The notes beneath the pieces were generated by a model. The model searched no databases, was not told the DNA's origin, and saw only the letters and a program-made list of their open reading frames with translations. From Pseudokineococcus lusitanus (GTDB lineage Bacteria > Actinomycetota > Actinomycetes > Actinomycetales > Quadrisphaeraceae): a DNA stretch of 64,000 bases. Below are positions 1 through 64,000 of the stretch, piece by piece (position 1 is the first letter of the stretch; each line of letters opens with the position of its first letter). The stretch covers positions 248,001-312,000 of the forward strand of contig NZ_RJKN01000004.1 in assembly GCF_003751265.1 (NCBI RefSeq). Direction: 5' to 3'. Both the position numbers and the translations under genes were made by a program.

Positions 1-267
1 GACGGCCGCGGGGACGCCGGTGGCGCGCCCGGCCCCCAGCGCCGTGAAGGCCGCGGCGCGCTCGTCGGTGCGCACGTGGACGGCGAGGGAGCCGGCCCGC
101 TCCGCGTCGGCGAGCGCGTAGGCCAGCGGCGCCGAGCGCGAGCCGGGGCAGACGACGACGTGGCGGACGCCGCGGGCCACGAGCCCCGCGACGAGGGCGA
201 GCGCGCAGGCGCGCGCCGGCGGGAGGGCGGGCGTCGCGGGGGCGGGCGGGGCGGGCACGACGCCCAT
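1..267 (-). CDS. menD: MenD, 2-succinyl-5-enolpyruvyl-6-hydroxy-3-cyclohexene-1-carboxylate synthase (5' part only)
   Basis: The gene starts at the ATG at 267 and runs off the left edge, so only the first 89 residues are present. Residues 41-50 read [10 protein letters not shown] and 68-70 read DER, the ThDP-binding N-terminal signature of MenD, where the Glu is the conserved cofactor-activating residue. MenD joins 2-oxoglutarate to isochorismate in menaquinone synthesis. MenC and MenB lie close by and MenE and MenA a few kilobases on, which supports the call. The divergent AbrB-type gene starts 76 bp away, so both promoters share that gap. Confidence 0.9.
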
Positions 268-343
268 CCTCCGCCAGCGGCCCGCCGCGGGCCGCGCCGG
301 ACGCCTGCGGGGCCGTCGGCCCGGCGGTGGCAGCATCGCGGCC

Positions 344-1561
344 GTGCGACGAGCGGGCGGCGGGCAGGGACGGCTGCGCCGCGCCGTCCGGGTCGTGCGG
401 TCGGTGCCCTGGTGGCGGTGGCTGGTCGTGGCCCTGCTCGCCGCGGCGGGCGGCACCGCGCTCGAGCTGCTCGGCGTCCCCGCGGGCGTGCTCTTCGCCG
501 GGCTGCTCGTCGGCATCGGCGTGGCGCTGTCCGGGCTGCCGGGGCCCTCGCCGCGGGGCCCGCACCGCGTGCCGCGGCCGCTCGACCTCGCCGCGCAGGC
601 GACCCTCGGCGTCGTCATCGGCAGCCTCGTCCAGCCGCGGACGCTCACCGAGGTGGCCGCCTCGTGGCTGCCCGTGCTCCTCGTCGTCGCCGCGACGCTG
701 GGCGTCAGCGTGGCCGCGGGCGTCGCCCTGGGCCGCCGCCGCGACGTCGGGCCCGTCACGGGCTCGCTGGCCCTCACGGCGGGCGGCGCGTCGGGGCTCG
801 TGTCGATGGCCGGCGAGCTGGGCGCCGACCAGCGGCTCGTCGCCGTCGTCCAGTACCTCCGCGTCCTCCTCGTCACGGCGACCCTGCCCGTCGTCCTCCT
901 CGTCACGGGGGCGGGCGGCGACGGCGCCGCCCGTGCGGCCGCCCCGCTCGACGACCCGGCGCCGTGGTGGGTGGGGCTGCTCCTCGTCGTCGTCGTGGGG
1001 ACCGCCGGCTCGGTGCTGGGCCGGCTGGCGCGGCTGCCCGCCGGAGCGCTGCTCGGGCCGCTCGTGCTGGCCGCGGTCGTGGGGGCCGCCGGCCTGTCGC
1101 GCGGCGCCGAGGTGCCCGTGGCGCTCGTCGACGTCGCGTACGCCGTCATCGGCCTCCAGGCCGGGCTGTCCGCGACGCGGGAGTCGCTGCGCGTCCTCCG
1201 GCGAGCCCTGCCGGCGGCCCTGCTGCTCACCGTCGCCGTCCTCGTCGCGTGCGCGGGGCTCGGCGTCGCCCTGTCGGCCGCGACCGGCGTCTCGCTGCTG
1301 GACGGCTACCTCGCGACGACGCCGGGAGGCCTGTGGGCCGTGCTGGCCGCGTCGCTGTCCGTCGGCTCCGACGTCACCTTCGTCCTCGCCGTGCAGGTCA
1401 TGCGGCTCCTCGTCGTCCTGCTCACCGCGCCCCTGCTGAGCCGGCTCCTCCGCCGGTACGCGACGCGGTCGCCAGCCGGCGCCACGCCCGGCCCAGCCGC
1501 TCCCGCCAGGCCGCGGCGACGTCCGCGCGGGCGGCGACGGCGTCGAGGCGCGCCGGGCTGA
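344..1561 (+). CDS. AbrB-family (PF05145-type) multi-pass membrane protein
   Basis: A 405-residue hydrophobic protein with about ten membrane segments from a GTG start. Two related halves are visible. Residues 31-62 and 211-250 are matching hydrophobic blocks, and [18 protein letters not shown] (145-162) and [11 protein letters not shown] (325-335) are the paired helix-breaking motifs of the AbrB / putative ammonia monooxygenase regulator family. These proteins are presumed transporters of unknown substrate. The last 45 or so residues are Arg/Pro/Ala-rich and lie antisense to the 3' end of menC, so the normal protein probably ends near residue 370 and the tail is read-through. The name AbrB here is unrelated to the DNA-binding AbrB. 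Confidence 0.75.
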
Positions 1562-2585
1562 GGTCGGCCGTCGCGGCCGTGGCGGCCGCGACGTCGAGGG
1601 CCCCGTCGACGACGACGAGCGGCCCGGCCACGTCCGCCGCCAGGAGGCTGCCGGTCGCCAGGCCGCACGCGTGGGCCAGGTCCGGCAGGGCCGCGGCGGC
1701 GCGGACCCCGGCGGCGAGGCCGACGGACGTGTCGAGGGCGCTGGAGACGACCACGGGGACGCCGTGGTCGCGGCGCAGCACCTCGGCGAGCGCCAGCAGC
1801 CCCCGGGCCCCGCCCAGCGGCGGGACCTTGAGGACGGCGACGTCCGCCGCCCCGGCACGCACGACGGCGAGCGGGTCGGCCGCCCGGCGGATGCTCTCGT
1901 CCGCGGCGACGGGCACGTCGAGGCCGGCCGCGGCCAGCCGCGCCCGCAGGTCGACGAGACCGGCGACGTCGGCGCACGGCTGCTCGGCGTACTCCAGCGG
2001 CCCCTGCGCGGCGAGGGCCGCGAGGACGCGGGCGGCCCGCTCCGGCGACCAGCCGCCGTTCGCGTCGACGCGGACCCGGCCGCCCGGGCCGAGGGCCGAC
2101 CGCACGGCGGCCACCCTGTCGACGTCCTCGGCGTCCGCGCGGGCCGGCTCGACGCCGGGCTCGGCCACCTTGACCTTCGCGGTGCGCGCCCCGGGCACGC
2201 GGGCGACGACGTCCGCCACCTCCCCGGGCGCGAGCGCCGGCACGGTCGCGTTGACCGGGACGGCGGCCCGCACGGGGGCCGGCGGCCCGACCCACGCCGC
2301 CTCGAGCGCGGCGAGGAGCCACCAGGCCGCCTCGTCGTCGTCGTACTCGGCGAAGGGCGCCCACTCCGCCCAGCCGGCCGGCCCCCGCAGGAGGACGGCC
2401 TCCCGGGCCAGCAGGCCGCGGAAGCGGGTCCGCAGCGGGACGACGACGACGCGCGCCTCCCCCAGGACGTCGTCCTGCGCGGGCAGCGGCACGTCGGTAC
2501 CGGGCGGGGGCCACACGGCGGACGCGCGGCCGCCCGTCCAGGCGGTCCACGCCGAGGCGCCCGTCGGGGCCGTCGGGGAGGTCAC
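1422..2585 (-). CDS. menC: MenC, o-succinylbenzoate synthase
   Basis: An enolase-superfamily protein of 387 residues that dehydrates SHCHC to o-succinylbenzoate in menaquinone synthesis. The active site is complete: KVK at 137-139, the metal ligands Asp174 (VDANGG), Glu201 (EYAEQP) and Asp229 (AADES), and Lys253 (VLKVPP) on the other face. The ATG at 2585 lies 6 bp after the stop of the upstream CNNM/CBS gene, but homology-like sequence begins only near residue 40, so the in-frame GTG at codon 32 is a credible alternative start. The C-terminus overlaps the convergent AbrB-type gene by 140 bp. Confidence 0.9.
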   Translation of the reverse strand: MTSPTAPTGASAWTAWTGGRASAVWPPPGTDVPLPAQDDVLGEARVVVVPLRTRFRGLLAREAVLLRGPAGWAEWAPFAEYDDDEAAWWLLAALEAAWVGPPAPVRAAVPVNATVPALAPGEVADVVARVPGARTAKVKVAEPGVEPARADAEDVDRVAAVRSALGPGGRVRVDANGGWSPERAARVLAALAAQGPLEYAEQPCADVAGLVDLRARLAAAGLDVPVAADESIRRAADPLAVVRAGAADVAVLKVPPLGGARGLLALAEVLRRDHGVPVVVSSALDTSVGLAAGVRAAAALPDLAHACGLATGSLLAADVAGPLVVVDGALDVAAATAATADLSPARLDAVAARADVAAAWRERLGRAWRRLATASRTGGGAGSAGAR

Positions 2586-2591
2586 GACGGC

Positions 2592-3995
2592 TCAGCCGCG
2601 GCCGGGCCCGCCGTCGCCGTCGGCGGCCGCGCCGCGGGTGACGCCCGAGCGCAGGTCGCCGCTGCCGGCGCGGCCGGCCGGGTCGCCGCCGGGCCCCTCC
2701 GGCTCCTCCTCGACGGCCTCGACGCCGATGCGGTCGGCCCGGCGGCCGTCGAGGCGCAGGACGGTGAAGCGGTGGCCGAGGTCCTCGACGACGTCGCCCT
2801 CGCCCGGCAGCCGGCCGAGCCGGTCCATGACGAAGCCGGCGAGGGTCTCGAACGAGCCCTCGGGGAGCTGGACGCCGGTCTGGTCGAGCACCTCGTCGCG
2901 GTGCAGGAGGCCGGACAGCTCGACGTGGCCCACGACCTCGGGGGCCTCGACGTCGCGGCGGTCGTGCTCGTCCTCGATGTCGCCGACGAGCTCCTCCACG
3001 AGGTCCTCGAGCGTGACGATGCCGTCGGTGCCGCCGTACTCGTCGACGACGACGGCGATGTGGCGGCGGGTGCGGCGCATCTCCGACAGCGCCGGCAGGA
3101 CCGCCTGGTTCCCGGTGACCAGGCTCACCGGGCGCATGACGTCCTGGAGGCGGCCGGTCGACCTCTCGGGGTGGCGCAGCGCGGTGAGGACGTCGCGGAC
3201 GTGGACGAAGCCGATGACGTCGTCGACGCCCTCCCCCGTCACCGGGTAGCGGGAGTGCGGGCGGTGCTCGATCTCCTGCGCCGCCTCCTCGAGGGTCTTG
3301 GCGCCGTCGAGGAACTCGACCTCGGTGCGCGGCACCATCACCTCGGCGACCCGGCGGTCCGCGGCGGCGAAGACGTCGTCGAGCAGGCGGCGCTCGTCGT
3401 CGTCGAGGTCCTCGTGCGAGGAGACCATCTCCCGCAGCTCCTCCTCGCTGACCTCGTCGCGCTCGTCGTCGGGGTTCATGCCGAGGAGACGGACGACGAG
3501 GTTGGTGGACTTCCCGAGCAACCAGATGACCGGCGTCGCGAGCACGGCGATCTTCTCCAGCGCCGGGGCGACGAGGCGCGAGACGGCGTCGGGCCTCTGC
3601 AGCGCGATGCGCTTGGGCACGAGCTCGCCGAGGACGAGCGACACGTACGAGACGAGCGCCGTGATGACGACGAGGGAGACGGTCGTCGCGACGCCCTCCG
3701 GGACGCCCCAGCCGACGAGGACCGGCGTCAGCCGTGCCGCGATGGTCGCGCCGCCGTACGCGGAGGCGAAGAAGCCCGCCGCCGTGACGCCGATCTGGAC
3801 GGCGGACAGGAAGCGGTTGGTCGAGCCGCGGAGCCGCTCCACCGCCAGGGCGCCGCGCAGGTTCTGGCCGACCATCGCCTTGACCTGGCCGTCCCGGAGG
3901 GACACGAGGGCGAGCTCGGACATCGCGAAGACACCGCCCACGAGCACGAAGACGAGGACGAGCACGATCTCCCAGCCGAGCGACATGGTCACCAT
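2592..3995 (-). CDS. CNNM/CBS-domain membrane protein (HlyC/CorC family)
   Basis: This protein has an N-terminal DUF21/CNNM membrane domain with about four hydrophobic segments, a pair of CBS domains (around RVAEVMVPRTEVEF and HIAVVVDEYGGTDG), and a C-terminal CorC_HlyC domain near residues 335-410. Such proteins are linked to Mg2+ or other divalent cation export, although the older name is haemolysin. The open frame extends further upstream but those residues are low-complexity. The ATG at 3995 (or 3986, three codons on) directly precedes the first membrane helix. The last 40 residues are Gly/Asp-rich. The stop is 6 bp before menC. Confidence 0.85.
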   Translation of the reverse strand: MVTMSLGWEIVLVLVFVLVGGVFAMSELALVSLRDGQVKAMVGQNLRGALAVERLRGSTNRFLSAVQIGVTAAGFFASAYGGATIAARLTPVLVGWGVPEGVATTVSLVVITALVSYVSLVLGELVPKRIALQRPDAVSRLVAPALEKIAVLATPVIWLLGKSTNLVVRLLGMNPDDERDEVSEEELREMVSSHEDLDDDERRLLDDVFAAADRRVAEVMVPRTEVEFLDGAKTLEEAAQEIEHRPHSRYPVTGEGVDDVIGFVHVRDVLTALRHPERSTGRLQDVMRPVSLVTGNQAVLPALSEMRRTRRHIAVVVDEYGGTDGIVTLEDLVEELVGDIEDEHDRRDVEAPEVVGHVELSGLLHRDEVLDQTGVQLPEGSFETLAGFVMDRLGRLPGEGDVVEDLGHRFTVLRLDGRRADRIGVEAVEEEPEGPGGDPAGRAGSGDLRSGVTRGAAADGDGGPGRG

Positions 3996-4102
3996 GATCC
4001 TGGGCGCGCGGGCGCTCCGCGCACCGGCGCCCCCCGGAGGGGCCACGAGGGGGCGGTGGCGCACCCAGCGGAGGGGCGAGGACGGCGTGGCAGGGTCGGC
4101 CC

Positions 4103-5035
<933 letters not shown>

Positions 5036-5045
5036 GCCGCGCGGG

Positions 5046-5152
5046 CTGTGCGCCACGGACCGCGGTGCACCACGTCCCGGGGCACGACCTCGAGGTCGGT
5101 GCGTCGATCTGACGGTGGACCGTCGGGTCGGCGCACCGACCTCGGCGTCAGG
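5046..5152 (+). repeat. Island-flanking double-hairpin repeat, copy A
   Basis: About 105 bp sharing roughly four of five positions, by eye, with 12332-12435 in the same orientation. It holds two dyads. The first centres on GCGGTGCACCACG (5061-5073). The second has perfect 13-bp arms, CGAGGTCGGTGCG at 5091-5103 and CGCACCGACCTCG at 5132-5144, around an inner GACGG/CCGTC stem. It lies between the stops of menB (+) and the small gene at 5159 (-), so it may act as a two-way terminator. Confidence 0.7.
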
Positions 5153-5158
5153 CTGCTG

Positions 5159-5428
5159 TCAGTCGTTGCCGAAGCAGGGGACCAGCGCCCCGGCGTCCGC
5201 CGCGGTGAGGTACGCCTCGATGGCGTCCGGCAGTGTCGGGTGCTCCCCGCCGAAGGGACCCTCCACGCTCGCACGGAAGCCCGCCATCACCCGCATCGCG
5301 TCGTCCCGAGAGCCCGCCCACGCGCGGACGTGCATCCAGGTCGCGAGCCAGTCGGCGGCGCCGGGCAAGACCTCCGGCTCGGGCTCGTCAGCCATAGGGG
5401 GTGGGACCAGGCGGACGACGCGCGCCAT
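5159..5428 (-). CDS. Small hypothetical protein
   Basis: 89 residues, not recognised. It is Ala-rich with a Trp-containing stretch (WLATWMHVRAWAG, about 28-40) and ends PCFGND. A good Shine-Dalgarno (GAGGAG) lies 9 nt before the ATG. It is the last gene of the leftward run Uma2-like / this gene, 61 bp after the Uma2-like stop, and abuts repeat copy A. Its codon usage matches the host. It could be a partner of the Uma2-like gene but nothing in the sequence proves this. Confidence 0.5.
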   Translation of the reverse strand: MARVVRLVPPPMADEPEPEVLPGAADWLATWMHVRAWAGSRDDAMRVMAGFRASVEGPFGGEHPTLPDAIEAYLTAADAGALVPCFGND

Positions 5429-5489
5429 GCCGTTCTCCTCGCTCGCTCAGGTGTGTGACGACGGTCGGCAGAGGACGCGCCGCACCACC

Positions 5490-6059
5490 TCACGGCGGCG
5501 GCACCGGCCAGACGTCGCCCAGGGGGAGGGACAGGCCCGGGAGGACTTCGCCGCCGTCGAGGACGTCGTCGCCGCGCAGCACCCGAACGACGGCGCCGTC
5601 GTGGACGACGACGGTGCGCGCCTGCGGGTCGACGACCCACACGAGCCGGACGCCGGCATCCACCCACGCGAGCGCCTTCTGGGTGACCTCGCTGGACCGG
5701 TCGCCGGGGCTGACGACCTCGGCGACGAGGTCCGGGACGACGGGCGAGAAGCCGGCGACGTCCAGCCCGGCCACCCGCTCCGCGGCGACGAAGGCGACGT
5801 CGGGCGCCCGCACCGTGTCCGGCCGCTCGGCGAGGAGGAACCCCGTCTCGGCCGCCAGCACCTCGCCGGCGCTGGTCGCCTCGGCGTGGGCGCCGATGCG
5901 CAGGAGCAGTCGAGCCGCCGTCCGCCCGTTGCGCGCGCCCGCTGGTGTCATCGCGGTCAGGACCCCCTCGACGCGCTCGACGCGCTGCCCGTCGACCGAT
6001 CTCGCCAGGAGGTCGTCGGCGGTGACGAGCGCCACCTCGCGCACGGACGTTGCGGTCAT
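5490..6059 (-). CDS. Uma2-family (DUF820) PD-(D/E)XK nuclease-like protein
   Basis: 189 residues. The restriction-endonuclease-like core is visible as RAPDVAFVA (about 103-111), then VPDLVAEVVSPGDRSSEV (about 127-144) and a VWVVDPQARTVVVH strand pair, matching the Uma2/DUF820 layout in which Asp, Glu and a later Lys form the metal site. The cellular role of this family is unclear, although it is abundant in cyanobacteria and actinobacteria. The gene has its own leaderless-type promoter and lies just downstream of the restriction-modification pair on the same strand. Confidence 0.75.
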   Translation of the reverse strand: MTATSVREVALVTADDLLARSVDGQRVERVEGVLTAMTPAGARNGRTAARLLLRIGAHAEATSAGEVLAAETGFLLAERPDTVRAPDVAFVAAERVAGLDVAGFSPVVPDLVAEVVSPGDRSSEVTQKALAWVDAGVRLVWVVDPQARTVVVHDGAVVRVLRGDDVLDGGEVLPGLSLPLGDVWPVPPP

Positions 6060-6065
6060 GACCCG

Positions 6066-6071
6066 ACGGTA
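6066..6071 (-). promoter_or_regulatory. -10 hexamer of the Uma2-like gene (leaderless type)
   Basis: TACCGT on the minus strand ends exactly 6 nt before the ATG at 6059, so transcription would begin at or next to the start codon. Confidence 0.5.
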
Positions 6072-6108
6072 GACCTGCAGCCCGCGGGCCGGGGGTGCCC
6101 GAGGACTC

Positions 6109-8835
6109 TCAGACCACCGGGAGGACGGTGAGCACCTCGTCGCCGTAGTCGTTGATCGCCTTGACGGCGATACGCCCCGTAGAGGGCACCGCGAAGGGCC
6201 GCGAACGGGTGCTGTGCAACGACTCCCACGCGGCCTCGTCGACGTCGGCCTTCAGCGCTCGCTTGAGCCGTGCGTACGGGTCGCCCGCGCCGCAGAAGTA
6301 GGCGTGCCGGACGAAGAACGACTCACCGTCGTAGTCGGTGTCGACCATCCACAGCGCGATGGAGTCCGGCTCGTCGGACCGCACCTCCCCCGTGGTCGGG
6401 TTGTAGACGTCGACGCCGCGGATCTCGACGACGACCTGGTCGGCGTCCCGCTCGACGACGATGTCGGGCTCCCCGAAGACCGTGAAGAGGTTGCCTGCCC
6501 CCGTCTTCTTGAGCAGCTCGTCGCCCATCGCGAGGTCGGTGTTCATCCGCACCAGGAGGATGGGCAGCCGGCCGAGGCGCCGCTCGGCCGCGACGGTGGC
6601 GAAGTCGCTGCCCTCGCTGGGCCGGAACTCGTCGACCGTCCCCAGCGTGCCGGCGTCGAAGGAGAAGCCGAGGACGAGCAGGAGGTCGTGCCCGGCCCCC
6701 TGCAGCGCCTCGCGCGCCGCCTGCTTGACGAGGTCGGGGCTCACGGTGCCGTACTCGGGCCCGAGGGCGACGGCGATGCGCTGCGGCGTCTCGTCCTCGG
6801 CGTCCCGGCGCGTGCCCACGGCCTGGACGGCCACGCCGGGGTGCGGCTCGAGGCTGTCGAAGACCAGCCGCTCGTCCCGGCGTCCGTTCTGGACACCGGC
6901 GGTCCGCAGGTTGTCGAGGACCGTCCGCTCGTACGTCGGCCGGTCGTCGACGACGTCGGCCCCCGCGTCGGGCGACTCCTCCGACGCCGGCTTCTCGTCC
7001 ATCTCGGTGTCGAAGGAGACCGACCGGTGCGGGGAGAGCGACTCGACGGTGAAGCGCCCGGCCACCCGGACCCGCTTCAGGTCGGTGTACGGCCGGTCGT
7101 AGAGCGTCTCGCTCTCGGCGTGCCGGGCGATGGCCGCGTCGATCTCCGCCCGCGACATGCCCTCGCGGATGTCCGGGTTGTTGGCGATCGACTTCAGCGT
7201 GACGTGCGGGACGCGCTCGTAGACGAAGCCCTGACGCAGGTCACCGGTGGACGGCGTCGCGGGCACCCGCTCGCCGGTGAGCTCGGCCTCCTTGGCCCGA
7301 CCCGCGGGCGAGTCGGCGAGGAGGTAGTACGGGTACTGAGCGCTCATGATCCGCTGCCGGGCAAGTGCCAGCGCGACACGCGAGGTGTCGATAGTGATCC
7401 ACCTGCGACCCCAGTGCTCGGCTACCACCGCCGTCGTTCCAGAACCACACGTGGGGTCAAGCACTAGATCACCAGGATCGGTGAACATAAGCAAGCAGCG
7501 CTGGACCACCTTCTGCCCTGTCTGAACCACGTAAACCTGAGGTTCCGTGAAACTACCAGTCCCCGTGTCAAGCCAGACATTATCCAAAGGGGTGGTTGGG
7601 TTGTCTGATGCCAAAAGGACGCTCGCCAGTGACTTTCCGGACACTTTGATTCGCCCCACCCTTGCCAACACGTCCATGGCGCCGCCGGGCGACGGGTCAT
7701 ACTTCCAGTGATTGTTACCAGGCACCGAGAACGACCGACCGGCGAACTCGTAGGGGCTACTGCGCGCCGTTTGGAGATCCTGTGAGAGCAGGGGCCCGAG
7801 CCGACCGATTTGCCAGCCCGTAGGGAGAGGGTCGCGACCTGTCATCTCATCAGGAGTCATACGTCGATGGTGAGAGAGATCAGGTGAGAAAATCTGCGTG
7901 TAGTTCTTCGCGCCCCTCTCACCCGGTCGCTTCGCAGCCAACAAGCGCCGCATCTTATGAACCGATGGCGACTTGGCGAATATGAGCAAGTAGTCTACAA
8001 CAGAGGGCATTCCAGTGGCGTTCTGGCTACTTGTCTTATTGAAAACGATGCTACCCAGGTACCCATCGGCACCGAAGACTTCTTCCGCCACCAGACGGAC
8101 CGTGTGCGCATTGCGCTCACCGATCTGCACCACCAGCGTGCCACTATCCGTAAGCAGTTCCCTCGCGACAGCGAAGCGATCACGCAGGTAGTTCAGGTAG
8201 GAGTGGATACCGTGCTCCCACGTGTCGCGGAAGGCCTTGATCTGTTCGACTTGCCTACTCACATCCGAGAGACGGTCCCGCACCTCCCGACTGCCCGCAC
8301 GAGTCTGCCAATTGGACGAAAATTCGATGCCCTACGGCGGGTCCATGTAGACGCACTGGACTTGTCCGCGCAGGTCTTCGCGCTCGGCGAGGGAGGCCAT
8401 GACCTCAAGTGCGTCCCCGAGGATCATGCGGTTCGACCAGTTGGCCTCATGCCGGTAGTACTCGACGGCCTCGAAGCCCTCAAGCCCGTCGAAGTCGTCG
8501 AAGTCGTCGAAAAGCGAGGCCGCTTCCTCGGCCGCCGGTGCCGTCGAGGCGCGCCGCAGGTCTTCCACGAGGGCCCGGGGGTCGACCTTCTCCTGGATGT
8601 AGAGCGGTGGAGCCTGCACCTCGAGGCGGTCGTCCTGCGCGTCCTTGCCGCGCCACACGAGCTGAGGATCCAGCGCGACGTCGCGCTCGACGCCGAGGAC
8701 GCGCGGTGCCTGCACGGACTCGTCGACGAAGTCGCGACCGTCCGCGGTGGGGATGTTCGACCGCTTGGCGGCGTGGTCGAAAGACTCGATGGGCACGGGC
8801 CCGGCCGGCGTGTCAGTGGTTCGGCGCGGCGGCAT
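6109..8835 (-). pseudogene. Site-specific DNA methyltransferase (type III Mod-like), interrupted by TAG in its DPPY motif
   Basis: A single reading frame runs from the ATG at 8835 to the stop at 6109 (908 residues) with one internal stop, TAG at 8332-8334, exactly where the Tyr codon of the catalytic DPPY motif should be: VYMDPP-stop-GIEFSSNW. A GTG at 8283 could restart translation, but that product would lack the motif. Further on the frame has LDPTCGSGTTAVVA (about 7430-7470), the SAM-binding motif I, so the order is motif IV, recognition region, motif I, as in beta-class N6-adenine or N4-cytosine enzymes. The ATG overlaps the helicase gene stop by 23 nt. Bases about 7385-8335 are much lower in GC than both ends. 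Either the gene is dead, or Tyr insertion at an amber codon would be needed. Confidence 0.85.
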
Positions 8836-11800
8836 CGGCCAGCTCCTCGTCGTTGATGTCGTGGTCGAAGAGCCCGCCGGACAGGACCGTCGGCAGGCCG
8901 GTGATCGGCTCGTCGGCGCGCAGGCGCTCGACGGCGTGCGCCAGGACGCTCTTCGTGCTGACGGGGTCGTCGACCTCGACGTACCCCCAGCGGCCGAAGC
9001 CCTGGTGGTTGTTGACCGCGGCGCACCACTGGTTCCGCGCGGTCGCCGCCTTCTCGGCGCGCTCCGTCTGCGACTTCCGCCCGCCCGACACCTCGAGCAA
9101 CAGGTGCCGCTCGACGCCGGAGCCGTCGGGCGTGAGTCGGACGACGAAGTCCGGCAGGTATCGACGGGCAGCACCCTTGTGCAGGTACGGGACAGCCAGC
9201 TCGAGGTGGTCGTTCTTGACGTAGGCCGCGACGTCCTTCGACGCCTCCAACGCCCCGGCCGCGATCTGCTCCCACGTGTTGCCGTCCGGGCCGTCGAGGA
9301 CGACGCCGTCCACGTGGCACTTCTCGGGGTCCGTCTCGATGACGCGTTTGGTCGTCGAGAAGTCGACGACGTCGGTGCACCCCGTCCGGCCAAGAGCGCT
9401 GAAGACCGGGAGCACGAGCGGCTCGCGACCACCCTTCGGCTGGTTGATCGCCTGGTAGATCTGCTCGGCCGCCTCGGACCGCCGCGTCCCGATGAGGAAG
9501 AGCCCCGGGAAGGTCGACTGCTCGTACTCCACCCGCGTCCTGAGCCACTCCTCCGCGATGCGGACGAGCTGGGGGAAGAGCCACGGACGGGTGCCGCCGG
9601 GGTCGTTGTCGACGGCGAAGCGGCGCATCAGCGCCTTGGCCAGCTCGAAGGCGACCGTCCGCTCCCGCGCCCGCTGGAAGCGACCGAGGTCGTGGACCTC
9701 TTCGCTGCCGATGAGGCCGGCCACCTCGGTGAGGGTGGCGACCTCCTCGGTGCGGACCCGGTGCACGGGAACCTCGCTGAGGTCCGCGGAGACCCGGTGG
9801 TCAGGGAGCTCCACGCGGTACCCGTCCAGGCGCGGGAAGGTGATCCGGGCGGCGCTCCGGTTCTCCTGCGCCTTGACGGCCTGCGGCTGTCGCCCGGGCA
9901 CCGGGTCGGCGGCGGGCCGGTCGCTGGGGATGAAGCTGAAGGGGACGCCGTAGACCTCGGCGTACTCCGGCGCGAAGCGGCCGTCCTCGCCGACCACGTA
10001 CGAGCGGCGGCGCAGCCCCCGACCGACCACCTGCTCGCAGAGCAGCTGGGAGCCGAAGGCCCGGACCCCGAGGACGTGGGTCACCGTGTTGGCGTCCCAG
10101 CCCTCCGAGAGCATCGAGACGCTCACCACGCACCGGACGCCCGCGCCCAGGCGCCCCGGCTTGCCAACCGTGTTGAGGACCTCCCGCAGCAGGTCGGCGT
10201 CGTCGAGGTCGTCGGCCGTACGGCCGGTGCGCGCGACGTGCTCCGCGCGGAAGGCGGCGATCTCCTCGCCGGCCGCCGTGCGGAAGTCGGGGGTGAGCGC
10301 CTCTCCGGACTCGAGCTGCGCCGAGTCGACGAGGATCGTCCGCGGGCGGGAGAGGTGCCGGCCGTCGACGACGTTGCTGAGCAGCGGCAGCTGGCCGGGG
10401 ACGTGGACCGGTGGACCGTCCTCTCCCCCGGCCTCGACCGGCTTCGTCCAGCCGGCGATCGTGTCGTACACCCACCGGGACACCAGCGTGTTGGGGCAGA
10501 CGACGATGATCACCGGCGGCGTCGACCCCGCCCGTAGCGAGTCCTCGCGGCGCTGCGCCTCCCACCGCTCGAACGCCCGCTCGTAGGAGGCGTAGAGGCT
10601 CTTCAGCGCGCCGTCCAGCGTGGGCGGCAGCTCGCGCGTCTCGACGAGGCGCACGTCCTTCGCCACCCGCTTCGGCAGCACGTCACCGACGTGGTCCCAG
10701 AGGTTGAGGTAGGCGACGGTGTCGCCCTCGGAGTCGTCGGCGACCGGGACGCGGGGGATCTTGACGATCCCCGATTCGATGGCGTCGAGCAGCGAGAAGT
10801 CGCTGACCACCCACGGGAAGATGTAGCCCTCCGGGTAGCCCGAGCCGCTGAGGAAGAACGGCGTCGCCGAGAGGTCGTAGACCGCCTTGACGTCGAAGCG
10901 CTCCGCCACCGCCCGGATCCCGGAGAACCACACCCCGGCCTCGTCGTTGCGGGCGAGCGCCTCCTTCTTGTCGGCGCCCTTGAGGTCCTCCGCCCGGCTC
11001 GCGCCCAGGACCGCAGCGGCCGCCGTCGCGTAGCAGTGGTGCGCCTCGTCGTTGAGGACGACCAGCGGGCCGCCGTCGCCGGGACGCCGCGAAGCCATCC
11101 CCCGCAGGACCCGGGCGACCATCATCGGCGGCGTCTCGGTGAACGGGTCCCCGTCGACCCGCGCGGTGACGAGGCGCCGAGTGTCGGCGCTGATGCCGCG
11201 GCCCTCCTGCGTCGAGCGCAGCAGGAAGCTGTGGAAGTTGGTGACCGTCAGGGAGGCACGGCGCATGTGCGGCCAGAGGTCCGCGGGCACGAGGTCGCGC
11301 TCGGCGTAGTAGCTGCCCTTGTCGGTGGGCACGAGGACCCGCAGGCGGTCCCGGATGGTGATGCCCGGGGCGACCACGAGGAAGCGCGTCGAGAAGCGCG
11401 GGTCCTTGGGACGGGCCACCTTGTTGAGGGTCTGCCAGGCGATGAGCATGGCCATGACGACCGTCTTGCCCGAGCCCGTCGCCATCTTCAGCGCGACGCG
11501 GGGCAGGCCCCGGTTGAACTCGCCGTTGAGGCGCTGCAGCTCCTGGCGCACCCAGTCGTTGCCGTCACGGGCTGCCGCCTCGGCGATGTAGATCGCCGTC
11601 TCCGCGGCCTCCCGCTGGGCGAAAAGGACGCGGTTGCTGCGCTCGGGGTCGGCCCAGTACCGCAGGAGCCGCCCCGTCGTCTCGGTGACGTGCGGGTAGT
11701 CGCGGCGACGCCAGAGGTCGACGACCTGCCGGATCCGGTCGACCTGGTCGTTGCGCTCGCGACGCTCGTCGGTGCGGTGCAGCTCGAGCTCGGTCTGCCC

Positions 11801-11962
11801 CGACACCTTGCGCTTGCGCGGGCGCGGGACGGGCACCCACGACTCGCTGCGCCGCCGGCCCTGGACGACGTCGTCCTGGATGCCACCGCGGTCGTCGAGG
11901 CGCCAGTGCCTCGACGGGATGTCGTAGGGGCTCCCCAGGATGGGGTTGTCCGTCGCCGACAT
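8813..11962 (-). CDS. Type III-like restriction subunit: SF2 helicase with C-terminal nuclease
   Basis: 1049 residues and apparently intact. The N-terminal segment (SRHWRLDDRGG) matches the restriction helicases paired with this kind of methyltransferase (I believe the BPTD_3080-type family). Helicase motifs: Walker A ATGSGKTV (161-168), DEAH at 305-308, SAT at 365-367, and QVVGRGLRR (644-652). A C-terminal PD-(D/E)XK-like site is seen as PDF (937-939) and LLLEVSGG (954-961), with Ser959 where Lys is usual; Lys963 follows. It is the first gene of the pair, with the methyltransferase overlapping its end. If the methyltransferase is inactive, its survival implies either no independent cutting or protection by another enzyme. 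Confidence 0.88.
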   Translation of the reverse strand: MSATDNPILGSPYDIPSRHWRLDDRGGIQDDVVQGRRRSESWVPVPRPRKRKVSGQTELELHRTDERRERNDQVDRIRQVVDLWRRRDYPHVTETTGRLLRYWADPERSNRVLFAQREAAETAIYIAEAAARDGNDWVRQELQRLNGEFNRGLPRVALKMATGSGKTVVMAMLIAWQTLNKVARPKDPRFSTRFLVVAPGITIRDRLRVLVPTDKGSYYAERDLVPADLWPHMRRASLTVTNFHSFLLRSTQEGRGISADTRRLVTARVDGDPFTETPPMMVARVLRGMASRRPGDGGPLVVLNDEAHHCYATAAAAVLGASRAEDLKGADKKEALARNDEAGVWFSGIRAVAERFDVKAVYDLSATPFFLSGSGYPEGYIFPWVVSDFSLLDAIESGIVKIPRVPVADDSEGDTVAYLNLWDHVGDVLPKRVAKDVRLVETRELPPTLDGALKSLYASYERAFERWEAQRREDSLRAGSTPPVIIVVCPNTLVSRWVYDTIAGWTKPVEAGGEDGPPVHVPGQLPLLSNVVDGRHLSRPRTILVDSAQLESGEALTPDFRTAAGEEIAAFRAEHVARTGRTADDLDDADLLREVLNTVGKPGRLGAGVRCVVSVSMLSEGWDANTVTHVLGVRAFGSQLLCEQVVGRGLRRRSYVVGEDGRFAPEYAEVYGVPFSFIPSDRPAADPVPGRQPQAVKAQENRSAARITFPRLDGYRVELPDHRVSADLSEVPVHRVRTEEVATLTEVAGLIGSEEVHDLGRFQRARERTVAFELAKALMRRFAVDNDPGGTRPWLFPQLVRIAEEWLRTRVEYEQSTFPGLFLIGTRRSEAAEQIYQAINQPKGGREPLVLPVFSALGRTGCTDVVDFSTTKRVIETDPEKCHVDGVVLDGPDGNTWEQIAAGALEASKDVAAYVKNDHLELAVPYLHKGAARRYLPDFVVRLTPDGSGVERHLLLEVSGGRKSQTERAEKAATARNQWCAAVNNHQGFGRWGYVEVDDPVSTKSVLAHAVERLRADEPITGLPTVLSGGLFDHDINDEELADAAAPNH

Positions 11963-12331
11963 CTCACGCCCCCGCGTCTCGACCTCCCGACCGCCAGCAG
12001 TGCCGGAAGCCGTCTACAGGCGGCTGACACTAGACGAGCCGGGCGGCACGGCCGTCGGTGTGCCACACGCCTCTCCGCCCGAGCAAACGCCGGCGGAGCG
12101 ACTGGCGCCCCGATCCGGAGCTGCGCGAACCCAAGGGCTCACGCAGGAGCGGGTGGCGGAGGGCCGACATCGGCCGGCATTGCCAGCAGCCTCTCGAGAG
12201 AAATCTCGGCAACCCTCAGGAGCGAGCGCTGGCGGGCCCGACGATCAGGCCGCTCCTCCCTCGCCGAGACGCCGGCGTGCTCGTCGTGAACCTCGTCAAC
12301 AGCGCGGCGCACCGTCCGGGCGACCAAGCCG
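11963..12331. other. Intergenic stretch upstream of the restriction gene
   Basis: No clear gene. It should carry the promoter of the leftward restriction operon: TAGTGT on the minus strand near 12030 is a possible -10 about 65 nt before the ATG, and GGGGGCGTGAG abuts the start as a weak ribosome site. CTCTCGAGAG near 12193 is a short palindrome. Its base composition is less GC-rich than the flanking host genes. A weak open frame is listed separately. Confidence 0.4.
12139..12327 (-). CDS. Possible small ORF or gene remnant upstream of the restriction operon
   Basis: A 62-codon frame from TTG at 12327 (or a GTG five codons on), reading LVARTVRRAVDEVHDEH at its start and EISLERLLAMPADV near its end. 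It uses codons such as GTT, ATT, TCT and GCA that are rare in the host, which argues either for foreign coding DNA or for non-coding DNA. No family recognised. It lies immediately left of repeat copy B, on the same strand as the restriction gene. Low confidence; it may be chance. Confidence 0.15.
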   Translation of the reverse strand: MVARTVRRAVDEVHDEHAGVSAREERPDRRARQRSLLRVAEISLERLLAMPADVGPPPPAPA

Positions 12332-12435
12332 GTGCGCTCAGGACGCGGTGCACCGCGTCCGGAGCGCACGGGCTGGAGGGCGGTGCGTCGATGTGACGGC
12401 GGTCCGTCGGATCGACGCACCGACCTCGACGTCAG
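12332..12435 (+). repeat. Island-flanking double-hairpin repeat, copy B
   Basis: Second copy of the repeat at 5046-5152. Its first half, 12332-12369, is a 38-bp inverted repeat with a single mismatch whose core GGACGCGGTGCACCGCGTCC (12341-12360) is perfect. The second half has 11-bp perfect arms GGTGCGTCGAT (12382-12392) and ATCGACGCACC (12411-12421) enclosing GACGG/CCGTC. The copy ends at the stop codon of the MFS gene (12432-12434), which is also a leftward gene end, as for copy A. Confidence 0.75.
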
Positions 12436-13844
12436 CCCGCGTGGGGCGGCAGCGGGCGGCGCGTGGCCGCCGCGACGAGAACGAGCAGGACGAGGACGAC
12501 CGCGGCGCCGACGCCGACCCAGAAGGCCGCCGTCGTGCCGACCCGCTCCCCCACGAGGCCGGCGAGGGCCGAGCCGCCGGCGACGCCGAGGACGATGCCG
12601 CTCGTCAGGAGCGTGAAGGCGAGGCCCGCGCCGCCCTCGGGCGCGAGGCGGCCGGCGACGTCGGTGATGGTGACGAGCAGCGGGCCGACGGCGAGGCCCG
12701 CGAGCACCGTGGCCAGGACGAGCGGCAGCAGCGACGGCGACGCGAGGTGCATGACGGCGGCGCCGACGACGAGGAGCACCGCCGACCCGGCCCACCGGCG
12801 CCACGGGCCGAGCGAGGCGGGCAGGGCGACGACGGCGAGCGCCGTCACGGCGGAGCCGACGGCCATGGCGGCGGCGAGGAGGCCGCCGACCTCGGGGACG
12901 CCGGCGTCGTCCGCCGACGCGACGAGCGAGACGTTGCTCGCGCCGAAGAAGACGCCGATGGCGAGCATGCCGACGAGCGGCACGAGGACGAGGGGCTCGA
13001 ACCCGCGTCCGGCCGCCTCGGCCCGCCGGCGCTCCTTCAGCGCGGCGCGGTCGGCGGCCGAGCGGGCCGGCACCGCGGCCGCGCTGGGGTGCAGGGCGAA
13101 GGCGGTGACGAGGCCGACGACGAGCACCGCCGCGAGCACGACCGGCGCCGTCGCGCCGAGGAGGACCGCCGAGAGGCCGACGAGGGCCGGGCCGAGGGCG
13201 AAGCCGACCTCGTCGGCCGTCCCCTCGAAGGCGAACGCCGTCCGGACGTTCCTGGGCGACATGACGAGCCAGCGGGCGCGGGACATGGGCCCGACCTGGG
13301 GGACGGTGAGGCCGACGAGCGCGGCGCCGGCGGCGAGCGCCGTCGGGTCGCCCGAGGCGGCGGCGGTGAGCAGCGCCACGAGCGCGAGGGCGTGCAGGCC
13401 CGCGACGACGAGCAGGACCGGGCGCTGGCCGCGCCGGTCGGCGACGGCGCCGCTCACCGGGGCCCCCACGGCCTCGCCGACCGCCGCGGCCGCGGCGGCG
13501 AGCCCGGCGGCGGCGGCGGAGCCCGTGGCCGCCGTCGCGAGCGTGAGGACGCCGACGGGGACCATCGTGATGGGCAGCCGGGCGAGGAAGGCCATGACGA
13601 GGTAGGAGCGGCCCGCGACCGGCGGCAGCTCGCGGTACTGCGCGAAGGAGCCGACGAAGGCCTGCCAGCGGCCGCGGCCCGGGGGCGCCGCCGCGGCCGG
13701 GCCGGCCGAGGGGGCGGGCGCCGGCGTGTGCGCGGCGGGGGCGTCCGCGGCGTCGGCCGGGGTGAGGGTCGTGCGGGGGACGTCGGCGTCGGCGGGGCCC
13801 GAGGGGGCGCCGTCGGCGGTGCGGGACGGAGGGGTCGTGCTCAT
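12432..13844 (-). CDS. MFS transporter
   Basis: 470 residues with a Pro/Ala-rich N-terminal segment of about 65 residues followed by twelve hydrophobic helices. AVADRRGQRPVLL (helix 2-3 loop) is the major-facilitator signature. A likely drug or metabolite exporter; the substrate cannot be told. The ATG at 13844 has GGAGCG about 6 nt upstream. A TACCGT hexamer near 13930 on the same strand would give a leader of about 85 nt. Divergent from menE. The last codons merge into repeat copy B. Confidence 0.8.
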   Translation of the reverse strand: MSTTPPSRTADGAPSGPADADVPRTTLTPADAADAPAAHTPAPAPSAGPAAAAPPGRGRWQAFVGSFAQYRELPPVAGRSYLVMAFLARLPITMVPVGVLTLATAATGSAAAAGLAAAAAAVGEAVGAPVSGAVADRRGQRPVLLVVAGLHALALVALLTAAASGDPTALAAGAALVGLTVPQVGPMSRARWLVMSPRNVRTAFAFEGTADEVGFALGPALVGLSAVLLGATAPVVLAAVLVVGLVTAFALHPSAAAVPARSAADRAALKERRRAEAAGRGFEPLVLVPLVGMLAIGVFFGASNVSLVASADDAGVPEVGGLLAAAMAVGSAVTALAVVALPASLGPWRRWAGSAVLLVVGAAVMHLASPSLLPLVLATVLAGLAVGPLLVTITDVAGRLAPEGGAGLAFTLLTSGIVLGVAGGSALAGLVGERVGTTAAFWVGVGAAVVLVLLVLVAAATRRPLPPHAG

Positions 13845-14012
13845 GCAGGTGCGCTCCAGCGGGCGAGCCTCCCCACCACAGGCCTCGCGCAGTCCCTGGA
13901 GCCCGTCCGCCGGACCCGTCGCCCCCACGGTAACCCGGCCCGGGCGGGCGGGACGAGCCGCGCGCGGCCCCGCCGGCACCGCGGCCGACGGCCCGCGCGG
14001 CCGCCCGCTGCC

Positions 14013-14018
14013 TACCCT
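14013..14018 (+). promoter_or_regulatory. -10 hexamer of menE (leaderless type)
   Basis: TACCCT followed by 6 nt and the ATG at 14025. Confidence 0.5.
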
Positions 14019-14024
14019 GCCGGG

Positions 14025-15254
14025 ATGAGCCCGCAGGCCCCCGGCGTCCTCGAGGTCCCGGTCGACGCCGCCGCCGCGGGCGCCGACGACCCCGACGGCT
14101 GGGCGGCCGGGGCGCAGGAGCTCCTCGCCCGCCGCCTGCGCGCGGGCGCGCCCGTCGCACCGTCCCTGCTGCCGCTGCCCGGCGGCCCGGGCGACGACGC
14201 CCTGCGCGCCGCCGCCCGCGACGCCGGCCCCGCCGCGGCGGGCGCGGTGCTCCTCCTGCCGACCTCGGGCAGCACGGGGGCGCCCCGGCTCGTGCCGCTC
14301 GGCGCGGACGCGGTCCGGGCGGGTGCGCGGGGCGGCGAGGCCGTCCTCGGCGGTCCGGCGTCGTGGCTGCTGTGCCTGCCCTTGGCGCACGTCGCGGGGT
14401 GGAACGTCCTCGCGCGGGGCGCCGTCGCCGGGACCGTGCCCGCCGCCCTGCCCCCGGGCACGCCCTTCACCGCCGACGCCTTCGTCGCGGCGGCGGAGCG
14501 CCTGCTCGCGCGCGCCCCGGGGCCGGTGCGGACGTCGCTCGTCCCCACCCAGCTCGTGCGCCTGCTCGAGGACCCCGGGGGCCGGCGGGTGCTCGCCGCG
14601 CTCGACGCGGTGCTCCTCGGCGGCGCGGCCGCCCCGCCCTCCCTGCTCGCCGCCGCCGCGGACGCCGGCGCCCGCGTCGTGCGCACCTACGGCGCCACCG
14701 AGACGTGCGGCGGCTGCGTCTACGACGGCGTCCCCCTGCCCGGCGTCGAGGTCGCGCTCGAGGACGACGGGCGGGTGCTGCTCGGCGGCGACGTCCTGGC
14801 CCTCGACCAGCCCGTGCGCGCCGGGACGCGCTGGACCCGGACCGCCGACGCCGGCCGCTGGGTCGACGACCCCGCCGCACGGGGCGGCCGCCGGCTCGAG
14901 GTGCTCGGCCGGCTCGACGACGTGCTCGTCACCGGCGGGGAGAAGGTCGCGCCCGCCGCCGTGGAGGCGGTCCTCGCGGGAGCCCCCGGCGTGCGCGAGG
15001 TCCTCGTCGTCGGCGTCCCCGACGAGCGCTGGGGGCAGGCGGTCGTCGCCGTCGTCGTCCCCGCCCCCGGGGGGCCCGCGCCGGACCTCGCGGCGCTGCG
15101 GGCCGCCGCGGCCGCCGCGCTGGGGCGGGCCGCCGCGCCGCGGCGGCTCGTCCTCGTCGACGACCTGCCGCGCCGGGCTCTGGGCAAGCCGGACCGCCGG
15201 GCGGCCGCGGCGCTCGCGGCGGCGGCGGACGGCCCGCCCCCGGGCGGCGGGTAG
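14025..15254 (+). CDS. menE: MenE, o-succinylbenzoate-CoA ligase
   Basis: A 409-residue adenylate-forming enzyme, shorter than usual but complete. Seen: the P-loop TSGSTGAPRLVPL (about 83-95), LPLAHVAGWN, the adenylate motif YGATETCGG (about 224-232), the hinge motif GRLDDVLVTGGEKVAPA, and the C-terminal catalytic Lys in RALGKPDRR. It activates o-succinylbenzoate for MenB. The final TAG overlaps the -10 element proposed for menA, and menA begins 11 bp after it. Confidence 0.93.
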   Translation: MSPQAPGVLEVPVDAAAAGADDPDGWAAGAQELLARRLRAGAPVAPSLLPLPGGPGDDALRAAARDAGPAAAGAVLLLPTSGSTGAPRLVPLGADAVRAGARGGEAVLGGPASWLLCLPLAHVAGWNVLARGAVAGTVPAALPPGTPFTADAFVAAAERLLARAPGPVRTSLVPTQLVRLLEDPGGRRVLAALDAVLLGGAAAPPSLLAAAADAGARVVRTYGATETCGGCVYDGVPLPGVEVALEDDGRVLLGGDVLALDQPVRAGTRWTRTADAGRWVDDPAARGGRRLEVLGRLDDVLVTGGEKVAPAAVEAVLAGAPGVREVLVVGVPDERWGQAVVAVVVPAPGGPAPDLAALRAAAAAALGRAAAPRRLVLVDDLPRRALGKPDRRAAAALAAAADGPPPGGG

Positions 15255-15257
15255 GTT
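15252..15257 (+). promoter_or_regulatory. -10 hexamer of menA overlapping the menE stop codon
   Basis: TAGGTT, whose first three bases are the menE stop, lies 8 nt before the GTG of menA. Confidence 0.35.
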
Positions 15258-15265
15258 CTCCCGCC

Positions 15266-16147
15266 GTGGCGACGGCGGGTCAGTGGGTGCAGGGCGCGCG
15301 GCCGAGGACCCTCCCGGCGGCGGTCTCCCCCGTCCTCGCGGGCACGGGCGCCGCGGCGGCCCTGGGCGACGCCCACCTCGGACGGGCGCTGCTCGCCCTC
15401 GTCGTGGCCCTCGCCCTCCAGGTCGCCGTCAACTACGCCAACGACTACTCCGACGGCGTCCGCGGCACCGACCGCGACCGCGTCGGCCCGCTGCGGCTCG
15501 TCGGCTCGGGCGTCGCCGCCCCGGGCGCCGTCCGGCGCGCGGCCTTCGCCGCCTTCGGCGTCGCCGCCCTCGCGGGGCTCCTCCTCGTCGTGCTGACGGG
15601 CCACTGGTGGTTCCTCCTCGTCGGCGCCGCCTGCGTCGCCGCCGCGTGGACGTACACCGGCGGACGCCGCCCGTACGGGTACCTGGGCCTCGGCGAGGTC
15701 TTCGTCTTCGTCTTCTTCGGCCTCGTGGCGGTGCTCGGGACGACGTACGTCCAGGTCGACCGGGTCGGCGTCGTCGCCGTCCTCGCGGCCGTCGGCGTCG
15801 GGCTGCACGCCTGCGCGATCCTCGTCGCCAACAACCTCCGCGACGTGCCGACCGACGCCGTCGCCGGCAAGCGCACCCTCGCCGTGCGGCTGGGCGCGCC
15901 GCGCACCCGGACCCTCTTCGCCGCGCTGGTGCTCGTGCCGCCGCTGCTGGCCCTGCCGGCCGCCGCGGTCCTCGGCTCCGCCTGGCCGCTGCTCGCGCTC
16001 CTCGCCCTCGTACCCGCCGTGCCGCCGGCCCGCACCGTGCTGGGCGGGGCGCAGGGGCGGGCGCTGGTCCCGGTGCTGGCCGCCACGGGACGGCTCGAGC
16101 TCGTCCACGCCGCGCTGCTCGCGCTCGGGCTGGCCCTCGCCGCCTGA
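15266..16147 (+). CDS. menA: MenA, 1,4-dihydroxy-2-naphthoate polyprenyltransferase
   Basis: A 293-residue UbiA-superfamily membrane enzyme with about nine helices that attaches the prenyl tail in menaquinone synthesis. Both Asp-rich prenyl-diphosphate/Mg2+ motifs are present: NDYSDGVRGTD (about 60-70) and NNLRDVPTDAVAGKR (about 190-204). The GTG start lies 11 bp after the menE stop, forming a menE-menA unit. N-terminal QWVQGARPRTLPAA is typical for MenA. Confidence 0.93.
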   Translation: MATAGQWVQGARPRTLPAAVSPVLAGTGAAAALGDAHLGRALLALVVALALQVAVNYANDYSDGVRGTDRDRVGPLRLVGSGVAAPGAVRRAAFAAFGVAALAGLLLVVLTGHWWFLLVGAACVAAAWTYTGGRRPYGYLGLGEVFVFVFFGLVAVLGTTYVQVDRVGVVAVLAAVGVGLHACAILVANNLRDVPTDAVAGKRTLAVRLGAPRTRTLFAALVLVPPLLALPAAAVLGSAWPLLALLALVPAVPPARTVLGGAQGRALVPVLAATGRLELVHAALLALGLALAA

Positions 16148-16218
16148 GCGCCGGCGCGCTGACACGCCGGGGACCTGGCGCGCACGCCGTCGGGGCCGGG
16201 GGCTGCGACGATCCCCGC

Positions 16219-16539
16219 GTGGCAGCGGTGGACGTGCGGGCGGACGGGGCGGACGCCTACCTCGTGGTGGTGGCGGCAGGCGCCGGCGAGGTCGACGCGC
16301 TCGCCGAGCCGGGCGAGGAGGGGGCCGGCGACGCGCGCGTGCGGCTCGTCGTCACCGAGGACGTGCTCGTGGGGCTCGACCTGCTCGACGAGGACGCCCC
16401 CCAGCTCGTGCGGACCCTGGCCGACGTGCTCGCGGAGGACGGCTCGTGGCGACGGCTCCCGGCCGAGGTCGCCGTGGGCGACGTGCTCGCCGAGCGGCCC
16501 GACGTGCGGGCCCGCGTGCAGGCGCTCCTGGCGGGCTGA
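16219..16539 (+). CDS. Small hypothetical protein after menA
   Basis: 106 residues, acidic and soluble, with no membrane segment or motif I recognise. It starts at GTG 16219 after a 71-bp gap from menA. The ending RPDVRARVQALLAG and the overall composition look like genuine coding sequence in host codon usage. It converges on the DUF4229 gene with only 4 bp between stops. Confidence 0.5.
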   Translation: MAAVDVRADGADAYLVVVAAGAGEVDALAEPGEEGAGDARVRLVVTEDVLVGLDLLDEDAPQLVRTLADVLAEDGSWRRLPAEVAVGDVLAERPDVRARVQALLAG

Positions 16540-16543
16540 CGCC

Positions 16544-16831
16544 TCAGGCGTCGCGGCCGCGGGCGGCGTCGTCCGCCGCGTCCTCGGCCTCGGTGTCGTC
16601 GAGGCCGCGCCGCCGGGGCCGCCGCGGCAGGTCGGCCGCCCGGCGCTCCTGGCGCTCCTCGAGGTGGCGGACCACCTGGTCGCGCGGCCCGCGCAGGACG
16701 ACCAGCGACACGAGCAGCGAGCCGACCGCCGTGGCCAGCAGCCACCACACGTCCCGCAGCCCCGCCGCCCACGCGGCCGCGCCGACGGCGGCGAGGACGG
16801 TCAGCCGGAGGAGCGAGTAGCGCAGCAGCAC
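16544..16831 (-). CDS. DUF4229-type small membrane protein
   Basis: 95 residues: two hydrophobic helices near residues 8-25 and 30-45, then a charged tail with HLEERQERRAADLPRRPRRR. This matches the actinobacterial DUF4229 pattern, function unknown, often near menaquinone genes. The GTG start at 16831 is set by a -10 hexamer 6 nt upstream. Confidence 0.65.
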   Translation of the reverse strand: MLLRYSLLRLTVLAAVGAAAWAAGLRDVWWLLATAVGSLLVSLVVLRGPRDQVVRHLEERQERRAADLPRRPRRRGLDDTEAEDAADDAARGRDA

Positions 16832-16837
16832 CGTCCC

Positions 16838-16843
16838 AGGGTA
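16838..16843 (-). promoter_or_regulatory. -10 hexamer of the DUF4229 gene (leaderless type)
   Basis: TACCCT on the minus strand, 6 nt from the GTG at 16831. Confidence 0.5.
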
Positions 16844-16956
16844 GGCGCCGGGCCCGCGGCGGTCGCACGCCCTCCGGGGCCGCGGCGCCCCGGCGACGTG
16901 GTCGACGTCGCACCCGGACGGGCGCCCCGGGACGGGCGGCGCCGCGGGGCCGTCCG

Positions 16957-16962
16957 TACCAT
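16957..16962 (+). promoter_or_regulatory. -10 hexamer of the PLDc_N gene (leaderless type)
   Basis: TACCAT followed by 6 nt and ATG 16969. This favours that ATG over the GTG three bases earlier. Confidence 0.45.
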
Positions 16963-16968
16963 CGGGTG

Positions 16969-17274
16969 ATGCTGCGCGCCGTGCTCGTCCTCGTCGCCCT
17001 CGGGCTGGCGGTCTACACCGTGCTCGACGTCCTGCGGAGCCGGGACGAGGAGATCGCCGTCCTCCCCCGCACCGCCTGGGTGGTCCTCTGCATCGTCCTG
17101 CCCGTGCTCGGCCCGGTGCTGTGGCTGACCGTCGGCCGCCAGCGCGCCGAGGGCGGCGGCGGGGGCGGGGGCGGCCGTCCGCCCCGTGGCCCGCTCGGCC
17201 CGGACGACGACCCCACGTTCCTGCGCGACCTGCGCGACCTCGACGGCCGGCCCGGGGACGGCACGCGCACCTGA
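16969..17274 (+). CDS. PLDc_N-domain small membrane protein
   Basis: 101 residues. Two hydrophobic helices (about 3-20 and 36-53) with the hallmark PVLGPVLWLTVGR between helix and tail identify the cardiolipin-synthase N-terminal (PLDc_N) domain found alone in many actinobacteria; role unknown. The middle holds a run of eight glycines. It ends 22 bp before a perfect palindromic terminator shared with the convergent ccsB. Confidence 0.75.
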   Translation: MLRAVLVLVALGLAVYTVLDVLRSRDEEIAVLPRTAWVVLCIVLPVLGPVLWLTVGRQRAEGGGGGGGGRPPRGPLGPDDDPTFLRDLRDLDGRPGDGTRT

Positions 17275-17295
17275 CCCCGCCCGGTCCGCAGCCCC

Positions 17296-17341
17296 GACGA
17301 CGAGAGGGCCCCCGCCACGTGGCGGGGGCCCTCTCGTCGTC
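17296..17341. terminator. Perfect bidirectional terminator hairpin
   Basis: A 46-bp perfect palindrome (two 23-base arms, centre CCACGTGG at 17315-17322) between convergent genes. There is no T tract on either side. Confidence 0.8.
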
Positions 17342-17370
17342 CGCCGCCCGGGGCCCGGGCGGCGGGTGGG

Positions 17371-18354
17371 TCAGCCGATCCCGGCGTAGCTGTGCTCGCC
17401 CGGGAAGAAGACGTTGACGACGCCGTAGTTGACGAGGATGCAGGCGAAGCCGGCGATGGCCAGGTAGGCCGAGCGGCGGCCGTCCCACCCCCGCGTGGCG
17501 CGGGCGTGGAGGTAGGCGGCGTAGACGACCCAGATGACGAAGGTCCACACCTCCTTGGGGTCCCAGCCCCAGTACCGGCCCCACGCCCGCTCGGCCCAGA
17601 TGGCACCGGCGACGAGGGTGAAGGACCACAGCGGGAAGGACACCGCGATGAGGCGGTAGGCGGCCCGCTCGAGCTCGACCGAGCCCGGCAGGCGCTCCAT
17701 GAAGGCGCCGCGGCGCGCGGGGCGGCCGGCGGCGGCCATCCGCTCGCGGCGGTCCTGGACGAGCTGCAGGACGTTGGCCGAGAAGGCGATGACGAAGAGC
17801 GCCGAGCTCACCGCCGCCACCGACACGTGGATGACGAGCCAGTAGCTCTGGAGGGCGGGGACGAGCTGCGCCGACTCCGTGTAGAGGACGGCCAGCGCCA
17901 CGCCGAGGCTGAGCAGCACGGGCCCGACGACGAAGACGCCGAGGTAGCGCAGGTCGCGGCGCAGGAGCACGACGCAGAAGACCGCCGTGACGACGGCCGA
18001 GCCCGTCAGCGAGAACTCGTACATGTTGCCCCACGGCACCCGGTGCGCCGAGAGCCCGCGGGTGACGACGGCGGCGCCGTGGAGCAGGAGGGCGAGCCAC
18101 GTCGTCGTCACGCCGACCGCGGCGGCGCCGCGGCGGACGCGGACGACGTCGCCGCCCTCCGTCGCCGTGGCGGTGTCCTCGCCCGCGCCGCCGGCGCCGA
18201 CGAGCGTGCGGCTGCGCGCCGTGGCGCCCGCGACGACCTCGCGGGTGCGGCCGCGGCCGGAGAGGTCCAGCGCGAAGGCGACGAACGCCAGCACGTAGAC
18301 GCTCATGGCCGAGTAGACGAGGAGGTTGCTCGTCGCGGCGAGGGACGCGTCCAT
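17371..18354 (-). CDS. ccsB: CcsB/CcsA-type cytochrome c biogenesis protein
   Basis: 327 residues, about eight membrane helices. WGRYWGWDPKEVWTF (about 270-284) is the Trp-rich haem-handling (WWD) motif of system II cytochrome c synthetases, with conserved His residues in flanking loops. With ResB it moves haem across the membrane and attaches it to apocytochrome c. It lies one base after resB in the same leftward operon tlpA-ccdA-resB-ccsB and ends at the palindromic terminator. Confidence 0.92.
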   Translation of the reverse strand: MDASLAATSNLLVYSAMSVYVLAFVAFALDLSGRGRTREVVAGATARSRTLVGAGGAGEDTATATEGGDVVRVRRGAAAVGVTTTWLALLLHGAAVVTRGLSAHRVPWGNMYEFSLTGSAVVTAVFCVVLLRRDLRYLGVFVVGPVLLSLGVALAVLYTESAQLVPALQSYWLVIHVSVAAVSSALFVIAFSANVLQLVQDRRERMAAAGRPARRGAFMERLPGSVELERAAYRLIAVSFPLWSFTLVAGAIWAERAWGRYWGWDPKEVWTFVIWVVYAAYLHARATRGWDGRRSAYLAIAGFACILVNYGVVNVFFPGEHSYAGIG

Positions 18355-18355
18355 G

Positions 18356-20152
18356 TCAGCTCCCGGAGGTGGTGCCGGTGGGGCCGGACTCGCGTCCGGT
18401 CGGGGTGGTGCCCGCGGGACCGCCGGGGGCGGGGGCGTCCGACCGCGGGGACGTCCCCAGGGTACGGGCGAGCGTGCCGACCTCCGCCGCGAGGCCCGCG
18501 TCCTCGCCGCGGGCCAGACCCGCGACCTCGACGCGGTCGCCCCGGACCCGGACGAAGACCCGGCGGCGGGGGGTGAACAGCGAGGCGGTGAGGCCGGCGA
18601 TGGCGAGGACGGAGAAGCCGAGGGCCGGCAGGCGGCCCGGGTCGGCGCGGACGGTCAGTCCCGCGAAGCGCGGCAGCGCGTCGAGCGTGCCCCCGGCGAC
18701 GGACTCGGCCTCCGTGGCGTCGGGGTAGCCGAACGTGAGGGTGCCGCGGCCGCCCGGCAGCTCCACGGACCGGCCGGGGGTCATCGCCACCGACCACGGA
18801 GTGCCGTCGTCGCGCGTCATCTGCTCCATGCCCTGGGTGTCGAGCTCGTAGACGTTGACCGGCCGCCCGTCGTTGACCGCGCCGAGGTCGCCGACGAAGC
18901 CGGTGAGCACCAGGAGGGGGTCGCGGGCGTCGGGGTAGATCGACCGCGGGCCGAGGTCGTCGACGACGGCGGTCGGCAGGAATGCCCCGGTGAAGCCCAT
19001 CTGCTCGGGGCGGGAGCCGAGCACCTTCACGACGCCGACGGAGCTGTAGAAGTCGTCCTGGGCGAGGAAGGGCGTCGGCTCCGAGTAGACGACGCGGTCC
19101 TCGGAGTCCGTGACGGTGATGACGGGCGCGTACCCGTTGCCGGCGAGGTAGATCTCCGCGCCGCCCGCGTGGAGCGGCTCGTTGACGCGGATGACGTCGC
19201 TCTCGACGTCGCCGTCGCCGCGGTCGACCTCGACCTGGGCCTCGAAATCACGGGGAGCGCCGTACTGACCACCGAGCGCCTCCTCGAAGTCGACCGTCAG
19301 GCCGTCGAGGGCGACCGTGAAGGGCGCGAGGTCGTCCGGCTGCACCCAGACGCCGGGCGTGAAGGTGTCGTAGCGGGCGACCGTGTTGGAGAAGCCCTGC
19401 CCCACGGGCACGACGACCTGCGCGCGGTAGCTGAGGAGGCTGGACGCCGCGAGGGCGAGGAGCAGCCCTACGAGCGACAGGTGGAAGACGAGGTTGCCGG
19501 TCTCGCGCAGGTGCCCCTTCTCGGCGGACACCGAGCCGCCGCGGGCCGCGGCGCCCTCCCGGGGCGTGCGGACGTCGACCCGGTAGCGGCGCCGGCGCAG
19601 CTCGGCGGCGGCCGCCTCGAGCGTGGCCTCCGCCGTCGTGCCGGCCGCCGGCACGACGACGCGGTGCTCGGGCAGGCGCTCGAGCCGGGACGGCGTCCGC
19701 GGCGGGCGCGAGCGCCACGCCGTCCACTGCCGGCGGCTGCGGGGCAGGACGCACCCCACGAGCGAGACGAAGAGCAGGAGGTAGATGGCCGAGAACCACG
19801 GCGAGCTGTAGACGTCGAAGGCGCCCACCCGCTCGAGCCACGGCGCGAGGACGGGGTGCTCCTCGGTGTAGGCGACGACGGCCGCCGGGTCGATGGGCGT
19901 CTGCGGGACGACCGAGCCGGGCACCGCCGCCACGGCGAGCAGGAGGAGCAGCAGGAGGGCGACGCGCATGCTCGTCAGCTGCCGCCAGACGAAGCGGAGG
20001 GTGCCGACGACGCCGAGGCGCGGCTGGACGGGCGGGCCCGAGCCGTCGGAGGTGCGGTCGCCGCGGGCGGCCGCCGCGCCGACGTCGCTGCCGCGCCCGT
20101 CCCGGTCCGTGGACCGGTCCGCGCCCTGGTCCGCGCCCTGGTCCGCGCTCAC
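18356..20152 (-). CDS. resB: ResB, cytochrome c biogenesis protein
   Basis: 598 residues. The hydrophobic segments and the large extracytoplasmic loop of ResB are visible, with haem-side [13 protein letters not shown] (about 235-248) and a C-terminal helix before [11 protein letters not shown]. The GTG start overlaps the ccdA stop as GTGA, indicating translational coupling. The N-terminal 45 residues are acidic and include a short tandem repeat ([10 protein letters not shown]) from a 12-bp DNA repeat near 20120-20145. The C-terminal 40 residues are Gly/Thr/Pro-rich. Partner of CcsB in system II. Confidence 0.92.
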
Positions 20153-20928
20153 AGCAGCGCCCAGTCGTAGAAGCGGGTGCCGAGGGCGCTCGTCCAGCTC
20201 GCCCACACGCCCGTGACGAGCAGGACCCCGACGACGACGAGGACGGCGCCGCCGAGGCGCGTCAGGGCGAGGCGGTGGCGGCGCAGCACCTCGACGCCCC
20301 GGGCGCCGCGGCTCGCGGCGAGCGCGACGAGGAGGAAGGGCACCCCGAGGCCGACGCAGTAGGCGACGGCGAGCAGGACGCTGCGGGAGCCGGAGCCGGA
20401 GACGAAGGACAGCGACGTGATGGCCGCGAGCGTCGGGCCCATGCACGGCGTCCAGCCGAGGCCGAAGACGACGCCGAGCAGCGGTGCCCCGGCGAGGCCC
20501 GGCCGCGGCCGGCGGCGCACCGCGACCTCCCGGCCGAGCACGGGCAGCGCCGGCAGGACGCCCGCGAAGGACAGCCCGAGGAGCACGACGACCACACCCA
20601 GCACGCGGGCGATCTCGGTGCCCCACTCCTGGAGGAGACCGCCGAGCGCCCCCGCGGTGAAGCCGAGGACGACGAAGACGACGCTGAAGCCGAGGACGAA
20701 GAGGAGCGCCCCGAGGACGAGCCGGCCGCGACGCTGCCGCTCGAGGTCGACGCCCGTGAGGCCGGTGACGTAGCCGAGGTACCCCGGGACGAGCGGCAGC
20801 ACGCAGGGCGACACGAAGGAGACGAGGCCCGCGAGCGCCGCGACGGGCAGCGCGAGGAGGACGGGCCCCGAGAAGGCGACCGCGCCGAGGGCGTCCGGGG
20901 CCCCGGCGGTGGCGAGCACCGCCGTCAC
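20149..20928 (-). CDS. ccdA: CcdA, thiol-disulfide interchange membrane protein
   Basis: 259 residues, six or seven helices. The two redox cysteines lie in [17 protein letters not shown] (near residue 46) and [10 protein letters not shown] (near residue 158). CcdA passes reducing power from cytoplasmic thioredoxin to the TlpA-like lipoprotein so that apocytochrome haem-binding cysteines stay reduced. The GTG start overlaps the tlpA stop (GTGA), and its own stop overlaps the resB start. Confidence 0.93.
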
Positions 20929-21530
20929 CTGGCCTCCGCGACGGCGTCGCCGATGACGGTGCGCAGGGTGGCGGGGTCGGCGATGCCGAGGAAGCGGGCG
21001 GCCACGCGGCCCTCGGCGTCGAGCACGAGGGTCGTGGGGGTCGCCGACGGCGGGAGCTCGCCCCGCAGCGCCAGCACGCCCTCGCCGTCGCGGTCGAGCA
21101 GCGAGGGGTAGCCCACGCCGAACTCCTCCTCGAAGGCCTCGGCCTGGGCGGCCCCGTCCCGCGTGTTGATGCCGAGGAACTGCACGCCGTCGGCCGCGGT
21201 CTCCTCGGCGACGGCGACGAGGTCGGGCGCCTCGACCCGGCAGGGGCCGCAGGCGGCGAACCACGTGTTGAGGACGACGGGCGCCCCGCGCCACTCCGTC
21301 ACGTCGACGGTCTCGCCCTTCAGCGTGGTGCCGACGAGCTCGACCGGGTCGCCGCGGTCGTCGGGAGCCAGCTGGACGAGGCTGCCGTCGCCGGAGACGT
21401 ACCCCTGGTCGACGGCGCCGTCCGCGCCCGCCTCGCTCGTCGAGCAGCCGCCCGCGACGAGGGCGGCCCCGAGGGCGGCGGCGACGACGAGGGGACGGCC
21501 GACGGTGCGCTGCGCTGCTCGGGTGCCCAC
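20925..21530 (-). CDS. TlpA/ResA-type thioredoxin-like lipoprotein
   Basis: 201 residues. Signal peptide with a lipobox-like site ending at Cys29 (VAGGC), then a thioredoxin fold with CGPC at 94-97 in [11 protein letters not shown] and the cis-Pro region in [10 protein letters not shown]. It reduces apocytochrome c outside the membrane, fed by CcdA. It is the first gene of the operon and coupled to ccdA by GTGA. GACCCT lies 7 nt before the start as a weak -10. Confidence 0.9.
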
Positions 21531-21615
21531 GACCTCGAGGGTCCCACACGGAACCTGGCAGTCCCCTGGGAGCAGGGCGCCGCCGGCCGCCCGGCGGCGG
21601 GGCCGGACGTGAGGG

Positions 21616-22296
21616 TCAGGCGCCGGGGACGGGGTTCGCGCCGGGCAGGAGGTCGGCGGCCGGCTCGCGGTAGGTGACGCCGACGAGGCGGTGCCCGACG
21701 TAGTGCAGCGAGGTGAGGCTGGCGAGGCTGCACTGCCGCTTGCGCGGGTCGTGCACGTAGCGCCGCCCCTCGGCCGCGAGCCGGGCCACCCAGATGGGCA
21801 GCTGGTGGCTGACGAGGAGCGCCTCGCGCCCCTCCGCCCGCACGCGCGCCTCGTCCGCGGCCGCGTGCATGCGGGCCGCCTGCTCGACGTAGGGCTCGCC
21901 CCAGCTCGGCACCACCGGGTTGCGGAGCTTCCACCAGTGCCGCGGCTTGCCGAGGGCGCCGTCGCCGACGCCGACCGTCAGCCCCTGGAACTGGTTGCCC
22001 GCCTCGATGAGCCGCTCGTCCGTGCCGACCTCGAGGCCCAGCGCCGCCGCCGTCGGCCGCGCGGTCTGCTGCGCGCGCTCCAGCGGCGAGGCGACGACGA
22101 GCGCGAGGTCGGCGCCCGTCGCCACGAGGTGCTCGGCCACCCGGTCGGCCATCGCGAGGCCGCGCTCGGAGAGCCGGAAGCCGGGGAGGCGCCCGTAGAG
22201 CACGCCCTCGGGGTTGTGGACCTCGCCGTGGCGCAGGAGGTGGACGACGGTGCGCGCCGTCGGGTCGGGCAGCGGCGCGGGAGCGTCGGCAGGCAT
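21616..22296 (-). CDS. Histidine phosphatase family protein
   Basis: 226 residues. The catalytic RHGE motif is in HLLRHGEVHN (about 20-29), a conserved Arg in SPLERAQQT, and the second His in LLVSHQLPIW (about 163-172). The phosphoglycerate-mutase-like fold is clear; the substrate is not. The ending with YVHDPRKRQCSLASLTS is typical of the MSMEG/actinobacterial branch. CAGGAT lies 6 nt before the ATG as a weak leaderless -10. Same strand as the AAA ATPase upstream (65-bp gap). Confidence 0.85.
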   Translation of the reverse strand: MPADAPAPLPDPTARTVVHLLRHGEVHNPEGVLYGRLPGFRLSERGLAMADRVAEHLVATGADLALVVASPLERAQQTARPTAAALGLEVGTDERLIEAGNQFQGLTVGVGDGALGKPRHWWKLRNPVVPSWGEPYVEQAARMHAAADEARVRAEGREALLVSHQLPIWVARLAAEGRRYVHDPRKRQCSLASLTSLHYVGHRLVGVTYREPAADLLPGANPVPGA

Positions 22297-22361
22297 GGGC
22301 GCATCCTGCCGGACGCGGTCCGTCGGGTCGGGGCGCCCCGCACGCGCCGCCCGGGCGCCGC

Positions 22362-23108
22362 TCAGGCGCCGGGCCGGACGTGCCGCAGGTAGCGCTCCGG
22401 GGCGTCGAGGAACGAGCGCCAGTGCCGGACGACGTCGAGGTCCTCCCAGGCGACCTCCTCGAGACCCCGCTCCGAGACCTCGAGCAGCCGGGCGCCCGGC
22501 AGGGCCGCGACGAGCGGCGAGTGGGTGGCGACGACGACCTGCGCCCGGCCGGTGGCCACCTGCGCCGCCAGCACGCCGACGAGCGCCAGCTGGCTCTCGA
22601 AGGAGAGCGCCGACTCCGGCTCGTCGAGGAGGAAGAGGCCGCTGTCGTCGAAGTGGTCCTCGAGGACGTCGAGGAAGGACTCGCCGTGGCTCATGAGGCG
22701 GCGGTCGGTCCGCGCCGCCGACCGCTCGACGAGGTCGCCGAAGAGCGTGTGCATCGTCTCGGCGCGCAGGAAGTAGCCCCACCGCGAGGCGCCCGCGCCG
22801 CGCACCAGCCGGAGCGAGCCGGCGAGCGGGGACAGGTCGGCGGAGCGGTCCTCCCAGTGCCGGGTGTTGCCCGTGCCGCCGCCGCCGGGCAGGCCGAACG
22901 CCGTCGCGATCCCCTCGACGAGCGTCGACTTGCCCGCCCCGTTGGCCCCCACGAGCACCGTGGCCGGCCCGAGGTCGAGCCCCTCGTCGACGACCTGGCG
23001 CACCGCCGCGATCGTCCCGGGCCACGTGTCGCGGCGCAGCGGCTCCTTCGGCTGCTCCTCGACCCGACGGACGGGCAGGCCCCAGTCGATCGTGACGTCG
23101 TCGTCCAT
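22362..23108 (-). CDS. Small AAA / ABC-type ATPase
   Basis: 248 residues. Walker A VGANGAGKST (about 53-62), an ABC-like signature MSHGESFLDVL (about 139-149), Walker B LFLLDEPESALS (about 158-169) and the switch His in VVVATHSPLV. The layout matches the small soluble AAA_21-type ATPases whose partners are often unknown. A strong Shine-Dalgarno (GGAGGGG) lies just before the ATG. The upstream gap contains three 41-bp-spaced repeats. No nuclease or toxin partner is visible next to it. Confidence 0.85.
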   Translation of the reverse strand: MDDDVTIDWGLPVRRVEEQPKEPLRRDTWPGTIAAVRQVVDEGLDLGPATVLVGANGAGKSTLVEGIATAFGLPGGGGTGNTRHWEDRSADLSPLAGSLRLVRGAGASRWGYFLRAETMHTLFGDLVERSAARTDRRLMSHGESFLDVLEDHFDDSGLFLLDEPESALSFESQLALVGVLAAQVATGRAQVVVATHSPLVAALPGARLLEVSERGLEEVAWEDLDVVRHWRSFLDAPERYLRHVRPGA

Positions 23109-23126
23109 CCCGCCCCTCCCCCGCCC

Positions 23127-23228
23127 GTGAAGTAGACGCCGACTTCCCTCTCAGGACCCTCGCAGGCGTGAAGTAGACGCCGACTTCACCCTCGGGGGCC
23201 CCGGGAACGTGAAGAAGACGCCGACGTC
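23127..23228. repeat. Three-copy 41-bp-period dyad repeat
   Basis: Copies of a 20-bp unit begin at 23127, 23168 and 23209, exactly 41 bp apart. Each is a dyad of form GTGAAGT-8 nt-ACTTCAC (perfect in copy 2; copy 1 ends ACTTCCC, copy 3 has GAAGA and ACGTC) around the constant AGACGCCG. The array lies between the start of the ATPase gene and the stop of hemL, both leftward. It may be an operator cluster for the ATPase gene or a repeated extragenic element. Confidence 0.8.
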
Positions 23229-23247
23229 ACCGGCAGCTGTGCCCCGC

Positions 23248-24624
23248 TCAGGTGCCCGTCTGGCCCGCGACGCTGCTCTGCGAGCGGGCGGCGGCCTGCG
23301 CCGCCCGCGGGAGCGCCTCGAGGACGCGGCCGACGGCCTCGTCGTCGTGCGACGCCGAGAGGAACCACGCCTCGAAGGCGCTGGGCGGCAGGTGGACGCC
23401 GTCGGCGAGCATCGACTGGAAGAAGGCGGCGTAGGCCTGGAGGTCCTGGCGGCGGGCGCCGGCGTAGTCGTGCACCTCGTCGCCCGTAAAGAAGACCGTG
23501 AACATGTTGCCGGCGGCCGAGACGGTGTGCGGCACACCGGCGTCGGAGAGGGCGGCGGAGGCGGCCGCGGAGAGCGTCGCCGCCGTCCGGTCGAGGTGGG
23601 CGTACACCTCGGGCGTGCACAGCCGCAGCGTGGTGAGGCCCGCGGCGGTGGCCAGCGGGTTCCCCGACAGCGTGCCCGCCTGGTAGACGGGGCCCGCAGG
23701 GGCGAGCGAGGACATGACGTCGGCCCGCCCGCCGAGGGCCGCGGCGGGCAGCCCGCCGCCCATCACCTTGCCGAAGGTCATGAGGTCGGGGGCACCGGCC
23801 TCGCCGTCGTCGCCCGCGCCCTGCGGGCCCTCGAGGCCGTACCAGCCCGACGCCGAGACGCGGAAGCCGGTCATCACCTCGTCGCTGACGAGGAGGGCGC
23901 CGTGCTCGCGCGTGAGCCGGCGCATGAGCGCCGTGAAGCCGGGCCGGGGCGGGACGACGCCCATGTTGCCCGCGGCGGCCTCGGTGACGAGCGCCGCGAC
24001 GCGGGGCCCGTGCTCGGCGAAGGCCGCCTCGAGCGCCTCGGGGTCGTTCCACGGGACGACGACGGTGTCGGCGGCCGTCGCCCCGGTGACGCCGGGGCTG
24101 TCCGGGAGGCCGAGCGTCGCGACGCCGGAGCCCGCCGCGGCCAGCAGCGTGTCGACGTGGCCGTGGTAGTGCCCGGCGAACTTCACGACGACGGAGCGGC
24201 CCGTGAAGCCGCGGGCGAGCCGGACGGCGCTCATGACGGCCTCGGTGCCCGAGCTCGTGAGGCGGACCATCTCCACGGGGGCGACGCGGCCGACGATCTC
24301 CTCGGCCAGCTCCACCTCGCGCTGCGTCGGCGTGCCGAACGACGTCCCGAGCCCCACGGCCTCCTGCACCGCGGCGACGACCTCCGGGTGCGCGTGGCCG
24401 AGGATCATCGGCCCCCACGAGCAGACGAGGTCGACGTACTCGCGGCCGTCGACGTCGCGCAGGTACGGGCCGCGGGCCGAGGCCATGAAGCGGGGCGTGC
24501 CGCCGACGGCGCCGAAGGCCCGCACCGGCGAGTTGACCCCGCCGGGCGTCACCTGCCGGGCGCGGTCGAACAGCGCCTCCGAGGTCGGGGCCGTCGCGGG
24601 GTAGGGGCGGTCGGGGGAGGGCAT
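23248..24624 (-). CDS. hemL: HemL, glutamate-1-semialdehyde 2,1-aminomutase
   Basis: 458 residues, PLP enzyme of the C5 haem pathway making 5-aminolevulinate. Lys286 in [13 protein letters not shown] carries [19 protein letters not shown] (124-139) and SDEVMTGFR (247-255) are the cofactor and substrate motifs. CAGGAT sits 7 nt before the ATG at 24624, favouring it over the ATG nine bases upstream. Other hem genes lie just beyond the MarR gene. Confidence 0.94.
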
Positions 24625-24675
24625 GGTCCCCATCCTGCCGCCGGGCCCCGCTCCCCCGCCCCTCGCCCTCCCCTC

Positions 24676-24700
24676 CCGCGACGTGTGCCGCACGTCGCGG
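24676..24700. terminator. Hairpin downstream of the MarR gene
   Basis: CCGCGACGTG (24676-24685) and CACGTCGCGG (24691-24700) form a perfect 10-bp stem, extended imperfectly by CCTCCC and GAGGGAGG outside it. It lies between the MarR stop and the hemL start. Confidence 0.6.
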
Positions 24701-24717
24701 TGAGGGAGGAGGCGGGG

Positions 24718-25245
24718 TCAGCCGCGCAGGCGCGCGGCGACCTTCTCGAGCGCGGCGCCGAGGGCGTCGAGCTCGTCGGGCCGCAGGACGTCCACGAGCA
24801 CCTCGCGCACGCCGGTGACGTGCAGCGGCGCCGTCCGCTCGAGCGCGGCCCGGCCCTCGTCGGTGATGACGCAGAGGACGCCGCGGCCGTCGTCGGGCGA
24901 CGCGCGTCGCTCCACGAGGCCGCGGATCTCCATCCGGCCCACGGTGTGCGTGAGGCGCGAGCGGGAGTGGACGAGGACGTAGGCCAGCTGCGACATCCGG
25001 AGGCCGCCGTCGTCGGCCTCGGACAGCCGCACGAGCACCTCGTACTCCTGGAGGGAGACCTCCGCGGCCGCCTCGTGCACGGCCCCGAGGTGGTCCCAGA
25101 GCCGCTGGGTGCCCTCGAGGTAGCTGCGCCAGACGCCCTGCTCGCGCGGGTCGAGCCAGCGGGTGGCGCCGTCGCCGGGGGTCCCGGGGGCCGTCACGGA
25201 GGGGTCCGGGGCGTCTCGGGGCGGTACCGCCGCGGCGGGAGGCAT
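24718..25245 (-). CDS. MarR-family transcriptional regulator
   Basis: 175 residues. Winged helix-turn-helix: LRMSQLAYVLVHSRSRLTHTVGRMEIRGLV is the recognition region (about 87-116), followed by the wing RRASPDDGRGVLCVITDEGRAAL. MarR proteins respond to small phenolic or oxidative signals. The position between hemB and hemL suggests, but does not show, a role in haem control. The promoter hexamer fixes ATG 25245. Confidence 0.88.
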   Translation of the reverse strand: MPPAAAVPPRDAPDPSVTAPGTPGDGATRWLDPREQGVWRSYLEGTQRLWDHLGAVHEAAAEVSLQEYEVLVRLSEADDGGLRMSQLAYVLVHSRSRLTHTVGRMEIRGLVERRASPDDGRGVLCVITDEGRAALERTAPLHVTGVREVLVDVLRPDELDALGAALEKVAARLRG

Positions 25246-25251
25246 GAGCGC

Positions 25252-25257
25252 ACCGTA
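25252..25257 (-). promoter_or_regulatory. -10 hexamer of the MarR gene (leaderless type)
   Basis: TACGGT on the minus strand ends 6 nt before ATG 25245. Confidence 0.5.
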
Positions 25258-25322
25258 GCCGCCGGGCACCGTCGGCCACCGCACATCGCCGCCGGGCGCG
25301 GCGCCGCGGCGGTCCGCGGTCG

Positions 25323-26315
25323 TCAGCCCCGGCGGAGCCAGCGGGCGGCCTCGACCGCCCAGTAGGTGAGGACCGCCCCGGCGCCGGCGCGGTGGATGCT
25401 CGTCAGCGTCTCGAGGATGGTCCGCTCCCGGTCGACCCAGCCGTTCGCCGCGGCGGCCTCGACCATCGCCAGCTCGCCGGACACCTGGTAGGCCCACACC
25501 GGCACGTCGACGGACGCGGCGACGTCGGACAGGACGTCGAGGTACGGCAGCGCCGGCTTGACCATGACGACGTCGGCGCCCTCCGCGACGTCGAGGCGCA
25601 CCTCGCGCAGCGCCTCGCGACGGTTGGCCGGGTCCTGCTGGTAGGTCCGGCGGTCGCCGACGAGCGTCGACTCGACGGCGTCGCGGAAGGGGCCGTAGAA
25701 GGCGGACGCGTACTTGGCGGCGTAGGCGAGGAGGACGACGTCCTGGCGGCCGGCGTCGTCGAGCGCCCGTCGCACCGCGCCGACCTGGCCGTCCATCATC
25801 CCGGAGAGGCCCAGGAGGCCGGCGCCCGCCGCGGCCTGCGCCAGCGCCGTCGCCGTGTACCGCTCGAGGGTGGCGTCGTTGTCGACCTCGCCGGCCCGTG
25901 GGCCGTCCTGGACGAGGACGCCGCAGTGGCCGTGGTCGGTGAACTCGTCGAGGCAGAGGTCCGCCATGACGACGGTGCGGTCGCCGACGGCGTCGGCCAC
26001 GGCGCGCAGGGCGACGTTGAGGACGCCGTCCTCGTCGTCGGCCGCGCTGCCGCGGGCGTCGCGGACCGCGGGGACGCCGAAGAGCATGATCCCGCCGACG
26101 CCGGCCTCGACCGCCTCGGAGGCGGCGTCGACGACGGAGGCGAGCGAGTGCTGGACGACGCCCGGCAGGCTCGCGACGGGCCGGGGGGCGTCGAGGCCCT
26201 CCTTGACGAAGACCGGCAGGACGAGCTGCTGCGGGTCGAGGTGCCGCTCGGCGACGAGCCCGCGCAGGGCGGGCGTCGCGCGCAGGCGCCGGGGGCGTTC
26301 GAGGGGGAAGGGCAC
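25323..26315 (-). CDS. hemB: HemB, porphobilinogen synthase
   Basis: 330 residues. The two Schiff-base lysines are Lys201 (AYAAKYASAFYGPF) and Lys253 (VMVKPALPYLD). The metal region ADLCLDEFTDHGHCGV (118-133) keeps Cys121 and Cys131, pointing to a zinc-type site. It condenses two 5-aminolevulinates. The start is GTG with GGGAGA upstream. It is separated from hemD by a strong hairpin, so it is probably transcribed apart from rex-hemACD. Confidence 0.95.
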   Translation of the reverse strand: MPFPLERPRRLRATPALRGLVAERHLDPQQLVLPVFVKEGLDAPRPVASLPGVVQHSLASVVDAASEAVEAGVGGIMLFGVPAVRDARGSAADDEDGVLNVALRAVADAVGDRTVVMADLCLDEFTDHGHCGVLVQDGPRAGEVDNDATLERYTATALAQAAAGAGLLGLSGMMDGQVGAVRRALDDAGRQDVVLLAYAAKYASAFYGPFRDAVESTLVGDRRTYQQDPANRREALREVRLDVAEGADVVMVKPALPYLDVLSDVAASVDVPVWAYQVSGELAMVEAAAANGWVDRERTILETLTSIHRAGAGAVLTYWAVEAARWLRRG

Positions 26316-26402
26316 GGCGGTCTCCCGAGGAGGTCTCGCTGGGGTGCGCGGGGTACGCGGCGGTACGGAGGGGCGGCCGCCGGGGCCGGGGCCGCCCGGG
26401 AC

Positions 26403-26438
26403 GGCGCCGCCCGCCCGCGGGGGCGGGCGGACGGCGCC
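26403..26438. terminator. Hairpin terminator after the rex-hemACD operon
   Basis: Arms of 16 bases (26403-26418 and 26423-26438, one mismatch) with a 4-nt loop, in the gap between the hemD stop and the hemB start. Confidence 0.65.
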
Positions 26439-26456
26439 GGGGGCAGGGCGGTCGGG

Positions 26457-28277
26457 TCAGCGCGCGCGGCGGCGCGCCGGCACCCGTCGCTCGCTGGGGC
26501 GCTGCAGCGGCTCGCCGGCGACCGCCGCGGCCGCGGCCAGCGCGGCCCCGTGGTCGGCCAGCGCCGCCACGAGGGCGGGCGCGCTGGGCTCGGGCGCCAT
26601 GACGTCGACGCGCAGGCCGTGCTCGACGGCGGTCTGCGCCGTCGCCGGGCCGATGCACGCGACGACCGTGCTGGGGTTCGGCTTCCCGGCGATCCCGACG
26701 AGGTTGCGGACCGTCGAGGACGACGTGAAGACGACCGCGTCGAAGGCGCCGTTCTTGATGGCGTCGCGCACCGGGGCGGCCGGCGGCGCGGCGCGGACGG
26801 TGCGGTACGCCGTGACGTCGTCGACCTCCCAGCCCAGCTCGGCGAGGCCGGCCACGAGGGTGTCCGTGGCGATGTCGGCGCGCGGCAGGAGGACCCGGTC
26901 GATGGGGTCGAGGTCCTCGTCGTACGCGGGCCAGCTCTCGAGGAGGCCCGAGGCCGACTGCTCGCCCGTGGGCAGCAGGTCGGGCTCGATGCCCCACTCG
27001 CGCAGCGCCTGCGCCGTCGTCCCGCCGACCGCGGCCACCTTGAGGCCGGCGAAGGCGCGGGCGTCCAGCCCGTACTCGCCGAACTTCTCGCGGATGGCCC
27101 GCACGGCGTTGACCGACGTGAACCCCACCCACTCGTACCGGCCGGTGACGAGGCCGGTGACGGCCTTCTCCATCTGGTGCGGCGTGCGCGGCGGCTCGAC
27201 GGAGATCGTCGGGACGACCTCGCCGACGGCGCCCGCCTCCGCGAGCAGCGTCGTGAGCGGGCCCGCCTGCGCCTGGGTGCGCGGCACGAGGACCCGCCAC
27301 CCGAACAGCGGCCGGTTCTCGTACCAGGACGCCCGCTCGCGCAGCGCCACGCCGGGACCGGTGACGGCCACGAGCGGGCCGGGCCAGGCGCCGTCGCCGG
27401 CGTCGAGGACCGAGGGCAGCTCGGCGAGGGTCGTCGACGTCGTGTGCTGGGCGGTCGTCGTGCCGCCGGTCGTCACGCTGACGGCCGACGACGCCGAGCG
27501 GCCCGCCGCGACGAGGGCGAGCGCCGCGCCGGCGACGCCCTCGCGGGAGCCGAGGAGCACGACCGTCTCGCGGGCGGCCGTGAGGCCCGCCGCCTCGACG
27601 GCCTCGCGGTCGGTGTCGACGACGTGCACCTGGCCCACGCCCGCCGTCGTCACGGGGACGCCGGCGTAGACGGGGACGGCCACGGCGGGCGAGACGCCCG
27701 GGACGACGGAGAAGGGCACGCCCGCGCGGTGGCACGCGAGGAGCTCCTCCGCGAGGCCCTCGAAGGTCGCCGCGTCGCCCGGCAGCAGCCGCACGACCCG
27801 ACGCCCGGCCTTCGCCGCGCGGGTGACGAGCCGGGTGACGGCGCGGGCGCGCGCCGTCGGGGTGGGCGCCACGACCGTGCCGTCCGGGCCGGCCTCGCCG
27901 GCGTCGGCGACCTGGCGGGCGTCGAGGACCTCGACGCCCTCCGGCGCGGAGCGGGACGCGAGCGTCGCGCCGACGGGCCCGTCGACGACGACGACCTCGG
28001 CCCGGGCCAGCAGGTCCGCGGCACGGACGGTGAGCAGGCCCGGGTCGCCCGGGCCGGCGCCCACGAAGGAGACCTGCCCGAGGGGTGCGGTCCGTCGCCC
28101 GCCCGTGGCCGACGAGCCGGCGGCGGGGGCGGTCGGTGCGGCGTCGCCGGTCGCCACGGGGGCGGCCGGGGCGAGCACGGCGTCGACGGGGGCGACGACG
28201 CCCGAGGACGGGGCGCTGGCGGGGGCCCCGCCGGTGGCGGGGCGCTGGTCGAGCTGGAGGCCGGTGCGCGCGGTCAC
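26457..28277 (-). CDS. hemD: Fused uroporphyrinogen-III C-methyltransferase / uroporphyrinogen-III synthase (CobA-HemD)
   Basis: 606 residues. A low-complexity Ala/Pro/Gly N-terminal segment (1-65) precedes a SAM-dependent methyltransferase domain starting VSFVGAGPGDPG (69-80), with LLPGDAATFEG and PGVSPAVAVP, and a C-terminal HemD domain from about residue 325 (GWRVLVPRTQAQ) to about 585. The fusion makes uroporphyrinogen III and can divert it to precorrin-2, as is common in actinobacteria. In the first domain the usual GD-PF motif reads GDAATF, so methyltransferase activity may be altered. Its GTG start overlaps the hemC stop. Confidence 0.92.
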   Translation of the reverse strand: MTARTGLQLDQRPATGGAPASAPSSGVVAPVDAVLAPAAPVATGDAAPTAPAAGSSATGGRRTAPLGQVSFVGAGPGDPGLLTVRAADLLARAEVVVVDGPVGATLASRSAPEGVEVLDARQVADAGEAGPDGTVVAPTPTARARAVTRLVTRAAKAGRRVVRLLPGDAATFEGLAEELLACHRAGVPFSVVPGVSPAVAVPVYAGVPVTTAGVGQVHVVDTDREAVEAAGLTAARETVVLLGSREGVAGAALALVAAGRSASSAVSVTTGGTTTAQHTTSTTLAELPSVLDAGDGAWPGPLVAVTGPGVALRERASWYENRPLFGWRVLVPRTQAQAGPLTTLLAEAGAVGEVVPTISVEPPRTPHQMEKAVTGLVTGRYEWVGFTSVNAVRAIREKFGEYGLDARAFAGLKVAAVGGTTAQALREWGIEPDLLPTGEQSASGLLESWPAYDEDLDPIDRVLLPRADIATDTLVAGLAELGWEVDDVTAYRTVRAAPPAAPVRDAIKNGAFDAVVFTSSSTVRNLVGIAGKPNPSTVVACIGPATAQTAVEHGLRVDVMAPEPSAPALVAALADHGAALAAAAAVAGEPLQRPSERRVPARRRAR

Positions 28278-29602
28278 GCTTCACTCTCCTGGGAGCTGCT
28301 CCCCCGCGCGTCGGCGGGAGGAGTCTGTGCGGTTCCGGGGGTCCTGCGGGTGCTGCTGGTACCGCCGGGCGGCGGCTGGCTGCCCGGGGGCGGGGTGCCG
28401 GCAGGGCGCAGGGCCGGGGAGGACGGGTGGATCGGGAGCGGGGGCGTGCCGGCCTCGTCGGGGAGGACGGGCGCGACGGGGGTGTCGACGGGCGGGCGGG
28501 TCGGCGGGGGCTCCACCGGGGGCGCGGCGGCCGCGCCGCCGTGGTCGGGGCCGGCGACGGCGTCCGGGGCCACGTCGAGCGCGCCGCCGGCGGGCAGGCC
28601 CCCGAGGGAGCCCCCGCCAGCGCCGGCGGCGGCAGAGCCCGCCGGGGCGCCGTCGGCCACGAGGTCGGCGGCGCCGTCCGCGAGGAGCTCGGCCGCCAGG
28701 CGGCGGCCCAGCTCCGCGGCCTCTGCCTCGTCGCCGCGCACGGAGCGGCGCAGGACGCGCGAGCCGTCGGTGGCGGCCACGACGGCGACGAGCTCGAGGA
28801 GCCCGCCGCCCTCCCCCGCGGCCGGGCGGGCGAGGGCGCCGACGGGCGCCGAGCACCCCGCCTCGAGGGCGGCGAGCAGGGCGCGCTCGGCGGTCGTGGC
28901 GGCGCGCGCCGCGGGGTCGTCGAGCGCCGCGCAGGCCTGCGCCGTGGCGTCGTCGTCCGCACGGCACTCGAGCGCGAGGGCGCCCTGGGCCGGCGCCGGG
29001 AGGACCTGGTCGACGTCGAGCACGTCGGTCACCTCGTCGTGGCGGCCGAGGCGTCGCAGCCCGGCGCTGGCGAGGACGACGGCGTCGAGACGGCCGGAGG
29101 TGACGAAGCCGACGCGGGTGTCCACGTTGCCGCGGACGTCGACGACGTCGAGGCCGAGCCCGAGGGCCCGCAGCTGCGCGGCCCGGCGCGGGGAGCCCGT
29201 GCCGACGCGCGCGCCGACGGGCAGGTCGCCGAGCCCCGCGCCGCCCGCGCCGACGAGCACGTCGCGCGGGTCCTCCCGCGGCGGCACGGCCGCGAGCACG
29301 AGCCCGGGCGCCGGCGCGGTCGGCAGGTCCTTGAAGGAGTGGACGGCGAGGTCCACCCGCCCCTCCAGCAGGGCCTCCCGCAGCGCGGCGACGAAGACGC
29401 CGGTGCCGCCGATCTGGCGCAGCGGCGCCCGGTCGACGTCGCCTTGCGTCGTCACCTCGACGAGCACGACGGCGCGGCCGCTCGTCGCCCGCAGGCGCTC
29501 GGCGACCATCTCCGACTGCGCGCGGGCGAGCGGGCTCCGGCGGGTCCCCAGGCGCAGGGGGCCGCCCGCGGCGCCGGCGCCGCCGACCTCCGCGGCGGTC
29601 AC
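28274..29602 (-). CDS. hemC: HemC, porphobilinogen deaminase, with long low-complexity tail
   Basis: 442 residues against a usual 310-320. The core is standard: RLGTRRSPLARAQ (17-29), VHSFKDLP (88-95) with the catalytic Asp92, and the dipyrromethane-cofactor Cys250 in LEAGCSAPVGA. From about residue 320 a tail rich in Pro, Gly, Ala and Ser follows with no domain I recognise. It is coupled to hemA (GTGA at the start) and to hemD (GTGA at the end). Confidence 0.93.
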   Translation of the reverse strand: MTAAEVGGAGAAGGPLRLGTRRSPLARAQSEMVAERLRATSGRAVVLVEVTTQGDVDRAPLRQIGGTGVFVAALREALLEGRVDLAVHSFKDLPTAPAPGLVLAAVPPREDPRDVLVGAGGAGLGDLPVGARVGTGSPRRAAQLRALGLGLDVVDVRGNVDTRVGFVTSGRLDAVVLASAGLRRLGRHDEVTDVLDVDQVLPAPAQGALALECRADDDATAQACAALDDPAARAATTAERALLAALEAGCSAPVGALARPAAGEGGGLLELVAVVAATDGSRVLRRSVRGDEAEAAELGRRLAAELLADGAADLVADGAPAGSAAAGAGGGSLGGLPAGGALDVAPDAVAGPDHGGAAAAPPVEPPPTRPPVDTPVAPVLPDEAGTPPLPIHPSSPALRPAGTPPPGSQPPPGGTSSTRRTPGTAQTPPADARGSSSQESEA

Positions 29603-31077
29603 GGGGCGTCCCCGGCCGCGCCGCGGCCGCGCGGCACGCCGGCCAGCAGGTCGCGCATGGCGTGGACGGGCACCGCCGCCGGGGCGTGCCCCGCGGCCGC
29701 GGTGCGGACCTCGGGGCGGGCGCGCAGGGCCTCGCCGGCCGAGAGGGGCTCGCGCGTCCCCGCGGGGTCGAGGTCGAACAGGCGCCGCAGCGCCTCGACG
29801 TAGGACGGGCCGACCGCGGCGTCGGCCGCGAGCGACTTCATCCGGACCGTCGGGGTGTGCAGCAGCGTCGCGACGACACGGTGCAGCGTCTGCTGCACCT
29901 CCGCCTCGAGCCGCTCGTCGAGCGCCGGGCCGAGCCGCTGGCGCAGGCGCGCGAGCTCGGCGTCGGCGACCTCGCGAGCGTGGGTGCGCAGGGCCACGAC
30001 CGTGGGCGCGACGGCCGCGGCGCGCTGCTCGGCGAGGTAGCCGGCGGCCTCCTCGGCGACGATCGCGCGGGCGTCGCGCAGGTCGTCGGCGACGCCGCCC
30101 GCGGCCGCGGACGCCGCCTCGTCGGCCAGCTGGGCCCCGAGCTCGGCGAGGCCGAGGACGACGACGCCGGGGATCCGGCCGACCTCGGGCGCCACGTCGC
30201 GCGGCAGGGCCAGGTCGACGACGAGCTGCGGTGCGGCGGAGGCGGACCCGCCGCCGCCCCCGCGGAGCGCCCGGGCGGCGCCGACCGTGGCGGCGTCGAC
30301 CACGTGCCCGACGGCGCCCGTGCAGGACAGGACGACGTCGGCCGACGCGAGGGCGCGCTCGAGGCTCGTGCCGTCGTCGAGGGCGAGCCACCGGCCGCCG
30401 ACGGCCTCGGCGAGGCGCTGGGCGCGGGCCGGCGTCCGGTTGACGACGGTGATGTCGCGCGCGCCGAGGCGGTGCGCCGTCGTCACGGCGAGGGCGCTCA
30501 TCGCGCCGGCGCCGACGACGAGGACACGCGCGCTGGGCAGGCCCCCGACGACCTCGTCGGCGTGCGCGAGGCCCGCCTCGACGAGGGAGTGGCCCGCGTG
30601 GTCGAGGCCCGTCTCGGAGTGGGCCCGCTTGCCGACGCGCAGGGCGCGCTGGAGCAGCCCGTGGAGGTGGCTGCCGACGCTGCCGTCCTCCTGGCCGCGA
30701 CGCAGGGCCGAGCGCACCTGGCCGAGGACCTGCGACTCCCCCACGGCCATGGAGTCGAGCCCGCACACGACGGTGAAGAGGTGCTCGACCGCGCCGTCGG
30801 CGTAGTGCACGTAGAGATGGTCGGTGAGGTCGACGAGCGGCACGCCCGTGGCGGCGACGAGCGCGGCGCCGAGGTCGGCGAGCCCGCCGTGGAAGCTGGC
30901 CACCTCGCTGTAGACCTCGAGCCGGTTGCACGTCGACAGGACGACGGCCTCGGTGACGTCCTCGCCCGCGCAGGCGGACTGGGCCATCGCCCGGGCGGCG
31001 GCACCGTCGAGCGAGGCCCGCTCGAGGACCTCGAGCGGGGCGGTGCGGTGGGACAGGCCCACGACCATCGCGGTCAC
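29599..31077 (-). CDS. hemA: HemA, glutamyl-tRNA reductase
   Basis: 492 residues. The catalytic Cys50 lies in LSTCNRLEVY, the Glu/His substrate site in VGLSHRTAPLEVLER, and the NADPH-binding loop in VLVVGAGAMSAL (about 185-196). The dimerisation domain follows near the C-terminus. It commits glutamyl-tRNA to haem. The GTG at 31077 overlaps the rex stop (GTGA), so Rex and HemA are translated together. The last 60 residues are Ala-rich. Confidence 0.95.
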   Translation of the reverse strand: MTAMVVGLSHRTAPLEVLERASLDGAAARAMAQSACAGEDVTEAVVLSTCNRLEVYSEVASFHGGLADLGAALVAATGVPLVDLTDHLYVHYADGAVEHLFTVVCGLDSMAVGESQVLGQVRSALRRGQEDGSVGSHLHGLLQRALRVGKRAHSETGLDHAGHSLVEAGLAHADEVVGGLPSARVLVVGAGAMSALAVTTAHRLGARDITVVNRTPARAQRLAEAVGGRWLALDDGTSLERALASADVVLSCTGAVGHVVDAATVGAARALRGGGGGSASAAPQLVVDLALPRDVAPEVGRIPGVVVLGLAELGAQLADEAASAAAGGVADDLRDARAIVAEEAAGYLAEQRAAAVAPTVVALRTHAREVADAELARLRQRLGPALDERLEAEVQQTLHRVVATLLHTPTVRMKSLAADAAVGPSYVEALRRLFDLDPAGTREPLSAGEALRARPEVRTAAAGHAPAAVPVHAMRDLLAGVPRGRGAAGDAP

Positions 31078-31970
31078 CGGGTCACCCCCACGGGTCGGGC
31101 GGCGCGGCGGCCGGGGGCGGCCGCCACGGCGCCGGCGGGCACGGCGGCGGCGTCCGCCGGGGCGGCGGGCGCGGCGACGGCGAGGGAGGCCGCGCGCACG
31201 GCCTCGCCGGCGGACTTGCGCTGCTCGTGGAAGGCGAGGATCTGCAGCTCGCTGGCGAGGTCGACCTTGCGGACGTCGACGCCCTCGGGCACCTGCAGCA
31301 CGGCCGGGGCGAAGGTGAGGACGCCCGTGACGCCGGCGGCGACGAGGTGGTCGCAGGCGGGCTGCGCCCCGGGGCCCGGCGTCGCGAGGACGCCGATGGA
31401 CACGCCGTCGCGGCGCACGACCGCGGCGAGCTCGGTCATCGGCAGCACGGTCAGCCCGGCGACCTCGCGGCCGACGACGGCCGGGTCGTTGTCGAAGAGG
31501 GCGGTGACGCACATGCCCCGCTCGGCGAAGCCGCCGTGGCTGGCGAGCGCCCGGCCGAGGTTGCCGATGCCGACGATGACGACGCGCCACTCCTGCGTGA
31601 GGCCGAGCTCGCGGCTGATGTGCGCGACGAGGGGGCTGACCTCGTAGCCCACGCCGCGGACGCCGTAGGAGCCGAGGTGGCTGAGGTCCTTGCGCAGCTT
31701 GGCGGAGCCGACGCCCGCGGCCACGGCGAGCTCCTCGGAGGAGACGCTGGGGACGCCCCGCTCGACGAGGGCCGTCAGCGCCCGCAGGTAGACGGGGAGG
31801 CGGGCCACGGTGGCCTCGGGGATGCCGCGCGCGGCGAGGCGCTCGGGGCCGCGGCCGGCGGCGGAGGGGGCGCGGCGGCCGGGCCGGTCGACGGCGCCGT
31901 CGACCTGCGCGGCGGGGGCGCCCGGGGCGTCGTCGGCCCAGGGGCCCTCGGCGGGGTGCTCGGTGCTCAC
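31074..31970 (-). CDS. rex: Rex, NADH/NAD+-sensing transcriptional repressor
   Basis: 298 residues. Winged helix about 53-108 (VGSAKLRKDLSHLGSYG) and a Rossmann NAD(H) domain with VGIGNLGRAL (133-142), then a C-terminal swapped helix DVRKVDLASELQILAFHEQ. A low-complexity N-terminal 45 residues and a 40-residue Ala-rich C-terminal tail are extra. High NADH releases Rex from DNA. A Rex-type operator lies inside its own promoter, so it should autoregulate the rex-hemACD operon, as described in Streptomyces. Confidence 0.94.
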   Translation of the reverse strand: MSTEHPAEGPWADDAPGAPAAQVDGAVDRPGRRAPSAAGRGPERLAARGIPEATVARLPVYLRALTALVERGVPSVSSEELAVAAGVGSAKLRKDLSHLGSYGVRGVGYEVSPLVAHISRELGLTQEWRVVIVGIGNLGRALASHGGFAERGMCVTALFDNDPAVVGREVAGLTVLPMTELAAVVRRDGVSIGVLATPGPGAQPACDHLVAAGVTGVLTFAPAVLQVPEGVDVRKVDLASELQILAFHEQRKSAGEAVRAASLAVAAPAAPADAAAVPAGAVAAAPGRRAARPVGVTR

Positions 31971-32038
31971 GGCGGCTGCCTGCTCCTTCGCGCGTGCCGG
32001 ACGCCTCGCGCTGGTGCAGGGCGCGGTGGGCTGCACCC

Positions 32039-32067
32039 ACTGTAGGCACTTGTGAAGCCCTGCACAA
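32039..32067 (-). promoter_or_regulatory. Promoter of rex-hemACD with overlapping Rex operator
   Basis: On the minus strand a -35 TTGTGC (32067-32062) and -10 TACAGT (32044-32039) are separated by 17 bp. The plus-strand sequence TTGTGAAGCCCTGCACAA at 32050-32067 is a TTGTG-8 nt-CACAA dyad matching the Rex operator form, and it covers the -35 and most of the spacer, so bound Rex would block RNA polymerase. The leader to the rex GTG is about 60 nt. Confidence 0.8.
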
Positions 32068-32198
32068 AGTCGGCGGCGACGTGCTAGCAGAGGCCCCGCC
32101 GACCTCCGCGACCGGGGTGCCCGGCGGGGCGGCTGCGGGGCCGCCCGGACCGCGTCGTCGGCCACCGGGAGCCCGACCGCCGGCGCGACGCCGGGGGG

Positions 32199-32582
32199 TC
32201 AGCCCCGGCGGCGGCGCCCGGGCGCGCGGCCCAGCGTGCGCTCGAGGGCGTCCGCGTCGACCCGCAGCACGGCGTGCTGGACGCCGTCGACGAGGACGAC
32301 CGGCACGAGCTCGCCCCACCGCGCGACGAGCGCGCCCGGGGCGCCCGCCCCGCCGGCCAGCCGCTCGTCGCGCGGGTCGGGGGCGTCGACGTCGACCTCG
32401 CGCCACGCCGTGCCCGTCCGGGCGGCGACGTCGACGACGACCTCCCGCGCGGCGGCGCACAGGTGGCACCCCTTGCGCCCCAGCAGGACGACGCGGGGGC
32501 CCGTCGACGGCGCCTCCCCGCCGAGCCGCTGCCGCACCGCGTCGACCGCCGCGCCGACCCTGCCGCTGACCTGCTCCCGCAC
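32199..32582 (-). CDS. Glutaredoxin-like (DUF836) protein
   Basis: 127 residues. VVLLGRKGCHLCAAAREVV gives the first beta strand and the CHLC redox pair (about 38-41), and LVPVVLVDGVQH the cis-Pro strand of the glutaredoxin fold. These small proteins commonly neighbour rex-hem genes in actinobacteria. The GTG start at 32582 is upstream-limited by the Pro/Gly-rich gap to the acyltransferase gene. The gap to rex (32040 region) carries the Rex promoter. Confidence 0.8.
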   Translation of the reverse strand: MREQVSGRVGAAVDAVRQRLGGEAPSTGPRVVLLGRKGCHLCAAAREVVVDVAARTGTAWREVDVDAPDPRDERLAGGAGAPGALVARWGELVPVVLVDGVQHAVLRVDADALERTLGRAPGRRRRG

Positions 32583-32662
32583 CGGACCTCCCCGTCGTCC
32601 CTGCCCACCGCGGTCCGGGGGGCCGTCCCCCGCCGCCCGTCCCGCCGCCCCGCGCGGGGCGG

Positions 32663-33967
32663 TCACCGGAACACCGACCGGCGCCGCAGCAGCATCGCGT
32701 GCAGCGTCCGCTGGATCGTCTCGCGCACCTCGTCGGCGATCTCGAGGACCGCCGCCGGGTCGTCCGCCGTGCCGGGCGGCGCCAGGTCCGTGCGCACCGG
32801 CTCGCCCAGCTCGATCGTCCAGCGCGTGGGCAGCGGGACGAGCCCGAGCGGCCCGAGCAGCGGGAAGAAGGGCGTGACCGGCACGTAGGGGACGCCGAGC
32901 AGCCGGGCGAGGGCGGGCAGGTCGCCCACGCGGGGGTAGACCTCCTCGGCGCCCACGACGGAGACGGGGACGATGGGGACGCCGGCGCGCAGCGCGGACG
33001 CGACGAACCCGCCGCGGCCGAAGCGCTGGAGGCGGTAGCGGTCCCGGAAGTGCTTGCCCACGCCCTTGTAGCCCTCCGGCCACACGCCCACGAGCTCGCC
33101 GGCGGCGAGGAGGCGGTCGGCGTCGGCGGGGGTCGCCAGCGTCGCGCCGGAGCGCCGGGCGAGGTCGCCGAGCACCGGCGCCGCGAGGACCAGGTCGGCC
33201 GCGAGGACCCGCAGGTGGCGGCCGCCGGGCACGTCGTCGTGGACGGCGACCATCGTCATGAGCGCGTCGATGCCGACCGTGCCCGAGTGGTTGGACACGA
33301 GCAGGGCGCCGCCCGTCGCCGGCACGTGCTCGGCCCCGCGCACCTCGACGCGGAACCACCGGCGGTACAGGGGCCGCAGCACGTCGAGGAGGACGGCGTC
33401 GGTGAGCTCGCGGTCGAAGCCCATCTCGTCGACCTCGTAGTCGCCGGTGACGCGGCGCCCGACGACGGAGGCGGCGGCCGCGGCCCGCTCCCCCGCCGCG
33501 ACGGCCCGGGGCGAGGTGGCCGCCCGGGCGCCCGCCGAGGCCGCGGCGCGGGCGGCGCGCACCCCGGCGGCGCCCGCGGCCCGGCCCGCCGTGGCCGCCG
33601 CCCGCGCCGCGGCACCGGCGAGCGCGCCGAGGTCGTCGGCGGGGTCGTCGGACGGCGGGGGGTCGGCCGGGGGCGGGTCAGCCGAGGGCGGGTCGGACCG
33701 GGGCGGGTCGGGGGGCGGCACGTGACCGCGGGCGTCCCCGCCGGGGGACGCGGGTGCGGTCGCGGCGGCCCACGGGTCCGGGGCACCGGCCGGTCGGCGC
33801 CGGCCGCGGTGCAGGGGGACGACGACGCCGTCGTCGTCGGGCGCGCGGCCGGGGGCGCGCGTCGACGCCCGCCCTGCCGCTGCCGCAGCGCCCACGTGCC
33901 CTCCTCGGCCGTCCGTGCCGCCCAGTCTGCCCGGCGGCACGCCGTCGCGGCCCGTCGCGCCCCTCAC
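32663..33967 (-). CDS. Lysophospholipid acyltransferase family protein
   Basis: 434 residues from the GTG at 33967 that overlaps the epimerase-like stop (GTGA); a second GTG at 33895 is possible. The PlsC-type fold begins about residue 190: LLVSNHSGTVGIDALM carries the catalytic His and Asp, GVWPEGYKGVGK the phosphate-binding Glu/Gly motif, and PIVPVSVVGAEE the third motif. It likely acylates lysophosphatidic acid or a related lipid at the membrane. The first 150 residues are low-complexity, with an imperfect PPPDPP/SDPPSADPP repeat encoded near 33650-33720. Confidence 0.85.
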   Translation of the reverse strand: MRGATGRDGVPPGRLGGTDGRGGHVGAAAAAGRASTRAPGRAPDDDGVVVPLHRGRRRPAGAPDPWAAATAPASPGGDARGHVPPPDPPRSDPPSADPPPADPPPSDDPADDLGALAGAAARAAATAGRAAGAAGVRAARAAASAGARAATSPRAVAAGERAAAAASVVGRRVTGDYEVDEMGFDRELTDAVLLDVLRPLYRRWFRVEVRGAEHVPATGGALLVSNHSGTVGIDALMTMVAVHDDVPGGRHLRVLAADLVLAAPVLGDLARRSGATLATPADADRLLAAGELVGVWPEGYKGVGKHFRDRYRLQRFGRGGFVASALRAGVPIVPVSVVGAEEVYPRVGDLPALARLLGVPYVPVTPFFPLLGPLGLVPLPTRWTIELGEPVRTDLAPPGTADDPAAVLEIADEVRETIQRTLHAMLLRRRSVFR

Positions 33968-35121
33968 GGCGCGTCACCCGGCCGGGCCGTCCCGGCGGCG
34001 GCCGCACGACGGAGGGCACCACGGGCGGCTCCCGCGAGGGCGGCGAGCGGCGCGACCGCCGCGGTCCGCACCCCCGGCGACAACGGGCCGACGAGACCGC
34101 GCCCGCGGGCGAGGTCCTCGACGGCCTCCCGGCTCGTGCGCCGCGGGTGCAGCCCGAGGTCCTCCCGCATGCGCCGGGTGTCGACGACCCGGCCCGCGCG
34201 CAGGACGCGCTCGACGTCCCCCCACGGGGCCGTGACGGCGCCCGGCCCGCCGGGGGCGCCCGCGAGGCCGCGCGCGGTGGCGACGACGAGGCGTCCGGGC
34301 ACCGGCACGACGACGCGCCCGCAGAGCGCCGCCGCCTGCTGCAGCGTGACGACCCCCTCGCCCGCGACGTTGACGACGCCCGTCACCGTGCCCGTGGCGG
34401 CCAGCGCGAGCGCCTCCAGGGCGTCGTCGGCGTGCAGCACCTGCAGGCGCGGGTCGTGGCCGACGACGGCCGGGACGGCGGGCAGCTCGAGCCAGTCGCC
34501 GAGCGGTGTCGGCAGCCCGGGGCCCACGAGGTCGGCGAGGCGCAGGACCGCGGTGGCGACGTCGGGCCGCCGCCGGGCGAGGCCGCGCAGGGCCGCCTCG
34601 GCCTCCGCGGCGCCGCGCTCCGGCCCCGAGCGCGGGGCGGGCGGCTCGGCGTCCTCGGTGCGGACCGAGGGGGCGCGCGGCCCGGCGCCGTACACCCCGG
34701 TCGTCGAGACGAGGACGACGCGGCGGACGGACGCGGTGCGCTGCGCGGCGGCCAGGACGGCCGCGCCGACGGGCGGTCCCGGCTCGCGGGCGCGGGGGGC
34801 GGCGCCGCCGGGCAGCGCGGTCGCGTCGAGGAGGCACGTCACCCCCTCGCGGTCGAGGACCCGGCCGAGCGACGGCCCGCGCAGGTCCACCCGCACCCGG
34901 CGCGCGCCGCCGACGTCCTCGGCGGGGTCGCGCTCGTCGAGGGCGAGCACCGTCCGGCCCCCGGCGGCGAGCCGGCGGGCCAGCGCGGCGACGAGCGGGT
35001 GGGCGGCGCCGGTGAGCGCGAGGGGGCCGTCCCCGCCGGCGGCCGCCGGCGTCCCCGAGGTCCCGGGGGTCCCCGGACGCACGACGCCCGCCCCGCGGGC
35101 GGCGGGACGGGCGTCGGTCAC
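33964..35121 (-). CDS. NAD-dependent epimerase/dehydratase-like protein
   Basis: 385 residues. A short-chain dehydrogenase-like Rossmann core is visible: LVSTTGVYGAG (about 138-148) and LVLHADDALEAL-type strands, with RLADLVGPG. However, the usual N-terminal GxxGxxG is degraded here (ALTGAAHPLVAALAR, 35-49), so NAD binding is uncertain. The C-terminus is Ala/Arg-rich. Coupled to the acyltransferase gene by GTGA, which suggests a joint role in lipid or envelope metabolism. Confidence 0.65.
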   Translation of the reverse strand: MTDARPAARGAGVVRPGTPGTSGTPAAAGGDGPLALTGAAHPLVAALARRLAAGGRTVLALDERDPAEDVGGARRVRVDLRGPSLGRVLDREGVTCLLDATALPGGAAPRAREPGPPVGAAVLAAAQRTASVRRVVLVSTTGVYGAGPRAPSVRTEDAEPPAPRSGPERGAAEAEAALRGLARRRPDVATAVLRLADLVGPGLPTPLGDWLELPAVPAVVGHDPRLQVLHADDALEALALAATGTVTGVVNVAGEGVVTLQQAAALCGRVVVPVPGRLVVATARGLAGAPGGPGAVTAPWGDVERVLRAGRVVDTRRMREDLGLHPRRTSREAVEDLARGRGLVGPLSPGVRTAAVAPLAALAGAARGALRRAAAAGTARPGDAP

Positions 35122-35179
35122 GGCAGCACCGGGAGCGGGCCGGGGCCGCGCAGGGCGGCCGGGACGGCTCCCGGGCGGG

Positions 35180-35278
35180 TCACTTCTTGTTGCGGCGCTG
35201 GTGGCGCGTGCGGCGCAGCAGCTTGCGGTGCTTCTTCTTCGCCATGCGCTTGCGACGCTTCTTGATGACGGAGCCCAC
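35180..35278 (-). CDS. AURKAIP1/COX24-domain small basic peptide
   Basis: A 32-residue, Lys/Arg-rich peptide too short for most gene finders: MGSVIKKRRKRMAKKKHRKL at the start, ending RTRHQRRNKK. This is the conserved actinobacterial AURKAIP1/COX24-type peptide, thought to bind the ribosome. GTG start at 35278 with GGTGG upstream. It follows the helix-turn-helix gene on the same strand, the usual arrangement. Confidence 0.85.
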   Translation of the reverse strand: MGSVIKKRRKRMAKKKHRKLLRRTRHQRRNKK

Positions 35279-35445
35279 GGGGGACCACCTGCTCTCTCGG
35301 TCTCGCTGACGTCGGACGCCGGACCGTGGCCCCCGCGGGGGCGGCCGGGGCCGCCCGCACGAGGACGGCGCTGCCCGACCTGCGGGCAGCCTACCCGGGT
35401 CGGCGGGGGCGCCCGGACCCCTGCCCGGCCGACGCCGGGCGGGTT

Positions 35446-35688
35446 TCAGGCGTGGCGCTGGGCGGGGGCGGTGCGCGCGGCCTCGAGGAAGGCCGCGGCG
35501 GCCCCCTCGGGCACGCGGTAGGAGCGGCCGACGCGCACGGCCGGCAGCTCGCCGGCGTGCACGAGGCGGTAGACGGTCATCCGGGACACGCGCATGACCT
35601 CGGCGACCTCGGCGACCGTCATGAGACGGCCGTCCGTGAGGCCCCCGGGCCCGCGCGCGTCGTCCGCTGCTCGCCCGTCCGTCGCCAC
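35446..35688 (-). CDS. Excisionase-type helix-turn-helix DNA-binding protein
   Basis: 80 residues. LMTVAEVAEVMRVSRMTVYRLVHAGELPAVRVGRSYRVP (about 22-60) is the complete MerR-like/excisionase winged helix, with recognition helix SRMTVYRLVHAG. Chromosomal members of this group next to the 32-residue ribosomal peptide are widespread in actinobacteria and are not phage excisionases. The GTG at 35688 is my choice of start; an earlier start adds a basic stretch. Confidence 0.8.
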   Translation of the reverse strand: MATDGRAADDARGPGGLTDGRLMTVAEVAEVMRVSRMTVYRLVHAGELPAVRVGRSYRVPEGAAAAFLEAARTAPAQRHA

Positions 35689-35872
35689 CACGGGGCCCCC
35701 TGCTCGTCGCTGTCGTGGGCGGCGGGCCCTCGTGGGCACCGCCGGAGGCACGACCCTAGGGGACGCGGGGCCTCCGCGGCACCGTCACGGCGGGCCGATC
35801 ACCCTCACCGTCCGTCACAGCCGTCCCGCCCGTCCCGCGGGCCGGGACGCCCGGGCCGCCGCCGCGGACGGG

Positions 35873-37081
35873 TCAGAACCAGGGGTCGAGCCCCTGGGAG
35901 GGGAAGACCGCGCTGCGGGTGGCGAGGACGGCGCGGTCGACGGCGTCCTCGGGGTCGTGGCCCTGCTCCCACGGGCGGAACCACGGGGCGGCGTCGCCCT
36001 GCCCGGCGCCGCAGAGGTCGGGGTCGCCCATGAGCAGCGGCGCCTCGCGGCGGTGGGTGCGGCGCACGTGCTCCCGCCACGGCTCGGGCGTCGGCGTCGT
36101 CGGCCGCACGGGCGCGTGCGCGGCGATGCCGACGACGTGGGCCCACGTGCGCGGGACGACGTCGACGACGGCGTAGCCGCCGCCGCCGGTGGCGAGCCAC
36201 CGTCCGTCGCAGACCTCGTGGGCGAGGTCGTGGAGGGAGTCGGCCGCCGCGCGCTGGGCGTCGACGGACGTCGCGAGGTCGGCCAGCGGGTCGAGCTGGT
36301 GGCTGTCACAGCCGTGCTGGGTGACGAGCACGTCCGGCTCGAAGGCACGCACGAGGGGGTGCGCCACCGCGTGGATGGCCCGCAGCCAGGCGGCGTCGCC
36401 GGTCCCGCGCGGCAGGGCCACGTTGGCGGCCGTGCCCTCCGCCCCGGGGCCGCCGGTCTCCTCCGGGAAGCCGGTGCCGGGGAACAGGGTCCGGCCGCTC
36501 TGGTGGACCGAGACGGTGAGGACGCGGGGGTCGTCCCAGAAGGCCGCCTGGACGCCGTCGCCGTGGTGGACGTCGACGTCGACGTACGCCACCCGCCGCG
36601 CGCCCGCGTCGAGCAGCCGCTGCACCGCCGCCGCGACGTCGTTGTAGACGCAGAAGCCGGCGGCGCGGCCGCGCATCGCGTGGTGCATCCCGCCGGTGAA
36701 GTTGACGGCGTGCGCGACGTCGCCGCGCCACAGCTCGTCGGCGCAGTCGACGCTCGCCTGGAGGATGCGCGCGCTCGCCTCGTGCATGCCGGCGAAGGCG
36801 GGGTCGTCCTCGGTGCCCAGGCCGCGGGCCTCGTCCGAGCGGCGGGGGTCGGCCGAGACCCGGCGCACGGCCTCGACGTACTCGGGCAGGTGGACGGTGT
36901 GCAGCAGCGCGTCCGGCGCCACCTCGGCCCCCCGCACCTGCACGCCGGGGGACCGCAGGACGCCGAGGTCCTCGAGCAGGCGGGCCGTGAGCTCCAGCCG
37001 GACGGGGCTCATCGGGTGGTCCGGGCCGAAGTCGTAGGCCGTGAAGACGGGGTCCCACACGACCCGGGTGCTCGGGGGCAT
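35873..37081 (-). CDS. AcuC-type acetoin utilisation / histone-deacetylase-fold protein
   Basis: 402 residues, HDAC fold. The zinc site and charge relay are visible: GGMHHAMRGRAAGFCVYND (about 150-168), DVDVHHGDGVQAAF (about 188-201) with Asp and His ligands, and a C-terminal GGGGYAV. The start MPPSTRVVWDPVFTAYDFGPDHPM is typical. It probably deacetylates acyl-CoA synthetase (an AcuC role in Bacillus). The ATG at 37081 has a leaderless -10. It diverges from trkH. Confidence 0.88.
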   Translation of the reverse strand: MPPSTRVVWDPVFTAYDFGPDHPMSPVRLELTARLLEDLGVLRSPGVQVRGAEVAPDALLHTVHLPEYVEAVRRVSADPRRSDEARGLGTEDDPAFAGMHEASARILQASVDCADELWRGDVAHAVNFTGGMHHAMRGRAAGFCVYNDVAAAVQRLLDAGARRVAYVDVDVHHGDGVQAAFWDDPRVLTVSVHQSGRTLFPGTGFPEETGGPGAEGTAANVALPRGTGDAAWLRAIHAVAHPLVRAFEPDVLVTQHGCDSHQLDPLADLATSVDAQRAAADSLHDLAHEVCDGRWLATGGGGYAVVDVVPRTWAHVVGIAAHAPVRPTTPTPEPWREHVRRTHRREAPLLMGDPDLCGAGQGDAAPWFRPWEQGHDPEDAVDRAVLATRSAVFPSQGLDPWF

Positions 37082-37087
37082 GGAGCG

Positions 37088-37093
37088 ACGCTA
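37088..37093 (-). promoter_or_regulatory. -10 hexamer of the acuC-like gene (leaderless type)
   Basis: TAGCGT on the minus strand, 6 nt before ATG 37081. Confidence 0.45.
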
Positions 37094-37184
37094 GCGTCAC
37101 CCCCGCCGACGACCGGCCCGCCGCGGCGGGCGGCGCGGTGCGGGCCACGGGGGCCCGTCCGGCCCAGCAGCCAGCGGAGGACGC

Positions 37185-38594
37185 GTGGACGTCGAGCGGC
37201 CTCCCGTCGGCGTCGTGCGCCCACGCGCGCACGGGGTCAAGGGCCGCCTGGCCGAGGCCGCCCGCCGCTCCCCCGCCCGGCTCGCCGTCGTCGTCTTCGT
37301 CGCGGTCATCGCCGTCTTCGCGGCCCTGCTGAGCCTGCCCTTCGCGACGGCCTCGGGGACCCGGGCCCCCTTCGTCGACGCCGTCTTCACGGCCGTCTCG
37401 GCCGTCTGCGTCACGGGGCTGACCGTCGTCGACACGGCGACGTACTGGTCCCACTTCGGCGAGGCCGTCATCCTCCTCGGCATCTTCGTCGGCGGGTTCG
37501 GCGTCCTCGTCCTCGCGAGCCTCCTGGGCCTGCTCGTGTCGCGGCACCTCGGCCTCACGCAGCGCCTCGTCGCGGCGAACGAGACCAAGGCGCTGCGGCT
37601 CGGCGACGTCGCCCTCCTCGTCCGGACGGTCTTCCTCACGTCCGTCACCGTCTCCGGCGTCCTCACCGCGGTGCTGCTGCCGCGCTTCCTCACGGCGGGC
37701 GAGTCCTTCGGGGAGGCGCTGTGGCACGCGCTCTTCTACGGCGTCTCGTCCTTCAACAACGCGGGCTTCGTCTCGCACGAGGGCGGGCTGCCCCAGCTCG
37801 GGGACGGACCCGTGGCCGGCGACTGGTGGCTGTGCGGGCCGCTCGTCGTCGGCGTGCTGCTCGGCAGCCTCGGCTTCCCCGTCGTCCTCGTGCTGCGCGA
37901 CCGGTGGCGCTCGCCGCGCCGCTGGGGCCTGCACGCCCAGATGACGGTCACGGGCGTCGTCGCCCTCTTCGTCGTCGGCGCGGTCCTCGTCGCGGCGATG
38001 GAGTGGCGCAACCCGGCCACCCTGGGGGCTCTCGACGGCGTCGACCGGCTCCAGGCGGCGCTCTTCGCCTCGGCGATGACGCGCTCCGGCGGCTTCTCCA
38101 CGGTCGACGTCTCCGAGATGTCCACCGCCACCTGGCTCGTCCAGGACGCCCTGATGTTCGTCGGCGGCGGCAGCGCCTCGACGGCCGGCGGCATCCGCGT
38201 GACGACGCTCTTCGTGCTCCTGCTCGCCGTCGTCGCCGAGGCCCGCGGCAACCGGGACGCCGAGGTCTTCGGCCGCCGGCTCCCGCAGAGCTCGCTGCGC
38301 CTGGCCGTCGCCGTCGGCCTCGTCGGGACGACGACCGTCCTCGTCGGCACGGCGTCCCTGCTGGCGCTCACCGACGAGACCCTCGACGTCGTGCTCTTCG
38401 AGGTGATCTCGGCCTTCGCGACCGTCGGGCTCAGCGTCACCGACACCGGTGCGCTCGGCGACGGGGCGAAGTGGGTGCTGTCCGTGCTGATGCTCGTCGG
38501 GCGGACGGGCACCATGACCCTGGCGGCGGCCCTCGCCCTGCGCGAGAGCAGCCGCCTGTACCGGCTCCCGGAGGAGAGGCCCATCGTTGGGTGA
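37185..38594 (+). CDS. TrkH, potassium uptake membrane subunit
   Basis: 469 residues with the four pseudo-repeated pore-loop units of the TrkH/KtrB family: AVFTAVSAVCVTGLTVVDT (about 65-83), FYGVSSFNNAGFVSH, AMTRSGGFSTVDVSEM and ISAFATVGLSVTDT each carry the filter Gly. GGAGG lies 5 nt before the GTG. The next gene supplies the regulatory subunit and overlaps the stop. Confidence 0.93.
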   Translation: MDVERPPVGVVRPRAHGVKGRLAEAARRSPARLAVVVFVAVIAVFAALLSLPFATASGTRAPFVDAVFTAVSAVCVTGLTVVDTATYWSHFGEAVILLGIFVGGFGVLVLASLLGLLVSRHLGLTQRLVAANETKALRLGDVALLVRTVFLTSVTVSGVLTAVLLPRFLTAGESFGEALWHALFYGVSSFNNAGFVSHEGGLPQLGDGPVAGDWWLCGPLVVGVLLGSLGFPVVLVLRDRWRSPRRWGLHAQMTVTGVVALFVVGAVLVAAMEWRNPATLGALDGVDRLQAALFASAMTRSGGFSTVDVSEMSTATWLVQDALMFVGGGSASTAGGIRVTTLFVLLLAVVAEARGNRDAEVFGRRLPQSSLRLAVAVGLVGTTTVLVGTASLLALTDETLDVVLFEVISAFATVGLSVTDTGALGDGAKWVLSVLMLVGRTGTMTLAAALALRESSRLYRLPEERPIVG

Positions 38595-39252
38595 CAAGGC
38601 GCACGACGACGCGGTGCTCGTCGTCGGACTCGGCAGGTTCGGCAGCGCGATGGCGGCCGCCCTCGACCGCATGGGGCACGACGTGCTCGCGGTCGAGCGC
38701 GACCCCGAGATCGTCCAGGCGTGGTCGGGGCGGCTGACGCACGTCGTCGAGGCCGACGCGACGAGCGCGGACGCGCTGGAGCAGCTCGGCGCCGCGGACT
38801 TCCGCGTCGCCGTCGTCGGCATCGGCACGTCCATCGAGGCCAGCGTGCTGACGACGTCCACGCTCGTGGACATGGGCGTCCAGCAGATCTGGGCGAAGGC
38901 CATCACGCCCTCGCACGGCCGGATCCTCGACCGGCTCGGCGCCCACCACGTCGTCTACCCCGAGGCCGACGCCGGCGAGCGCGTCGCGCACCTCGTCGGC
39001 GGGCGGCTGCTCGACTTCATCGAGTTCGACGACGGCTTCGCCATCGTCAAGATGCGGCCGCCGCGCGAGTGCCAGGGCTTCACGCTGGCGCAGTCGAAGG
39101 TGCGCGAGAAGTACGGCGTGACGGTGGTCGGCCTCAAGCCCCCGGGCGAGGACTTCACCTACGCCCAGCCCGACACGCGCGTGCGCGAGCGCGACGTCCT
39201 CATCGTCTCGGGGCGCACGAGCCTCATCGAGAAGTTCGCGGGGCGGCCGTGA
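38587..39252 (+). CDS. TrkA, NAD-binding regulatory subunit of potassium uptake
   Basis: 221 residues. RCK-N Rossmann domain VLVVGLGRFGSAMAAAL (11-27) with GHDVLAVERDPEIVQ, then a TrkA_C domain ending VRERDVLIVSGRTSL. The start is TTG at 38587, inside the last codons of trkH (8-bp overlap), with GGAGGAGAGG 5-14 nt upstream, so TTG is the only in-frame start that keeps the Rossmann strand. NAD/NADH binding gates TrkH. Confidence 0.92.
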   Translation: MGDKAHDDAVLVVGLGRFGSAMAAALDRMGHDVLAVERDPEIVQAWSGRLTHVVEADATSADALEQLGAADFRVAVVGIGTSIEASVLTTSTLVDMGVQQIWAKAITPSHGRILDRLGAHHVVYPEADAGERVAHLVGGRLLDFIEFDDGFAIVKMRPPRECQGFTLAQSKVREKYGVTVVGLKPPGEDFTYAQPDTRVRERDVLIVSGRTSLIEKFAGRP

Positions 39253-39539
39253 GCGGCGACGCGGCGGACGGGCGCGAGCGCGGCTACGTCGCCATGCGGC
39301 TGCACGTGCTGGCCGCGCTGGAGACGGCGGTCGCGCGGCGGGCCGAGCTGGCGCAGGTCGTCGGCGACGCGGACGACGTGCACGCCGCCGCCGCCGCGCT
39401 GAGCACGGCGTGGGGCCTCGACGACGCGCAGGCCCGCGCGGTCCTTGAGCTCAAGGTGGGCCGGCTCGCGGGCAGCGAGCGGGAGCGGCTGCGCGCCGAG
39501 CGCGAGCGGCTCGAGGCCCGCCGCGACGAGCTCGGCTGA
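39249..39539 (+). CDS. Gyrase-A / topoisomerase IV-A coiled-coil-like small protein
   Basis: 96 residues. The stretch from GYVAMRLHVLAALETAV through GLDDAQARAVLELKVGRLAGSERERL (about 12-80) closely resembles the tower/coiled-coil segment of GyrA, where the same helices are RIHILEGLLIALDH and GLSEEQAQAILDMQLRRLT. No catalytic Tyr or C-terminal pinwheel is present. Its GTG overlaps the trkA stop (GTGA), so it is made with TrkA. It converges on proC with 13 bp between stops. Function unknown. Confidence 0.65.
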   Translation: MSGDAADGRERGYVAMRLHVLAALETAVARRAELAQVVGDADDVHAAAAALSTAWGLDDAQARAVLELKVGRLAGSERERLRAERERLEARRDELG

Positions 39540-39552
39540 GCCGCGGGGGCGC

Positions 39553-40380
39553 TCAGCCCCCGAGCGCCCGGGAGCGGTCGCGGGCCGCCTCGACGGCGGC
39601 GAGGACGGCGGCGCGGACGCCCGCGTCGTCGAGCTTGCGGAGCCCGGCGGCCGTCGTCCCGCCCGGCGACGTCACCTTCTCCCGCAGGAGGGACGGGTGC
39701 TCGCCGGTGCGCTGCACGAGCGCCGCGGTGCCGGCGAGGGTGCCGGTGGCGAGACGGCTCGCCGTCGCCCGGGGCAGGCCCGCGTGCACGCCGGCCTCGA
39801 CGAGCGCCTCGAGCACGAGGAGGACGTAGGCGGGACCGCTCCCCGAGACGGCGGTGGCCGCGTCCTGGGACGCCTCGGGGACGTCGACGACGTCGCCCGC
39901 CCCCGCGAGCAGCCGCCGGGCCAGGTCGACCCGCGCCGGGTCCGTGCCGGGCGCGGGCGACAGCGCCGTGACGCCCTCCCCCACGAGGGCGGGGGTGTTG
40001 GGCATGGCGCGCACGACGGCGACGCCGTCCGGCAGGGCCGCGGCCAGGCGCGCCGTCGTCACGCCGGCGGCGACGGACACGACGAGGGAGCCGGGCCGCA
40101 CGTGCGCCGCGGCGTCGGCGAGCAGCGCGTCGAGCTGCTGCGGCTTCACCGCGACGACGAGGACGTCCCGCGCCGCCCCCTCGGCCAGCGGCACGCAGCG
40201 GACGCCGTGCCGCTCCTCGAGCTCGGCCGCCCGCTCGGGCCGCCGGACGACGGCGACGACGTCCTCCGCCGCCCACCCGCCGCGCAGGACGCCGGCGAGC
40301 ACGGCCTCCCCCATCGTCCCGGCGCCCAGCACGGCGACGGAGGGGCGGGCGGACGCGGCGGCACCGTCGGGCTCGGTCAT
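39553..40380 (-). CDS. proC: ProC, pyrroline-5-carboxylate reductase
   Basis: 275 residues. N-terminal NAD(P) motif VAVLGAGTMGEAVLAG (15-30) and the C-terminal signature AVSGSGPAYVLLVLEALVEAG with LREKVTSPGGTTAAGL identify ProC, the last step of proline synthesis. The stop lies 13 bp from the convergent gyrase-like gene. Promoter hexamer 7 nt upstream of ATG 40380. Complete and ordinary. Confidence 0.93.
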   Translation of the reverse strand: MTEPDGAAASARPSVAVLGAGTMGEAVLAGVLRGGWAAEDVVAVVRRPERAAELEERHGVRCVPLAEGAARDVLVVAVKPQQLDALLADAAAHVRPGSLVVSVAAGVTTARLAAALPDGVAVVRAMPNTPALVGEGVTALSPAPGTDPARVDLARRLLAGAGDVVDVPEASQDAATAVSGSGPAYVLLVLEALVEAGVHAGLPRATASRLATGTLAGTAALVQRTGEHPSLLREKVTSPGGTTAAGLRKLDDAGVRAAVLAAVEAARDRSRALGG

Positions 40381-40387
40381 GCGCCGG

Positions 40388-40393
40388 ACCCTA
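40388..40393 (-). promoter_or_regulatory. -10 hexamer of proC (leaderless type)
   Basis: TAGGGT on the minus strand, 7 nt before ATG 40380. Confidence 0.45.
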
Positions 40394-40430
40394 GGGCGCG
40401 CGTCGGACGCCGTCCGGCACGGCTCGACGT

Positions 40431-40621
40431 CGACCGGGGACGCTCCCCACGGCGGAGTGCCGACCCGGGAGCACCAGCACCCGCACCGGCCCGATCGGGG
40501 ACCTCCGCACCGGCACCGGCCCGACCGGGGAACGCCCGTACCGGCAGGAGGGCTCCCGGCCGGACCGCACGCTCCCCGGACGCCGTCCGCCCGGCCACCG
40601 CGCTCCCCGGTCCGACCGGGG
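40431..40621. repeat. Intergenic cluster of CGACCGGGG-type elements
   Basis: At least five copies of a CGACCGGGG/CCCCGGTCG-like core lie in the 248-bp gap between proC and the TIM-barrel gene. GCACCGGCCCGATCGGGGA begins at 40483 and recurs as GCACCGGCCCGACCGGGGA at 40513, 30 bp on. A further core is at 40431-40440. CCCCGGTCCGACCGGGG is a perfect inverted repeat near 40605-40621, with another CCCCGG half near 40573. It could be an operator array or a degenerate terminator. Confidence 0.6.
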
Positions 40622-40628
40622 CGGGGCG

Positions 40629-41438
40629 TCAGGCCTGGCCGAGGTGGCGGCGGGTGAACTCGAGCGACTCGCGCAGGTCCCGCTCGCGCTCGCCGGGGGC
40701 GCGGGAGCGGCGAGTGTTGATCTCGACGACGACGTCGCCCGCGAAGCCGCCCGCGGCGAGGTCCTCGAGCAGCCCCTGCACGGGCTGGGTGCCGCGGCCC
40801 GGGACGAGGTGCTCGTCCTTGGCGGAGCCGGTGCCGTCGGTGAGGTGCACGTGGCGCAGGCGGCCGGCCAGGCGGCGGGCCAGCTCGCGGGAGTCGCGCC
40901 CCGACGTCGAGGCGTGGGAGACGTCGAGGGTCACCTGGTCGTAGTCCTCGCCGACGACGTCCCAGCCCGGGGCGTAGGCGAGGATCTCCGACCCGCCGGC
41001 GCGCCAGGGGAACATGTTCTCGACGGCGAGCGTGGTGCCCGAGGTGGCGGCGATCTCGCGGACGCCCTCGACGAAGCCGGCCGCGTAGTCGCGCTGCCAG
41101 CGGAAGGGGGGGTGGGCGACGACCGTCCCGGCGTCGAGCTCCTGCGCCAGCTCGACCGAGCGGGTCAGCTTCTCCCACGGGTCGCGGCCCCAGACGCGCT
41201 GGGTGAGCAGGAGCGTCGGGGCGTGGATGCTCCGCACGGGGACGCCGTAGTGGGAGGCGAGCCGGCGCAGCGCCACCGGGTCCCGGCTGACCGGGTCCGT
41301 CCACACCATGACCTCGACGCCGTCGTAGCCCAGCCGGGCCGCCGCCTCGAAGGCGTCGGCGCAGGAGCCGGGGTAGACCGAGCTCGTCGAGAGGGTGACG
41401 GCGGGCACGCGGGCGGCGTCGGTCGCGGGCTCGGACAC
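40629..41438 (-). CDS. Sugar phosphate isomerase/epimerase (xylose-isomerase-like TIM barrel)
   Basis: 269 residues from the GTG at 41438, chosen because a TAGGGT hexamer lies 7 nt upstream; a GTG three codons earlier overlaps that hexamer. AP_endonuc_2 fold: GYDGVEVMVW, VAHPPFRWQ, TLAVENMFPW, TLDVSHAS and VVVEINTR supply the metal-binding Glu/Asp/His residues of the barrel. The exact substrate is unknown. Confidence 0.8.
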   Translation of the reverse strand: MSEPATDAARVPAVTLSTSSVYPGSCADAFEAAARLGYDGVEVMVWTDPVSRDPVALRRLASHYGVPVRSIHAPTLLLTQRVWGRDPWEKLTRSVELAQELDAGTVVAHPPFRWQRDYAAGFVEGVREIAATSGTTLAVENMFPWRAGGSEILAYAPGWDVVGEDYDQVTLDVSHASTSGRDSRELARRLAGRLRHVHLTDGTGSAKDEHLVPGRGTQPVQGLLEDLAAGGFAGDVVVEINTRRSRAPGERERDLRESLEFTRRHLGQA

Positions 41439-41445
41439 GCCGCTC

Positions 41446-41451
41446 ACCCTA
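41446..41451 (-). promoter_or_regulatory. -10 hexamer of the TIM-barrel gene (leaderless type)
   Basis: TAGGGT on the minus strand, 7 nt before GTG 41438. Confidence 0.45.
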
Positions 41452-41496
41452 GGTGGCGGGCGGGGCGGCGCCCGTCGGCGGGCGCGCCGCCGGGGC

Positions 41497-42438
41497 TCAG
41501 CGGCCGAGCAGCGGGGCCAGGGCGTCGAGCCGCCGGAGGATGACCCCCTCGCGGAGGGCCCACGGGGACAGCGCCATCCGCTCGACGTCGAGGACGCGCA
41601 TCGCCTCGAGCGCGACGACGGCGCCCGCCACGACCTGCCCCGCGCGCGCGTCCGAGACGCCGGCGAGCCGACGGCGGCCGGCCGGGCCGAGCGACGCGAG
41701 CCGCGGCACGAGCTCCTCCAGCGCCGCGCGCTCGAGCGAGCGCGGCACGTGCATGCCCTCCCGCGCGGGCGCGGCGCCGGTGAGCCGGCCCAGCGTGCGG
41801 AAGGTCTTGCTCGAGCCGACGACGAGGTCGGGCGCGCCCTGGTCGCGCAGCCGCCCGGCCTGCGCCTCGAGCACCTCGCGCGCGTGCTCGCGCAGCCCGG
41901 CGACGTCGCGGGGCCGGGTGACGCCGCCCGCCAGGTGCGAGCGCGTGGTGCGGCCCGCGCCGAGCGGCACGCTGAGGGCGACCTCGGCGTCCTCGTCGGC
42001 GCCCATGGCGAGCTCGAGCGAGCCGCCCCCGATGTCGAGGACGAGCATCCGGCCGGCCGACCAGCCGAACCAGCGGCGGACGGCGAAGAAGGTCAGGCGT
42101 GCCTCGGCGCCGCCGCTCAGCACCTCGAGGCGGACACCGGTCTCGCGGCGGACGTCCTCGAGGACCCCGGCGCCGTTGGGCGCCTCGCGCAGGGCGCTCG
42201 TGGCGAAGCCCATGAGCTCCTCGACGCCCTCGGACGTCGCGACCTCCCGGGCCGAGCGGACGACGTCGAGGAGGTCCGCGACCCCCTCGGCGTGGACCGA
42301 GCCCTCCTCGTCGAGGCGCTCGGCCAGGCGCAGCACCCGCTTGTGGGACGCCGTCGGGACCGGCGAGGCGCCGGGATGGGCGTCGACGACGAGCAGGTGG
42401 ACGGTGTTCGACCCCACGTCGAGGACCCCCAGGCGCAT
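41497..42438 (-). CDS. Ppx/GppA-family phosphatase
   Basis: 313 residues, an ASKHA fold cut to the two N-terminal domains. GVLDVGSNTVHLLVVD (4-19) is the phosphate-1 loop and VLDIGGGSLELAMG (about 143-156) the phosphate-2 loop. Homologues cleave polyphosphate or pppGpp. The ATG at 42438 has a TAGCGT hexamer 8 nt upstream. Divergent from radA. Confidence 0.88.
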   Translation of the reverse strand: MRLGVLDVGSNTVHLLVVDAHPGASPVPTASHKRVLRLAERLDEEGSVHAEGVADLLDVVRSAREVATSEGVEELMGFATSALREAPNGAGVLEDVRRETGVRLEVLSGGAEARLTFFAVRRWFGWSAGRMLVLDIGGGSLELAMGADEDAEVALSVPLGAGRTTRSHLAGGVTRPRDVAGLREHAREVLEAQAGRLRDQGAPDLVVGSSKTFRTLGRLTGAAPAREGMHVPRSLERAALEELVPRLASLGPAGRRRLAGVSDARAGQVVAGAVVALEAMRVLDVERMALSPWALREGVILRRLDALAPLLGR

Positions 42439-42446
42439 GAGGCCCG

Positions 42447-42452
42447 ACGCTA
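42447..42452 (-). promoter_or_regulatory. -10 hexamer of the ppx/gppA-like gene
   Basis: TAGCGT on the minus strand, 8 nt before ATG 42438. Confidence 0.4.
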
Positions 42453-42522
42453 GCCGGGTCCCCCGCCCCGGCCTCCCCCGCGGGGGCGGGGACGACCCCG
42501 GCCCGTTGTCGGGGGCGCCACC

Positions 42523-42528
42523 TACCGT
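42523..42528 (+). promoter_or_regulatory. -10 hexamer of radA (leaderless type)
   Basis: TACCGT, 7 nt before ATG 42536. Confidence 0.45.
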
Positions 42529-42535
42529 CGACCCC

Positions 42536-43969
42536 ATGGCCGCCCCCAGCACCGCCCGCACCGCCCGGCCCGCCTACCGCTGCGGCGAGTGCGGCTGGAC
42601 GACGACGAAGTGGGTCGGCCGCTGCGGCGAGTGCCAGGCGTGGGGCGCCGTCGAGGAGGTGGCCGCCGGCAGCGGGCCCCGCACCGCCGCCGCGCGCACC
42701 GTCCGCCGCCCGGCCCGGCCCATCGCCGAGGTCGAGGCCTCCGAGGCGTCGGCGCGGCCCACGGGCGTCGACGAGCTCGACCGGGTGCTCGGCGGCGGCG
42801 TCGTGCCGGGCGCCGTCGTCCTCGTCGCCGGCGAGCCGGGCGTCGGCAAGTCGACGCTGCTCCTCGACGTGGCCGCGCGGACGGCGACGACGGGCCGCAC
42901 CGTCCTCTACGTCACGGGCGAGGAGACGGCGGCGCAGGTCCGGCTGCGCGCCGAGCGCATCGGCGCCCTGCGGCCGCGGCTGTTCCTCGCCGCGGAGAAC
43001 GACCTGGCCGCCGTCCTCGCCCACGTGGAGGCCGTCTCGCCCGACCTCCTCGTCCTCGACTCGGTGCAGACCGTCGCCTCCGCGGCGGTCGACGGCGCCG
43101 CGGGCGGCGTCACGCAGGTCCGCGAGGTGGCCGCCACGGTCATCGAGACGGCCAAGGAGCGGGGCATGGCCACGCTGCTCGTCGGGCACGTCACCAAGGA
43201 CGGCTCGGTGGCCGGTCCCCGCGTCCTCGAGCACCTCGTCGACGTCGTCTGCACCTTCGAGGGCGACCGGCACTCGCGCCTGCGCATGGTCCGCGCCGTG
43301 AAGAACCGCTACGGGCCCACCGACGAGGTCGGCTGCTTCGACCTGTCGGAGTCCGGCATCACCGGGCTCGTCGACCCCAGCGAGCTCTTCCTCTCCCGCG
43401 CCACGGCGCCCGTCCCCGGCACCTGCGCCACCGTCGCCCTCGAGGGCCGCCGCCCGCTCGTCGTCGAGGTGCAGGCGCTCGTCGCCCCGGCCTCCGGCGG
43501 CCAGACCCGCACCCGCGCCACGGGTCTCGACGTCGGCCGGGTCGGCATGGTCGTCGCCGTCCTCCAGGCCCGCGTCGGCCTCCTCCGCACCCCCGGCGAC
43601 GTCTTCACGTCCACCGTCGGCGGCGTCCGCACCACCGAGCCGGGCGTGGACCTCGCCGTCGCCGTGGCCCTCGCCGGGGCGTGCGCCGACCAGGCCCTGC
43701 CGGTCGGCACCGTGGCCGTCGGCGAGCTCGGCCTGTCCGGCGACGTCCGCCCCGTGCCCGGCGTCGACCGGCGCCTCGCGGAGGCGGCGCGGCTGGGCAT
43801 GCGCCGGGCGCTGGTCCCCCGCGGGACCCTCGCCGCGCACGGCCCCGACGGCGGCCGCCCGGGCACCACGCCGCCGTGGGGGGCGATGCAGGTGCTCGAG
43901 GTGGACGACCTGCGCTCGTGCGTCGCCCGGCTCTTCCCCTCCCGCGAGGAGCAGCCCGGCCGCTCCTGA
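42536..43969 (+). CDS. radA: RadA, DNA repair ATPase
   Basis: 477 residues. N-terminal zinc ribbon with Cys16, Cys19, Cys30 and Cys33, RecA-like core with Walker A AGEPGVGKSTLLL (98-110), the RadA-specific KNRYG motif (near residue 258), and a C-terminal Lon-protease-like domain (from about 290) with GGVRTTEPGVDLAVAVAL. It drives branch migration in recombination. disA follows after 198 bp, a pairing seen in many Gram-positives, and RadA is known to inhibit DisA. Confidence 0.95.
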   Translation: MAAPSTARTARPAYRCGECGWTTTKWVGRCGECQAWGAVEEVAAGSGPRTAAARTVRRPARPIAEVEASEASARPTGVDELDRVLGGGVVPGAVVLVAGEPGVGKSTLLLDVAARTATTGRTVLYVTGEETAAQVRLRAERIGALRPRLFLAAENDLAAVLAHVEAVSPDLLVLDSVQTVASAAVDGAAGGVTQVREVAATVIETAKERGMATLLVGHVTKDGSVAGPRVLEHLVDVVCTFEGDRHSRLRMVRAVKNRYGPTDEVGCFDLSESGITGLVDPSELFLSRATAPVPGTCATVALEGRRPLVVEVQALVAPASGGQTRTRATGLDVGRVGMVVAVLQARVGLLRTPGDVFTSTVGGVRTTEPGVDLAVAVALAGACADQALPVGTVAVGELGLSGDVRPVPGVDRRLAEAARLGMRRALVPRGTLAAHGPDGGRPGTTPPWGAMQVLEVDDLRSCVARLFPSREEQPGRS

Positions 43970-44167
43970 CGCCCGGGGCACCCGGCCCGGCGGGTCACGG
44001 CTCGGCGACGACGCGGTCGGCGCGGTCGGCGGGCGCGGGCGCGCCGGTACCCTCCTCCCGGGCCGAGCGGGCGGCGACGACCGCCCCACGGCCCACGACC
44101 GACCGCCCCGCCCGCCCGGCGCACCGCCGGGACGGGCCACGACGCACCAGCCGGGACGAGGGGGACG
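43970..44167. other. radA-disA intergenic gap
   Basis: 198 bp, very GC-rich. GGTACCCT near 44046 gives a TACCCT hexamer about 120 nt before disA that could be its -10. GAGGGGGACG precedes the disA ATG as the ribosome site. Nothing else seen. Confidence 0.35.
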
Positions 44168-45250
44168 ATGGCCGTCGAGCGCTCGCCCGAGGAGCAGCTG
44201 CTCGCCACCCTGGCCGCCGTCGCCCCGGGCACGGAGCTGCGGGACGGCCTCGAGCGGATCCTGCGCGGCCGGACCGGCGCGCTCGTCGTCCTCGGCCACG
44301 ACCGGGTCGTCGAGCAGCTCTGCAGCGGCGGCTTCACGCTGGACGTCGACTTCTCGGCCACCCGGCTCCGCGAGCTGGCCAAGATGGACGGCGCCATCGT
44401 CCTCGACGCCGCCGCGAACAAGATCCTCCGCGCGGCCGTCCAGCTCGTCCCCGACCCGGCCATCGAGACGTCCGAGTCCGGCACCCGCCACCGCACGGCC
44501 GAGCGCACCGCCAAGCAGACCGGCATGCCGGTCATCTCGGTGAGCGCGTCGATGCGGATCGTCGCGCTCTACGTGGCCGACCGCCGCTTCGTCCTCGAGG
44601 GCTCCGCCGCCATCCTGGGCCGCGCCGAGCAGGCGCTCGCGACGCTCGAGCGCTACAAGTCCCGCCTCGACGAGGTCACCGGCACGCTGTCGGCCCTCGA
44701 GATCGAGGACCTCGTCACCGTCCGCGACGTCGCCGCGGTCGTCCAGCGCCAAGAGATGGTGCGGCGCATCTCCGACGAGATCGCCGGCTACGTCGTCGAG
44801 CTCGGCTCCGACGGCCGCCTGCTGTCCCTGCAGCTCGAGGAGCTCATCGGCGGGATCGGCCCCGATCAAGAGCTCGTGCTGCGGGACTACACCGACCCCG
44901 ACCGCGTGGGCGAGGACGTGGCGGACGTCCTCGCCGGGCTCGCGCAGCTGGAGTCGACCGAGCTCGTCGACCTCATGCACGTGGCCCGCGCCCTGTCGCT
45001 GACGAGCGGCGGCGAGACGCTCGACACGGCCCTCAGCCCGCGCGGGTTCCGCCTCCTCAGCAAGGTGCCCCGCCTGCCGGGCGCCATCGTCGAGCGCCTC
45101 GTCGTCCACTTCGACGGGCTGCAGCAGCTCCTGGCCGCCGGCATCGACGACCTGCTCGCCGTCGAGGGCGTCGGCGACCAGCGCGCCCGTGCCGTCCGCG
45201 AGGGCCTCAGCCGGCTCGCCGAGTCGAGCATCCTCGAGCGCTACGTCTGA
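44168..45250 (+). CDS. disA: DisA, diadenylate cyclase (c-di-AMP synthase)
   Basis: 360 residues. DAC domain with the catalytic DGA (74-76) and GTRHRTAER (105-113), a helical linker, then a C-terminal helix-hairpin-helix domain (VEGVGDQRARAVREGLSRL, near the end) that scans for branched DNA. DisA makes c-di-AMP and reports DNA integrity. Its stop TGA overlaps the apparent CTG start of mutY, so the two are likely co-translated. Confidence 0.95.
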   Translation: MAVERSPEEQLLATLAAVAPGTELRDGLERILRGRTGALVVLGHDRVVEQLCSGGFTLDVDFSATRLRELAKMDGAIVLDAAANKILRAAVQLVPDPAIETSESGTRHRTAERTAKQTGMPVISVSASMRIVALYVADRRFVLEGSAAILGRAEQALATLERYKSRLDEVTGTLSALEIEDLVTVRDVAAVVQRQEMVRRISDEIAGYVVELGSDGRLLSLQLEELIGGIGPDQELVLRDYTDPDRVGEDVADVLAGLAQLESTELVDLMHVARALSLTSGGETLDTALSPRGFRLLSKVPRLPGAIVERLVVHFDGLQQLLAAGIDDLLAVEGVGDQRARAVREGLSRLAESSILERYV

Positions 45251-46251
45251 GCGCCGTCACCGCCGCGGGCGCGCCGCGCCCCGCCGACCGCCCGGGCCCG
45301 GCCCTGCCCGACGACCTCGACGGGCTCCACGCCGCCGTCCTGCGGTGGTACGCCGAGCACGCCCGTGACCTGCCGTGGCGCCGCCCGGGGGCGAGCGTGC
45401 TCGACGACGCCCCGTCCGCGCCGCGGACGGCCGAGGAGGCCCGCGCCTCGGCGTGGGGCGTCCTCGTCAGCGAGGTGATGCTGCAGCAGACGCCCGTCGT
45501 CCGGGTGGAGCCCGTGTGGCGGGAGTGGATGGCGCGCTGGCCGACGCCGGCCGCCCTCACCGCCGTGCCGGCCGGCGAGGCGGTCCGCGCCTGGGGGCGC
45601 CTCGGCTACCCGCGCCGGGCGCTGCGGCTGCACGCGGCCGCCGTCGCGCTCGTCGAGCGGCACGACGGCGTCGTGCCCGAGGACGCCGACGCCCTGCGGG
45701 CGCTGCCGGGCGTCGGCGCCTACACCGCCGCTGCCGTCGCCTCCTTCGCGCACGGGCAGCGGCACGCCGTCGTCGACACGAACGTCCGCCGGGTCCACGC
45801 CCGCCTGGTCACCGGGGCGGCGCAGCCCGCGCCCGCGCTCACCGCCGCGGAGACGGCGCTCGCCGTCGCGCTGCTGCCCGCGACGCCGCGGGCGGCGGCC
45901 GGCTGGGCCGTCGCCGTCATGGAGCTCGGGGCCCTCGTCTGCACGGCGCGCGCGCCGCGGTGCGGGGCGTGCCCGGTCGCGGACCGGTGCGCCTGGCAGG
46001 CGGCCGGCGCGCCGCCCGCCGAGGGTCCCCCGCGGCGCGGCCAGGCCTGGGAGGGCACCGACCGGCAGGTACGGGGGCGGCTGCTCGCCGTCCTGCGGGA
46101 GGCGACGGCGCCCGTCGCCACCGCGGACCTCGAGGTCGCCGTCCCGGCGCCCGACGACGCCCGCCGGGCGCAGCGCGAGCGCTGCCTCGCCTCGCTCCTC
46201 GCGGACGGGCTCGTCGAGCGCGACGACGACCGCTGGGCGCTGCCCGGCTGA
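45247..46251 (+). CDS. mutY: MutY, A/G-specific adenine glycosylase (apparent CTG start)
   Basis: 334 residues if read from CTG 45247. HhH-GPD glycosylase: VMLQQTPVVRVEPVW (catalytic Glu precedes), LPGVGAYTAAAVASFAHG (hairpin), VVDTNVRRVHARL with the catalytic Asp, and a C-terminal 4Fe-4S loop (CTARAPRCGACPVADRC). No ATG, GTG or TTG lies in frame between the disA stop and the essential segment WYAEHARDLPWRR. The only candidate that keeps it is the CTG that overlaps the disA stop as CTGA. The first 20 residues are otherwise unconserved. Excises adenine opposite 8-oxoguanine. Confidence 0.9.
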   Translation: MSAVTAAGAPRPADRPGPALPDDLDGLHAAVLRWYAEHARDLPWRRPGASVLDDAPSAPRTAEEARASAWGVLVSEVMLQQTPVVRVEPVWREWMARWPTPAALTAVPAGEAVRAWGRLGYPRRALRLHAAAVALVERHDGVVPEDADALRALPGVGAYTAAAVASFAHGQRHAVVDTNVRRVHARLVTGAAQPAPALTAAETALAVALLPATPRAAAGWAVAVMELGALVCTARAPRCGACPVADRCAWQAAGAPPAEGPPRRGQAWEGTDRQVRGRLLAVLREATAPVATADLEVAVPAPDDARRAQRERCLASLLADGLVERDDDRWALPG

Positions 46252-46268
46252 CCGCCGCCCCGGCCGGC

Positions 46269-46775
46269 TCAGAGGTGCAGGATCATCCGGCTGTTACCGA
46301 GGGTGTTGGGCTTCACCCGGGCGAGGTCGAGGAACTCCGCGACGCCGTCGTCGTGGGAGCGCAGCAGCTCGGCGAAGACCTCGGGGGCGACGGGCGTGCC
46401 CTCGATCTCGAGGAAGCCGTGGGCGCCGAAGAACCGCGTCTCGAAGGTGAGGCAGAAGACGCGCCGGACGCCGACCTCGCGGGCGCGGCGCAGCAGCTCG
46501 GTGAGGACGGCCGAGCCGACGCCGAGCCCCCGGGCGTCGGCCGACACCGCCAGGGTGCGCACCTCGGCGAGGTCCTCCCAGAACACGTGCAGAGCACCGC
46601 AGCCGACGACCTGGCCGTCGACCTCGGCGACGACCATCTCCTGCAGGCCCTCGTAGTAGGCGACGGCCTCCTTGGCCACGAGCACTCGCTCGTCGGCGAG
46701 CGGGGCGGTGAGGGCGCGGACGGCACGGACGTCGGGGGTCCGGGCGGAGCGCACGACGACCTCGGGGCGGGGCAC
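46269..46775 (-). CDS. Amino-acid N-acetyltransferase (ArgA-type GNAT)
   Basis: 168 residues, GNAT fold. Acetyl-CoA loop VSADARGLGVGSAVLTELL (about 77-95). The C-terminal LARVKPNTLGNSRMILHL is characteristic of the short actinobacterial N-acetylglutamate synthases, the first step of arginine synthesis. GTG 46775 has a TAGGGT 6 nt upstream. Converges on mutY with 17 bp between stops. Confidence 0.85.
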   Translation of the reverse strand: MPRPEVVVRSARTPDVRAVRALTAPLADERVLVAKEAVAYYEGLQEMVVAEVDGQVVGCGALHVFWEDLAEVRTLAVSADARGLGVGSAVLTELLRRAREVGVRRVFCLTFETRFFGAHGFLEIEGTPVAPEVFAELLRSHDDGVAEFLDLARVKPNTLGNSRMILHL

Positions 46776-46781
46776 CGGCCG

Positions 46782-46787
46782 ACCCTA
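46782..46787 (-). promoter_or_regulatory. -10 hexamer of the ArgA-type gene (leaderless type)
   Basis: TAGGGT on the minus strand, 6 nt before GTG 46775. Confidence 0.5.
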
Positions 46788-46819
46788 GCCAGCGCACCGG
46801 CCGGGGTCGGGCCCGGACG

Positions 46820-46857
46820 CACGACCGCCCGGGCCGACGTGGGCCCGGGCGGTCGTG
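46820..46857. terminator. Perfect hairpin terminator after the LVIVD gene
   Basis: Two perfect 16-base arms (46820-46835, 46842-46857) with a 6-nt loop GACGTG, 31 bp after the LVIVD gene stop. Confidence 0.75.
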
Positions 46858-46887
46858 GTCACCGGCGTGCGGCCGGCGGGGTGCTCA

Positions 46888-48363
46888 TCAGCCGCGGCGG
46901 ACCGGGTAGGTCTGCTGCGTCTGCGGGTTGTGCTCGCCCAGCTCCACCTTGCGCGCCTCGGTGAACGCCGTCCCCCGGAGGGAGAAGACGTCGAAGCCCT
47001 GCTGGATGTCGTTGGAGTAGACGTAGCCGTCGTGCCAGTACGCGGACCACGAGCCGCCCAGCACGAGCTGGGAGGTCGAGAGCGGGCCGCGGTCGAACCA
47101 GGCGATCTCGCGCGGGTTGGCCGAGTCGGTGAAGTCGAAGACCGACACACCGCCCTGGTACCAGGCCTGGACCATGACGTCGCGGCCCGGGACGGGGATG
47201 AGCGAGCCGTTGTGCGCGACGCAGTTCTCGGTCGCCGCGTTGTGGCGCGGGATCTTGTAGTAGCTGGCGAACTGCAGCTCGCCGTCGACGACGTCGTAGA
47301 TGCCGTTGGCGCCGCGCGTCGGGCCGATGGCCGCGGTGCAGGTGGCCGCGCCGCCGCCGCCGAGCTCGTCGGTGAAGATCACCTTCGTGCCGTCGTTGTT
47401 GAAGGTGGCCGAGTGCCAGAACGCGAAGTTGACGTCCTGGACGGAGTCGGTGACGACCGGCTTGCGCGGGTCGCTGATGTCCATGAGGACGCCGTCGCCC
47501 ATGCACGCGCCGGCCGCGAGGTCGAGCTCGGGGAAGACCGTGATGTCGTGGCAGCCGGACGTGGCGCTGCGGTTGGCCGGCGGGGTGCCCGGGAAGACCC
47601 CGCCCGGGTAGCCGCCGTCCGGGAAGAGGACCTCCTCCGACAGCAGCGAGGCGTCGGCCGGCGCGTCGAGCGGGATGTCGACCACGGAGATCTGGTCGTG
47701 CGGGGGCTGGCACTTCGCCAGCTGCGCGTTCGGCGAGTAGCTGCTCACGTAGACGAGCAGCGAGCCGTTCTCCGGGTCGGGCACGTTGGTGTGCGTGTGC
47801 GAGCCGCAGGCGGTCTCGACGGAGGCGACGTACTCGGGGTTCTCCCGGTCGCTGATGTCGAAGACCTTGACGCCCTCCCAGTAGTTGGTGAGGTCCGAGG
47901 AGGCCGCCGACGTGCACGTGTCGTCCGTGCGCCGCGAGTCCGTCGACAGCACCAGGATGTCGTCGTACACCGTGACGTCGTTCTGCGGGCCGTTGCAGGT
48001 GACCTGGGCCACGAGCTCGGGCTTCTGCGGCTTGTCGAGGTCGTAGACCGAGAAGCCGTTGTAGTTGCCCGCGTAGGCGTAGCCGTCCTCGGTGAAGGCG
48101 AGGTCGCTGTTGTAGGCGCCCGCGTCGGCGAAGGCCCCCGACTTGGGCGTGTTGTCGACGAGCCGCATGTTGGCGCTCGACGCGGTCTCCCCCACCCCGG
48201 TCGGGGCGGTCCCCGCCGGGACGGAGGGTGCCGGGCGTGCGCTCGCGGTCGCCGTCAGCGCCGAGCCCGCGACGAGCCCCGTCGCCGCGACGGCGGTGAG
48301 CAGGACCCCCGCTGCGCGCGCCCCTCGGCGTGCGGGCCGCCGTCCTGCCGTAGGTCGTGTCAT
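46888..48363 (-). CDS. Secreted LVIVD-repeat beta-propeller protein
   Basis: 491 residues. Signal peptide: RRPARRGARAAGVLLTAVAATGLVAGSALTATASA (about 8-42, Ala cleavage). The mature part has repeated blades of the form VKVFDISDRENPEYVASV, ISVVDIPLD, GVLMDISDPRKPVVTD and VSVFDFTDSANPREIAWF, the LVIVD/propeller signature. Eight or so cysteines suggest disulfides. No enzyme motif. A Shine-Dalgarno GGACGAG lies next to ATG 48363. Divergent from the DUF305 lipoprotein, so they may share control. Confidence 0.75.
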   Translation of the reverse strand: MTRPTAGRRPARRGARAAGVLLTAVAATGLVAGSALTATASARPAPSVPAGTAPTGVGETASSANMRLVDNTPKSGAFADAGAYNSDLAFTEDGYAYAGNYNGFSVYDLDKPQKPELVAQVTCNGPQNDVTVYDDILVLSTDSRRTDDTCTSAASSDLTNYWEGVKVFDISDRENPEYVASVETACGSHTHTNVPDPENGSLLVYVSSYSPNAQLAKCQPPHDQISVVDIPLDAPADASLLSEEVLFPDGGYPGGVFPGTPPANRSATSGCHDITVFPELDLAAGACMGDGVLMDISDPRKPVVTDSVQDVNFAFWHSATFNNDGTKVIFTDELGGGGAATCTAAIGPTRGANGIYDVVDGELQFASYYKIPRHNAATENCVAHNGSLIPVPGRDVMVQAWYQGGVSVFDFTDSANPREIAWFDRGPLSTSQLVLGGSWSAYWHDGYVYSNDIQQGFDVFSLRGTAFTEARKVELGEHNPQTQQTYPVRRG

Positions 48364-48578
48364 CTCGTCCTGCCGTCCTCCCCGACCCGCCAGGGCCGTG
48401 CGACCGGTCGCCGCCGGACGTGAGGCGGCGGCGACTCCGTGGGTTTCCTGTGCGTTCCCCAGGAAGTCGCCGAGCATGCCATCGAAACCCGGACACGTGG
48501 GAGCATCGGCGACACTTCGTGCACGACCCGTTGCGAGCGCCCGACGTCGCCGTCCCGCCGGCGACCAGGAGGACCCCG
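48364..48578. other. Divergent promoter region LVIVD / DUF305
   Basis: 215 bp. AGGAGG (48567-48572) serves the DUF305 gene. GTCGCCGCC and GGCGGCGGC near 48407-48431 form an imperfect dyad in the LVIVD leader. No clear -35/-10 pair. Confidence 0.3.
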
Positions 48579-49346
48579 ATGACCCCGCCCGCCGTCCGCA
48601 CCGCCCGCCGTCGTCCCGGCCGGAGGGCCGTCGCCGCCCTGGCCCCCCTCGCCGCCCTGGCGCTCGTCGCGTCGGGCTGCACCGCCGACGACGCGGAGCC
48701 CACCACGGCGTACGCCCCGCCGTCCGCGTCGGCCACCGTCCCGCTCCTCGTGCCGGGCGGCCCCGGCGACCCGGTGGAGACGGTGGCCCCGGAGGACGTC
48801 ACCGCGCCCACCGGCCCGGAGCCGTGGACGGACGCCGACGCGGCCTTCTTCCAGCAGATGGTCACCCACCACCGCCAGGCGGTGGAGATGAGCGCCCTCG
48901 CCGCGGACCGGGCGGGCGACCCGGACGTGGCCGCCATCGCCGAGCGCATCGGGCTCGGCCAGGAGCCCGAGGTCGACGTCATGGTGGCGTGGCTGGAGGA
49001 GCGCGGTCTCGACGTGCCGCCGGAGCAGTCGTGGCTCAGCGGACGCGGCGAGGTCACCGCAGAGGGCTCGGGCCACGACGGCCACGGGGCGCACGGCGGC
49101 TCCGCGGACGGCGGGATGCACGGCATGGCGACGGCGGCGGAGGTCCAGCAGCTCGCGGCCGCGGAGGGCGAGGAGTTCGACGCCCTCTACGTCGACCTCA
49201 TGGTGCGCCACCACACCGGCGCCCTGTCGATGGTCGACGAGCACCAGGTCGGCGGGGTCGACGTGCGCGTGCAGGAGATGGCCGACGACGTCGCCGCCGT
49301 CCAGGCCGCCGAGATCCGGCACCTCGAGGACATGCGCCCCCGCTGA
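48579..49346 (+). CDS. DUF305 lipoprotein
   Basis: 255 residues. Signal peptide with lipobox-like LVASGC ending at Cys34. A DUF305 ferritin-like helical repeat occurs twice: FFQQMVTHHRQAVEMS (about 89-104) and LMVRHHTGALSMV (about 207-219), each with an HH pair plus Met, a likely metal site. A His/Gly-rich linker (SGHDGHGAHGGS) separates them. Family members have been tied to copper or silver handling, though the function is unproven. AGGAGG before the ATG. Ends at a strong terminator. Confidence 0.85.
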   Translation: MTPPAVRTARRRPGRRAVAALAPLAALALVASGCTADDAEPTTAYAPPSASATVPLLVPGGPGDPVETVAPEDVTAPTGPEPWTDADAAFFQQMVTHHRQAVEMSALAADRAGDPDVAAIAERIGLGQEPEVDVMVAWLEERGLDVPPEQSWLSGRGEVTAEGSGHDGHGAHGGSADGGMHGMATAAEVQQLAAAEGEEFDALYVDLMVRHHTGALSMVDEHQVGGVDVRVQEMADDVAAVQAAEIRHLEDMRPR

Positions 49347-49386
49347 CGTCCCCCCCGGCCGGTCTCGCGTCGGGGCACCGGACGCA

Positions 49387-49421
49387 CGAAGGCCCCTCCC
49401 GCGGTGCGGGAGGGGCCTTCG
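49387..49421. terminator. Perfect bidirectional terminator hairpin
   Basis: 16-base perfect arms (49387-49402, 49406-49421) with a GGT loop, between the DUF305 gene and the convergent clpC. Confidence 0.8.
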
Positions 49422-49436
49422 TCGTCGTGCGGGCGG

Positions 49437-51935
<2,499 letters not shown>

Positions 51936-52190
51936 GTGGCACTCCTCGCGGACGACCTCAGCGAGCGGAGGGCTCTCCCCCAGGCTGCGTCGTTCGATGC
52001 TATCCCCGGGGTGGGACGACGCCCGGGCCGTGCAGGACACGTCCACCCGCACGGTCCCGGGGTCACCGGGTCGTACGGCTCAACGCGGCACCGGCGCAGG
52101 GGTGTTCCGGTCGCCTCGTTCGCCCTGGGCGTAGGTCCCCGGGCGCCGTCCGCGTCCCCGACGACCTCCCGCCGGGCGGTCCGCGACGCA
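51936..52190. other. clpC upstream region
   Basis: Holds the probable clpC -10 (TAGCAT at 52002-51997 on the minus strand) and ribosome site. Between 52045 and 52190 I see no gene and no strong element; GGTCGCCTCGTTCGCCC near 52109 contains a GTCGCC/GTTCGCC pair that could bind a regulator, but this is weak. Confidence 0.3.
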
Positions 52191-52228
52191 CGACGCCCCG
52201 GCCCCCTCGCGGGAGGGCCGGGGCGTCG
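52191..52228. terminator. Hairpin terminator after the sugar ABC operon
   Basis: CGACGCCCCGGCCC (52191-52204) and GGGCCGGGGCGTCG (52215-52228) pair perfectly around a 10-nt loop, 17 bp after the permease stop. Confidence 0.75.
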
Positions 52229-52245
52229 GGGCGTGGGGGACGGCG

Positions 52246-53498
52246 TCAGCGGACCCCGGAGCCGCGACGCTTGGCGTACACGGCGAAGGCGACGGCCAGC
52301 AGCAGCACGAGGCCGCGGATGATCGACTGCGTCGACTGCTCGACGCCGAGCAGCTGCATGCCGTTGCTCATGACGGCCATGATCAGGCCGCCGACGATGG
52401 CGCCGACGACCGTGCCGACGCCGCCCGTCACCGCCGCACCGCCGATGAAGGCGGCCGCGATGGCGTCGAGCTCGAACATGTTGCCGGCGGCGGGCTGGGC
52501 GCCGTTGGAGCGCGAGGAGTAGATGATCCCCGCGACCGCGGACAGGAAGCCCATGTTGACGAACACCCAGAAGTTGATCTTGCGGGTGTTGACGCCGGAG
52601 AGCTGCGCCGCGCTGAGGTTGCCGCCGATGGCGTAGATCTGGCGGCCGAAGATCGTCGACTTCGTCACCGCGGCGTACACGAGGATCAGCACGGCCAGGA
52701 CGATGAGGACGACCGGCAGGCCGCGGCTCGTGGCCAGCTGCCACGCGAAGGCCATGACGACGGCGGCCACGACGAGGAGCTTGAGCACGAAGAGCGGCAT
52801 CGACTCGACCTGCTGGGCGTAGGCCTGGCGGGCGCGGCGGGCCCGCAGCTGCGTGACCGCGTAGCCGGCGACGGCGACCGCGAAGACCACGAGCGTGAAG
52901 ACGTCGTAGCCGTAGCCGCCGAACCAGCCGTTGAGGAAGCCGCTGGCCACCTGCTGGTACTGCTCGGGGAAGGGCGACAGCGAGACGTTGTCGAGCACCC
53001 GCAGCGTCATGCCGCGGAACAGCAGCATGCCGGCGAGGGTGACGATGAAGGCCGGGATGCCGATGTAGGCCACCCAGAACCCGTGCCAGGCCCCGACGAG
53101 GAGGCCGACGACGAGCGCGGCCACCATGCCGACCCACCAGGGCATGCCCTGCTGGATGACGAGCACGGCGGAGACAGCGCCGGTCAGCGCCACCACGGAC
53201 CCGACCGAGAGGTCGATGTGCCCCGCGATGATGACCATGACCATGCCGATGGCCAGCACGAGGATGTAGCTGTACTGCAGGACGAGGTTCGTGAGGTTGC
53301 TCGGGCTGAGCAGCACCCCGTCCGTGCGCCAGGTGAAGAGCAGGACGATCGCCACGAAGGCGAGGTAGATGCCGCTCGTGCGGACGTTGTCGCGCATGAG
53401 CGTGAGGACGTTGGACGTCCGTCGCGGCGCCGCCGGGGCGGGCGGGCGGGCGCCGCCGTCGCCGGCGGGGGCGCTGCCCGCCAGGTCCTGGGTGCTGG

Positions 53499-53502
<4 letters not shown>
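52246..53502 (-). CDS. Sugar ABC transporter permease (GguB/MmsB type)
   Basis: 418 residues, about ten helices, BPD_transp_2-like. [15 protein letters not shown]-type loop ([16 protein letters not shown], about 86-101) and [16 protein letters not shown] (the EAA-like cytoplasmic loop) identify the CUT2 monosaccharide family. The ATG overlaps the upstream ATPase gene stop (ATGA). Works with the ATPase and the ChvE-like lipoprotein to import xylose, galactose or arabinose; the exact sugar is unknown. Confidence 0.9.
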
Positions 53503-55034
<1,532 letters not shown>

Positions 55035-55100
55035 GCCGGTCCTGTCCTGTCAGCCGTGGTGGGTGCTGCGGTGGTGCGGCCCCTCGTGGGGCACGGGGGT

Positions 55101-55139
55101 CGCGGTCCCGGCCGGGCGGTGCGCCCGGCCGGGACCGCG
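55101..55139 (-). ncRNA. mRNA hairpin between lipoprotein and ATPase genes
   Basis: CGCGGTCCCGGCCGGGC (55101-55117) pairs perfectly with 55123-55139 (17 bp, 5-nt loop GGTGC), 10 bp after the chvE-like stop. In sugar ABC operons such a structure stabilises the upstream message and/or partly terminates, giving more binding protein than ATPase. No T tract. Confidence 0.7.
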
Positions 55140-55148
55140 GGAGGCGGG

Positions 55149-56321
55149 TCAGCCGTCGGCCTGCCCGGCCTCGACCTCCTCGGCCGTGTAGTAGCCCGTG
55201 TCGATCAGCGCGGTCTGGATGGTGTCCGCGTAGACGATCTCGGTGGGCAGCAGGAACGAGGGGACGACCTTGACGCCGTTGTTGTAGGTCTCGGTGTCGT
55301 TGGCCTCGGGCTCCTCGCCCTCGACGAGCGAGCCCGCCGCGGTGACCGCCTGGTCGGCGAGCAGGCGGGTGTCCTTGAAGATCGTCGAGCTCTGCACGCC
55401 GTCGGCGATGAGCTTGACGGACGCGATCTCGGCGTCCTGGCCCGTGACGACGGGCAGGGGGCGGTCGCCCGAGCCGTAGCCGCGGTTCTGCAGGGCGGTG
55501 AGGATGCCGCGGGAGATGCCGTCGTAGGGCGACAGCACGCCGTCCAGCTGCTCGCCGCCGTTGTACGAGCCCGTCAGCAGCGTCTCCATGCGGCTCTGCG
55601 CCGTCTCCTGCTGCCAGCGCAGCGTGGCGGCCTGCTCGATGGTCGTCTGGCCCGACCCGACGACGAGCGTGCCGTCGTCGATGAGGGGCTGGAGGACGCT
55701 CATCGCGCCGTTCCAGAAGAAGGTGGCGTTGTTGTCGTCGAGCGAGCCCGCGAAGAGCTCGACCGTGAAGGGGCCCTGGTTCTCGCCCGGGGAGCCGTCC
55801 TCGGTGAGGTAGCCGAGGCCGGTGAGCAGCGCCGTGGCCTGCTGGACCCCGACCTCCTCGTTGTCGAACGTCACGTAGAAGTCGACGTTGTCGCTGTCGC
55901 GGATGAGCCGGTCGTAGCTGATGACGGGGATGCCCGCGTCGGCCGCCGCCTGGAGCTGGCCGGCGAGGGCCGTGCCGTCGATCGCCGCGATGATGAGGGC
56001 GTCCGCGCCCTGCGTGATCATCTGGTCGACCTGCTGCGACTGGGTGGGGATGTCGTCGCCCGCGAACTGCAGGTCGACGTCGTAGCCGGCGTCGGTGAGA
56101 CCGGTCTCGACCGCCTCGCCGTCGGCGATCCAGCGCTCGGACGTCTGCGTCGGCATCGAGACGCCGACCGTCAGCTGCTCGTCGCCGCCGCCGTCGCCGC
56201 CCGCGGCGCCGCCGCCGCCGGCCGCCCCGCCGCCGCCGCCCGCGCCGCTGCCGCCGCAGCCGGCGAGACCCAGCACGAGCGCGGTGCCCGCCGCCACGGC
56301 GAAGCTGGTGGTGCTCCTCAT
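55149..56321 (-). CDS. Periplasmic-type sugar-binding lipoprotein (ChvE family)
   Basis: 390 residues. Lipobox LGLAGC ending at Cys22, a Gly-rich linker (24-48), then a type I binding fold: VGVSMPTQTSERWIADGEAV, QMITQGADALIIAAIDGTAL and GIPVISYDRLIRDSDNVDFYVTFDN. The SYDRLI and FYVTFDN segments are the ChvE/xylose-galactose ligand pockets. AGGAGGAGAGCG lies directly before ATG 56321. Confidence 0.93.
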   Translation of the reverse strand: MRSTTSFAVAAGTALVLGLAGCGGSGAGGGGGAAGGGGAAGGDGGGDEQLTVGVSMPTQTSERWIADGEAVETGLTDAGYDVDLQFAGDDIPTQSQQVDQMITQGADALIIAAIDGTALAGQLQAAADAGIPVISYDRLIRDSDNVDFYVTFDNEEVGVQQATALLTGLGYLTEDGSPGENQGPFTVELFAGSLDDNNATFFWNGAMSVLQPLIDDGTLVVGSGQTTIEQAATLRWQQETAQSRMETLLTGSYNGGEQLDGVLSPYDGISRGILTALQNRGYGSGDRPLPVVTGQDAEIASVKLIADGVQSSTIFKDTRLLADQAVTAAGSLVEGEEPEANDTETYNNGVKVVPSFLLPTEIVYADTIQTALIDTGYYTAEEVEAGQADG

Positions 56322-56404
56322 CGCTCTCCTCCTCGAGAACACCCGTCCCGACCGGCCCTCGTGGCCGGTCGTCGACGGCGGCAGGGTGCCGCCGCGACGG
56401 GCAT

Positions 56405-56416
56405 GTGAGCGATAAC
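56405..56416. promoter_or_regulatory. Possible LacI-type operator of the sugar ABC operon
   Basis: GTGAGCGATAAC (minus GTTATCGCTCAC) is a CG-centred, imperfectly symmetric site of the kind bound by LacI-family sugar regulators, 84 bp upstream of the chvE-like ATG. CCTACCG next to it could contribute a -10 (TACCGT on the minus strand). Confidence 0.45.
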
Positions 56417-56568
56417 GGTAGGTCACGCGGGGAGGTGCACGGGGCCATCCGGTGGAGGGGTGCGCCACACGGTGACGGCGCCCGGGCACGCGAAGCGGGA
56501 CGAGAACGGCCATCCGGGCCGGCGGCGCGGCGGACGGCGACGGACGCTCCGCCGTCCGGGTGACGGGC

Positions 56569-56877
56569 TCAGCCGCGGTCGGCCGCGGGCGGTGACGCCG
56601 GGCCGTCCGGGGACGGCCCGGCGTCCCGCGGTGCCCTCGCGCCGTCACCCGTCGTCGAGCCGCCGTCGCCGTCGGCGCGAGCCCGCAGGTAGCGGCGCCC
56701 GTCCGAGTTGACGACCGTCTCCCAGGCCCCCGCGTGGGCCGCCCGCGACGCCCCCGCGGCGTCCCGACGCGCGGCCGACGGGTCGTCGTGACGGCCCAGC
56801 TCCGCCGGGCCGAAGAGCTTCTTGAGGGACGCCTCGAGCCTCGCCAGCGGCGAGGGCCGGCCCCGACGCGCGCTCAG
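56569..56877 (-). CDS. Small hypothetical protein (apparent CTG start)
   Basis: 102 residues from CTG 56877. The segment ARLEASLKKLFGPAELGR (about 14-31) and AWETVVNSDGRRYLRARAD look like real protein; the last 30 residues are low-complexity. No family recognised. The upstream PRC-barrel gene ends with TGA at 56874-56876, so the overlap reads CTGA. No ATG or GTG start keeps the conserved-looking part near that junction. Could be non-coding. Confidence 0.45.
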   Translation of the reverse strand: MSARRGRPSPLARLEASLKKLFGPAELGRHDDPSAARRDAAGASRAAHAGAWETVVNSDGRRYLRARADGDGGSTTGDGARAPRDAGPSPDGPASPPAADRG

Positions 56878-57224
56878 CGGCGCGCCAGCCGACGGCCGCC
56901 GCCGGTCCCGGCGTCGAGCCCGTAGTGGGCGAGGACCCCGGGCTCGTCCTCGGCCAGCAGCTCGCCGTCGGTGTCGATGGACGGGGCGTCCTTGACGACC
57001 GCCTTGGACCAGGCGACCTTGAGGTAGTCGGGCCCGACGGTCGCGCCCGCGAAGGGCACGAAGGTCAGCTTCCGCCGGCCGACGAAGCCGGTGAGGACCG
57101 TGCCGAAGGCGGGCTGGTCGGTCGCCGTGTCGACGTAGACGGCCTCGAGCTCGCCGATCTTCTCGCCGTCCTGGTCCACCACGCGCTGCCCGCGCCACTC
57201 ACGGATGTCGGCTGCCTCGAACAC
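56874..57224 (-). CDS. PRC-barrel domain protein
   Basis: 116 residues. REWRGQRVVDQDGEKIGELEAVYVD (about 8-32) is the PRC-barrel strand pair, then a C-terminal half ending GVLAHYGLDAGTGGGRRLARR. Small PRC-barrel proteins are common stress-linked proteins in actinobacteria, function unclear. GTG start with GAGGAGGAGACCC directly upstream. TAGGCT around 57286-57291 (minus) may be its -10. Confidence 0.8.
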   Translation of the reverse strand: MFEAADIREWRGQRVVDQDGEKIGELEAVYVDTATDQPAFGTVLTGFVGRRKLTFVPFAGATVGPDYLKVAWSKAVVKDAPSIDTDGELLAEDEPGVLAHYGLDAGTGGGRRLARR

Positions 57225-57359
57225 GGGTCTCCTCCTCGCCGCCCCTGGCGGGGCCGCCGTCGCCGGCCGGACGACCGGTGCGGCCAGCCTAGGAGCGGGC
57301 TCCCTCGCCCGCCCGCCGCGCCGGGCGACCGCCGGGACGGGTCCGCCGGCGGGCGTGGC

Positions 57360-57365
57360 TAGGGT
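57360..57365 (+). promoter_or_regulatory. -10 hexamer of the aldose 1-epimerase gene (leaderless type)
   Basis: TAGGGT, 6 nt before GTG 57372. Confidence 0.5.
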
Positions 57366-57371
57366 CGCGCC

Positions 57372-58322
57372 GTGCACCCCAGCGGCGAGCAGCACGTACT
57401 GCAGCACGGCGGCCTGCGCGCCGTCGTCACCGAGGTGGGGGCGACCCTCCGGTCCCTCACCGACGAGGGCCGGGACCTCGTGGTCCCCTTCGGCGAGGAG
57501 GAGGTGCGCCCCGTGTTCCGGGGCGCCGTCCTCGTGCCGTGGCCCAACCGCGTCGTCGACGGCCGGTGGCGGCTGGACGGGGTCGGCGGGCAGTCCGGCG
57601 TCGAGCACCAGCTGGCGCTCACGGAGCCGCCGCGCGGGCACGCGCTCCACGGCCTGCTCGCGTGGTCGCCCTTCGTCCGCACCGGCGGCGGCACGGGCGA
57701 CGCGGCGGACGTCGTCGTCCTCTCCGCCCGCGTGGTGCCGCAGCAGGGGTACCCCTTCGCCGTCGACGTCGACGTCACCTACCGCCTCGACGCGGACGGG
57801 CTCACGACGACCGTCACCGGCACCGGCCGCTCGGCCGACCCCGCGCCGTGGGGCTGCGGGCCGCACCCGTACCTCACGACCGGCAGCGGGCGGGTGGACG
57901 ACTGGACGGGCACCGCCCCCGCCGGCTCCTACCTCGAGGCCCTCGGCGAGCGGATGCTCCCCGGCGAGGTCCGGCCCGTCGACGGCACGCCCCGGGACCT
58001 GCGCGGCGGTCGCCCCCTCGCGGGCGTCGAGCTGGACGACGCGCTGACCGACCTCGTCCCCGACGACGACGGCCTCGTCCGGGCCGGGGTCGTGGGCCCG
58101 GACGGGCTCGGCAGCGAGGTCGTCTGGGACCCCCGCGTGCTCCCGTGGCTGCAGGTCCACACCGCCGACCGGCCCGAGCCGGCGCTGGACCGGGCGGGCC
58201 TGGCGCTCGAGCCGATGACCTGCCCGCCCGACGCGCTCAACAGCGGCGTCGGCGTGCAGCGCCTGGCCGACGGCGAGAGCGCCTCCGCGAGCTGGACGAT
58301 CAGGCCGGTGCGCCCCGCCTGA
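57372..58322 (+). CDS. Aldose 1-epimerase family protein
   Basis: 316 residues, GalM-like beta-sandwich. Catalytic His in GHALHGLLAWSPF (about 89-101) and in GCGPHPYLTTG, and ALEPMTCPPDALNSG (about 278-292) with the C-terminal Glu. It interconverts sugar anomers; the nearby ChvE-type ABC operon fits an imported aldose, though they are 1 kb apart on opposite strands. Leaderless promoter. Confidence 0.88.
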   Translation: MHPSGEQHVLQHGGLRAVVTEVGATLRSLTDEGRDLVVPFGEEEVRPVFRGAVLVPWPNRVVDGRWRLDGVGGQSGVEHQLALTEPPRGHALHGLLAWSPFVRTGGGTGDAADVVVLSARVVPQQGYPFAVDVDVTYRLDADGLTTTVTGTGRSADPAPWGCGPHPYLTTGSGRVDDWTGTAPAGSYLEALGERMLPGEVRPVDGTPRDLRGGRPLAGVELDDALTDLVPDDDGLVRAGVVGPDGLGSEVVWDPRVLPWLQVHTADRPEPALDRAGLALEPMTCPPDALNSGVGVQRLADGESASASWTIRPVRPA

Positions 58323-58358
58323 GCCCGGCCCGGGCACTGCCCCGACCGGCCCCGGACG

Positions 58359-58399
58359 CGACGACGCCCCGGACCACGCGGTGGTCCGGGGCGTCGTCG
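58359..58399. terminator. Perfect bidirectional terminator hairpin
   Basis: 19-base perfect arms (58359-58377, 58381-58399) around GCG, between the epimerase gene and convergent lsr2. Confidence 0.8.
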
Positions 58400-58410
58400 T
58401 GCGGGGCGGC

Positions 58411-58767
58411 TCAGCCGTTGGCGGCCTTGTAGGCCTCGAGGACCGTGCCGGAGATGCGGCCGCGCTCGCTGACGGTGTGGCCGTTCTCGCGGGCCCACTC
58501 GCGCACGGCGGCCGTGTCGACGCCGCTCGCGGACGAGCCGCCGGACGAGCGGCTGCTGCTGCCGGTGCTGCGGCGGGAGGAGCGGGCGCTGCCGCCGGAC
58601 TTGCGGGCGTGGCCGACCCAGGGGGCCAGCGCGTCGCGCAGCTGCGCCGCGCGCTCGCTCGTGAGGTCGATCTCGTAGCTCACGCCGTCCAGGGCGAAGG
58701 TGACGGTCTCGTCGGCCTCACCGCCCTCGACGTCGTCGATGAGGATGACCTTCGTCTTCTGCGCCAT
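58411..58767 (-). CDS. lsr2: Lsr2, nucleoid-associated xenogeneic silencer
   Basis: 118 residues. N-terminal oligomerisation domain (VILIDDVEGGEADETVTFALDG), a Ser/Arg-rich linker (57-80), and a C-terminal DNA-binding domain with VREWARENGHTVSERGRISG, including the AT-hook-like RGR. It binds AT-rich, often foreign, DNA such as the low-GC core of the methyltransferase. AGGAG lies before the ATG. The upstream 153 bp are AT-richer than average. Confidence 0.95.
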   Translation of the reverse strand: MAQKTKVILIDDVEGGEADETVTFALDGVSYEIDLTSERAAQLRDALAPWVGHARKSGGSARSSRRSTGSSSRSSGGSSASGVDTAAVREWARENGHTVSERGRISGTVLEAYKAANG

Positions 58768-58920
58768 TCCCTGCTCCTGACTCGTGGGTGCCGGGGCCGG
58801 TGCGCCGGTGGAAATCTCCCCCGAGTGGCAGCGCCATTTCCCGTGATGTCGCGGGAAGGATGGCAGCGAGGATCACCGCCGTCAAAAACAAGCGGTTGCG
58901 CATTACCACCCGAACGGGTG
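58768..58920. other. lsr2 upstream region
   Basis: 153 bp with an unusual AT content here (TCAAAAACAAGCG near 58883). On the minus strand TTGACG and CATCCT 17 bp apart give a weak promoter. CACCCGAACGGGTG (58907-58920) is a perfect 14-bp palindrome beside the next gene's stop, and CCCGTGATGTCGCGGG near 58840 a looser dyad. Confidence 0.4.
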
Positions 58921-59124
58921 TCAGGACTTGTCGGCGCCCTTGTCGGCGTCGTCCGCGGCCTCGTGGCGACGCCGGGCGGCCAGCCTCTCCTCGGCCTCCA
59001 GCCGTGCCTGCGCGGACCGCTCGTCGCGGTCGGCGGAGATCATCTTGCGCACGACGACGACGAAGAGCGCGCACACGGCCGCCGAGGGCAGGAGCGCCGC
59101 GACCACCGGCCAGATGTCGTCCAC
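58921..59124 (-). CDS. Small membrane protein upstream of lsr2
   Basis: 67 residues, one hydrophobic helix (IWPVVAALLPSAAVCALFVVVV, about 4-25) followed by a charged helix rich in Glu, Arg and Ala (KMISADRDERSAQARLEAEERLAARRRHEAA). This layout recurs near lsr2 and lysS in actinobacteria; function unknown. GTG start fixed by a -10 hexamer 6 nt upstream. Confidence 0.65.
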   Translation of the reverse strand: MDDIWPVVAALLPSAAVCALFVVVVRKMISADRDERSAQARLEAEERLAARRRHEAADDADKGADKS

Positions 59125-59130
59125 CCGTCC

Positions 59131-59136
59131 AGGGTA
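59131..59136 (-). promoter_or_regulatory. -10 hexamer of the small membrane protein gene
   Basis: TACCCT on the minus strand, 6 nt before GTG 59124. Confidence 0.5.
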
Positions 59137-59209
59137 GGCCGCGGTGCGGAGCGGTCCCGACCACCTCGCGCCGGACGGCGCCGGCCGGTCCCCCGGCGGG
59201 CGCGCCGCG

Positions 59210-60781
59210 TCAGCGGGGGCGCACGAGCGGGAAGAGCACCGTCTCCCGGATGCCCAGGCCGGTGACGGCCATGAGCAGGCGGTCGACTCCCATCCCGACG
59301 CCGCCCGTGGGCGGCATGCCCGTCTCCATCGCCGCGAGGAAGTCCTCGTCGAGGACCATCGCCTCGTCGTCGCCCGCGGCCCCCAGCCGGGCCTGCTCGA
59401 CGAGCCGCTCCCGCTGGACGACGGGGTCGACGAGCTCGGAGTAGCCCGTGGCGAGCTCGAAGCCGCGGACGTAGAGGTCCCACTTCTCGACGACGCCCGG
59501 CTCGGTGCGGTGCGCGCGCACCAGCGGCGAGGTGTCCACCGGGAAGTCGCGGACGAAGGTCGGGCCCGTGAGCGTGGGCGCGACGACCTCCTCCCAGAGG
59601 TGCTCGACGACCTTGCCGTGCCGGCGCTCCGCCGGGTCGTCGCCGACGGGGTGGCCGAGGCGGTCGGCGAGCGCCAGCAGCTCCTCGACGGGTGTGGCGG
59701 CGGAGAGCGTCCGCCCGACGGCCTCGGACAGCGAGCCGTACATCGTCACGGAGGTCCAGGCCCCGCCGAGGTCGTCCGTGCTGCCGTCGGCGAGCGTCAC
59801 CGTCGTCGAGCCGCAGGCGGCGACGGCCGCGGCCTGCACGAGCTCCCGGGTGAGGTCCGCCATGACGTCGTAGTCCGCGTACGCCTCGTACATCTCGAGC
59901 ATCGCGAACTCGGGGCTGTGGGTGGAGTCAGCGCCCTCGTTGCGGAAGTTCCGGTTGATCTCGAAGACGCGCTCGAGACCGCCGACGACGCACCGCTTGA
60001 GGAACAGCTCGGGGGCGATGCGGAGGAAGAGCTCGAGGTCGAAGGCGTTGCTGCGGGTGACGAAGGGGCGCGCGCTGGCGCCGCCGTGGAGCGTCTGGAG
60101 CATCGGCGTCTCGACCTCGAGGTAGCCGCGGCCCTCGAGCTCGTGCCGGAGGCTGCGCACGACGGCGGAGCGGGTGCGGACGACGTCCCGCGCGCGCTGC
60201 CGGACGACGAGGTCGACGTAGCGCGCGCGCACGCGCGCCTCCTCGGACATCTCGGCGCCCTCGTAGAGGTTGGGCAGCGGACGCAGCGCCTTGGACGCCA
60301 TCCGCCACCCGGACGCGAGGACGCTCAGCTCGCCGGTGCCGCTCGTCACGACGCGGCCCTCGACGGAGACGTGGTCGCCGATGTCGACGTCGGCCTTCCA
60401 GGCGGTGAGCGCGTCCGCGCCCACGCCGACGGGCAGGCCGCGGTCCGGCCGGGCGTCCTGGGCGAGCATGACCTGCAGCCGCGTCCCGTCCCCCTCCTGG
60501 AGGACGGCGAAGAAGAGCTTGCCGCGGCCGCGCTGGAAGACGACGCGGCCCGTGACGGCGACGTCGTCCTCGGTGACCTCCTGGGCGCCGAGGCCCTCGT
60601 GGCGCGACCGGACGGCGGCGAGCGTCGTCGTCCGCGGCACGCCGACGGGGTAGGGGTCGCCGCCCTCGGCGAGGATCCGCGCCCGCTTCTCCCGGCGGAC
60701 CTGCTCCTGCTCGGTGCTGCCGGCGGCGGCCGTGGGGCCGCTGGGGTCGGTCGTCTCGGCGGGGCGCGGTGCGTCGGTCAC
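59210..60781 (-). CDS. lysS: LysS, class II lysyl-tRNA synthetase
   Basis: 523 residues. Anticodon-binding OB fold ([20 protein letters not shown]), then motif 2 with [15 protein letters not shown] and motif 3 [12 protein letters not shown] near the C-terminus. The N-terminal 30 residues are unconserved. GTG start set by a -10 hexamer 7 nt upstream. panC follows upstream in the same direction. Confidence 0.95.
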
Positions 60782-60788
60782 GGCGGCG

Positions 60789-60794
60789 AGGCTA
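60789..60794 (-). promoter_or_regulatory. -10 hexamer of lysS (leaderless type)
   Basis: TAGCCT on the minus strand, 7 nt before GTG 60781. Confidence 0.45.
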
Positions 60795-60851
60795 TCCGCG
60801 CCGGGCCGCCCGCCCCGCACCGCGACGGCGCCGCACCGCCCGCCCCGCGGG

Positions 60852-61751
60852 TCACGCGGGCGGCGCCAGCCCCAGCGGCGCGTTGTCGATGAGCCGGGTC
60901 GTGCCCACGCGGGCGGCCACGGCGAGCAGCGCGTCCCCCGCCGCGTCGTCGGGCACGTCCGCGAGCGTGCGCGGGTCCACGAGGACGCAGTAGTCGACGA
61001 CGGCGCCCGGCTCCGCGGCGAGCCGCTCCCGCGCCGCGGCGAGGACGGCCGCGGCGCCCCGGCCCGCCGCCGCGGCACCCGCGGCGAGAGCGGCGGAGAG
61101 CACGACGGCGGCGCGGCGGCCGTCCGCGTCGAGGTAGGCGTTGCGGCTGGAGCGGGCCAGCCCGTCGCCCTCGCGCGACGTCGGGACGGCGACGACCTCC
61201 ACGGGCTCGTCGAGGTCGGCGACCATCCGCCGCACGAGCGCGAGCTGCTGGGCGTCCTTCTGGCCGAAGAGCGCGAGGTCCGGGCGCACGAGGTGGAGCA
61301 GCTTGGCGACGACGGTCAGCACGCCGTCGAAGTGGCCGGGCCGGACGGCCCCCTCGAGGACGTCGCCCAGCGGCCCCGCCTGGACCCGCACCTGCGGCGG
61401 GCCGCCGGGGTACACCTCGTCGGGGCCGGGGGCGAAGACGAGCGAGGCCCCCTCGCGGCCCAGGAGCGCGAGGTCGCCCTCGAGGTCGCGCGGGTAGCGG
61501 TCCAGGTCCTCCCCCGCCCCGAACTGCAGCGGGTTGACGAAGACGGTGACGACGACGGACGCCGCACGGCGGCGCGCCTCGCGGACGAGGGCGGCGTGCC
61601 CCTCGTGCAGCGCCCCCATGGTCATGACGACCGCGACGGGCCCGGGCAGGCCGGCCCGGGCGCGGGCGAGGTCCGCGCGCGTCCGCACGAGGGCGGGGCC
61701 GCCCGCGGACGGGGCGGCGGGCGGGTCGACCTCGGGGCTGCGCACGGGCAC
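60852..61751 (-). CDS. panC: PanC, pantothenate synthetase
   Basis: 299 residues from GTG 61751 or 297 from GTG 61745. [18 protein letters not shown] (about 44-61) is the HIGH-like nucleotidyl-transfer motif and FGQKDAQQ / [12 protein letters not shown] are PanC signatures. It joins pantoate to beta-alanine for coenzyme A. TAGCGT, 8 nt before GTG 61745, overlaps the DUF2520 stop and argues for the later start. Directly downstream of the DUF2520 gene (5-bp gap). Confidence 0.93.
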
Positions 61752-61753
61752 CG

Positions 61754-61759
61754 ACGCTA
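61754..61759 (-). promoter_or_regulatory. -10 hexamer of panC overlapping the DUF2520 stop
   Basis: TAGCGT on the minus strand; its TAG is the DUF2520 gene stop (61757-61759). 8 nt before GTG 61745. Confidence 0.35.
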
Positions 61760-62746
61760 GACCGCGTCGTCCCCCGGGCCGGCCGGGCCCGCGCCGGGCC
61801 CGGCGCCGGGGGCGGGCTCGGCGAGGACCGCGAGCAGCCGGGCCACCGCGTCGGCCCCCAGCCGGCCGCGGGCCAGCGCCCGGTCGGCCGTGGCCCGGGC
61901 GAGCGCGCGGTGGACCGCCGGGACGTCGTCGGAGCCGGTGCGGCGGGCGTGCTCCGCGAGGGCGGCGCGGTGGGCGGCCAGCGTGCCGACGTCGCCCCGG
62001 GCCACCGGCCCGGTGAGCGCGTCGTCGCCCGCGCGCAGCGCCCCGTCGAGGGCGGCGTGCAGCAGCGGGGCGAGGGCACGCCCGGGGTCCGCCACCCCGG
62101 CGGCGGCCAGCAGCTCGCGCGCCTGGGCCACGAGCGTCACGACGTGGTTGGCGCCGTGCGAGAGCGCCGCGTGGTACGTCGCGCGGTCCTCCTCGGCGAC
62201 GACGACGGGCTCCCCGCCCATCTCGACGACGAGGGCCTGCGCCACCGGCAGCACCGGGCCCGGCGCGGTGACGGCGAACGGGCAGTCGACGAGGCGCGCG
62301 AGGTCGAGCGAGGTGCCGGTGAAGGTCATGGCGGGGTGGACGGCCAGCGGGATGGCCCCCGCGGCCCGGGCCGGGGCGAGCACCCCGACGCCGTGGATCC
62401 CGGCGGTGTGGACGACGAGCTGCCCGGCCTGCCAGCCGCCCGTGGCGGCCACGCCCGCGACGAGGCCGGGCAGGACGTCGTCGGGGACGGCGAGGAGGAC
62501 GAGCTCCGCGCGGCGGACCACCTCGGGGACCTCGAGGAGGGGCACGCCCGGGAGCAGGGCGTCGGCGCGCTCGCGCGTCCGCTCCGAGACGCCGGAGACG
62601 CCGACGACGGCGTGGCCCGCCCCGCGCAGCGCCGCGCCGAGGACGGCACCCACCCGGCCGCCGCTGACGACGCCGACGCCGAGCCGGCCGGGCCGGGCGG
62701 CGGGGTCGCCCCCTGCGTCGCCCGGTCGGGGCGTCCCCTGCTGCAC
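61757..62746 (-). CDS. Rossmann-like / DUF2520 domain protein
   Basis: 329 residues. N-terminal Rossmann-like fold ([30 protein letters not shown], about 15-44), with [15 protein letters not shown], and a DUF2520 helical half with [19 protein letters not shown]. The architecture resembles ketopantoate or pyrroline reductases; such genes sit beside panC in many actinobacteria, suggesting a pantothenate-linked role. The C-terminus is Pro/Gly-rich. GTG 62746 with CAGACT 7 nt upstream. Confidence 0.8.
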
Positions 62747-62798
62747 GGCGGCGAGTCTGGCACGCGCGCGGCGGCCGCCCCCGGGCCGCACGGCCTCG

Positions 62799-62804
62799 TA
62801 GGGT
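62799..62804 (+). promoter_or_regulatory. -10 hexamer of the SAM methyltransferase gene (leaderless type)
   Basis: TAGGGT, 6 nt before GTG 62811. Confidence 0.5.
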
Positions 62805-62810
62805 CGCCGC

Positions 62811-63542
62811 GTGGGCAGGCACGAGCGGGTCGCGGCACTCGTCGGCGACGACCTCGCCGGTCAGGCCGTGGCCGACCTCGGCTGCGGCCCGGGGCGCACC
62901 GTCCGTGCGCTCCTCGCGGCGGGACCGGCGCGGGTGCACGCCCTCGACCGGGCGTCCGGCCTCGACGACGACCTCCTCGCCGACCGCCGGGTGCGCAGCC
63001 GCCTGGCCGACCTCGACGACGGGCTCCCCCTCGACGACGGCGTCCTCGACGCGGCCGTGTCGCTCAACGTCGTCGAGCACCTCGCGTCCCCCGTCGACCA
63101 CCTCGTCGACTGCCACCGCGTCCTGCGGCCGGGCGGCCGGCTCGTCCTCGCGCACAGCGACTGGGACACCGCGCTCTTCACGAGCACCGACGACGCGCTG
63201 ACACGGGCCCTCGTCGACCGGTTCGCCGCCGCGGCCGCCGGCCCCTCCACCCGCTCCGACGGCTTCATGGGGCGCAAGCTGCCCGCCCTGGCCGACGCCT
63301 CGGCCGCCGCGGGCGCGCCGTGGGAGCTCGTCGCCGTCGACGTCTGGGCCGACCCGCACCGGCGCTTCGACGACGGGTCGGTGGCGTGGAAGGTCGCGAC
63401 GGCCGTCCTCGCCGCCGCGGCCGACGACGCCGCCCTCGCCGCCCGTGCCGCGGGCTGGCTCGAGGACCTGCGGGCGCTGGCCCGGGCCGGGCAGTTCCTC
63501 TTCGCGGTCACCGACGTCGCGGTGGTGCTGGAGCGCCGCTGA
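62811..63542 (+). CDS. Class I SAM-dependent methyltransferase
   Basis: 243 residues. Motif [17 protein letters not shown] (20-35), acidic turn [12 protein letters not shown], and motif IV region [18 protein letters not shown] (about 78-95) with [15 protein letters not shown] methyltransferase of the type 11/25 fold; the substrate cannot be inferred. Divergent from the DUF2520 gene; converges on the SRPBCC gene. Confidence 0.82.
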
Positions 63543-63593
63543 CCGTCGGCGGGAGGACGACCACGACGTCTCGTCCGGATCTCCCGGTGGTGG

Positions 63594-64000
63594 CTACTCC
63601 GAGGGGCGGTCCGGGCGGTCGTCGTCCTCCGCGGACGCCGGGCGGCGGCCGCTGCGGCCCATGACGACCTGCTCGAGGCGGGTGAGGCACTCGCGGTTGC
63701 GCACCTGGAAGGCGAGCGCGCTGAGGGGGCGCGGGACGAGGAGCCCGACGCCGGACACCACCTCCTCGGCCAGGGCCACGCGGGTGCCGCCCGGGACCTC
63801 CGCCAGCGTGAGGTGGATGCGGGCGCGGCCGAACGGCCAGGCGCGGGCCGTCAGCTCGAGGTGGCCCGGCAGGTCCGAGGTGACGACGGTCGTGTGGTCG
63901 TCGAGGTGCAGCGGCCACGGGCCCGACGAGTGGTGCAGGCGGGAGCCCTGCGCCGGCCAGTCGGCCTCCACCCCGCGGATGCGGGCCGCCCCGACGACCC
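63594..64000 (-). CDS. SRPBCC-family protein (5' end outside the window)
   Basis: About 135 residues of the C-terminal part are present; the frame continues past 64000 (GAARIRGVEADWPAQGSRL precedes the visible block), so the start lies outside. A START-like beta sheet with WPFGRARIHLTLAEVPGGTRVALAEEV. Such proteins bind small hydrophobic ligands. The C-terminal 25 residues are charged and unconserved. Confidence 0.75.
   Translation of the reverse strand, partial: VVGAARIRGVEADWPAQGSRLHHSSGPWPLHLDDHTTVVTSDLPGHLELTARAWPFGRARIHLTLAEVPGGTRVALAEEVVSGVGLLVPRPLSALAFQVRNRECLTRLEQVVMGRSGRRPASAEDDDRPDRPSE

Follow-up and report, generated by a model that had tools for sequence, protein, structure and literature searches.

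The window, a 64,000-nt stretch of Pseudokineococcus lusitanus DNA analysed as a whole, contains a 7.4-kb island composed of a small ORF, a presumed Uma2-like gene, a methyltransferase gene (mod) and a restriction gene (res). The genes on either side are presumed to be menB and an MFS gene. The features referred to below are listed here.

5036 to 12431, no strand: island between the presumed menB and MFS genes, absent at this site from 3/3 same-genus genomes
5082 to 5156, plus strand: left one of two 75-nt hairpin repeats that flank the island and share 84% identity
12366 to 12440, plus strand: right copy of the 75-nt hairpin repeat, a direct repeat with an internal hairpin
8813 to 11962, minus strand: res, intact, a restriction endonuclease of the BPTD_3080 family; its end overlaps the start of mod by 23 nt
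6109 to 8835, minus strand: mod, a Type III-like beta-class amino-methyltransferase interrupted by a nonsense codon, identified by Pfam, PADLOC and PDB profile matches
8332 to 8334, minus strand: TAG standing in frame as codon 168 of mod, where DPPY (motif IV) has its Tyr; placed by translation and by homologues
8335 to 8835, minus strand: N-terminal remnant of mod, still translatable, 167 codons ending in YMDPP
6109 to 8283, minus strand: downstream open frame from GTG 8283, 724 aa, with the recognition domain, motif I and the C-terminal part and without motif IV
7363 to 8412, minus strand: lower-GC block of mod that was probably replaced (residues about 142-491), delimited by GC3, GC profile and missense departures

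The two flanking genes are adjacent in 3/3 same-genus genomes, where aligned regions place them about 110-155 nt apart. The hairpin repeats at the ends of the island could be a bidirectional terminator or an insertion target. An element similar to them lies elsewhere in the sampled genome (L165:7137-7192). A phage origin was considered and rejected: a scan of viral_contigs gave no relative, and the matches in 66 records of a phage collection are distant and all fall short of 80% coverage of the query.

Profile matches identify mod on both sides of its stop codon. The PADLOC model MTase_III (PDLC03632) matches the part after the stop (2e-188) and the part before it (1.5e-41) in order, and the two are therefore parts of one interrupted gene. 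Pfam N6_N4_Mtase matches the part after the stop (1.6e-24) and gives no match for the part before it. A profile built from 15 Mod homologues finds Mod subunits of solved structure in the PDB, namely 6k0w (1.3e-26) and EcoP15I 4zcf (1.6e-23). The gene has the beta-class layout, in which motif IV is followed by the recognition domain and then by motif I; in the window copy motif IV is interrupted. Its best full-length homologue is ~56% identical, and a protein search of the same genome for silent recognition-domain cassettes returned only this copy of mod. An AlphaFold2 model of the read-through Mod chain reached a mean pLDDT of 57.5, too low for use.

The TAG occupies 8334-8332 on the minus strand in the context TACATGGACCCGCCGTAGGGCATCGAA. 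When 8835-6109 is translated, the 909 steps include a single internal stop (MDPP-stop-GIEFSSNWQ) besides the terminal one, leaving a frame of 908 codons that is open except at codon 168. A whole-genome profile search likewise returned a continuous mod match over model positions 8-870, flagged "1 TAG" inside. The earlier note, made from the letters of the window, had described a TAG at 8332-8334 in a single frame from 8835 to 6109, and retranslation bears it out. Its placement of the stop at the tyrosine of DPPY also holds when homologues are aligned at this codon, which encodes Tyr in 49/49 distinct places (33 TAC and 16 TAT) and is a stop in none. These codons are a sample, drawn from every fetched locus with a match covering the position: the codon was readable at 73 places, 24 duplicates were dropped, and the 49 that remain represent 48 genes, one of them in two overlapping loci. 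The plasmid part of the sample comes from 13 fetched regions, as against 114 plasmid records matched. A gene start at GTG 8283, suggested earlier in case homologues had no DPPY here, was rejected because homologues align from near the N-terminus and have the tyrosine in all 49 places. In two other relatives mod also has an in-frame stop, a TGA near query residue 69 (L184) and a TAA at residue 445 (L044).

The step from a Tyr codon to TAG is here a transversion, a point against a nonsense mutation. In the frame, 197 codons could become a stop by a single substitution; their codon weights sum to 79, and a random nonsense change would fall on codon 168 about 0.8% of the time. This figure is not meaningful, because the codon was chosen post hoc and any catalytic codon would seem equally striking, and because a stop at any position costs the gene all that follows it. 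The stress that was first put on the catalytic residue is misplaced: the recognition domain and the C-terminal part are lost with it, and the position of the stop on the catalytic Tyr adds nothing to the effect of truncation. Phase variation of mod by a simple repeat was also considered. Tandem Repeats Finder, run on 6100-8900, found no repeat at the stop and two weak arrays elsewhere, of period 27 (6424-6473) and period 9 (8461-8511). Both periods are multiples of three; the second array, a weak tandem repeat of about FDDFDDFDGLEGFE within mod, thus cannot switch the frame.

The partner gene is well preserved. Res scores 1077.1 bits against NF046055 (BPTD_3080 family), above the cut-off of 800, and keeps 86/86 positions that are invariant in at least 28/29 homologues, in agreement with the first impression that the restriction gene is intact. 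The SF2 helicase motifs are conserved (the ATGSGKT, NDEAHH, SATPF and VGRGLRR regions). ResIII (PF04851) matches at 4.4e-9, the PADLOC REase_III match is weak (2.5e-6), and the PDB holds no solved relative of Res by sequence at E 0.001. In the candidate nuclease motif LPDFVV...LLLEVSG (PD..EVSG, residues 936-960), Ser replaces the Lys of PD-(D/E)XK; the same replacement is seen in aligned actinobacterial BPTD_3080 homologues, whereas several others read EVKG, EIKG or ETKG, Lys being present in several proteobacterial and distant ones.

The order of the genes also departs from the usual Type III arrangement of mod before res, as res lies upstream and overlaps mod by 23 nt. The order res-mod recurs in GA1, JCM 15477 and DN22. 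Gene order varies in the family, as some distant homologues (L041, L043 and L132) have mod first. The system is called Type III-like because of the res-mod order, the PD..EVSG motif without Lys and the lack of a solved sequence relative of Res. Type III systems proper are defined biochemically by cleavage that depends on ATP and on Mod, Res and two inverted sites. The name BPTD_3080 was absent from the literature searched. Downstream of the BPTD_3080 system, Methylomagnum (L166:7508-10016) has genes that are annotated as CBASS phospholipase and nucleotidyltransferase; a 3'-5' exonuclease or a UvrD-like helicase takes this place in Pseudomonas avellanae (L169), Phenylobacterium (L143) and Sphingomonas (L144).

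Interruption of mod is not confined to the window. Profile searches of two partly overlapping sets of 394 and 396 genomes, with E no greater than 1e-60, found mod in 15 distinct genomes: it is continuous in 9, in split frames in 4, a C-terminal remnant in 1, and the last is the genome of the window. Some of the split genes are likely to be assembly faults, because all four, out of six interrupted genes, come from drafts below 90% completeness, in which frameshifts may be errors, a run of N stands at one of the breaks (L121), and one split-mod genome also has a split res (L123). Beside the run of N, and also beside the split mod of G345 (L122), res is continuous; the stretch fetched from G293 (L120) yielded no res. 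A further case comes from plasmids of Rhodococcus. When the plasmid of Rhodococcus GA1 (L095) is compared with that of R. ruber YC-YT1 (L097), res is identical at 3159/3159 nt, and mod is identical over 995 + 1741 nt aligned in two pieces, split only by an IS3. The R. ruber locus (L097:3428-7725), with mod split and res intact, thus forms a natural knock-out pair with GA1.

These cases bear on whether the TAG is a sequencing or assembly error, in which event the real gene would have a Tyr codon and the system would be active. We regard such an error as unlikely, although its probability is appreciable. The lesion is one isolated substitution in a GC-rich context within an otherwise clean, conserved frame, as an error would be. 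There is also precedent in the methylase pseudogenes of M. jannaschii that arose from sequencing errors, shown for MjaV and inferred for MjaIV according to the available text of PMC3488263. In addition, the recognition block could be ambiguous to assemble, as the relative with the run of N has it there. Against an error, the assembly, in 19 contigs with 98.08% completeness and 0 contamination, appears to be of good quality, and consensus base errors that produce a stop are rare, whereas interruption of mod recurs in the family. A composition scan of 464 kb for interrupted genes gave dozens of chance-like matches in this GC-rich genome; as it is not specific, it is uninformative on assembly quality, and its stop-codon tally is the one part of it relied on here. 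Elsewhere in the genomes compared, an MFS match was flagged as containing a TAG; this was dismissed, as the TAG lies upstream of the apparent coding start of that gene.

Close to the stop is the upstream edge of a block of lower GC that spans the end of the region before motif IV, the catalytic half and the recognition domain, up to motif I. GC3 is 0.68 inside the block and 0.95 outside it. Splitting the gene by GC3 gives a delta lnL of 59.9, whereas none of 60 permutations on a coarser grid exceeded 10.2, and within 2 log units the block starts at residues 136-171 and ends at 490-503. Departures from conservation are concentrated in the same part of the gene. Among 119 positions invariant in 22 homologues, mod departs at 8, the stop and seven missense changes, and all seven missense changes fall in residues 142-386, within the block (the chance that all would fall in the part up to residue 420 is 0.012). 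In leave-one-out controls over the whole gene, homologues depart at 0-8 such positions (actinobacterial ones at 0-5, and L042 at 8), so a total of 8 is high but not unique. Across residues 168-420, homologues depart at 0-2 invariant positions as against 7 here, including the stop. Residues 168-260 have a mean identity of 59% to 14 actinobacterial homologues, which share 76% among themselves with a minimum of 62%.

Uniform decay of mod was rejected as the cause of this divergent segment, and replacement of a block fits better, because the seven missense changes cluster and coincide with the GC block. The lower-GC block was probably acquired by exchange. A search for its donor found none, the closest matches being about 50-51% identical, and several homologues also have lower GC over this region.

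A functional reading of the TAG, namely low-level insertion of an amino acid by a suppressor or near-cognate tRNA, would make methylation depend on the fidelity of translation. The fully open frame after the stop, with 54/54 invariant positions kept from residue 421 on, speaks for such read-through. It also has a historical parallel, as misreading of a stop codon was once proposed to control EcoP1 restriction, although by the account in the available text of PMC3874151 later sequence pointed to a different mechanism. The translation machinery of this genome gives it no support. Among 46 Rfam tRNA matches of the genome, examined with ARAGORN, 0/46 have a CUA anticodon, with a small chance that a tRNA is missing from an assembly that is 98.08% complete; the sole "tag" anticodon belongs to a tRNA-Leu that reads CUA. 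A DNA search found a single tRNA-Tyr, two further matches to the query being stretches of 18-19 nt inside tRNA-Arg genes. RF1 is present (453 bits against a cut-off of 423), and TAG is an ordinary terminator, closing 28/346 coding-like ORFs in the 464 kb, alongside 316 for TGA and 2 for TAA. Moreover, the stop is conserved in 0/49 distinct homologous places, and the 94 nt from its second base have no unusual fold (z 0.70 against shuffles). The amber Tyr suppressor offered in the earlier note is thus not supported, and read-through is very improbable, with the proviso that low-level misreading by near-cognate tRNAs would leave no trace in sequence. Even less credit is due to its elaborated form, an error-gated restriction system in which Mod would be made only by rare misreading of UAG at the catalytic Tyr, with protection and restriction in a res+ cell both depending on fidelity. 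A literature search, judged by title and the start of the abstract, found no paper on amber read-through of a restriction methylase.

The open frame downstream could also, in principle, be translated separately. In that event re-initiation at GTG 8283, the start of a frame that begins 48 nt after the TAG, would yield a second polypeptide complementing the N-terminal piece, and the enzyme would work as two chains. This is highly implausible. The cut falls inside DPP|Y and leaves the Tyr missing from both pieces, and the GGAGG sequence overlaps GTG 8283 rather than lying upstream at the usual distance. Mod is one chain in 9/15 genomes, and codon 168 is not the place of the break in any other. 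Furthermore, a Mod that recognizes DNA without methylating it would be expected to be lethal together with an active Res, by the precedent of the EcoP1 c2 mutants.

The TAG is thus best explained, with good though not full confidence, as a recent nonsense mutation in mod that has turned off a two-gene Type III-like restriction-modification island of mosaic make-up, acquired horizontally. Ending at codon 168, translation would yield a stub of 167 residues, with neither the tyrosine of DPPY nor the recognition domain, AdoMet motif and C-terminal part. Without Mod there would be neither methylation nor a Mod-Res complex, and the intact Res could not be aimed at DNA; loss of Mod would then switch off the whole system without being lethal. 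Res is expected to stay silent because Type III nucleases need Mod, restriction requiring both subunits as stated in the available text of PMC8259958 and PMC3498834. Truncation is a tolerated way to lose the methylase, since a Mod of the r+ m- type is lethal: EcoP1 c2 mutants destroy the host chromosome, as described in the same portion of PMC3874151. By this precedent, a mere catalytic change in Mod would be worse than its truncation.

This explanation presupposes that the TAG base is real and that Res of the BPTD_3080 family depends on Mod; the dependence is presumed, as it is taken from other Type III enzymes. The strain would then be phenotypically r- m-. The stop is called recent on a single ground, the absence of further lesions. 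Possible stops downstream of the TAG carry a weight of 64.3, and by a simple Poisson estimate neutral divergence since the stop would be under about 5%. Part of the earlier reading has stood, namely the stop, its frame, its place in DPPY, the intact res and a recent null; of the options listed then, the one with most support, from the single TAG, Tyr in 49/49 places and the intact Res, is a null that the cell tolerates since its nuclease cannot act without Mod. Suppressor read-through is not supported, and neither is protection by a second methyltransferase of the same Pfam family, since a search for PF01555 finds mod as the only match in the genome.

If real, the stop would offer a clean single-substitution example of a Type III-like system that dies through Mod, while its Res stays intact and does no harm. 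This case and the IS3 insertion in Rhodococcus both suggest that BPTD_3080-family Res depends on Mod. For annotators, it suggests that an intact res gene alone is not proof of a restriction-proficient genome. The current view of restriction-modification and of stop codons is unchanged.

Several known systems resemble this one in part. EcoP1I and EcoP15I share adjacent genes, SF2 helicase motifs in Res and a variable central recognition block, and the window Mod is related to that of EcoP15I by sequence profile (1.6e-23). They differ in that the window res lies upstream of mod, Mod has 908 codons rather than 644 residues, and Res has no PDB match at E 0.001 and a PD..EVSG motif without the usual Lys. 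Replacement of a recognition block has been described for modA alleles in the available text of PMC3311624, and the divergence and GC of the block in mod would fit a replacement of that kind. Naturally inactive Type III Mods include the Type IIIB system of C. acnes H1 (PMC8989293) and MmyCI of M. mycoides (PMC3498834). As far as the available text of these papers goes, the former was inactivated by a deletion and has a damaged res as well, in contrast to the single substitution in the window, and the latter depends on a phase-variable AG repeat, whereas no repeat occurs at the site in the window. The R. ruber YC-YT1 copy is closer, with an intact BPTD_3080 Res and an inactivated mod, although its IS3 lies in the recognition-domain region and the window mod has a stop codon instead. 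Closest of kind are the 74 systems noted in the available text of PMC3488263, in which a full-length restriction gene accompanies a possibly inactive methylase that is truncated or frameshifted. As in those systems, the window has a full-length res beside a methylase broken by a premature stop, a single PF01555 match and thus no other candidate methylase of that family in the genome, and intact orthologous systems elsewhere; the present system is Type III-like, and its stop happens to fall in DPPY. The case is therefore another instance of a known form of decay, an intact restriction gene beside a broken methylase.
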